In this document: positions 1 to 31,737 of the stretch, piece by piece
How the letters are laid out: each line of letters begins with the position of its first letter
Position numbering within the stretch: position 1 is the first letter of the stretch
IMG/VR virus record: IMGVR_UViG_3300031758_006513
Span: 1-31,737 of that record
Reading direction: 5' to 3' (one strand)
DNA: 31,737 nucleotides
Origin: a virus
Made by a program: the position numbers and the translations under genes
The notes under the pieces: generated by a model
What the model saw: the letters and a program-made list of their open reading frames with translations, nothing else
Database searches by the model: none
What the model was told of the DNA's origin: nothing

Positions 1-20
1 CCTCAAAAATAATTAAAAAA

Positions 21-443
21 ATGTTTCAACAATCATCTACCGAAACAAAAATAGCTCTCCTTGAGGAGAGAATAAATGTATACGAGCAGATGATGGAACG
101 CATTGATACTGCGATTCAGAAGATAGGAGAAACGAGTCAAAATATCAGTCAAATGCTTGCCATTCATAATGAAAAGATTGAGCAGTGCAATAGAACAGAC
201 AATATTATTGTAAAGATGATTGAAGATATTAAAGTATCATCAAAAGAACAACACGAACAAATAAGTGAAAAGTTGGGTGAAAGAATAGGGAAAGTAGAAG
301 AAAAGGTAGAAAGTATTTCAAAATTTAGATGGCAAGTACTGGGTGGTTTAGCAGTAGTTGCCATCTTCATTAAATTTGCCCCACCCGCATTAAATCTCTT
401 GACAACACATCATAATTCAAGTAGCATAGAGAGAACGAAGTAA
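21..443 (+). CDS. Coiled-coil protein with C-terminal membrane anchor, function unknown
   Basis: The 140-residue product is a long charged amphipathic helix (about residues 5-100, rich in E, K, I and Q with heptad-like spacing). A hydrophobic segment (about 104-122, WQVLGGLAVVAIFIKFA) and a short polar tail follow. This is the layout of a membrane-anchored coiled-coil protein. It lies 14 bases upstream of the primase gene on the same strand and could be co-transcribed with it. No Shine-Dalgarno sequence precedes the ATG, only an A-rich tract. I believe similar small proteins sit next to gp61 in other cyanophages, but that is from memory. No enzymatic motif is visible and no function is proposed. 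The reading frame is convincing from its composition and its tight packing with gp61. Confidence 0.75.
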   Translation: MFQQSSTETKIALLEERINVYEQMMERIDTAIQKIGETSQNISQMLAIHNEKIEQCNRTDNIIVKMIEDIKVSSKEQHEQISEKLGERIGKVEEKVESISKFRWQVLGGLAVVAIFIKFAPPALNLLTTHHNSSSIERTK

Positions 444-457
444 TATTCTTTTTTGTA

Positions 458-1459
458 ATGAGTTTTGTTGATTCCAAATACATCGGGCTGGTATCTTCCC
501 GACTGGATAAGTTTGCTAAGAAAAAAGAAGGTCTTTATAACTTTCGGTGCCCTTACTGCGGTGACAGTCAAAGGACAAAGAGTAAGGCAAGAGGATATAT
601 TTACCAATTAAAGAACGACCATAATTTTAAGTGTCATAATTGTGGAACTTCTAGAACATTTACAAACTTTCTCAAAGACTTAGATGTTGTTCTTTACGAC
701 CAGTATGTGATGGAAAGATATAAAGAAGGAACTACTGGAAAAAGGTCTCAAACAAAGAACCCAGAGTTTAAGTTTGAGAAACCAAATTTTTCAAAAAAGG
801 CATTTGACCTGCCTACCATCGCAGAACTAAATAAAGAACATTCTGCAAGAAAATACTTAGAAGATAGAAAAATACCTAACAACTATCTGTGTGAATTGTA
901 TTTCTGTGAAAAGTTTAAAGAATGGACCAACACGCAAAAACACACCTTTGATAAAGTAGAACGGGACGAACCACGAATTATTATTCCTTTAATCAATAAA
1001 GGAGAAATATTTGGATTTCAAGGTCGTAGTTTAAATAAAAAATCAAAGGTGAAATACATTACAATTATTCTTGATGATACACATCCAAAAATTTACAATT
1101 TGGATAAACCAGACTACGACAAAATTGTTTATGTTGTTGAAGGACCAATTGATAGTATGTTTTTGGATAATTCAATTGCTATGGTTGGTGCAGACATCGA
1201 TAAAATGTTTTTCATATCCAACTTTGCAACAGAATTTGTAATGGTGTATGACAATGAAAAACGAAATAAACAGATCGTAGATAGAATGGAAAAAGCAATA
1301 CAAATGCGATTTCCAATCGTCATTTGGCCGAATGACTTGAAAGAAAAGGATATTAATGATATGATCCTTTCAGGAATTGATGCCCCAAAAATCATCAAGG
1401 AAAATACTTATATGGGATTAGAAGCAAAAGCAAAACTTATTGGATGGAAACGAGTATGA
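458..1459 (+). CDS. 61: DNA primase (T4 gp61-like)
   Basis: This primase would make RNA primers for lagging-strand synthesis together with the phage helicase gp41. An N-terminal zinc-binding module has Cys31, Cys34, Cys59 and Cys62 (CPYC and CHNC pairs). A TOPRIM-like catalytic region follows: a hydrophobic strand with VYVVEGPIDS (Glu228) and, about 37 residues later, VMVYDNE (Asp265, Glu267), the expected Glu...Asp-x-Glu metal-binding pattern. The 333-residue length fits T4 gp61 (about 340). The stop overlaps the start of nrdA in an ATGA at 1456-1459, so the two genes are probably translationally coupled. No sign of truncation. Confidence is high because both the zinc finger and the TOPRIM motifs are intact. 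Confidence 0.92.
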   Translation: MSFVDSKYIGLVSSRLDKFAKKKEGLYNFRCPYCGDSQRTKSKARGYIYQLKNDHNFKCHNCGTSRTFTNFLKDLDVVLYDQYVMERYKEGTTGKRSQTKNPEFKFEKPNFSKKAFDLPTIAELNKEHSARKYLEDRKIPNNYLCELYFCEKFKEWTNTQKHTFDKVERDEPRIIIPLINKGEIFGFQGRSLNKKSKVKYITIILDDTHPKIYNLDKPDYDKIVYVVEGPIDSMFLDNSIAMVGADIDKMFFISNFATEFVMVYDNEKRNKQIVDRMEKAIQMRFPIVIWPNDLKEKDINDMILSGIDAPKIIKENTYMGLEAKAKLIGWKRV

Positions 1460-3150
1460 GCAACGGTACAAAGGTAATTAAGAGAAGTGGTGATAATGAA
1501 CCTCTTGATCTCAATAAACTTCACTTAATGGTTGAGGAGGCATGTAGGGACCTCTCTGGTGTTTCTGCATCACAGGTCGAGATGCAATCTGGTATTCAAT
1601 TCTATGATGGAATTACAACAGCAGAAATTCAGGAAATTTTAATTCGTTCTGCATCTGATTTGATTGATTTGGAAAATCCAAATTATCAATTTGTTGCAGC
1701 AAGACTACTTCTGTTTTCGGTGAGAAAATCTTTGTATGGAAGAGTTCAAGATCATCCTACTTTTGTAGATCATATTAAGAAATGTGTTCTTGCTGGAGTA
1801 TATGATCCAGAAATCTTGACTAACTATACAGAGGAAGAACTTAATCGTCTTGGTGGTTATATTAATCATAACCGTGATTATCTATTTACTTATGCTGGTC
1901 TTCGTCAAGTAGTTGATAAGTATCTTGTTCAAGACCGTAGTGCTGGGCAAGTATATGAAACTCCACAGTTCATGTATATGATGATTTCTGCGACTATTTT
2001 TGCTAGATATCCAAAAGAAACTAGAATTTCTTATGTCAAACGATACTACGACGCAATCTCCAAACACAAAATCAACATTCCCACACCTATCATGGCAGGA
2101 GTGCGAACTCCACTTCGACAATTTGCTAGCTGTGTTCTTGTTGATGTTGATGACACCCTCGATAGCATCTTTAGTTCTGATATGGCTATCGGCAGATATG
2201 TTGCACAAAGGGCGGGAATCGGCATCAACGCAGGTAGAATCCGTGGCATCAACGCTAAAATCAGAGGTGGAGAAGTTCAGCACACAGGTGTTGTCCCATT
2301 CCTCAAAAAGTTTGAAGCAACTGTCAGATGCTGCACTCAAAATGGCATCCGTGGTGGATCAGCAACTGTCCACTTCCCAATCTGGCACCAAGAGATCGAA
2401 GACATCCTAGTATTAAAAAATAACAAAGGAACCGAAGACAACCGTGTTCGTAAGTTAGACTACTCTATCCAAATCTCTAAACTGTTCTATGAACGATTCA
2501 TCAAGAATGAAGAGGTCTCTCTCTTCTCCCCACACGCAGTTCCTGGTTTGTATGATGCTTTTGGAACTGATGCTTTTGACGAGTTATATGTACGTTACGA
2601 ACGAGATGAGTCTATTCCTAGAAAGACTATCGGAGCTCAAGAACTCTTTTTGGACCTCCTGAAAGAACGTGCTGAAACTGGTCGTATTTACATTATGAAT
2701 ATCGACCACTGCAACTCTCACTCATCCTTTATGGATAAGGTTGAGATGAGTAATCTTTGTGTTTCTGGTGATACTAAAATCAAAATTAGATATCCAGAAC
2801 CCATTTATAATGATATTGGTGAAGTATCTGATTGGAGAGTTTGTGAGATTGAAATTCATATTGAAGATTTAGAAATTTACCTTTCTGATAGGATAGCTAT
2901 AATTGCATGTCTTTGTGATGATGTTCCTCAAATAGAAGTTCTTTCTTATAATATAGAAACTAATCAACAAGAATGGGCACCTATTACAGCATTTGCCGAA
3001 ACATCACCAAAAGCAAAGGTAATGAAAATTACTGATGAAGAAAGTGGTAAGAGTATTGTAGTTACACCAGAGCATCAAGTATTCACAAAAAATCGTGGAT
3101 ATGTAGTGGCAAAAGACCTAACCGAAACCGATGAGTTGGTAATTAACTAA
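1456..3150 (+). CDS. nrdA: Ribonucleotide reductase class Ia large subunit, N-terminal part fused to split N-intein
   Basis: This half of NrdA begins with an ATP-cone-like segment (KVIKRSGDNEPLDLNKLH) and carries the first redox-active cysteine at about residue 226 (FASCVLVD), equivalent to E. coli Cys225. It runs in normal NrdA register up to VEMSNL, the sequence just before the catalytic cysteine. From residue 435 it turns into an intein: block A (CVSGDTKI) and block B (TPEHQVFT, then NRGYVVAKDL), ending at the stop after 130 intein residues. The rest of NrdA is encoded from 3875. The product should be inactive until trans-spliced. The start at 1456 (ATGA overlap with primase) matches the length of E. 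coli NrdA's N-terminus. An in-frame ATG at 1444 is the alternative. Confidence 0.93.
   Translation: MSNGTKVIKRSGDNEPLDLNKLHLMVEEACRDLSGVSASQVEMQSGIQFYDGITTAEIQEILIRSASDLIDLENPNYQFVAARLLLFSVRKSLYGRVQDHPTFVDHIKKCVLAGVYDPEILTNYTEEELNRLGGYINHNRDYLFTYAGLRQVVDKYLVQDRSAGQVYETPQFMYMMISATIFARYPKETRISYVKRYYDAISKHKINIPTPIMAGVRTPLRQFASCVLVDVDDTLDSIFSSDMAIGRYVAQRAGIGINAGRIRGINAKIRGGEVQHTGVVPFLKKFEATVRCCTQNGIRGGSATVHFPIWHQEIEDILVLKNNKGTEDNRVRKLDYSIQISKLFYERFIKNEEVSLFSPHAVPGLYDAFGTDAFDELYVRYERDESIPRKTIGAQELFLDLLKERAETGRIYIMNIDHCNSHSSFMDKVEMSNLCVSGDTKIKIRYPEPIYNDIGEVSDWRVCEIEIHIEDLEIYLSDRIAIIACLCDDVPQIEVLSYNIETNQQEWAPITAFAETSPKAKVMKITDEESGKSIVVTPEHQVFTKNRGYVVAKDLTETDELVIN
2758..3147 (+). other. Split intein, N-terminal fragment (in NrdA)
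   Basis: About 130 codons form the N-intein. Cys1 of block A (CVSGDTKI) is the splice-junction nucleophile. Block B contains the Thr-x-x-His motif (TPEH). The fragment ends shortly after the block-B region (DLTETDELVIN), where many continuous inteins enter a linker or endonuclease domain. No LAGLIDADG or HNH endonuclease block follows. From memory, the sequence resembles the NrdA split inteins described from marine metagenomes (NrdA-2 type). The partner C-intein is at 3875-3973. Confidence 0.92.
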
Positions 3151-3153
3151 TAG

Positions 3154-3209
3154 GATAGGGAGTGTAATTTCTACATTTTATAAATAGTTATGAGATTACA
3201 CTTCCTATT
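3154..3209 (+). promoter_or_regulatory. Hairpin over the homing-endonuclease start, with a late promoter in its loop
   Basis: Bases 3155-3168 pair with 3195-3208 as a 14-bp stem with one G-U pair (3160/3203). A further G-U at 3154/3209 brings it right up to the ATG at 3210. The 26-base loop contains a perfect T4-type late promoter. A transcript reading through from nrdA would fold this stem at the start codon. A late transcript starting about 3192 would lack the 5' arm and leave the start open. No T-tract follows, so it is not a typical terminator. The logic copies that known for T4 I-TevI. Confidence 0.72.
3179..3186 (+). promoter_or_regulatory. T4-type late promoter (TATAAATA)
   Basis: This is an exact match to the T4 late-promoter core. 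It sits in the loop of the 3154-3209 hairpin, 23 bases before the endonuclease ATG. In T4, transcription starts about 5-6 bases after the octamer. That would place the 5' end near 3192, downstream of the hairpin's 5' arm. The same transcript would run into the second nrdA half. Confidence 0.75.
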
Positions 3210-3881
3210 ATGAAAACCTATATTGTATATAAAATTACGAATAAGAAAAACGGAAAGTCTTATATAGGAAAATCTGAATATCCATTAGAGCATCGTTGGA
3301 ATCGTCATTTATCATCAGCAAGAAATGGTTCTAAATTTAGATTTCATTCTGCTATTAGAAAATATGGGGAAGATTGTTGGGACTTATCTGTGATTGAAAC
3401 TTACCAAACTGAAGATGAAAACTTTATTAATGAAAAGGAAACTCACTTCATTAAACTCTTTGAAAGTGATACTAAAGGTTATAATGCTACTTCGGGGGGA
3501 ACTGGTGGATGGATGCTTCCAAGATGCTCACAGGAGGTTCAGGAAGAGTGGAGAAATGGTATTTCCATAAGAACTATTGGTTACAATAATCCAAACTATT
3601 CTGGATACACTGATGAGGAACTCATAGAAGTAGGTGTAAAGTTTGCTAAAAAATATGGATTTATTGGTGGAAGGAAAAGAATAGTTGAGTTTGCTCTTAG
3701 TGAATTAAATATTAAGTTTCCAAAACATTTCTCCAAAAATAGATTTGACGGAAACCATCAAAACTTTTATAAATCTATTGAAGAACAAACTGGATTGGTG
3801 TATAATCCTTATTATAGAGACGAAACTCAAAGAAAACTTGCTAAACAACTTTTAGAACAAAATAGGAGAAAAAAATGCTAA
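3210..3881 (+). CDS. Free-standing GIY-YIG homing endonuclease lying between the nrdA halves
   Basis: The N-terminal 95 residues are a GIY-YIG nuclease: YIVYKITN then KSYIGKS (the degenerate GIY and YIG strands), the catalytic-type Arg in HRWNRH, a Glu in NEKETHFI, and the GYNATSGG motif common in this family. The C-terminal half (about 100-223) is probably the DNA-binding part. It includes a segment typical of T4-like mobile endonucleases (GYNNPNYSGYTDEELIE). It most likely cleaves nrdA alleles lacking the insertion and so spreads the split intein and itself. The gene occupies the position where a continuous intein would hold its endonuclease domain. Its last 7 bases overlap the start of the second nrdA half (3875), suggesting translational coupling. 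An upstream hairpin and late promoter probably control it. Confidence 0.9.
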   Translation: MKTYIVYKITNKKNGKSYIGKSEYPLEHRWNRHLSSARNGSKFRFHSAIRKYGEDCWDLSVIETYQTEDENFINEKETHFIKLFESDTKGYNATSGGTGGWMLPRCSQEVQEEWRNGISIRTIGYNNPNYSGYTDEELIEVGVKFAKKYGFIGGRKRIVEFALSELNIKFPKHFSKNRFDGNHQNFYKSIEEQTGLVYNPYYRDETQRKLAKQLLEQNRRKKC

Positions 3882-3973
3882 AGATTGAATATCTTGAAGA
3901 AGAAATCCCAGTTTATGATATTACAGTAGAAGGAACTCATAATTTCTTCGCAAATGATATTCTAGTCCATAAT
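3875..3973 (+). other. Split intein, C-terminal fragment (in NrdA)
   Basis: These 33 codons encode only the C-intein. Block F (DITVEGTHNFFANDILVHN) ends in His-Asn, followed by the +1 Cys of the extein. The fragment length is typical of natural split C-inteins (about 30-40 residues). Acidic clusters (YLEEEIP here) and the opposite-charge stretches of the N-fragment could help association, but that is inference. Confidence 0.92.
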
Positions 3974-4969
3974 TGCCAGGAAATTACTCTTCCAACAAAA
4001 CCACTTCAACACATTGATGATCCCAATGGGGAGATTGCACTTTGTATTCTTTCTGCTGTTAATGTTGGCAAAGTAAAGTCTGATGATGAATTTGAAGATC
4101 TTTGTAATCTTTCTGTTCGTGGTTTGGAAGAATTGATTGATTATCAAAACTATCCTGTAGTTGCTGCAGAGATTGGAACCAAAGCACGTAGATCTTTGGG
4201 TGTTGGGTATATTGGTTTGGCACACTATCTTGCTAAACTTGGTTTTAATTACGATACTCAAGAAGCTTGGGATGCGGTTCATCAATTGTCTGAATCGTTC
4301 CAATATTTCCTTCTAAAAGCATCAAATGAAGTTGCTAAAGAAAAGGGTGCCTGTGAATATTTTAATCGCACTAAGTATTCGCAAGGTATTCTTCCAATTG
4401 ACACTTACAAGAAAGATGTGGATGAAGTTTCTTCTGTTCCTCTTCATCACGATTGGGAATCGTTAAGGCAATCAATCAAAGAGTTTGGTCTCAGGCACTC
4501 CACTCTTACAGCACAGATGCCATCTGAATCCAGTTCTGTCGTCTCCAATGCCACAAACGGCATCGAACCACCTCGTGGATTTTTATCAATTAAGAAATCT
4601 AAAAAAGGTCCTCTCAAACAAATTGTTCCTCAATATCAACATCTTAAAAACAACTATACGTTGCTTTGGGATATGCCTAGCAATCGTGGTTATATTAATA
4701 TTGTTGCAGTTATGCAGAAATTCTTCGATCAAGCAATTTCTGGAAACTGGTCGTATAATCCAGAAAATTATGCCAATAATGAAGTTCCTGTTAGCGTAAT
4801 GGCACAAGATATGCTTACTTGTTTTAAACTTGGGCATAAGACGGCATATTATCAAAATACATATGACAATAAGACCGACGAAATTAAGGAGGAAAAAACT
4901 AATATTGACGATTTGGTTAAAGAACTTTTAGAGGGGGGGGAAGACGACTGTGAATCCTGTAAAATTTAG
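3875..4969 (+). CDS. nrdA: Ribonucleotide reductase class Ia large subunit, C-intein plus C-terminal part
   Basis: Residues 1-33 are a C-intein: block F (VYDITVEGTHNFFANDILVHN) ending in the His-Asn pair that cyclises to release the extein. Residue 34 (TGC at 3974) is the +1 Cys nucleophile. It then reads CQEITLPTKPL, matching the E. coli active-site loop NLCLEIALPTKPL, so the +1 Cys is the catalytic thiyl-radical cysteine (E. coli Cys439). The second redox cysteine is in GEIALC (residue 57), the radical-relay tyrosine pair in AYYQNT, and the C-terminal reductant-binding CESC tail is present. Spliced NrdA would have about 765 residues, against 761 in E. coli. A run of eight G lies at 4933-4940, just before the CESC codons. 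Confidence 0.93.
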   Translation: MLKIEYLEEEIPVYDITVEGTHNFFANDILVHNCQEITLPTKPLQHIDDPNGEIALCILSAVNVGKVKSDDEFEDLCNLSVRGLEELIDYQNYPVVAAEIGTKARRSLGVGYIGLAHYLAKLGFNYDTQEAWDAVHQLSESFQYFLLKASNEVAKEKGACEYFNRTKYSQGILPIDTYKKDVDEVSSVPLHHDWESLRQSIKEFGLRHSTLTAQMPSESSSVVSNATNGIEPPRGFLSIKKSKKGPLKQIVPQYQHLKNNYTLLWDMPSNRGYINIVAVMQKFFDQAISGNWSYNPENYANNEVPVSVMAQDMLTCFKLGHKTAYYQNTYDNKTDEIKEEKTNIDDLVKELLEGGEDDCESCKI

Positions 4970-5003
4970 AATCACTGCAGAGAAAGAAAAAATGATTCAA
5001 GGA

Positions 5004-6134
5004 ATGACCGTATTTAATACTCAAGAGGTAGATGCCAAAAAGCAACCTATGTTTTTTGGTGCTCCTCTTGGAGTTCAAAGATATGATTCTTATAAGTATC
5101 CTGTCTTTGATAAATTAACTCAACAACAGTTAGGATATTTCTGGAGACCTGAAGAAGTTTCTTTGCAGAAAGATCGTTCGGATTATCAAACTCTTCGTCC
5201 AGAACAAAAACATATCTTCACTTCTAATTTGAAGTATCAAATTCTTTTGGATTCAGTTCAAGGTCGTGGTCCAGGGATGGCATTTGCACCTTACTGTTCA
5301 CTTCCAGAATTGGAAGCCTGTATGAAGGTTTGGGAGTTTATGGAGATGATCCATAGTCGTTCCTATACATACATTATTAAGAATGTTTATTCTGATCCAA
5401 CAGAAGTTTTTGATTCCATTTTAAATAATGAAAAGATTTTAGAAAGAGCATCATCAGTTACTGGTGCTTATGATGACTTTATTAATTCCGCACAACTTTA
5501 TGGAAACTCAAATCTTTGGGTTCACGCACAAGAAGGTGTTGGAACTGCAAAAGAACAAAGATATGAACTAAAAAGAAAACTTTATCGTGCAATTGCAAAT
5601 GTCAACATTCTCGAAGGTATCAGGTTTTATGTCTCGTTCGCTTGCAGCTTTGCGTTTGGTGAACTCAAACTTATGGAAGGATCCGCTAAAATTATCTCTC
5701 TCATCGCAAGAGACGAAAATCAGCACCTTGTTATTACTCAAAACATCCTCAATAAGTGGCGTGAAGGGGATGATCCAGAAATGCAACAAATTGCTAAAGA
5801 AGAAGAGGAATGGGTAAGAGGTGCCTTTGAGAATTGTGTAAATGAGGAAAAGAGGTGGGCAGAGTATCTGTTCAAAGATGGTTCTATGATTGGTCTAAAC
5901 GATAAACTTCTTTGGAGTTATGTTGAATGGGTTGCGAATCGTCGTATGAAAGCAATTGGACTTAAACCACTCTATGATATTTCTGCAAAGAATAATCCAC
6001 TTCCTTGGACTGAGCATTGGATTTCCTCTAAGGGACTTCAAGTTGCTCCACAGGAAACGGAAGTAGAATCTTATGTGGTTGGTGGCATTAAGCAGGATAT
6101 TACAAAAGATTCTTTTAGTGGATTTAAACTCTAA
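5004..6134 (+). CDS. nrdB: Ribonucleotide reductase class Ia small subunit
   Basis: NrdB houses the di-iron/tyrosyl radical cofactor that starts catalysis in NrdA and so supplies dNTPs for phage DNA synthesis. Visible ligands: Asp in LLDSVQGR, the EMIHSRSY cluster (Glu, His and the radical Tyr in E. coli spacing 115/118/122), Glu in NILEGIRF, and ARDENQHL (Glu-x-x-His). The start at 5004 (MTVFNTQEV...QPMFFG) aligns within one residue of E. coli NrdB. In-frame starts at 4992 (ATG) and 4950 (GTG, inside the end of nrdA) are alternatives. It lies directly after the second nrdA half. The C-terminal tail (DSFSGFKL), which docks into NrdA, is intact, so the subunit looks functional. Confidence 0.95.
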   Translation: MTVFNTQEVDAKKQPMFFGAPLGVQRYDSYKYPVFDKLTQQQLGYFWRPEEVSLQKDRSDYQTLRPEQKHIFTSNLKYQILLDSVQGRGPGMAFAPYCSLPELEACMKVWEFMEMIHSRSYTYIIKNVYSDPTEVFDSILNNEKILERASSVTGAYDDFINSAQLYGNSNLWVHAQEGVGTAKEQRYELKRKLYRAIANVNILEGIRFYVSFACSFAFGELKLMEGSAKIISLIARDENQHLVITQNILNKWREGDDPEMQQIAKEEEEWVRGAFENCVNEEKRWAEYLFKDGSMIGLNDKLLWSYVEWVANRRMKAIGLKPLYDISAKNNPLPWTEHWISSKGLQVAPQETEVESYVVGGIKQDITKDSFSGFKL

Positions 6135-6160
6135 AATTGTAACAAAAATAACAAAAAAAA

Positions 6161-6190
6161 TTGACTATATAACGTACAAGGGAATATAAT
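6161..6190 (+). promoter_or_regulatory. Sigma-70-type (early) promoter
   Basis: TTGACT at 6161-6166 and TATAAT at 6185-6190 are separated by 18 bases. The expected start is near 6197, immediately at the beginning of the glutamine-type RNA element. Host RNA polymerase would therefore transcribe the small-ORF unit early in infection. Confidence 0.8.
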
Positions 6191-6197
6191 AAGTCCC

Positions 6198-6262
6198 TAA
6201 CGTTCATCTGCTATTTGCGAATTGCGAATGTAGACGGAAGTAAGCCGACTCGGAACGGAACG
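6198..6262 (+). promoter_or_regulatory. Glutamine-riboswitch-like leader (downstream-peptide / glnA RNA family)
   Basis: The elements I recall for these RNAs appear in order: CGTTCATCT (6201-6209), a hairpin (6213-6218 with 6224-6229, loop GAATT), the conserved GACGGAAGTAAG (6233-6244), a small CCG/CGG hairpin (6245-6253), and a closing GAACG at 6258-6262 (or 6253-6257) that can pair with CGTTC at 6201-6205. It sits between a sigma-70 promoter and a 50-codon ORF. That is the typical genomic setting of 'downstream-peptide' RNAs in cyanobacteria and their phages. Ligand binding is inferred from family membership. Confidence 0.75.
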
Positions 6263-6430
6263 TTCATCTATGGAAGCACTCATTCTATCTTGCTTACAAG
6301 CACAATTAATTGTAGGAAGAGTTCATAAACAAGACATTCCTAAACAAGCAAAGAATGATTTAATTTGGGAGATTAAACAAATCTCACCAAAGACGTGTAA
6401 AATAGACGCAAAAGCCGACTGAAGGAACGC
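6261..6430 (+). repeat. Second, ORF-spanning copy of the glutamine-type RNA motif
   Basis: CGTTCATCT recurs at 6261-6269, just before the small-ORF ATG. A second TAGACG...AAGCCGACT block recurs at 6403-6420 (first copy 6231-6250), at the ORF's 3' end. It is followed by GAAGGAACGC (6421-6430), which matches the family's 3' consensus better than the first copy does. CGTTC (6261-6265) could pair with GAACG (6425-6429), enclosing the ORF. The second block lacks the GGAAGTA core (GACGCAAAAG instead), so it may be a degenerate copy. Confidence 0.5.
6270..6422 (+). CDS. Small 'downstream peptide' protein, 50 aa
   Basis: The ORF (begins MEALILSCLQAQ, ends KIDAKAD) starts one base after a CGTTCATCT motif and follows the glutamine-type RNA element. 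The N-terminus looks like an amphipathic helix and the rest is charged (VHKQDIPKQAKNDLIWEIKQ). Short conserved ORFs next to this RNA class are known from cyanobacteria and cyanophages, but their role is unsettled. If the RNA senses glutamine, the peptide may act in nitrogen metabolism of the infected cell; that is inference. Its last codons (DAKAD) coincide with a repeat of the RNA motif, so the 3' end may be constrained as RNA as well as protein. No classical Shine-Dalgarno sequence is visible. Confidence 0.7.
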   Translation: MEALILSCLQAQLIVGRVHKQDIPKQAKNDLIWEIKQISPKTCKIDAKAD

Positions 6431-6460
6431 TCTTTAACCTAAAAACTAAGGAGAAACCTA

Positions 6461-6625
6461 ATGTCAAAAGTTGTATACCGTGGTGTTGAATATGACACTA
6501 CAAACCGTCCTAATCAAACATTTAAATGTGAACCAAGAGTAGAAATTTATCGTGGTGCTATGTTTTATGTTGATGAAAATGGAAACAAACTTTCTATGCA
6601 GAAGTCGGGGGAAACAATTAAATGA
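6461..6625 (+). CDS. Small protein, 54 aa, possibly DUF4278-like
   Basis: A strong Shine-Dalgarno sequence (AAGGAGA at 6448-6454) precedes the ATG. The product has a repeated YRG element (VVYRGVEYDT near the N-terminus and IYRGAMFYVDE in the middle). This resembles the small cyanobacterial DUF4278 proteins, which contain YRGV-type motifs. The match is from memory and of moderate confidence, and no biochemical role is known to me. The stop overlaps the next start in ATGA, so translation of the pair is coupled. It belongs to the early unit between the promoter at 6161 and the terminator at 6719. Confidence 0.7.
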   Translation: MSKVVYRGVEYDTTNRPNQTFKCEPRVEIYRGAMFYVDENGNKLSMQKSGETIK

Positions 6626-6714
6626 AAAAAATTAATGTCCTTCAACTTATTAAAGAACAAAAACAAAAAGAAAATCGTCGTCACCAAGCTAAAATAGTGA
6701 TGATTAAAAAGTAA
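6622..6714 (+). CDS. Very small basic protein, 30 aa
   Basis: The start overlaps the previous stop (ATGA, 6622-6625). The product is a lysine- and arginine-rich helix-like peptide (MKKINVLQLIKEQKQK...). The ORF ends 5 bases before the terminator stem. Coupling to the upstream gene and the fit between stop and terminator support a real gene, but at 30 codons this is not certain. No function can be assigned. Confidence 0.5.
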   Translation: MKKINVLQLIKEQKQKENRRHQAKIVMIKK

Positions 6715-6718
6715 ATTG

Positions 6719-6749
6719 ATAGGAGGGGCAATACCCCTCCTATTTTTTT
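6719..6749 (+). terminator. Rho-independent terminator
   Basis: A 10-bp stem (ATAGGAGGGG at 6719-6728 with 6734-6743) has a 5-base loop and a run of T (6743-6749). It ends the early small-ORF unit. Its T-tract leads straight into a late promoter. Confidence 0.9.
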
Positions 6750-6756
6750 ATAAATA
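6749..6756 (+). promoter_or_regulatory. T4-type late promoter (TATAAATA)
   Basis: An exact octamer directly after the terminator T-tract, 20 bases before the ATG at 6777. It should drive the virion-protein gene late in infection. Confidence 0.75.
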
Positions 6757-6776
6757 ACTAAAAACAGTCTAAAAAG

Positions 6777-8162
6777 ATGTCTTTAAGAAATTCATATAAA
6801 AGTTTTTATACTGAAGGTGTTGCAGCAGAACATCCAGATATTGCGGGACAAAAAGAATTTGCAAATAAGGCAGATGCTGAAATTGCTCGTAGAAGAGCAG
6901 CAAGAGCAAAGAAAGCAGGACCACAACTTCCTGGTTTTGTTGCGTCAGTAAAGAAAGAAGAAGTTGAAGTAAATGAAGCACACTGGAATCCAGTAACAAA
7001 AAAAATTCAGGATAAACCACCATCAAAGGAAGAAATTGAATCTTTGGCAGCAAAAGCAAGAACTAAGAAAAAAGTAAGAAAACCACAAGGTTCTATTCGT
7101 AAAACTAGTGGAACATTTAAACCATCATCACCAGAAGAAGCAAAAGCAAATAAAGCATCTTGGGGTGACTATTGGAGTTCTGCAGCAAAAGGTTACAAAG
7201 AGGAATATGTAAATGAAAAAATTGACGTAGGTGCTGATGTCAGTAAAACAATTAGTGATTTCGTTCATTCAAAGAGCAAAACCTTCAAAGGTGATAGTAA
7301 GAAGCAAAGAATTAAGAGAGCACTTGGTGCTTATTATGCAGCACAAAGAGAAGAAACAGAAAACATTTATAATTATGTAATTGAAACTTTAGTTGATGCT
7401 GACTTCGCAGAAAGTTATGAAGCAGCAGAAGTAATGTTTGAACATATTAGTGATGAGTTTACTGCAGCAATTCTTGAGGAATATATTGAAGAAAAGGCAA
7501 GAGGAACCAGAAAGAAAACAACAGTTCACGCATATGACGTTGATGAAACCTTATTTGGGCACGGCAAAAAGGGCAAACCAAATGTTCAGGTTCACGTTAA
7601 AGACGCATCAGGAAAAAGAGTTAAGAGTCTAAGCAACCAAGAGTTCAATACTCATAAGTTGGAGAAGGGTCATTCTTATGACTTTAGTGAGTTCCAGAGT
7701 GCTAAGAAGTTCAAAGAAACTTCAAGTCCAAATAAAAAAGTAATCAAGGATATTAAGAGAAAGCAGGCAAGAGGACAAAATGTTCATCTTATTACTGCTC
7801 GTTCTAAGTTTGATAAACCAAGTGAATTCCAAGGTCATCTCAAGAAGCACGGTGTTGATGTAGATAAGTCAAAGATTCACTATACTGGTGGGATGAAAGG
7901 TGGTGATATTGGTAAGAAGAAAGTGGATGTTGCGAATGCAGTAGCAAAGCAAAGTGGGGCTAAGAGCATTCATATGTATGATGATGCTGCAAAAGTTCAT
8001 AAGGCATTTGAAAAAGAAAAGAAAGAAGCACCAACATCAAAGAAAATCAAAACACATATGGTTGCACCAGATAAAAAAGGTGAATCAAGAGTTCGTTCTT
8101 ATCAAGCAACTAAGAACGAAGAAATGAGTTCTTACGAGTACTGGAAACAATTTATTGATTGA
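6777..8162 (+). CDS. Probable late virion-associated protein with HAD-phosphatase-like domain
   Basis: The 461-residue product is lysine-rich and has two parts. The first 190 residues are charged, low-complexity-like, and include VEVNEA (near residues 63-68), resembling a prohead-protease cleavage site. A helical module at about 198-238 (starting YNYVIETLVDADFAESYEAA) is shared with the C-terminus of the next gene's product. From about 250 there is a HAD fold: AYDVDETLF (Asp254, Asp256), LITARS (motif II Thr) and MYDDAAK (acidic motif IV), so the catalytic set looks complete. The C-terminus is SSYEYWKQFID. A late promoter precedes it and there is no Shine-Dalgarno sequence. Packaging into the head, cleavage and phosphatase activity are all inference. 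Such composite proteins are seen in cyanophages. Confidence 0.75.
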   Translation: MSLRNSYKSFYTEGVAAEHPDIAGQKEFANKADAEIARRRAARAKKAGPQLPGFVASVKKEEVEVNEAHWNPVTKKIQDKPPSKEEIESLAAKARTKKKVRKPQGSIRKTSGTFKPSSPEEAKANKASWGDYWSSAAKGYKEEYVNEKIDVGADVSKTISDFVHSKSKTFKGDSKKQRIKRALGAYYAAQREETENIYNYVIETLVDADFAESYEAAEVMFEHISDEFTAAILEEYIEEKARGTRKKTTVHAYDVDETLFGHGKKGKPNVQVHVKDASGKRVKSLSNQEFNTHKLEKGHSYDFSEFQSAKKFKETSSPNKKVIKDIKRKQARGQNVHLITARSKFDKPSEFQGHLKKHGVDVDKSKIHYTGGMKGGDIGKKKVDVANAVAKQSGAKSIHMYDDAAKVHKAFEKEKKEAPTSKKIKTHMVAPDKKGESRVRSYQATKNEEMSSYEYWKQFID

Positions 8163-8168
8163 TAAATA
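8161..8168 (+). promoter_or_regulatory. T4-type late promoter (GATAAATA)
   Basis: GATAAATA differs from the T4 consensus only at the first base, and cyanophage late promoters tolerate changes there. It overlaps the stop codon of the upstream gene and lies 31 bases before the ATG at 8200. Confidence 0.6.
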
Positions 8169-8199
8169 AGTATAGAAAAGTACTTTTTATTACTAAAAA

Positions 8200-9747
8200 A
8201 TGAATAAGCAGGACTTGGATGCTTTAGCAAACTTGTATGGGGAAGTTTATTATCCTCAGGATGTAGAGCAACTTGATGAAATTTCTGTTAATTTTGGAGG
8301 ACAAGCAGCAGTTGATAAAGTTAGATCGCAAATGGCAGCACAAAGAAATATTAATGCAACAAATCAAAGAGCACAGTTGGGAGTAGTAAAAACAAATAAA
8401 GGATATATTGCAAAACCTGGAGAAACTTCATATGACCCAGAAAAGGGTGCTGAAGCAATAAGACTTGCGAATAGATTGAATAGAGAAACTGGTTTGGGTA
8501 AACCTCAGGCACCAAGACCAGCAGGTTCTCCTCCACAAAGACCAGCAGCAGGTTCAGGTTCAACACCTCCATCAAGACCAGCAGCATCTTCAACGGTGCT
8601 TGCAAAACAAAAAGGAGTTGAAGGGAAATTAGATAAAGCAACTGGTAAGTTTACTGCTGGTGCTTTTAGTGGTGCAGAGAAGTCCCGTTATGCAAGTGTT
8701 GCCGCACAAAATGCAGCAAGGAATTCTGCATCATCGGCACCAAAACCTCCAACACCAGCAGTTGGAAAGTTGGGAAATACTTCATTTGAAAGAAGAACTC
8801 CAACATCTGCTGAATTAAGAGCAGCACAATCAGCAAGAGCAAGTGGTGCGTCTCCAGAAAAAGCACTTCAAGCAGCACAAAAAACCAATCTTCCAACTCA
8901 AGGTCCTACTCCTGCAATCCCTGATTTGAAAAGTATAAATGCAGATTTAGCAAAAGCAAACTCTCCTGCTGTTATAAATAGACCAGCACCAGCAGGTACT
9001 GCACTTGCAGCACAACAATCACAACAAAAAAAACCCCCAACTCCAGGAACAGGAGCAATAAAACCAATGACGCAAAAATCATCTTACGAATGGCCTTCTG
9101 CTAAAACAATTAAAGATATTGCAGATGCTTATTCATCAATTTACGAAGCAAAGAAAAAAGTAGACCAAGATAAAGATGGTGATAATGACTTTGCTGATGT
9201 AAGAATTGCAAGAATGGTTGCTTCTGGTGTTCCCAAAGAAGTAGCAATCGCAAAGGTAAGAAATAAATCATATAATGAAGAAGTTGAGATTGACGAAGCA
9301 ACTGCAATGGCTAAGAAAGGTTATGATGAAACTGCAATCCGTAATAAGATTGCAAAATCAACAGGTGGTGGAAAATCTGCTGATAGAGCAACTGCACTTG
9401 AAAACAGACCAACTTATGGAGATAGTGCAAAGCAAAAAGCAAGACAAAATCTTGCCAGAGCACAAAGAGGTGATTTCCGTAAGACAACTTCTTCAAATCC
9501 TGGTCTTCACGGATACGCTCACAAGTCTAATGACCCTGCCGTAAAAGCAAAGCAGGCAGCAAGAGGAGCACAAAGAGGTGCTCTGACCCCTAGAGAGAAA
9601 AAGCAACTCAATAGAGAGGCATATGAAGCATATGAATTTGTAGTATCACATCTTCTTGAAAATAACTTTGCATCAACAGTTGAGGATGCAAATATAATTA
9701 TCAACAATATGAGTGAAGTTTGGTTCAATCATATTATGGAAGGTTGA
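8200..9747 (+). CDS. Probable virion structural protein, Ala/Pro-rich with EF-hand-like loop
   Basis: The 515-residue product has a long Ala/Pro/Gln/Lys-rich, probably disordered middle (about 95-300). A DxDxDG calcium-loop-like motif follows (DQDKDGDNDFAD, 322-333), within a segment that I recall recurring in cyanophage virion proteins (DVRIARMVASGVPKEVA). EEVEIDEA (360-367) has the I-x-E/A pattern of T4-type prohead protease sites. The last 38 residues (478-515, starting YEFVVSHLLENNFAS) match the helical module of the previous gene's product. Late promoter upstream, rho-independent terminator downstream. An internal head or other virion role is likely but not proven. Confidence 0.75.
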   Translation: MNKQDLDALANLYGEVYYPQDVEQLDEISVNFGGQAAVDKVRSQMAAQRNINATNQRAQLGVVKTNKGYIAKPGETSYDPEKGAEAIRLANRLNRETGLGKPQAPRPAGSPPQRPAAGSGSTPPSRPAASSTVLAKQKGVEGKLDKATGKFTAGAFSGAEKSRYASVAAQNAARNSASSAPKPPTPAVGKLGNTSFERRTPTSAELRAAQSARASGASPEKALQAAQKTNLPTQGPTPAIPDLKSINADLAKANSPAVINRPAPAGTALAAQQSQQKKPPTPGTGAIKPMTQKSSYEWPSAKTIKDIADAYSSIYEAKKKVDQDKDGDNDFADVRIARMVASGVPKEVAIAKVRNKSYNEEVEIDEATAMAKKGYDETAIRNKIAKSTGGGKSADRATALENRPTYGDSAKQKARQNLARAQRGDFRKTTSSNPGLHGYAHKSNDPAVKAKQAARGAQRGALTPREKKQLNREAYEAYEFVVSHLLENNFASTVEDANIIINNMSEVWFNHIMEG

Positions 9748-9766
9748 TATAATATTACAATTCATT

Positions 9767-9792
9767 AAGGCACCTTGACAGGTGCTTTTTTT
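9767..9792 (+). terminator. Rho-independent terminator
   Basis: GCACCT (9770-9775) pairs with AGGTGC (9780-9785) around a TGAC loop, flanked by A and followed by seven T (9786-9792). It ends the two-gene late unit. Confidence 0.88.
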
Positions 9793-9834
9793 ATGACTAT
9801 AATCACTCTGTTAGGGTTGAAGATAAGTTATACC

Positions 9835-9842
9835 TATAAATA
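9835..9842 (+). promoter_or_regulatory. T4-type late promoter (TATAAATA)
   Basis: An exact octamer 24 bases upstream of the ATG at 9867 and downstream of the 9767-9792 terminator. Confidence 0.72.
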
Positions 9843-9866
9843 ACTTGAATATTATTAGGAACCCGA

Positions 9867-10304
9867 ATGAGTTATGAAAACCCTTGGAGATATCAAGGAA
9901 GGATATTTGAATCAGAAGATATTCAAGATTATTTTGGGTTTGTTTATTTAATTGAATGTTCTCAAACTAACAGAAAATATTTGGGTAGAAAATACTTTTG
10001 GTCTTTTAGAACTCCCAAAGGAAAGAAAAGAAAAGTAAAACAAGAATCAGATTGGAAAAATTATTATGGTTCTTGTCCTGAGTTAAAAGAAGATATAAAA
10101 AAAATAGGAAAGGATAAGTTTCAAAGAACTATTTTATCACTTCATAAAACTGTTGGTAAAACCAACTATGAAGAAACAAGGCAATTGTTCTTAAACAATG
10201 TCTTAACTGAGTCTCTTGACAATGGGTTTCCTGCGTATTATAATTCGAATATACTTTCGAGATATTTTAGGAAGGATTACTTCAATGAAGATTCACGCCA
10301 ATAA
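9867..10304 (+). CDS. SegE-like GIY-YIG endonuclease domain protein
   Basis: The 145-residue product has a compact GIY-YIG-type core: FGFVYLIECSQTNRKYLGRKYFW (the FVYLI and YLGRK strands in place of GIY and YIG), then SDWKNYYGSCPELKEDI, an Arg/His-rich strand, and YEETRQLF, whose Glu sits where the metal-binding Glu is expected. This matches the SegE-type GIY-YIG family found in T4-like phages. It may be a nicking or homing enzyme, or a domesticated nuclease. It has no long DNA-binding tail, unlike the enzyme at 3210. Shine-Dalgarno AGGA lies at 9858-9861. The gene overlaps the next small ORF by 20 bases. Confidence 0.75.
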   Translation: MSYENPWRYQGRIFESEDIQDYFGFVYLIECSQTNRKYLGRKYFWSFRTPKGKKRKVKQESDWKNYYGSCPELKEDIKKIGKDKFQRTILSLHKTVGKTNYEETRQLFLNNVLTESLDNGFPAYYNSNILSRYFRKDYFNEDSRQ

Positions 10305-10482
10305 AATGTGTAATGATGTGATTGATAATCATATTAATCGTATGCATTTTTTGTGTGATGAAAAAAGAATTAGAGATGCTGAAAGTGTCTATAGTGAAAT
10401 TCGTGATTGGGTAATTCAAAAAGAAAATCTTGAAGTGTTATCTTTAGAATATATCAGTGATTATTTTGTAGATTTTGAGTAA
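10285..10482 (+). CDS. Small acidic hypothetical protein, 65 aa
   Basis: The ORF reads MKIHANKMCNDVIDNH and continues with predicted helices (RIRDAESVYSEIRDW, LEVLSLEYISDYFVDFE). I chose 10285 because AGGAAGGA lies about 8-15 bases upstream; an in-frame ATG at 10216 would overlap the previous gene by 89 bases and 10306 is another option. The composition looks coding and the frame sits snugly behind the SegE-like gene. No known family recognised. The -35 element of the next promoter lies over its final codons. Confidence 0.6.
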   Translation: MKIHANKMCNDVIDNHINRMHFLCDEKRIRDAESVYSEIRDWVIQKENLEVLSLEYISDYFVDFE

Positions 10483-10504
10483 AATCTAAATAATCTGATA
10501 TAAT
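10475..10504 (+). promoter_or_regulatory. Sigma-70-type promoter with extended -10
   Basis: TTGAGT (10475-10480), an 18-base spacer, and TATAAT (10499-10504) preceded by TGA, which gives an extended -10. It overlaps the end of the upstream small ORF and should produce a long leader (about 135 bases) before the ATG at 10647. Confidence 0.68.
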
Positions 10505-10507
10505 GAA

Positions 10508-10640
10508 AAAATCCTTAAGGATTCCTATTATGAGTAGGTTTTTATAAAATGAGTTTTTGACTGTGAAAATTAGAGCCGTGGAAGGTGCCTCCCGAGAGGG
10601 TTGGTGTACCCCCCTTCTATACGGATGTAGAGTTCAATTA
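10508..10640 (+). ncRNA. Structured 5' leader RNA of unknown class
   Basis: After the promoter comes a palindrome (AATCCTTAAGGATT, 10510-10523), then a G+C-rich folded block unlike its A+T-rich surroundings. In it CCGT (10576-10579) pairs with ACGG (10621-10624), GAAGG (10581-10585) with CCTTC (10613-10617), and CCC-GAGA-GGG (10591-10600) forms a stem with a GNRA tetraloop. CC/GG (10588-10589 with 10603-10604) can extend this stem across an internal loop. No T-tract follows, so it is not a simple terminator. It could be a riboswitch, a translation control element or a small RNA. I do not recognise the class. Confidence 0.5.
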
Positions 10641-10646
10641 ATTTAA

Positions 10647-11294
10647 ATGCAAAACATCTTTACTGTAGCCCTGCCTCTTCTGGCATCGGTTACAACCAGT
10701 ACGGCATCACTGCCATTCGTCAACTACAAGATGAAAAGTCCTCCTCCCCCGTTGGAAGAGACAATTAAATTGAATCTTGTAGATGAAAAGAAGACAGCAA
10801 TCCGAGAGGTTGCTCCCGAAAAACCAAAAGAGAAAAGGCTAATTTGTAAAGGGTGTTCAGAACATGAACAACTTGCTGTGGATTATTTCCAAGAGCAAGG
10901 AATTAAAGACAGAAACGCCCTTGCTACTATCCTGGGCAATATTAAGCAAGAATCTATGTTCGTGCCTAATATTTGTGAAGGTGGTAGTAGGACTCAGTAC
11001 CATCACTGCGGTCGTGGTTATGGTCTGATCCAATGGACATCTGCCGATCGTTATTATGGATTGGGTGATTTTGCTAAGAGATTTGGTGGAAATCCATCAT
11101 CTCTTCAAACGCAACTTGGTTATCTAACGACTGAGGTTCAGTGGAAACGAATTGCTGATAGGATGAAAACTCCTGGAAAATCTATCAATCGTTACATGGA
11201 CTATGCGTATAGTTGGATTGGTTGGGGCATTCATGGTGCTCGCACATCATATGCTCATGAATATGCTAACCGACTGATCACGGTAGAAGTTTGA
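10647..11294 (+). CDS. Exported lysozyme-like protein (phage tail lysozyme domain)
   Basis: Residues 1-20 resemble a signal peptide (MQNIFTVALPLLASVTTSTA). A Pro/Lys-rich linker (31-65) and a CKGC motif (67-70) follow. The catalytic domain (about 72-215) resembles the phage tail lysozyme family: ALATILGNIKQESMF with the probable catalytic Glu102, GYGLIQWT (124-131), then the Leu-rich QLGYLTTEVQW segment. It probably cleaves peptidoglycan. A signal peptide suggests export to the periplasm rather than holin-dependent release, or it may be virion-bound; the sequence does not decide. Two cysteine pairs (67/70 and 110/121) could form disulfides after export. It has its own promoter and a structured leader. 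Confidence 0.78.
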   Translation: MQNIFTVALPLLASVTTSTASLPFVNYKMKSPPPPLEETIKLNLVDEKKTAIREVAPEKPKEKRLICKGCSEHEQLAVDYFQEQGIKDRNALATILGNIKQESMFVPNICEGGSRTQYHHCGRGYGLIQWTSADRYYGLGDFAKRFGGNPSSLQTQLGYLTTEVQWKRIADRMKTPGKSINRYMDYAYSWIGWGIHGARTSYAHEYANRLITVEV

Positions 11295-11310
11295 CACAAT
11301 AGAATAATAT

Positions 11311-11336
11311 GGGGGGTCAATATAAATCCCCCCTCT
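11311..11336 (+). terminator. Possible terminator (G6/C6 hairpin)
   Basis: Six G (11311-11316) can pair with six C (11328-11333) around an 11-base A+T-rich loop, followed by only TCTTAAA. The stem is strong but the T-tract is weak. It sits between the lysozyme-like gene and the porin promoter, so termination is plausible. Confidence 0.5.
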
Positions 11337-11350
11337 TAAACAAATTTTAA

Positions 11351-11379
11351 TTGACATAATACAAAAGTTGATTTATGAT
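11351..11379 (+). promoter_or_regulatory. Sigma-70-type promoter upstream of porin gene
   Basis: A consensus TTGACA (11351-11356), a 17-base spacer and TATGAT (11374-11379). The predicted start near 11386 leaves a leader of about 90 bases before the porin ATG. Confidence 0.75.
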
Positions 11380-11408
11380 GTTGGTCATCTTAAGATTTGC
11401 TTAAGACG

Positions 11409-11416
11409 AATAAATA
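11409..11416 (+). promoter_or_regulatory. Possible late promoter (AATAAATA)
   Basis: The octamer has one mismatch (first base) to the T4 consensus and lies within the porin leader, 60 bases before the ATG. Combined with the sigma-70 promoter upstream it would allow both early and late expression. Confidence 0.45.
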
Positions 11417-11418
11417 AC

Positions 11419-11444
11419 GAAGATTTGCTTTGTTGTAAATCTTC
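11419..11444 (+). promoter_or_regulatory. Hairpin in porin mRNA leader
   Basis: GAAGATTT (11419-11426) pairs with AAATCTTC (11437-11444), an 8-bp stem with a 10-base loop, about 30 bases before the ATG. No T-run follows. It may stabilise the mRNA or control translation. Confidence 0.45.
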
Positions 11445-11476
11445 ACAATGTCGTTTAGTACACAAAAAACATTTTT

Positions 11477-12976
11477 ATGAAAATCAAACAACTGATGTTT
11501 GCACCTGTTGCTCTTGGTATGGTTGCTCCTGCTTTTGCGAATGCCGCAGATCTTAATATGGCAGCAGTCAATCAATATTCCAGTTCAGAACAAGTCTCAA
11601 GTATCACTCAATTGTCTGATGTAAAGCCTACTGATTGGGCATATCAGGCACTCAGCAATCTTGTCGAACGTTACGGTTGCGTTGCTGGTTATGAAAACGG
11701 AACTTACCTTGGTGGTAAGGCAATGACCCGGTTTGAGGCAGCAGCACTTCTGAATGCTTGTCTGGATCGTGTAACTGAAGTTACCGATGAACTCAGTCGT
11801 CTTTCGAAAGAGTTTGCTGATGAACTACTTGTCATTCGTGGTCGTGTTGCCAAACTAGAAACACAGGTTGGTCAACTTCAGGCAACTCAGTTTTCTACTA
11901 CTACCAAACTCAAAGGTGAAGCAACCTTTGTTCTTGGTGGTGTAGAAGGTGCTCGTCTTGCTAATGGAACCAATGTTGGAAATACTGCATTCAACTATGA
12001 TGTTCGTCTAAACTTTGACACTTCCTTCACTGGTAAGGATTTGCTGAAGACTCGTCTGCGTTCTGGCAACTTCTCTTCACAACCTTTTGGTTCTTCTTCT
12101 TCTCTGTTCAAACTGGACAAGGCAGAAAGTCTTGCAAATGCAGTGCAACTTGACCGTCTTTACTACAGTTTCCCCGCACTTGCTAAAGGTGTGACTCTGA
12201 CTGCCGGTGCTCTGGTTCGTAACACTGAGATGGCATGGACTCCTAGTGCTTACAAGTCTGATATTCTGGACTTCTTTGCTGTTGCTGGTGCTCCTGGTGT
12301 CTATAACAAGGCAACTGGTTCTGGTTTTGGTATTCAGTATGCTCAACCTGGTAAGAAGGGTGGTATTGTTGCTGGTCTGAACTATGTTGCTCAGAATGGT
12401 AATGATAGTTCCAAGGGTCAATTTGATGAGACTGGTGCTCTGAACACTCTTGCTCAGATTGGTTATCGTGCTCCTCAGTATGGTATTGCATTTGGTTATC
12501 GTTATGGAACCGAAGGCACTCGTGTTCGTACCTTCAATGCTATTAACGGTGGTTCTGGTGCTCTTGCTTCTGGTCAATCTTCCAACAGCTATGCTATCAA
12601 TGCTTACTGGCAACCTAAGAAGTCTGGTATTGTACCTTCAATCTCAGGTGCTTATGGTTGGAATGATGTTAGCCTGAATTCTCTTGGTAAGACAACTCCT
12701 ACTGGTGCTACCAACTCCCAGACCTGGTTTGCTGGTCTTCAGTGGAGTGATGTGTTTGCTAAGGGAAATGCTGCTGGTTTTGCCATCGGTGCTCCTGGTA
12801 ATGCTGCTTCACTTACTGATAGTCAGAAGGCTCTGATGTGGGAAGCTTTCTATCGTTACAAAGTCAGCGATAACATTAGCATCACTCCTGCTGTGTTTTA
12901 TGTTTCCAACAATCAAGGACTCAAGAATGCTTCAGATAACTATGGTGGTGTGATTCAGACGACTTTTAGGTTTTGA
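11477..12976 (+). CDS. Cyanobacterial-type outer-membrane porin with SLH domain
   Basis: The 499-residue product has a signal peptide (1-23, cut after AFANA), one SLH domain (about 43-99: ITQLSDVKPTDWAYQAL, then MTRFEAAALLNACLDRV) that would bind peptidoglycan-linked polymer, a coiled-coil stalk (about 100-137, ELSRLSKEF...VAKLETQVGQLQ), and a beta-rich barrel to the end. It closes with the C-terminal Phe (TTFRF) typical of outer-membrane barrels. This is the layout of the major cyanobacterial porins (Som/OprB-like). Codons are richer in G and C than those of its neighbours, suggesting fairly recent acquisition from a host. A phage copy could change nutrient or ion uptake, or mask or replace a receptor. 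Its own promoters and terminator make it a self-contained unit. Confidence 0.9.
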   Translation: MKIKQLMFAPVALGMVAPAFANAADLNMAAVNQYSSSEQVSSITQLSDVKPTDWAYQALSNLVERYGCVAGYENGTYLGGKAMTRFEAAALLNACLDRVTEVTDELSRLSKEFADELLVIRGRVAKLETQVGQLQATQFSTTTKLKGEATFVLGGVEGARLANGTNVGNTAFNYDVRLNFDTSFTGKDLLKTRLRSGNFSSQPFGSSSSLFKLDKAESLANAVQLDRLYYSFPALAKGVTLTAGALVRNTEMAWTPSAYKSDILDFFAVAGAPGVYNKATGSGFGIQYAQPGKKGGIVAGLNYVAQNGNDSSKGQFDETGALNTLAQIGYRAPQYGIAFGYRYGTEGTRVRTFNAINGGSGALASGQSSNSYAINAYWQPKKSGIVPSISGAYGWNDVSLNSLGKTTPTGATNSQTWFAGLQWSDVFAKGNAAGFAIGAPGNAASLTDSQKALMWEAFYRYKVSDNISITPAVFYVSNNQGLKNASDNYGGVIQTTFRF

Positions 12977-12998
12977 TAAGTACTCATAAGATGATTGG

Positions 12999-13027
12999 AA
13001 CCACCCCTTTCTGGGGTGGTTTTTTTT
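12999..13027 (+). terminator. Rho-independent terminator after porin gene
   Basis: A 9-bp stem (AACCACCCC at 12999-13007 with 13013-13021), TTTCT loop and a long T-run to 13027. A textbook terminator. Confidence 0.93.
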
Positions 13028-13033
13028 AACTAG

Positions 13034-13041
13034 TATAAATA
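13034..13041 (+). promoter_or_regulatory. T4-type late promoter (TATAAATA)
   Basis: An exact octamer seven bases after the terminator T-run and 37 bases before the ATG at 13079. Confidence 0.7.
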
Positions 13042-13078
13042 AGTAAAATATTTTGAAATTTATTTATAGGATTGGAAT

Positions 13079-13336
13079 ATGGAAAATATAAAAATTAGAT
13101 GTCGTTCTTGTGGAAAAGAATTGGAGGGGCATCCAATAAAAACTATAACTTGTGGTTGTCCAAATATGGCAACTATTCGTGGTGGAGTCATTACAGCATT
13201 AGATTTATCTAATATAGTAATGCTGAATTTTTTTCACACCAAAGAAAAAAATAATGTATTGACAAATGAAGACATTGCTTGGCAAGAAGCACGTCGTCAA
13301 AGGAAAGTAGGACGATTGGATTTTGAAGTTCGTTGA
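13079..13336 (+). CDS. Small zinc-ribbon protein, 85 aa
   Basis: The N-terminus holds a Cys-x-x-Cys ... Cys-x-Cys set (CRSCGKEL at 8-15 and TCGCPN about 14 residues later), as in zinc-ribbon proteins that bind nucleic acid or protein. A short hydrophobic strand and a charged C-terminal helix (AWQEARRQRKVGRL) follow. Shine-Dalgarno AGGA lies upstream, with a late promoter before it and a terminator after it, so it is a single-gene late unit. I believe related small proteins exist in other cyanophages but know no function. Confidence 0.72.
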   Translation: MENIKIRCRSCGKELEGHPIKTITCGCPNMATIRGGVITALDLSNIVMLNFFHTKEKNNVLTNEDIAWQEARRQRKVGRLDFEVR

Positions 13337-13345
13337 TATAAGTTT

Positions 13346-13368
13346 TGTAAAGTACTTTACATTTTTTT
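13346..13368 (+). terminator. Rho-independent terminator
   Basis: The palindrome TGTAAAGTACTTTACA (13346-13361; six-base arms, GTAC loop) is followed by seven T (13362-13368). It lies 10 bases after the zinc-ribbon gene. The stem is A+T-rich and so weaker than the others. Confidence 0.7.
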
Positions 13369-13395
13369 AATGTCTGTTTGGTAATCAACACAAAC

Positions 13396-13423
13396 TTGAC
13401 AACCATAATGTGCTGATTATTAT
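13396..13423 (+). promoter_or_regulatory. Sigma-70-type promoter before small-ORF group
   Basis: Consensus TTGACA (13396-13401) with TATTAT (13418-13423) at a 16-base spacing; TATAAC at 13421-13426 (19-base spacing) is an alternative -10. It would transcribe the small ORFs from 13451 and, with no terminator seen after them, possibly the glycan cluster from 14044. Confidence 0.62.
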
Positions 13424-13450
13424 AACTAATAATATTCAACTTAAAACCCT

Positions 13451-13600
13451 ATGGATCAGCACACCTATGATAATTGGGTGAAGATTAAGGCAACTTTTGA
13501 ATCTTCTGGCAATACTGACAATATGTTCTACAAGAGGGCAGTTGAAATTGTAAAGACCAGAAGAGACCCTCTGGCAAAGTTTCTTGGTGATGAAAAATGA
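13451..13600 (+). CDS. Small conserved-looking protein, 49 aa
   Basis: The product reads MDQHTYDNWVKIKATFES and ends RDPLAKFLGDEK. It is soluble and helical. I recall near-identical small proteins in other T4-like cyanophages (the YDNWVKIK and RDPLAKFLG elements), without an assigned function. The stop overlaps the next start in ATGA, indicating coupling. Confidence 0.7.
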   Translation: MDQHTYDNWVKIKATFESSGNTDNMFYKRAVEIVKTRRDPLAKFLGDEK

Positions 13601-13800
13601 TGTATGAGCAAGAAGAGTTTATTACACGCACAGAAGTTCAGGAGATGATCGATGCTTCTATACGAAGACACAACCGTAATGCTTCTATCATTAGTATGTG
13701 CGTCGGTTGGGTGGTTCTTGCTCTATTTGCTGAGGGACTTTTAAGGTTGATTGGTGTTATTCCACCATTACTTCCATTTCTTAAAATTACTCTAAACTAA
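13597..13800 (+). CDS. Small membrane protein, 67 aa
   Basis: Residues 1-30 are polar and charged (EEFITRTEVQEMIDASIRRHNRN) and likely cytoplasmic. Two hydrophobic stretches follow (about 31-50, IISMCVGWVVLALFAEGLL; and 52-64, IGVIPPLLPFLKI), giving one or two membrane passes. Start chosen at 13597 for the ATGA overlap; adjacent ATGs at 13600 (out of frame) and 13603 (non-coding frame) are not preferred. Function unknown. Confidence 0.65.
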   Translation: MMYEQEEFITRTEVQEMIDASIRRHNRNASIISMCVGWVVLALFAEGLLRLIGVIPPLLPFLKITLN

Positions 13801-13809
13801 TCTTTTTAT

Positions 13810-13914
13810 ATGGAAAAAGAAAATATGAGTAGCACAATATTTTCAGCAATGATTATTTTTGGTATAATCGGACTATTCATTGTTTGGGCACTCAATCACG
13901 CATATCCACAATGA
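13810..13914 (+). CDS. Single-pass membrane micro-protein, 34 aa
   Basis: A short polar start (MEKENMSS) leads into one hydrophobic helix (IFSAMIIFGIIGLFIVWAL) and a polar end. The size and layout recall small photosystem or cytochrome subunits, but I do not recognise it as any of them. Its stop overlaps the next start (ATGA). An internal ATG at 13825 is an alternative start. Confidence 0.55.
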   Translation: MEKENMSSTIFSAMIIFGIIGLFIVWALNHAYPQ

Positions 13915-14033
13915 TTTTTCATATTGTAGAAGCACTTGCAGATAGTCCAATATGGTTAGGACTTTGTGGAGCAGGTTTGACTATTGCTCCGATTATTGGT
14001 ATAATGATAATTCACAGATCACCTAAAAAGTAA
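13911..14033 (+). CDS. Single-pass membrane micro-protein, 40 aa
   Basis: The product has one hydrophobic helix (about 14-34, [23 protein letters not shown]) and a positively charged end (HRSPKK), suggesting an N-out/C-in topology. It is coupled to the preceding micro-protein by a 4-base overlap. No family recognised. It is the last small gene before the glycan cluster. Confidence 0.55.
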
Positions 14034-14043
14034 TATTTTTTTC

Positions 14044-15045
14044 ATGAAAATAGCATTAATCACTGGCATTACTGGGCAGGATGGTTCTTATCTTGCTGAA
14101 TTACTTTTAGGAAAAGGATATGAAGTTCATGGTATTATTAGGAGGTCTTCTCTTATTAATACTTATAGAATTGATCATATTTACAATCACATTAAATTGC
14201 ATTATGGAGACCTCACAGACTCAACAAATCTTGTAAGGGTGATTCAGCAAGTTCAACCAGATGAGATTTATAATCTAGGTGCTCAGAGTCATGTGAAGGT
14301 TTCTTTTGAGATGCCTGAATATACAGGACAAACAGATGCATTGGGGACTCTTCGTATTCTTGAAGCAGTTCGTTTGCTTGGGATGGAGGATAAAGTTCGT
14401 ATCTATCAAGCATCTACATCTGAGATGTTTGGATTGGTTCAAGAAATACCACAAAAAGAAACAACACCATTCTATCCTCGTTCTCCCTATGGGTGTGCTA
14501 AAGTTTATGGGTATTGGATTACTAAAAATTATCGTGAAGCATATGGAATGTATGCTTGCACGGGGATTCTTTTTAATCATGAATCTCCTCGCAGGGGTGA
14601 GACATTTGTTACAAGAAAAGTTGTAAGAGCATTATCTAAAATTTCTGTCGGACTTCAAGATTGTTTATATCTTGGTAATTTAAATGCTAAAAGAGATTGG
14701 GGACATGCAAAAGATTTTGTGGAAGCAATGTGGTTAATGCTTCAGCAAGATAACCCTGATGATTATGTAATTGCAACAGGGAAACAATATTCAGTTAAAG
14801 AATTTGTAAATGCTGCCGGTCCTTATTTTGGTCTTCATATTGAATGGAAAGGTGAGGGGTTGGATGAAGTTGGAGTTGAAAAGTTTAGTGGAAAACCAAT
14901 CATTCGTGTTGATTCTAAATATTTTAGACCGACTGAAGTAGAGACTTTATTGGGTGATGCTACAAAAGCAAAGGAAAAATTAGGTTGGGAACCTCAAATT
15001 TCATTTGAGCAATTAGTTGAGGATATGTGTATTCATGGACAATAA
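14044..15045 (+). CDS. gmd: GDP-mannose 4,6-dehydratase
   Basis: This enzyme converts GDP-D-mannose to GDP-4-dehydro-6-deoxy-D-mannose, the first step towards GDP-L-fucose. It is an extended SDR: NAD(P)-binding GITGQDG (8-14), the GDP-mannose/NADP-typical IIRRSS, the STSEMFG motif (Ser/Thr and Glu127) and the catalytic Y149-x-x-x-K153 pair (YGCAK). At 333 residues it is slightly shorter than E. coli Gmd (about 370). The gene overlaps fcl by 11 bases, so the two steps are expressed together. It opens the 21-gene glycan cluster. No terminator separates it from the small ORFs upstream. Confidence 0.95.
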
Positions 15046-15997
15046 TTCTAAAATATTGGTTGCTGGTGCCAACGGAATGGTTGGATCGGCAATTGTTAGA
15101 AATCTTGAAAGTAAAGGTTATACTAACATCATCAAAGGAACTCGTGATGATGTAGATTTCACGAATCAAGATGAAACCGAAAGGTATTTTTGCTCAGAAG
15201 AACCTGAATACGTGTTTGTTGCTGCTGCTAAAGTTGGCGGTATTATGGCAAACAACAACTATAAGGCAGACTTTCTGACTGAGAATATCCAAATACAAAC
15301 TAATCTTATTCAGCAGTCTTATAACTTTGGTGTAAAGAAACTGTTGTTTCTTGGTTCATCTTGCATTTATCCTAAGTTTGCAACTCAACCAATTGCAGAA
15401 GACCAATTGATGACTGGTCCTCTGGAACCGACGAATGATTCCTATTCAATTGCCAAGATTGCTGGTATTATGATGTGTCAAGCATACCGTCAACAGCACG
15501 GTTTTAATGCTATCTCTCTGATGCCTACCAATCTTTATGGACCTAATGACAATTTCAATCTGGAAACTTCACACGTTCTTCCTGCAATGATTGCTAAGTT
15601 TCATAAGGCAAAGGAAGATGGGTATGTAATTGATTATGGTGGTCCTTGGTATGGACCATCCGTAAAACTCTGGGGTGATGGTTCTGCAATGAGAGAGTTT
15701 CTGCACGTTGATGATTTAGCAGAGGCATGTTATGTCTGTATGCAGAGTTATGATGAATTAGAGCATATTAATGTTGGTACTGGTGAAGATGTTAGAATAT
15801 GGGAACTTGCAAATATTATTTCGGATGTAGTTGGTTTTCCTGGAGAGATTTCTTGGGACTTCACTAAACCAAATGGAACTCCACGTAAAGTTCTTAATGT
15901 GGATAAGATTAAATCACTTGGATGGAAACCTAAGATTGGTCTTCGTGATGGTATTGAAAAAACTTACGAATGGTATAAAAATTATGCACAATCATAA
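15035..15997 (+). CDS. fcl: GDP-L-fucose synthase
   Basis: This enzyme epimerises and reduces the Gmd product to GDP-L-fucose. Visible motifs: GANGMVG (11-17) for NADPH, GSSCIYP (107-113) with Ser108 and Cys110, and YSIAK (Tyr137, Lys141), each within one residue of the E. coli GDP-fucose synthase positions. The 320-residue length is normal. The start at 15035 is chosen because the NADPH strand follows at once; an in-frame ATG at 15017 adds six residues without homology. Its middle is richer in G+C than the glycosyltransferases downstream. The GT10 enzyme at 21199 is the likely user of the GDP-fucose. Confidence 0.95.
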
Positions 15998-16784
15998 TTT
16001 TCCAACGATTTATTGTGCGAGTCTAAAAGAAAGCAAAGATCGTCAAGAAAATATAAAAAGACAATTTTTAGAAAATAATATTCAATCATTTCAATTTCTT
16101 TTATCAGATAGATTTGAAAATACAAATGATATAATTGAAGGTTCTAAAGTATTTTATATTGATGATGGAACAAAGGGAGCAATAACTTCACATCTTAGAA
16201 TGATAAATTATTGGTATAATAATACTAATGAACCTTATGGTTTCTTTTGTGAAGATGATCTGAGTTTAGAAACTATTCAATATTGGAATTTTACTTGGGA
16301 AGAATTTATTGAAAATCTACCAAAAGATTGGGATTCGATTCAATTAATGTGTGCAAGTGAAAATTCTGATGATATTAGATTGAGAAGAAGAACTTGGGAT
16401 GATTTTTCTGTTGGTGCTTATATTGTCACAAGAAAGTTTGCAAAAGTTTTAATTGATTCTTTCATAAAAGAAGATAAATTTCTTTTGGAATTTCCAAATA
16501 ATAATGATTGGGTTCCTTTAGCAGAGCATTTAATTTATTACTCACCAAAAAGTGTTGTAGATAGTCAAAACTTGCAATATAATGTTTATGTTCTTCCTTT
16601 ATTCGTAGAAGAAATAAAATTTACTACTACTTTTTTTGAAAGAAAATCAAAATATTGGGGAGAAGATACTGGACTATATAAAGAAACACATAAAGGTCAT
16701 CATATTGATTCTTATCATAAAGTTTTAAATTGGTGGAAAAATGTGGGAAAAAATTTATCTTTGAATGAAATATTAAATAAATGA
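15984..16784 (+). CDS. Glycosyltransferase family 25-like
   Basis: The N-terminus (TIYCASLKESKDRQENI) has the strand plus Asp-Arg pattern that opens GT25 enzymes (LPS beta-galactosyltransferase type). It continues with KGAITSHLRMINYW and GFFCEDDLSL, where Glu-Asp-Asp is the metal-binding acidic motif. The 266 residues fit the family. ATG 15984 is chosen because homology begins there and it overlaps fcl by 14 bases; the open frame extends further upstream without likeness. It probably adds a hexose to the glycan. Donor and acceptor are unknown. Confidence 0.8.
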   Translation: MHNHNFPTIYCASLKESKDRQENIKRQFLENNIQSFQFLLSDRFENTNDIIEGSKVFYIDDGTKGAITSHLRMINYWYNNTNEPYGFFCEDDLSLETIQYWNFTWEEFIENLPKDWDSIQLMCASENSDDIRLRRRTWDDFSVGAYIVTRKFAKVLIDSFIKEDKFLLEFPNNNDWVPLAEHLIYYSPKSVVDSQNLQYNVYVLPLFVEEIKFTTTFFERKSKYWGEDTGLYKETHKGHHIDSYHKVLNWWKNVGKNLSLNEILNK

Positions 16785-17446
16785 AATTTTTAACATTCTT
16801 GAATAGTGGATGCATAAACATTTGCAAAAATATGTTAATTTCTGCAGAAAGAGTAGGAATTGATGTAAATGATTTTTATATTGCTTGTTTAGATAGTAAT
16901 GCATATGAAAATCTAAATGAATATAAAAATGCTTTTCTTTATGTTGATCAACCAGTAGTTGAATATCAAAATTGGACTTTTGATGAAAATAGTGGGTTTA
17001 GAAATATTGTAAAAAATAAATGGAGCATTATTCAAAAAATTTATCAAGAACATAAAAATTTATGTTGGGTTGATACTGATATTGTATTTGTTGAAAATCC
17101 AATTGAATATATTTCAGGACACGAGGAAGTTCTTTTTCAGGGGGATTCTCCTGGGTCTACTTTGTGTTCTGGATTTATGGTTTTCAATGAAAGTAAAGAA
17201 TGTAAACAGATGATAAACGATTGTGCTTCTTCTGAGGGGCAGGACGATCAATTAATTATTAATGATGTAGCAATTAATAAATATCCAGAAAATATTGCTA
17301 TCCTAAATCGTGACTTGTTTCCAAATGGGTATGCATATTATACTGAAGGAAAAAAAGAAAATGCACTCATAGTTCATAATAATTGGATGGTTGGTGTAGA
17401 TACTAAAATTGAAAAGTTTAAGGAGGAAAATTTATGGTACTTATGA
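16781..17446 (+). CDS. GT-A glycosyltransferase (nucleotide-diphospho-sugar transferase-like)
   Basis: The 221-residue product carries KNLCWVDTDIVFVENP, a DxD motif (Asp-Thr-Asp) for metal and nucleotide-sugar binding, followed by LCSGFMVFNES and a later GQDDQLIIND segment that often contributes the base. This matches the nucleotide-diphospho-sugar transferase fold (PF03407-like, related to GT77). Start and previous stop overlap in ATGA. Sugar specificity cannot be read. Confidence 0.75.
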   Translation: MKFLTFLNSGCINICKNMLISAERVGIDVNDFYIACLDSNAYENLNEYKNAFLYVDQPVVEYQNWTFDENSGFRNIVKNKWSIIQKIYQEHKNLCWVDTDIVFVENPIEYISGHEEVLFQGDSPGSTLCSGFMVFNESKECKQMINDCASSEGQDDQLIINDVAINKYPENIAILNRDLFPNGYAYYTEGKKENALIVHNNWMVGVDTKIEKFKEENLWYL

Positions 17447-18297
17447 AAAATGATGCATTAAGACCTGCATCAATATCTCCCACATATCCTCCTTATCATA
17501 CTGGAGAATATCTTGAAGAATATTTCTTTAAGAGGTGGAACAAAGAAAATATTCAATCAAATAGAGAATATATTGATGTCTTCTGGACGAATAATTTTTG
17601 CAATTCAATGTTTGCAGGTCAACAGTATGAAAATATTCAAGAAGAGTTAGATGATGCATTAGATTCGGATGGAAAATATTTTACAGTATCTCAATTTGAC
17701 GATGGGCCTTTTGAAAAATTTCCAAAAGATACTTTAATTTTTTCTGCTGGTGGGAATCGTGAAGGAGATAATATTATCCCAATTCCTTTGATTTGTAGTC
17801 CAATTCCAAAAGAATGGATTCCAAATAAAGAAAAAACCATTTTTGCTTCTTTTGTTGGTTCTAGAAATACGCATCCCATTCGTATGGATATGTGTAATCA
17901 TTTATCAGGAAAGGATGGGTATAAAATTTCTGCTGGAAATTGGTCTACTGAAGTCCCTATAGACAACTTTAAACGGTTTCTAGACATAACCTGCTCTAGT
18001 AAATTTGGACTTGCTCCAAGGGGATATGGAAAGAGTAGTTTCAGATTATATGAAATTCTTCAATTGGGTACTGTTCCTGTTTACATTTCTAACGAACACT
18101 ATATTCCTTGGATGGATGAATTAGATTGGAATGATTTTTGTGTTCCTGTAAATGAAGATGAAATTGAAGACATTGATACTATATTAAAATCAATAGATGA
18201 TGTAGAGTACAATAGACTTCTTGAGAATGGTAGAAAGGTTTATCAGGAGCATTTTTCTCTTGAAGGGGTATTTAAAAATATTATAAAAAGATTATGA
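17434..18297 (+). CDS. Exostosin-family (GT47) glycosyltransferase
   Basis: The product includes the exostosin hallmark SKFGLAPRGYGKSSFRLYEIL followed by QLGTVPVYISNE, the nucleotide-sugar-binding loop of this GT-B family. Upstream strands such as KTIFASFVGSRNTHPIR are also typical. 287 residues. Start 17434 is supported by AGGAGG at 17421-17426; the gene overlaps the previous one by 13 bases. GT47 members transfer glucuronic acid, xylose, galactose or arabinose in other organisms, so the sugar here is open. A nucleotide-sugar dehydrogenase further along (29984) could point to a uronic acid. Confidence 0.85.
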   Translation: MVLMKNDALRPASISPTYPPYHTGEYLEEYFFKRWNKENIQSNREYIDVFWTNNFCNSMFAGQQYENIQEELDDALDSDGKYFTVSQFDDGPFEKFPKDTLIFSAGGNREGDNIIPIPLICSPIPKEWIPNKEKTIFASFVGSRNTHPIRMDMCNHLSGKDGYKISAGNWSTEVPIDNFKRFLDITCSSKFGLAPRGYGKSSFRLYEILQLGTVPVYISNEHYIPWMDELDWNDFCVPVNEDEIEDIDTILKSIDDVEYNRLLENGRKVYQEHFSLEGVFKNIIKRL

Positions 18298-19205
18298 ATA
18301 TAGCATTATTATCTGATTATTCCATAGAAGAATATAAAAAATGTGGAAAAGAAAAATATTGGTCAACACCTAGAGGAATATATGATGCTTTTCTAAAAGA
18401 CGAAAGAATATCTGAAATAAGATGGTATCCATTACCTAGAGGGAATGAGTTTGGATTTATTGAATTGAAAAAACAATATGATGATGGGGAATTTGTTCCT
18501 GATATTATTTTTTATATGTCTTGTGGACCTGCTAATGCGGATAAATTTTTTAATAAAGAAAATTTCCCAAAAAGTAAATTGGTTGTGGAATGTGGAGATG
18601 AACCTCAAACTTTTTCTTACAATGTAGAGAGAACTAAAAATGCGGATTTAATACTTACTCCCGATGTTGAGTGTTATTTGCATTATAAATCAATCGGTTA
18701 TGACGTAATATTTACTTCACATTGGACTGATATGAATATTTTTTATTCATCTTTTACCACATATGAACCATTTGATGTTGTAACTTCTATGTATGGTGAA
18801 AGGGGTGAAGTTGTTAGTTATCTCCAAGAAAATCTTGGATCTTCTTTTTATCTTAAAAATAATTTAAAAGATATTGAAAATGGAGATCTTTATAGAAATG
18901 GAAAAATAGTTTTCCAAAAAGCAAGAGCTGGTGAAGTCACTCGACGTATTTTTGAAGGAATGTCTTGTAAAAAAATGGTAATAACAGATAGACTTGATAA
19001 AAATAAACAACTTGAAAATATTTTTGTTGAGAATGAAGAAATTATATTTTATTCTTCCAAAGAGGAAGCACTTGAAAAGATACAATTTTATTTAAATAAT
19101 GATGATGAAAGAAATCGTATAGCAGAAAATGGATATAAAAAAGTAATAGATTGCTTTACTACAAAAAATATTGTAGAATATGTTTTAACCGGAAAAGATG
19201 AATGA
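18294..19205 (+). CDS. GT-B glycosyltransferase (CgeB-like / GT4-like)
   Basis: The N-terminal half looks like a Rossmann fold (MNIALLSDYS, DIIFYMSCGP, LVVECGDEPQ, ADLILTPD). The C-terminal half contains VFQKARAGEVTRRIFEGMSCKKMVITD, the conserved nucleotide-sugar site of CgeB-like glycosyltransferases (Glu in RRIFEGM), then RNRIAENGYKKV. 303 residues. Four-base overlaps on both sides. Specificity unknown. Confidence 0.8.
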   Translation: MNIALLSDYSIEEYKKCGKEKYWSTPRGIYDAFLKDERISEIRWYPLPRGNEFGFIELKKQYDDGEFVPDIIFYMSCGPANADKFFNKENFPKSKLVVECGDEPQTFSYNVERTKNADLILTPDVECYLHYKSIGYDVIFTSHWTDMNIFYSSFTTYEPFDVVTSMYGERGEVVSYLQENLGSSFYLKNNLKDIENGDLYRNGKIVFQKARAGEVTRRIFEGMSCKKMVITDRLDKNKQLENIFVENEEIIFYSSKEEALEKIQFYLNNDDERNRIAENGYKKVIDCFTTKNIVEYVLTGKDE

Positions 19206-19957
19206 AAAAAATACTATTAGTTTTTGCTGACTATAATGACAATCGGCAAGAGTTTTTTGATAAGTATATGTCTCCAAGAAATCAAGAATATGCAGACAAG
19301 CATGGATTTGAGTATCTTGAGTTAAAAGAAAATTTATACAAGTATCGTGGAAGTTATACCTGGTTAAAATTTACTGTTCTTGAGCAAATGCTTGATGAAG
19401 GATACATCAAAGATGGGGATATTATAACACACCTTGATGCTGATATGTGCGTTGCAAAAATAGATATTCCATATGAGACAACAAAATCCTTTTCATATTC
19501 TATTGATTCTGGAAATACCCATTGTATGGGATCTTTTTCTATTAAAATTAATGAATGGTCTAGACAATTAATTTCAAATGTTCTTTCTGAAGATAGATAT
19601 AGATCACTTAATGATGCTGTTACCAAACATGAAAGATTTGGATATGTAAATAGTTTTTGGCACGAGTTTAGAGAGCAGGCATCTTGGTATTCTTTAGCAG
19701 GAATTAAAAGACATTCTGATGAACCATTTTGGAATTTACCTGATTTTGGATGGCATTCATCAAAAGATGAATGGACGGTTTATTCTTTAGAAGAACTTTA
19801 TGAACACGTTGAAGTTCTTCCAACTGCTTGGAATGTTACTGAACTTGAGGGGGAATCCTCTTGTGAATTTTTAATAAATAAGGTGTCAAAAGGAGATGTA
19901 ATTATTCGTCATTTTGCTGGTGGACAACAATGGAGAAAGGAGTGGTTTGAACAATGA
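19202..19957 (+). CDS. GT34-like glycosyltransferase
   Basis: The product starts with a strand (KKILLVFADYND) and has SYTWLKFTVLEQML then DIITHLDADMCVAKID, a DxD motif (Asp-Ala-Asp) in the context seen in GT34 (alpha-galactosyl/mannosyl transferases). The end has VIIRHFAGGQQWRKEW, a His-rich metal-binding motif also seen there. 251 residues, overlapping both neighbours by four bases. The family call is by motif only; another GT-A family is possible. Confidence 0.75.
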   Translation: MKKILLVFADYNDNRQEFFDKYMSPRNQEYADKHGFEYLELKENLYKYRGSYTWLKFTVLEQMLDEGYIKDGDIITHLDADMCVAKIDIPYETTKSFSYSIDSGNTHCMGSFSIKINEWSRQLISNVLSEDRYRSLNDAVTKHERFGYVNSFWHEFREQASWYSLAGIKRHSDEPFWNLPDFGWHSSKDEWTVYSLEELYEHVEVLPTAWNVTELEGESSCEFLINKVSKGDVIIRHFAGGQQWRKEWFEQ

Positions 19958-20577
19958 AAAAGTATTTTTTGGATTGTGGAACGAATTTAGCACAAGGTTT
20001 GATAAAATTTATAGATGATGGAATTATAGATAGTACTTTTGAAATTCATTGTTTTGAACCAAATCCTTATGCAATTGAATTTTCAAAAAACAGATTGTTG
20101 AATAGTAAGTATAAAAATCATTCTATTATTTTTAATGAGGTTGCTTTATGGACTGAAGAATGTAGTAAAGTTTTAACATTGGAATCATTTGATGGTGAAT
20201 ATTTTTGCCAACAAACAGGTAATCTTTTGGGATATGATTTAAAATCTGGTGGTGCAACTAATATTATGGGTGATGAATGGAGCAAACCTGGATGGATTGA
20301 GGATAACTGGATTGATAAAAGTTTGGAAGTTAAATGTATTGATTTTTCAGAATATTTAAAAAAAACTGTCAATGAAAATGATTATGTCATATGTAAAATG
20401 GACATTGAAGGTGCCGAATATGATGTTCTTGGTAAACTTATAGATGATGATAGTATAGATCTAATTGATGAAATTTATATTGAATGGCACAATCATTTAT
20501 TGAAGACGAATTATGATACGCAAGCATTTATTGATGAAATGAAACGTAGAAATATAAAAGTTGAGAGTTGGATTTAA
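19954..20577 (+). CDS. FkbM-type SAM methyltransferase
   Basis: The SAM-binding strand YFLDCGTNLAQG, the acidic end of the second strand (EIHCFEPNP), and YVICKMDIEGAEYDVL, the signature FkbM (Methyltransf_21) motif, are all present. 207 residues. FkbM-type enzymes usually O-methylate hydroxyls of sugars or polyketides. In this cluster, methylation of a glycan residue is the natural reading. One of three such genes in the cluster. Confidence 0.85.
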   Translation: MKKYFLDCGTNLAQGLIKFIDDGIIDSTFEIHCFEPNPYAIEFSKNRLLNSKYKNHSIIFNEVALWTEECSKVLTLESFDGEYFCQQTGNLLGYDLKSGGATNIMGDEWSKPGWIEDNWIDKSLEVKCIDFSEYLKKTVNENDYVICKMDIEGAEYDVLGKLIDDDSIDLIDEIYIEWHNHLLKTNYDTQAFIDEMKRRNIKVESWI

Positions 20578-20579
20578 TC

Positions 20580-21197
20580 ATGAAAACTTTCATTTGTCAT
20601 TGGAAAAAGTTAAAAAAAAGAAAAGAAGTTCTTTTAGAAGTTTTAAAAGAAGAAAAAATAGATGAATATGAATTTGTAACAGATTATGATGTTGATGATT
20701 GGAATATAGATGAAATTAAAAAAGAATTTCCAAAAATTTTTGAATTAAATCCAAAAGGAAGAAAGTTAAAATATTCTGAAATTTCTTTATCTTTAAAGCA
20801 TATTAAAATAATTAATGAAGTCGCAGAAAAATACGATTATGCTTTAGTTTTGGAAGATGATGTAATTCTGTGTGATAATTTTCAAGAAGAATTTTTAAAG
20901 ACTTTTCAACAACTTCCAGAAAATTGGGATTTGGGGTGGGCTGGAACTTGTTGCAATCTACATTCTTATCCACCTAAAGGAATGAGAATATCTAAAACAA
21001 ATGGTTCTAGATGCACTCATGCTTATATTATAAACAATAAATGTGCAAAAAAAATTTTAGATGAATTGAAATATTGTAATGATGGAGCAGATTTTTATTA
21101 TAATTATTTGATTGAAAAATATCAGTTGAATAATTATTGGTTTGAACCTCCATTGGCAATACAAAATCCTGACTTTGATACAACAATACAAAATTAA
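20580..21197 (+). CDS. Glycosyltransferase family 25-like (second copy)
   Basis: A short N-terminal strand (MKTFICHWKKLKKRKEVL) is followed by KYSEISLSLKHIKII and YALVLEDDVILCDNF, matching the GT25 acceptor/Glu-Asp-Asp metal motif. The later AYIINNKCAKKIL and LAIQNPD segments fit too. I chose ATG 20580, two bases after the upstream stop, over the in-frame TTG at 20568. 205 residues. Different in sequence from the GT25 at 15984, so it probably forms a different linkage. Confidence 0.82.
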   Translation: MKTFICHWKKLKKRKEVLLEVLKEEKIDEYEFVTDYDVDDWNIDEIKKEFPKIFELNPKGRKLKYSEISLSLKHIKIINEVAEKYDYALVLEDDVILCDNFQEEFLKTFQQLPENWDLGWAGTCCNLHSYPPKGMRISKTNGSRCTHAYIINNKCAKKILDELKYCNDGADFYYNYLIEKYQLNNYWFEPPLAIQNPDFDTTIQN

Positions 21198-21198
21198 A

Positions 21199-22053
21199 AT
21201 GAATATATCTTTTTTAGATTTTTGGCAATACCCAAAAGCATTTAATCCAAATAATAATTTTTTTATTCATGTTATTCGTGAATTATTTGAAGAAGTTCAA
21301 GTTGTTCATCCAGAAGACGCAGATGTAATATTTTTTAGTTCTTTTGGCACTGAAAATAGAATGTATAAAAATTGTAAAAAAGTTTTTTATACGGGAGAAA
21401 ATCAAAGACCAAATTTTAAAAAATGTGACTATTCTTTGACATTTGATTATGATAGTTATGATGGAAAAAATTTTCGTCTTCCTCTTTGGTATCTTTACAT
21501 TGATTGGTTTGGGGTAATGACGTATGATAATCCAGACTGGTTAATTCCTGAATCTTATCTTTATGATGAAAATGAATTTACAAAAAAAGAAAAGAATAAA
21601 TTTTGTTCTATTGTTTTTGGTTCACCAATAGATAGTAGATTGCAAGCAATTGATAGTATATCTAAATATAAACTAGTAGATGTTTTTGGAAAAGTAAACA
21701 AAAAATATTTTTTACCAGACGGTGAAAAATATAAATTAGATTTAATATCTAATTATAAATTTTCACTTTGTTACGAAAATTCGATTCATTCTGGATATCA
21801 TACAGAAAAATTTTTACACGGAAAAATTGCAGGAAATATTCCAATTTATTATGGGAGTGATACCGTAAGTATTGATTTTAATGAACATTGTTGTATTAAT
21901 GCTAGTAATATGAGTTTGGAACAATTAAATGAAAAAATTAAACAAATAGATAGTGATGATAAATTATATCAAGAAATTTTAAATCAACCTTTATTTACAG
22001 AAAAGATAAATCTTGATATAATAAAAGAATCTTTTTATTGTATTTTAAAATAA
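21199..22053 (+). CDS. GT10-like alpha-fucosyltransferase
   Basis: The C-terminal half has FSLCYENSIHSGYHTEKF followed by GNIPIYYGSDTVSIDFN, the hallmark GDP-fucose-binding region of GT10 alpha-1,3/4-fucosyltransferases. The N-terminal half is the variable acceptor-binding part, with DVIFFSSFG and VFYTGENQRP (also a GT10 hallmark). 284 residues from ATG 21199; an in-frame ATG at 21142 would overlap the previous gene by 56 bases. It closes a pathway encoded in this window: gmd and fcl make GDP-L-fucose, and this enzyme would transfer it to the glycan. Confidence 0.87.
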   Translation: MNISFLDFWQYPKAFNPNNNFFIHVIRELFEEVQVVHPEDADVIFFSSFGTENRMYKNCKKVFYTGENQRPNFKKCDYSLTFDYDSYDGKNFRLPLWYLYIDWFGVMTYDNPDWLIPESYLYDENEFTKKEKNKFCSIVFGSPIDSRLQAIDSISKYKLVDVFGKVNKKYFLPDGEKYKLDLISNYKFSLCYENSIHSGYHTEKFLHGKIAGNIPIYYGSDTVSIDFNEHCCINASNMSLEQLNEKIKQIDSDDKLYQEILNQPLFTEKINLDIIKESFYCILK

Positions 22054-22067
22054 ATTACTAAAAAATT

Positions 22068-22706
22068 ATGAATTATCAAAGACAACCTGATTTGCCTTAT
22101 CCACAACCTTGGGAATGGATTAAAGATAATATAGAATTTTCTGATGATGAATGTTTATATGTTGATGTTGGGGCAAATGATGGTTTGATTGTTTCCAATA
22201 CAGCATATTTTGATCTTGACCTTAATTGGAAGGGAATATGTATAGAACCACATCCTAGAGCATTTTCTGAATTAATAAAAAATAGAACTAATTCTATTAA
22301 TTTAAATATTTGTATTTCTGATGAAGAAGGTGAAGTTGATTTTTGTGCTGTGAGTGGATATGCAGAAATGCTTTCTGGGATAGAAAAATGTTACCATCCA
22401 GACCATAAAAAAAGGATAAAATCAGAGATTGAAAAATATGGTGGCAATAAAGAAATTGTAAAAATAATTTCAAAACCATTACGACAAGTTTTATCTGAAA
22501 ATGAAGTAAAAAAAGTTGATTATCTTTCAATAGACACTGAAGGATCAGAATTGCAAATTCTCAAAAGTATTGATTTTGATGCTGTAGATATTAGAGTAAT
22601 TTCCACTGAAAATTCTTCTAAATCTGATATAAAAATATTTTTAGAAAGTAAAGGATTTGTTTTTGCTGATATGGTATGTTGTGATGAAATTTATTATAAA
22701 AAATAA
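22068..22706 (+). CDS. FkbM-type SAM methyltransferase (second)
   Basis: Motifs: CLYVDVGANDGLIVSNT (SAM site), WKGICIEPHP (ribose-binding acid) and DYLSIDTEGSELQIL (FkbM signature). 212 residues. It is closer to classical bacterial FkbM proteins than the copy at 19954. The start at 22068 follows the GT10 stop by 14 bases. Probably a sugar O-methyltransferase. Confidence 0.87.
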   Translation: MNYQRQPDLPYPQPWEWIKDNIEFSDDECLYVDVGANDGLIVSNTAYFDLDLNWKGICIEPHPRAFSELIKNRTNSINLNICISDEEGEVDFCAVSGYAEMLSGIEKCYHPDHKKRIKSEIEKYGGNKEIVKIISKPLRQVLSENEVKKVDYLSIDTEGSELQILKSIDFDAVDIRVISTENSSKSDIKIFLESKGFVFADMVCCDEIYYKK

Positions 22707-22709
22707 ATT

Positions 22710-23435
22710 ATGAAAATAGCAGTTTGTTTTTCGGGAAAAACTAGAAATTTTGAAGATACTTATCCTTATTTTAAAAAAAATTTATTTGATAAATTTGATA
22801 CTGATGTATTTGTATTTTCATCTCCCAATAAACATGGATATGATTATAATATAAACAAAATTAAAGAATTGTATGATCCTAAAAAAATTATTTTAAATGA
22901 TGATAATTTTTATAAAAATATATCTAAGGAATATAATTTTAAAGACCCATTAATACAAATGTGGTATAATATTTTTCATGCCGATAAACTAAGAAGGGAT
23001 TATGAAATTAAAAATGATTTAAAATATAATTATGTTTTTAGAATGAGATTTGATTTCTTTTTTATTAAAACTTTAAATGAAGTTTCAATAAAATTAAATG
23101 AAATAGATGATAACACTGTTGCAATTCCATATAGGTGGAATTTTTCGGAAGTTCATCCTATGGCAAAAACTGACATGTTTTCTATAGGTACTTCAACATC
23201 TATGACAAAATATTGTAATTTATTTGAATGTATAAATGATTATATTTTTTCTTTGCCAAAAAATAGTAATGGAACCCCTCATCCAGAATCTTTACTTGGA
23301 GTTTATTTAAATTCAATTGGATTGAATGTGATTCCAACCGAATCACCATATGAATTTGAGTATCCTAATGAAATAGATATTGGATCTAAAGAACTTTCGT
23401 TTATATCAAATTATAGAAAATCTGCATTTGATTAA
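22710..23435 (+). CDS. Predicted glycosyltransferase-like protein, paralogue of the gene at 26760
   Basis: The 241-residue product begins MKIAVCFSGKTRNFEDTY, with DVFVFSS and YVFRMRFDFFF further on. The gene at 26760 has the same plan (MKIALCLSGQPRYLDEGY, DTFIHTWW, AVVRCRFDILF), so the two are paralogues. The strand plus Arg-x-Arg-Phe-Asp pattern suggests a GT-A-like enzyme in which the Asp of RFD would bind the metal. I do not recognise a named CAZy family. Its location supports a role in glycan assembly. Confidence 0.65.
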   Translation: MKIAVCFSGKTRNFEDTYPYFKKNLFDKFDTDVFVFSSPNKHGYDYNINKIKELYDPKKIILNDDNFYKNISKEYNFKDPLIQMWYNIFHADKLRRDYEIKNDLKYNYVFRMRFDFFFIKTLNEVSIKLNEIDDNTVAIPYRWNFSEVHPMAKTDMFSIGTSTSMTKYCNLFECINDYIFSLPKNSNGTPHPESLLGVYLNSIGLNVIPTESPYEFEYPNEIDIGSKELSFISNYRKSAFD

Positions 23436-23456
23436 CTATTGTTATTGTGATATAAT
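23428..23456 (+). promoter_or_regulatory. Sigma-70-type promoter with extended -10 inside the glycan cluster
   Basis: TTGATT (23428-23433), a 17-base spacer and TATAAT (23451-23456) preceded by TGA. It starts within the last codons of the upstream gene and sits about 22 bases before the ATG at 23479, in one of the few gaps of the cluster. Confidence 0.68.
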
Positions 23457-23478
23457 ACCTGTAGTAGTTTTTTTTTTT

Positions 23479-24105
23479 ATGACTGAAAGATCATACTCTA
23501 ACGATCCAACAAATGTAATAACGGAGTATCAATTCTGTCCGAATGATTGTCCTTCTCAAGTATTTGATTTGCCAAATAAAAATGAAATATCAATAGTGGT
23601 TGTTGGTGCTCATGATGGTGTTAATGGAGAACAATATGGATTGATGCCATTTCTTGATAATATTGATAATTTTAAAATCTATCTAATAGAACCAATAAAG
23701 TCATGGTTTGATCAGTTGTACGAAGTTTATGGAAAATTTGGAGAACGTGTAGTATATTTAAATTATGCAATTACTGAAAAAACTTCAAAAATAAAAATGA
23801 TAGATCAGGGAGTCATGTCTAAAATTGGTGATGGGAATTTGGTAGTTGAATCAAAATCTTGGAATGATTTTATATGTGAAAATAAAATTAATTCTATAGA
23901 TATTTTGCTTTTAGATTGTGAGGGGTATGAATTTAATATCTTGAAGCAAATTAATTATGAAAAAAATCCACCAAAAAATATTAGATATGAATATGTACAT
24001 TCCCAAGATAAAGAGGAGATGGATTTGTTCTTAAAAAAAATGGGTTATGATATAACCTTAGATGATACTGACCCGACATATAATAAAGTTGCTAAAAGAG
24101 TATGA
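23479..24105 (+). CDS. FkbM-type SAM methyltransferase (third)
   Basis: Motifs: ISIVVVGAHDGVNGE (SAM site), IYLIEPIKSW and DILLLDCEGYEFNIL (FkbM signature with Asp-Cys-Glu-Gly). 208 residues from ATG 23479; the open frame extends upstream but its extra residues look non-coding and a promoter lies there. A T-rich tract (23468-23478), not a Shine-Dalgarno sequence, precedes the start. Probably methylates a sugar. Confidence 0.83.
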   Translation: MTERSYSNDPTNVITEYQFCPNDCPSQVFDLPNKNEISIVVVGAHDGVNGEQYGLMPFLDNIDNFKIYLIEPIKSWFDQLYEVYGKFGERVVYLNYAITEKTSKIKMIDQGVMSKIGDGNLVVESKSWNDFICENKINSIDILLLDCEGYEFNILKQINYEKNPPKNIRYEYVHSQDKEEMDLFLKKMGYDITLDDTDPTYNKVAKRV

Positions 24106-24896
24106 AGATAAAAGTTTTTGTAGTAACCTATAATAATTTTGAGTATTTAAAAAATAATATAGTATCTATTTTAAACTCTGATTTAGTTAATTATAATTAT
24201 TCAATAAATGTTATTGATAATTATTGCCAGGGAAATAAAGTAAAAAACTTTTGTTATGAAAATAATATAAATTTATTTGAAAATAAGTTAAGACCTTCTT
24301 TTTCTACAGGGCATCTATCCAGAAGTTGGAATCAATGTATTATTAATGGATTTAAAGATTTAAATAATCCCGATTGTGATATTCTTGTTTTGTGTCAAGA
24401 TGATAATTTATTTTTATCTGAATGGTGCAATGAATTGATTGGTCATCATGATACTTATGAATTTATTTCTATGGGTGGTGGTGATCAATTCCATTCATAT
24501 AAACCAGAACATATTAAAAAAGTAGGTTTATGGGACGAAAGATTTTGTAATATAGGTTATCAAGAATATGATTACTTTATTAGATCTTATATTTACAATA
24601 AAGAATATTCTTCTATTAATGATCGAAAACACAAAAGATTATATAATACTATTGGAGATAAATTTATAAGTCATGATGACCATTTGATTGGTGGTATGAG
24701 AAGTGATCCAAGACATTTAAATAGTACAAAATATCATAATATATCACATCAAATTTTAATTCAAAAATGGGGAAGTGAAATTTGGAATATTGACTACTTA
24801 AACACTTTATGTGTAAGTAAAATACCAAATTATGTATATTATCCTTATTTTGAAAAGGACATATATAATTTGAAAGAAAAAAATTATTTGATTTAA
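24102..24896 (+). CDS. GT2-like glycosyltransferase
   Basis: The start (KIKVFVVTYNNFEYLKNNI) is the classical GT2 opening, followed by VIDNYCQGNKV and DILVLCQDDNLFLS, where Gln-Asp-Asp stands in the DxD position. WDERFCNIGYQEYDYFIR matches the acceptor/catalytic region of GT2 enzymes (acidic residue plus YDYFIR). 264 residues. It overlaps the methyltransferase by four bases. A 26-base T-rich gap follows. Confidence 0.82.
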   Translation: MKIKVFVVTYNNFEYLKNNIVSILNSDLVNYNYSINVIDNYCQGNKVKNFCYENNINLFENKLRPSFSTGHLSRSWNQCIINGFKDLNNPDCDILVLCQDDNLFLSEWCNELIGHHDTYEFISMGGGDQFHSYKPEHIKKVGLWDERFCNIGYQEYDYFIRSYIYNKEYSSINDRKHKRLYNTIGDKFISHDDHLIGGMRSDPRHLNSTKYHNISHQILIQKWGSEIWNIDYLNTLCVSKIPNYVYYPYFEKDIYNLKEKNYLI

Positions 24897-24922
24897 TTTT
24901 TTTATTTATTTTTATTTTTTAA

Positions 24923-26290
24923 ATGAACAGTTTAGTTATCTTTGATTTGGATGGTGTCCTAATCGACAGTAAAGATTATCATTATGAAGCATTAAATCAA
25001 GCACTTGGAAATGAGTATGCTATCGGTAGAGAAGAACATGTAAGCATTTATGATGGTCTTCCCACAAAAGCAAAATTAGAACTTTTAACCAAGAATAAAG
25101 GTCTTCCCGTAGATCTTTATGATAAAATTTGGAGAGAAAAGCAAGAAGCAACTCTCAAAATCTTTAATGACTGCGTTGCAAAAGATTATGAGTTGATGGG
25201 ATATTTCCAACAACTTGTAGATGCTGGATATAAGATTGCTGTTGCATCTAACAGTATTCGTAATACTGTAAAGATTATTCTCTTACGTCTTGGGCTTCTG
25301 GAATTTATTGATATGTACGTCTCCAATGAAGACGTTGTTCGCAATAAACCATTCCCAGCAATGTATTGGAAGTGTATGACTGCTTTAGGTGCTCTTCCAG
25401 CAGACACTGTAATTGTTGAGGACAGTCATATTGGTAGACAGGGAGCATTGGATAGTAAAGCGCACCTTGTTCCAGTGGAGAATAGAAAAGATTTAAATCA
25501 AGAAAAGATTAATAGGATTAAAAAGATTCTTAATGGCAAAAAACAAAAGGTTGCATGGGAGAGCAAAACTATGAATGTTCTGATCCCTATGGCAGGTGCT
25601 GGCAGTAGATTTGCTAGCCAGGGATACACCTTCCCCAAACCTCTGATTGAAGTTAGAGGTAAACCAATGATCCAAGTAGTGGTTGAGAATCTAAACATTA
25701 AAGCAAACTATACTTTTATTGTTCAAAAGGAACACTATGAAAAGTATAATTTAAATTATCTTCTTCCACTGATTGCTCCTAATTGCAACATTGTTCAAGT
25801 AGATGGCATTACTGAAGGTGCTGCTTGTACTACTCTCTTAGCTAAACAGTTTATTGATAATGATGAACCTCTTGTAATGGCAAACTCAGATCAGTTTGTT
25901 GTTTGGGATTCAAATGAAACTCTTTATGCTTTTCAGAATGGAGAATGTGATGGAGGTATCCTGACATTCCCTGCAACTCATCCCAAGTGGTCCTATGCTA
26001 AACTTGGTGAAGATGGATATGTTGAAGAGGTTGCTGAGAAGAAGCCAATTTCAGAACATGCAACTGTTGGAATTTATTATTGGAAGAAAGGTTCTGACTA
26101 TGTTAAGTATGCAGAACAAATGATTAAAAAAGATATTAGAGTCAATAATGAGTTCTATGTTTGTCCTGTATTCAATGAAGCAATTTCTGATGGAAAGAAA
26201 ATCAGAATTAAAGAAATAGAGAAAGATGGAATGTGGGGAATTGGAACACCCGAAGATCTAAACTATTTTTTGGAGAACTACAAAGAATGA
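24923..26290 (+). CDS. Fusion of HAD phosphatase/phosphoglucomutase-like domain and sugar nucleotidyltransferase
   Basis: Residues 1-205 are a HAD enzyme: FDLDGVLIDS (Asp8, Asp10), VASNSI, and VIVEDSHIGRQGA. The beta-phosphoglucomutase-like cap suggests a sugar-phosphate phosphatase or mutase. Residues 217-455 are a nucleotidyltransferase: MNVLIPMAGAGSRF, FPKPLIEV, ANSDQFVVW and EFYVCPVFNEAI. The protein could process a sugar phosphate and then activate it as an NDP-sugar. An internal ATG at 25571 with GGGAGAG at 25557-25563 marks the exact start of the second domain and could yield a separate nucleotidyltransferase. Codons are less A+T-rich than in the flanking glycosyltransferases. The sugar is unknown. 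Confidence 0.85.
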   Translation: MNSLVIFDLDGVLIDSKDYHYEALNQALGNEYAIGREEHVSIYDGLPTKAKLELLTKNKGLPVDLYDKIWREKQEATLKIFNDCVAKDYELMGYFQQLVDAGYKIAVASNSIRNTVKIILLRLGLLEFIDMYVSNEDVVRNKPFPAMYWKCMTALGALPADTVIVEDSHIGRQGALDSKAHLVPVENRKDLNQEKINRIKKILNGKKQKVAWESKTMNVLIPMAGAGSRFASQGYTFPKPLIEVRGKPMIQVVVENLNIKANYTFIVQKEHYEKYNLNYLLPLIAPNCNIVQVDGITEGAACTTLLAKQFIDNDEPLVMANSDQFVVWDSNETLYAFQNGECDGGILTFPATHPKWSYAKLGEDGYVEEVAEKKPISEHATVGIYYWKKGSDYVKYAEQMIKKDIRVNNEFYVCPVFNEAISDGKKIRIKEIEKDGMWGIGTPEDLNYFLENYKE

Positions 26291-26742
26291 AATTGATCGC
26301 ACATAGAGGAAATTTGAATGGACCAAATCCCACTAGAGAAAATAGTATTGATTATATTGAAGAAGCTATATCTGAAGGTTTTGACGTAGAGATTGATTTG
26401 AGACATAAAGATCAACGTTTTTATTTGGGACATGATGAACCACAATATCATGCACCTATGACTTGGTTAGTTAAATGGAAAGACAATCTTTGGATTCATT
26501 GTAAAGAACTAGAATCTTTAGACAAAATTTCCAATAGTCCAATAGATTTTAATTATTTTTGGCATCAGGAAGATGACTTTACGTTGACAAGCAAAAAATA
26601 TATTTGGACTTATCCTGGAAAATCTTATACATCAAATTCTGTCATTGTTATGCCAGAAATAAATTTAGATATAAATTCATTTAGTAAATTAAGAACATAT
26701 GAATGTTTTGGTGTTTGTAGTGATTATCTGAATAAAATTTAA
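26287..26742 (+). CDS. Short GDPD-like phosphodiesterase domain protein
   Basis: MKLIAHRGN, TRENSIDYIEEAISEGFDVEIDLRH, and LGHDEPQYH match the catalytic start of glycerophosphodiester phosphodiesterase/PI-PLC-like TIM barrels (His-Arg-Gly, Glu-x-Asp, His). At 151 residues it is much shorter than typical GDPDs (about 230-250), so part of the barrel is missing or compact. Start at 26287 overlaps the fusion gene by ATGA. It may cleave a phosphodiester in the glycan, such as glycerophosphate decoration. That is inference. Confidence 0.7.
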   Translation: MKLIAHRGNLNGPNPTRENSIDYIEEAISEGFDVEIDLRHKDQRFYLGHDEPQYHAPMTWLVKWKDNLWIHCKELESLDKISNSPIDFNYFWHQEDDFTLTSKKYIWTYPGKSYTSNSVIVMPEINLDINSFSKLRTYECFGVCSDYLNKI

Positions 26743-26759
26743 AAAGAAGTTTTTTTACA

Positions 26760-27443
26760 ATGAAAATAGCACTTTGTTTATCTGGTCAACCTAGATATTT
26801 GGACGAAGGATACAAACAAATTTATGAAAATATATTATCAAAATATTCTGTTGATACATTTATTCATACTTGGTGGGATTCTGCAATTACTAATCAAAAA
26901 ATGATAGGTTCTGATCATAATAGAACATATTTTTGGAAAGAAGATACTATACAATTAATAAAAGAATATTATTCCCCTATTGAATTTTTGTATGAACCAC
27001 AGATAGAATTTGAAACATATTCTGATGTGAATTATGAATTACTTACTCCAATGAATGTTCATAGTATGTTTTATTCAATCCAGGAGTCGAATGAATTAAA
27101 AATAAAATATGAACAAGAGAATAATTTTGTTTATGATGCAGTAGTTAGATGTAGATTTGATATTTTATTTAATAAATTTGATATTAAACTTATTGATTTG
27201 GATTTGAATTTAATCAATTGCTATATGCTTAATGATGAATTTCCAAATGATCAATTTGCAATTTCATCATCATTTAATATGAACATATACTCTAAGATTT
27301 TTAGTAATTTAGAAAAGTATAAACAATCTGGATGGACTGGATTTATTGGAGAAAGGATTTTAAAGCATCATTTAGAAATGAATAATTTAAATTTTAATAA
27401 AAAAATTCAAGACAAAATAAACGTTAATATTATAAAAAAATGA
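26760..27443 (+). CDS. Predicted glycosyltransferase-like protein, paralogue of the gene at 22710
   Basis: The 227-residue product starts MKIALCLSGQPRYLDEGY and contains DTFIHTWWDSA, NVHSMFYSIQES and AVVRCRFDILFNKF. The plan is shared with the product at 22710, where RFD is also conserved. FIHTW followed by an Arg-x-Arg-Phe-Asp strand is a pattern I associate with bacterial glycan-cluster proteins of uncertain activity. Probably a GT-A transferase, with moderate confidence. Confidence 0.65.
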   Translation: MKIALCLSGQPRYLDEGYKQIYENILSKYSVDTFIHTWWDSAITNQKMIGSDHNRTYFWKEDTIQLIKEYYSPIEFLYEPQIEFETYSDVNYELLTPMNVHSMFYSIQESNELKIKYEQENNFVYDAVVRCRFDILFNKFDIKLIDLDLNLINCYMLNDEFPNDQFAISSSFNMNIYSKIFSNLEKYKQSGWTGFIGERILKHHLEMNNLNFNKKIQDKINVNIIKK

Positions 27444-28393
27444 AAATAGCATTTCATGATAATTCTCTTTCTTTGAGGGGAACTACTGTAGCAATTTATG
27501 ATTGGGCATATTGGACTAGGCATTATCTTGGAATTGAACCAATTATTATGTTTGATGTGAATCATTCTGCAAATGATTCTGGTGTTATTGAAAAATTTGA
27601 ATCTGAATTTTCGGTATTTGGGTATTCAAATTTAAGCCAAATTGATACTATTTTGGAAAAAAATAATTGTGATGCCTTTTTGATGGAAAAGGGAGGTGAA
27701 CCAGATGGGGTACTTTCATCTGTATGTAAAAATTTAATTAATGCTATTTCTGGAAATTGGAAATCAGAATGGGTGCATGGAGATGTTTATGCTATGGGAT
27801 CTAAATGGTTATCAAAAATAACTGATTATAAAATTCCATATGTTCCTTACATGGTTTATCTTCCCAATACTGATGAAAATATGAGGAATGAACTGGGAAT
27901 TCCTCAAAATGATTTAGTTTTTGGTAGAAATGGTGGATGGGAAACTTTTGATTTGGATTTTGTGAAGCAAGCAATTGTTGAAGTTTTGGAAGAAAGAACT
28001 GACATTTGGTTTGTTTTTCAATTTACCGAACCCTTTGTCAATCACGAAAGAGTGATATATCTTCCTGGAACTGCTAATTTGGAAACAAAAGTTAAATTCA
28101 TTAATACATGTGATGTTATGCTTCATGCAAGACAAGTTGGTGAATCTTTTGGATTATCTTGTGCGGAATTTTCAATCAGAAATAAACCTGTTATTACTTA
28201 TTACAATTCACCAGAAAAAAATCACATAGATACTTTAGGAGAAAAGGGAATTTATTACGAAAATAAATCAGATATTCTTCATATTCTTAGAAATTTAGAT
28301 AAAAATGAAATAAATGTATTAGAATGGAATTGTTATCGGGAGTATTCTCCAGAAAAAGTAGTTCAAAAATTTAAAGAGGTTTATTTGAAATGA
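27440..28393 (+). CDS. GT4-like (GT-B) glycosyltransferase
   Basis: The N-terminal domain starts MKIAFHDNSLSLRGTTVAIYDW, a GT-B acceptor-binding loop with the Gly-rich turn. In the C-terminal domain, VFGRNGGWETFDLDFVKQAI, VIYLPGTANLE and HARQVGESFGLSCAEFSIRN are the GT4 nucleotide-sugar-binding elements (GESFGLSCAE gives the conserved Glu pair). 317 residues. Four-base overlaps on both sides. Confidence 0.85.
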   Translation: MKIAFHDNSLSLRGTTVAIYDWAYWTRHYLGIEPIIMFDVNHSANDSGVIEKFESEFSVFGYSNLSQIDTILEKNNCDAFLMEKGGEPDGVLSSVCKNLINAISGNWKSEWVHGDVYAMGSKWLSKITDYKIPYVPYMVYLPNTDENMRNELGIPQNDLVFGRNGGWETFDLDFVKQAIVEVLEERTDIWFVFQFTEPFVNHERVIYLPGTANLETKVKFINTCDVMLHARQVGESFGLSCAEFSIRNKPVITYYNSPEKNHIDTLGEKGIYYENKSDILHILRNLDKNEINVLEWNCYREYSPEKVVQKFKEVYLK

Positions 28394-29283
28394 AATCATT
28401 AGTAACAGGTGGAGCAGGATTTATTGGATCAAATCTTGTTGATGAATTGATTGAACTTGGACATGAAGTTATTGTAATTGATAATGAATTTTCCGATGTT
28501 CATGATCAATTTTATTGGAATACAAAAGCAAAAAATTATAAGTATGATATTCGGGATTATGAAAATACGCGACCTTTGTATGAAGGTGTAGATTATGTAT
28601 TTCATCTTGCTGCTGAGGCAAGGATTCAACCAGCAATTTTAAGTCCTATTGAAGCAGTTAGTATTAATTGTGTAGGTACTGTTACAGTCCTTCAGTGTGC
28701 TAGAGAAGCAGGAGTAAAGAAAGTGATTTATTCTTCTACATCTTCTGGTTATGGATTTAATGAAAAACCAAATCACGAAAATCAACGAGATGATTGTTTA
28801 AATCCATATTCGGTATCTAAAGTTGCTGGAGAAAAACTCTGCAAAATGTATAATGACTTATTTGGTCTTAAAACAATTTCCTTTAGGTATTTTAATGTTT
28901 ATGGTGAAAGGCAACCTTTAAAAGGACAATATGCTCCAGTTATTGGTATTTTCTTACGTCAACGAAAGGATGGTGAACCTCTTACTATTGTTGGGGATGG
29001 GGAACAACGTAGAGACTTTACACACGTATCTGATGTAGTTCAAGCAAATATTCTTGCAGCAACAAAAGATATTGATGATGAATATTATGGTGAACTTTAT
29101 AATGTGGGTAATGGTGTGAATTACTCAATTAATGAAATTGCAAATGTTATATCTGATAAACAAATAAATATTCCAGCAAGAATTGGAGAATCACGAATTA
29201 CTCTTGCAAATAATGGAAAATTGAGAACCATTTTTGGATGGAGACCTCAAGTAAATTTAATGGATTGGATTAAAACTCAATGA
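28390..29283 (+). CDS. NAD-dependent nucleotide-sugar epimerase/dehydratase
   Basis: An extended SDR: VTGGAGFIGSN (5-15) for NAD, FHLAAEARI, STSSGYG and YSVSKVAGE (catalytic Tyr-x-x-x-Lys), RYFNVYG, then DGEQRRDFTHVSDVV. The whole resembles UDP-glucose/UDP-GlcNAc 4-epimerases (GalE/WbpP type), at 297 residues on the short side. It likely supplies a second activated sugar to the cluster. Whether it epimerises or dehydrates cannot be decided by eye. Confidence 0.88.
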   Translation: MKSLVTGGAGFIGSNLVDELIELGHEVIVIDNEFSDVHDQFYWNTKAKNYKYDIRDYENTRPLYEGVDYVFHLAAEARIQPAILSPIEAVSINCVGTVTVLQCAREAGVKKVIYSSTSSGYGFNEKPNHENQRDDCLNPYSVSKVAGEKLCKMYNDLFGLKTISFRYFNVYGERQPLKGQYAPVIGIFLRQRKDGEPLTIVGDGEQRRDFTHVSDVVQANILAATKDIDDEYYGELYNVGNGVNYSINEIANVISDKQINIPARIGESRITLANNGKLRTIFGWRPQVNLMDWIKTQ

Positions 29284-29984
29284 ATTTATTGATAGAATAT
29301 TTTAGATCCCCTGATTATCAGAGGCATAGTGAATATCTTACTTGTATTCACGAGAATTTGGAAAATGAGTACATTGATAAAGTTTATATTTTTATATCAG
29401 ATGATGCAAAGTTAAATTTTCAATCTGATAAAATAGAAATCATTCAAAGGGAAGAACGACCAACATATAAAGATCTTTTTGAATTTTGTAATGAAAATCT
29501 AAAAGATCAAATTTGTATTATTGCAAATGCTGATATTATTCTTGATGAAACTTTATCTGCAGTTAAAGAAACTAATTTAGATAATATTTTTGTTGCTTTA
29601 ACACGATGGGAAGTATTTTGCCAAAATGGTGAGTGGTGTATTGCTCCATTTGATAATTCTTCTTCCCAAGATGTTTGGATATTTACTTCACCAATTAAAA
29701 CAACTGATGAGATGGAATTTACTTTAGGTAAACCTGGATGTGATAATAAAATTGCTAAATTGATGGCAGAACAGGGATACATTTTAAAAAATCCAGGAAA
29801 ACAAATAGTATGTGCTCATTATCATATTTCTGGACATAGAAATTATAATAATGGTGATAGAATTCCTGGTCCATATACTTGCTTAGTGCCAAATAATGAT
29901 ATTAATACAGAAACACAACTTATTGAAATTGATGGTTTTGATGAACAAGGACGAGCATACATTATACAGAAGGAAAGATCATAA
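29280..29984 (+). CDS. Probable GT-A glycosyltransferase
   Basis: The 234-residue product has strands VYIFISDDAKLN and ICIIANADIILDETL, the latter with an Asn-Ala-Asp in the DxD position. FVALTRWEVF and SSSQDVWIFTSPI follow, with GYILKNPGKQIVCAHYHISG near the end. I associate this pattern with uncharacterised phage and bacterial glycosyltransferases in glycan clusters. No firm family. It overlaps the epimerase by ATGA and the dehydrogenase by one base. Confidence 0.65.
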   Translation: MNLLIEYFRSPDYQRHSEYLTCIHENLENEYIDKVYIFISDDAKLNFQSDKIEIIQREERPTYKDLFEFCNENLKDQICIIANADIILDETLSAVKETNLDNIFVALTRWEVFCQNGEWCIAPFDNSSSQDVWIFTSPIKTTDEMEFTLGKPGCDNKIAKLMAEQGYILKNPGKQIVCAHYHISGHRNYNNGDRIPGPYTCLVPNNDINTETQLIEIDGFDEQGRAYIIQKERS

Positions 29985-30784
29985 TGAAAGTTGGAATAAT
30001 CGGAAATGGATTTGTTGGTAATGCCATATACCAAAATCTAAAAAATAAGATTCAAAATTTATTTGTTTTTGATGTTGATGAAAACAAATCTTTAAATTCT
30101 TATGATGAAACTATAAATTCAGATATTGTTTTTGTTTGTCTTCCAACACCAATGAAAAATAAAATGGGTGGAGGGTGTAATTTATCTTATATTGAATCAT
30201 TTTTTGATACTCTTCCTAAAAATCTATCTGGAATTTTTGTTATAAAATCTACTGTTCCTATTGGAACTACCGAGGAATTGAGTGAAAAAAGATTAGATCT
30301 AAAAATAATTCATAATCCAGAATTCTTAACTGCCAGAAATTCTGTAGAAGATTTTAATAATGCTGATAGAAATATTATTGGTGGAGAAAAAGAATCATCT
30401 CAAAAACTAGAAAATTTTTATTTAAACTATTTTCCTCATATCAAAACTATTTTAGTTTCTTCTGAAGAATCTGAATCAATAAAATACTTTTCTAACACAT
30501 ATCTTTCAATGAAAGTTACTTATTTTAATTTAATGTTTGATTTATGTGACAAACTTGGAATTGATTTTGAAAAAGTTAGAAGTGGTGTTTGTTTGGATAA
30601 AAGGATTGGTGAATCTCATAGTTTGGTTCCGGGTATTGATGGAGACAGGGGATTTGGTGGAACTTGTTTTCCGAAAGATTTAAATGCTCTTAATGAAACT
30701 TTTAATGATAACGATTTGAATAGTTCTATATTTTCTGAGATTTGGAATTATAACATTAAGATTAGAAAAAATATTGATTGGTGA
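29984..30784 (+). CDS. Nucleotide-sugar dehydrogenase (UDP-glucose/GDP-mannose type), short form
   Basis: Rossmann NAD motif GNGFVG (7-12), VFVCLPTP (48-56), IKSTVPIGTT (87-96), IIHNPEFLTA (108-117), the KYFSNTYLSMK helix (Lys168, Asn171) and the catalytic-Cys motif GFGGTCFPKD (Cys228). Enzymes of this family oxidise UDP-glucose or GDP-mannose to the uronic acid. The protein stops at residue 266, whereas family members usually have about 390-450 residues. The C-terminal nucleotide-binding domain is absent, and stops follow in frame at once. It may be a naturally compact form or a truncated enzyme. Last gene of the glycan cluster; a terminator follows. Confidence 0.85.
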   Translation: MKVGIIGNGFVGNAIYQNLKNKIQNLFVFDVDENKSLNSYDETINSDIVFVCLPTPMKNKMGGGCNLSYIESFFDTLPKNLSGIFVIKSTVPIGTTEELSEKRLDLKIIHNPEFLTARNSVEDFNNADRNIIGGEKESSQKLENFYLNYFPHIKTILVSSEESESIKYFSNTYLSMKVTYFNLMFDLCDKLGIDFEKVRSGVCLDKRIGESHSLVPGIDGDRGFGGTCFPKDLNALNETFNDNDLNSSIFSEIWNYNIKIRKNIDW

Positions 30785-30829
30785 ATATAATTTAGAAAAT
30801 CATAATACAATTAGGTATAAATTACTACT

Positions 30830-30856
30830 AGAGGGGCTTGACCCCTCTTTATTTTT
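30830..30856 (+). terminator. Rho-independent terminator ending the glycan cluster
   Basis: AGAGGGG (30830-30836) pairs with CCCCTCT (30842-30848) around a CTTGA loop, followed by TTATTTTT. It is the only convincing terminator found between 13369 and this point, consistent with a long co-transcribed cluster. Confidence 0.87.
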
Positions 30857-30866
30857 GCTATATACT
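30838..30866 (+). promoter_or_regulatory. Sigma-70-type promoter embedded in the terminator
   Basis: TTGACC (30838-30843) lies in the terminator loop and right arm, with TATACT (30861-30866) 17 bases further on. The expected start near 30873 leaves a short leader to the hli ATG at 30894. Confidence 0.6.
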
Positions 30867-30893
30867 TTTGTAATGTTTCTTAACAAAACTTAT

Positions 30894-31103
30894 ATGACTG
30901 TAACAACCAATGAACGTGGTCAGCAAAATATGTGGGCAATTGAACCCCCTGTTTATATTTCTGACGAAGATGCTATCAAATATGGAATGAAGACTTATGC
31001 TGAACGTGCAGAACTTGCCAATGGACGCTGGGCAATGGTCGGTTTTGTTGCTGGTATCATTTCTTATGCTAGCACTGGCAACTTCTTCTTCGGAGTCTTC
31101 TGA
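30894..31103 (+). CDS. hli: High-light-inducible protein (Hli, chlorophyll-binding)
   Basis: The 69-residue protein has the single-helix chlorophyll a/b-binding motif AERAELANGRWAMVGFVAG (Glu, Asn and Arg as pigment/ion-pair ligands), then an ISYASTGNFFFGVF end. Hli proteins bind chlorophyll and carotenoid in the thylakoid membrane and protect the photosystems. Phage copies are thought to keep host photosynthesis going during infection. ATG 30894 gives the usual polar N-terminus (MTVTTNERGQQNMWAIEPP); further in-frame ATGs at 30873 and 30774 are upstream. Its stop shares a base with the next start (TGATG). Confidence 0.92.
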   Translation: MTVTTNERGQQNMWAIEPPVYISDEDAIKYGMKTYAERAELANGRWAMVGFVAGIISYASTGNFFFGVF

Positions 31104-31189
31104 TGACTGAAGTAATCTTCACACTCACTGCAGTTGCCTTTTTCGTACTTTTGGGTTATGCTGTAGAGAAAGTCGCAGAAACTTACTGA
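31103..31189 (+). CDS. Single-pass membrane micro-protein, 28 aa
   Basis: The product is a single hydrophobic helix with a short charged tail (MTEVIFTLTAVAFFVLLGYA then VEKVAETY). It starts on the last base of the hli stop and ends on the first base of the next ORF, so it is tightly coupled on both sides. Size and context suggest a thylakoid micro-protein working with Hli, but no known photosystem subunit was recognised. Confidence 0.65.
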   Translation: MTEVIFTLTAVAFFVLLGYAVEKVAETY

Positions 31190-31353
31190 TGAGTGCTGGA
31201 ATGCTTGGGCAACTTAGTCTTGCCCTTCAACAACTTGTAGAAGAAGGTGCCTGGTCTGATGATGATGAACTTAAAGTTTGTATCGCAGGCACCCTAAAGA
31301 AAGACAAATTTATTGTTATTCAAAACACAACTAAAAGAGGAGAAACAAAATGA
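31189..31353 (+). CDS. Small soluble protein, 54 aa
   Basis: The product begins MSAGMLGQLSLALQQLVEEGA and continues WSDDDELKVCIAGTLKKDKF. It looks like a compact alpha/beta fold. It is coupled to the upstream micro-protein by a one-base overlap and to the second hli by ATGA. No family recognised; a role with the photoprotection genes is suggested only by location. Confidence 0.65.
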   Translation: MSAGMLGQLSLALQQLVEEGAWSDDDELKVCIAGTLKKDKFIVIQNTTKRGETK

Positions 31354-31469
31354 AAAATCTTTTTACTGAAAAGGCGGAACGTATTAATGGTTGGTTTGCA
31401 ATGATTGGATTCGTTGCTGCTGTCGGTTCTTATCTTGTTACTGGGCAAGTAATTCCAGGTGTATTTTGA
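31350..31469 (+). CDS. hli: Short high-light-inducible protein (Hli), 39 aa
   Basis: The product is almost nothing but the chlorophyll-binding helix: EKAERINGWFAMIGFVAAVGSYLVTGQ. Glu and Asn ligands are kept, and the usual Arg after Asn-Gly is Trp (NGWFAMIGF). A clear Shine-Dalgarno sequence (AGGAG at 31337-31341) precedes the ATG. At 39 residues it is a minimal Hli. It lies two genes after the longer Hli, so the phage may use two pigment-binding forms. Confidence 0.9.
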   Translation: MKNLFTEKAERINGWFAMIGFVAAVGSYLVTGQVIPGVF

Positions 31470-31480
31470 TGGAGGTTACT

Positions 31481-31737
31481 ATGCGTAAAGAACAATATCA
31501 AGTTCCTCAAGTAGAATTCGTATTTCGTGAGTCTGGTGAGTTTGTAAATAAAACATCTGCAGATCTTTTCGATGGAAAACGTGTGGTTATTTTTAGCTTG
31601 CCTGGTGCTTTCACTCCTACTTGCAGTGCCTATCAGTTACCTGGATTCGAAGAGAAATATGACGACTTTCTGGGTCTCGGCATCGACGATATTTACTGCA
31701 TCTCTGTTAATGATGGGTTTGTGATGAATGCCTGGGC
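31481..31737 (+). CDS. Peroxiredoxin (Prx5/glutaredoxin-type), 3' end outside window
   Basis: The thioredoxin-fold region VVIFSLPGAFTPTCSAYQLPGF contains the peroxidatic Cys in PGAFTPTCS, the Prx5/type II signature. DDIYCISVNDGFVMNAW follows before the window ends. The enzyme reduces H2O2 and organic peroxides using glutathione/glutaredoxin or thioredoxin. ATG 31481 is preferred for its GGAGG (31471-31475); an in-frame ATG at 31469 overlaps the hli stop. Placed after two hli genes, it completes an oxidative-stress/photoprotection set. Only about 85 residues are visible. Confidence 0.9.
   Translation, partial: MRKEQYQVPQVEFVFRESGEFVNKTSADLFDGKRVVIFSLPGAFTPTCSAYQLPGFEEKYDDFLGLGIDDIYCISVNDGFVMNAW

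Follow-up and report, generated by a model that had tools for sequence, protein, structure and literature searches.

The analysed window is the whole of a 31.7-kb virus record (IMGVR_UViG_3300031758_006513; 31,737 nucleotides) from a T4-like cyanophage. Ribonucleotide reductase genes are followed by the gene of a SegE-type GIY-YIG endonuclease, then by a structured leader and a 215-aa lysozyme gene, the product of which has a hydrophobic, export-type N-terminus. The initial annotation had placed here a promoter with TG before its -10 box, an unclassified structured leader and an exported hydrolase gene, and our analysis bears this arrangement out. The features of the locus are collected in Table 1. 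Further downstream, the phage encodes a 499-aa OprB-type porin with an SLH domain; a gene annotated as porin also lies downstream in S-SRM01 (L001).

Table 1. Features at and around the leader of the lysozyme gene, in window coordinates.
Feature	Position	Strand	Description and basis
SegE-type GIY-YIG endonuclease gene	9867-10304		
sigma70-like early promoter	10475-10504	+	TTGAGT-18-TATAAT, TG before -10; 10 of 12 consensus
Promoter boxes	10475-10480; 10497-10504		TTGAGT; TGA-TATAAT
T4 late (gp55-type) promoter-like motif	10486-10492	+	CTAAATA, inside the early promoter; relatives' pattern
Promoter-proximal hairpin(s)	10510-10543	+	AATCC/GGATT, then CCTA/TAGG and TTTTT; optional in the family; weak terminator-like
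Weak terminator-like hairpin	10524-10543		Between promoter and element
Conserved box	10549-10560	+	ATGAGNNNTTGA; small hairpin YA-UGAGNNNU-UGR or three-codon mini-ORF; family pattern
Structured 5' leader	10570-10646		
Flank 5' of main helix	10570-10575	+	UUAGAG; near-invariant alignment columns
Main hairpin	10576-10624	+	G+C-rich; covariation, RNAalifold, folds
Hairpin helices		+	P1 CCGUG/UACGG; P2 GAAG/CUUC; P3 under the GARA loop
GARA loop	10594-10597	+	GAGA in the window
Bulge	10618-10619	+	UA
Single-stranded 14-mer	10625-10638	+	AUGUAGAGUUCAAU (family AUGU[AC]GA[AG]UUC[AU]AU); alignment of relatives
Spacer	10639-10646	+	A+U-rich, usually without Shine-Dalgarno; relatives' spacing
Lysozyme gene	10647-11294	+	215 aa, AUG at 10647; Phage_lysozyme2 (PF18013), E=2.5e-16; phrog_512
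CUUUAC in lysozyme gene	10658-10663		+12 to +17 of the gene
OprB-type porin gene	11477-12976		499 aa, with SLH domain

The promoter arrangement is shared by the relatives. TTGAC-17..19-TANNNT occurs in 156 of 215 distinct upstream regions and in none of the reversed controls. CTAAATA stands at a constant distance before the -10 box and the G after it. TAAATA-10-ATG was found in 198 of the 215 regions, and the TAAATA motif is nested in the early promoter in 162, a pattern absent from the reversed controls. By analogy with T4 and with the published reading of S-PM2 psbA, the TAAATA motif is likely a gp55-type late promoter (PMC5931967; PMC2988020); the early and late start sites are deduced from these promoter motifs and not from mapped transcript ends. 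The 5'-UTR hairpin of psbA in S-PM2, a phage of the same group, has the same nested early and gp55 promoter architecture (PMC5931967). It belongs to a different gene, and the likeness rests on promoter layout rather than on a comparison of the hairpin sequences. At three other loci (L068, L126 and L144), the late-promoter motif is enclosed by an inverted repeat just upstream of the leader, so that this helix is possible only in early transcripts.

Terminator-like structures lie before the element in 104 of the 215 upstream regions, as in the window. The promoter-proximal hairpin could therefore be the switch of a transcription attenuator, with the main hairpin aiding read-through. We consider this improbable, because half of the family has no terminator-like hairpin, several relatives have a hairpin without a U-run or a tRNA gene at this position, and no conserved alternative pairing was seen between the promoter-proximal and main hairpins. 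The box that follows, ATGAG(4)TGA in the family, is present in 178 of the 215 regions. As an upstream ORF, 98 of 120 boxes fit a three-codon frame, yet the ATG is changed to ATT in several, the spacing to the element varies and a small hairpin fits equally well; the uORF reading was not retained.

The predicted MFE structure of the leader contains both parts of the G+C-rich, self-complementary block described in the initial annotation, the outer helix and the inner stem under its GNRA loop. The fold of the single sequence is unremarkable (z of -0.77 for 97 nt, -0.19 for 172 nt and -0.97 for the hairpin), and with values of only -0.2 to -1.0 a lone sequence could not settle the matter. Across the family, the mean z is -1.6 over 154 distinct hairpins, the ends of which are paired in the MFE structure in 149. 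The 13 tested pairs are formed in 96.9% of cells among 97 distinct sequences, compared to 76.9% after shuffling and 45-56% in slid structures. Cells with double changes number 293, against 73 (sd 13) in shuffled and 18-71 in slid structures; this control is imperfect given the relatedness of the sequences and the many near-duplicate contigs, and what is counted is distinct sequences rather than independent events. The compensatory changes are nevertheless clear, as expected of a structured cis-regulatory RNA, and RNAalifold unaided arrived at nearly the same structure.

Individual pairs illustrate the pattern. P1 pair 3 is GC in 67 sequences, CG in 22, UA in 7 and AU in 1, and P1 pair 4 is UA in 59, AU in 35 and GC in 3; neither pair is broken in any of the 97. 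P1 pair 1 does not vary in the main group, but 21 of 315 sites of the wider family have U-A in place of C-G. With P1 pair 5 left out, there are 43 G-U and 2 A-C pairs. This excess, which a DNA cruciform would not explain, shows that the plus-strand RNA folds; by its substitution pattern, the conserved block belongs to the mRNA strand. The main hairpin is not an intrinsic terminator, in agreement with the initial annotation: its stem is followed by AUGUAGAG and not by a U-run, and no terminator is predicted there.

The hairpin body is of several types, 25 to 58 nt in size, with little constraint on sequence. Many members have a hairpin of only 25-29 nt that differs in sequence and has no conserved internal nucleotides. 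On a tree of 168 lysozyme proteins the P1 type switches 38 times, compared to 41 expected if types were dealt randomly, suggesting that hairpin type and downstream gene are almost independent of each other. Two loci (L019 and L025) differ in their hairpins despite upstream flanks that are nearly the same. Such a pattern could arise by recombination at the leader or by rapid compensatory evolution. A pseudoknot between the GARA loop and UUC was rejected on inspection, as it has three pairs only and is missing in short variants.

This variability speaks against a metabolite aptamer, and also against a hairpin tip that carries an enzyme-specific signal. A riboswitch, in which a small molecule bound by the leader would alter expression of the lytic gene, might be expected from a conserved structured leader directly before a start codon, and riboswitch-like RNAs (glnA, manA, wcaG) exist in cyanophages; the Rfam families wcaG, manA, PhotoRC-II and glutamine riboswitch are likewise cis-regulatory leaders in T4-like cyanophages. 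A hairpin that shrinks to about 25 nt without conserved internal nucleotides has no aptamer or conserved ligand-binding core, and the downstream genes are lytic only, which together make a riboswitch very unlikely.

The most constant part of the element is not the G+C-rich hairpin but the single-stranded AUGUAGAGUUCAAU near the start codon. The initial annotation was thus right about the hairpin and drew the element too narrowly, as the conserved pattern also takes in the 14-mer and the gp55-like motif within the early promoter. The pattern scans also found variant sites with AUGUCGA[AG]UUCUAUU. In 96 of 97 distinct relatives, exactly 8 nt separate the 14-mer from the start codon, and most members have no Shine-Dalgarno sequence. 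The predicted accessibility of the start region is 0.524 with the native hairpin, 0.522 with the hairpin shuffled and 0.520 with it deleted. Simple sequestration or insulation of the start site is therefore unsupported by folding, and the hairpin as an insulator was discarded.

Two other candidates in this region were also set aside. An AUG-UAG start-stop within GGAUGUAG is lost in the AUGUCG variants, and a long-range UUGA/UCAA pairing is broken, uncompensated, by GUGA and UUCUAU variants. Inside the lysozyme gene, CUUUAC is nearly constant, synonymous sites included. Its possible pairing with GUAGAG in the leader is widespread among the lysozyme loci, but changes in the motif go uncompensated and the pairing was not seen in the RlpA genes inspected.

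In T4, the mRNA of the lysozyme gene e is kept silent early by leader RNA structure (PMC3014915). Like ours, the gene e leader (with relatives at soc, 49 and I-TevI) is structured, has early and late promoter signals and precedes a wall-lytic gene of a T4-type phage. Timing of this type, with the ribosome-binding site hidden in a helix of early but not late transcripts, would agree with the kind of gene, the gp55-like motif upstream and the helix that only early transcripts of L068 and L126 could form. However, the Shine-Dalgarno or AUG of gene e lies inside the helix, whereas the start region here is outside the conserved helix and shows weak, scattered pairing only. Late gene e mRNAs lack the 5' arm, whereas the CTAAATA motif here is ~84 nt upstream of the hairpin, and both transcripts, with start sites placed from the motifs, would contain it. 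We regard a gene e-type switch as quite improbable. The split ribosome-binding sites of T4 genes 25 and 38 offer another likeness, a hairpin close to the start codon with a potential influence on initiation. Their hairpin separates Shine-Dalgarno from AUG; the one here has no Shine-Dalgarno before it and stops 22 nt short of the AUG, and the gene 25/38 mechanism fits it poorly.

By BLAST, S-SRM01, DSL-LC03 and DSL-LC02 also have the block ahead of their copy of the lysozyme gene, whereas in S-PM2 and S-CREM1 the gene that follows it encodes an RlpA-like protein instead. Scanning viral contigs for the pattern yielded 121 distinct sites, almost all with the main form. Hundreds of related viruses carry the leader before one of these two unrelated wall-cutting enzymes, and the leader-bearing phages are assigned to Kyanoviridae, cyanobacterial viruses. 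Loci were also retrieved by protein, so that the leader was not its own bait. The element is present at all 78 testable lysozyme loci: among 79 retrieved, 67 match strictly, 11 show small changes or contig-end cuts and one contig starts inside the gene. It is also present at all 80 loci of RlpA, a lytic transglycosylase, 63 of which match strictly; most of the other 17 are changed at the end of the 14-mer. By simple sequence-motif rules, 152 of 186 distinct leader-gene pairs have Phage_lysozyme2 and 23 RlpA/DPBB; the other 11 have truncated or unclassed genes with N-termini of the same types. The two families are unrelated by Pfam; both are wall-lytic and have signal-type N-termini. Two unrelated wall-degrading enzymes therefore use one leader, in a consistent 5' UTR position, and comparison of these loci shows that an exchange of enzyme leaves the leader linked to the lytic function.

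Each of 11 phage genomes or large contigs has one strong copy, and the sole strong model match in S-PM2 is the copy before RlpA. The initial annotation had also offered an independent small RNA, for which the block's own promoter-like sequence and its discrete structure could speak. We find this highly improbable and abandon it, because the block is always followed directly by a gene for lysozyme or RlpA, is conserved up to the AUG at the fixed spacing and has no terminator after it. No convincing antisense partner was found in six phage genomes at 3 mismatches. A second covariance-model match in the window (29211-29262, 26.5 bits) is inside coding sequence and probably due to chance.

The association has its limits. 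In RN05-S the 14-mer persists beside a short hairpin (35 bits), and weaker traces are left in S-RIM8 and S-CAM7. No recognisable element was found at the gene in S-ShM2, S-MbCM100, Syn9, S-CAM1, S-WAM1, Sf-CH11 and S-SZBM1, several of which have very short leaders. Many marine relatives of the gene are without the element, which is thus no prerequisite for such an enzyme. In the lysozyme homologues of S-WAM1 (L343), Sf-CH11 (L346) and S-SZBM1 (L342) the signal-type segment and the leader are both missing; in Syn9 and S-CAM1 the segment is present and the leader absent. When 84,980 bacterial and archaeal species genomes were scanned for host copies, 6 pattern matches turned up, none cyanobacterial and none credible; the best rescored at only 14.4 bits.

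The element matches no family in Rfam 15 at the gathering threshold, and nothing credible up to E=10; with its covariation and strict gene association, it fits the description of an unclassified leader given initially. The authors of the S-CREM1 genome, searching it against Rfam, found abiF, wcaG, manA and glnA only (PMC9964418); the element, at 38,085-38,175, is not among the RNAs they listed. It is in no RNA database, although absence from Rfam and the open-access literature is no proof that it has not been seen before. Other RNA genes and motifs occur in these phages. Clusters of tRNA genes lie within a few kb of the leader and lytic gene in L001, L003, L005, L283 and L330, and a tRNA gene immediately precedes the leader in L004, L090 and L119. 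In L330, a cyanophage contig, 14 tRNA genes form an array with a tmRNA gene (ARAGORN 1106-1526; Rfam permuted-tmRNA model 1149-1349) at its end, ahead of a copy of the leader with RlpA. Rfam gathering matches were obtained for an abiF RNA in S-SRM01 (L001 5231-5267) and a glutamine riboswitch aptamer in DSL-LC02 (L003 1181-1226).

Comparative analysis thus establishes the structure and gene association of the leader, which probably controls when or how much enzyme is made. Timing of the lysozyme-like enzyme, suggested by the initial annotation, is plausible. The main rival to a regulated operator is a constitutive mRNA stabiliser or translation enhancer without a regulator, in which 5' hairpins protect the transcript and the A/U-rich start lacking a Shine-Dalgarno serves as a standby or S1 landing site. 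The loosely constrained upper hairpin (25 to 58 nt), the scarcity of Shine-Dalgarno sequences and the common promoter-proximal hairpins are consistent with it. It leaves unexplained the conserved 14-mer with its exact spacing, the restriction to wall-lytic genes and the single copy per genome, and the hairpin does not raise the predicted accessibility of the start site. We judge it rather unlikely, though worth serious consideration.

We tentatively favor, at a little short of even confidence, a cis-acting 5'-UTR operator that would act at translation initiation and govern the timing or level of the enzyme. In T4, gp32, gp43 and RegA act as repressors at the regions where translation starts (PMC3014915). 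The gp32 and gp43 autoregulatory operators likewise place a structured element beside an unstructured A/U-rich start region; they have a pseudoknot or a UAAC-type loop, neither of which is conserved in the cyanophage leader, and precede genes of nucleic-acid-binding proteins, whereas the gene here is that of a lytic enzyme. The hairpin lies immediately 5' of the 14-mer, which falls in the zone covered by a starting ribosome. The base of the helix, the 14-mer and the distance to the AUG are constant while the hairpin body varies, which favors recognition of base and 14-mer. The lack of folding support for sequestration or insulation also favors an operator read by a trans-acting factor. The nested sigma70/gp55-type promoter would serve for early as well as late transcription. 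The hairpin base and 14-mer would be the operator for this factor, most likely a phage RNA-binding protein, whose binding would gate 30S initiation. Such gating could ensure that the wall-degrading enzyme is made neither too early nor in excess. It is possible, if doubtful, that a putative phage regulator recognises only the hairpin base and the 14-mer at its fixed distance. The dedicated RNA operator would then be a portable cassette for exchanged lytic enzymes, with a body free to diversify and recombine.

To our knowledge, lysis timing in T4-like cyanophages is poorly understood, and the element offers a small, mutable target for tests of it. In freshwater, estuarine and some marine phages, it marks the gene for a predicted wall-cutting product, a leader kept with its function while the enzyme itself is swapped for an unrelated one.
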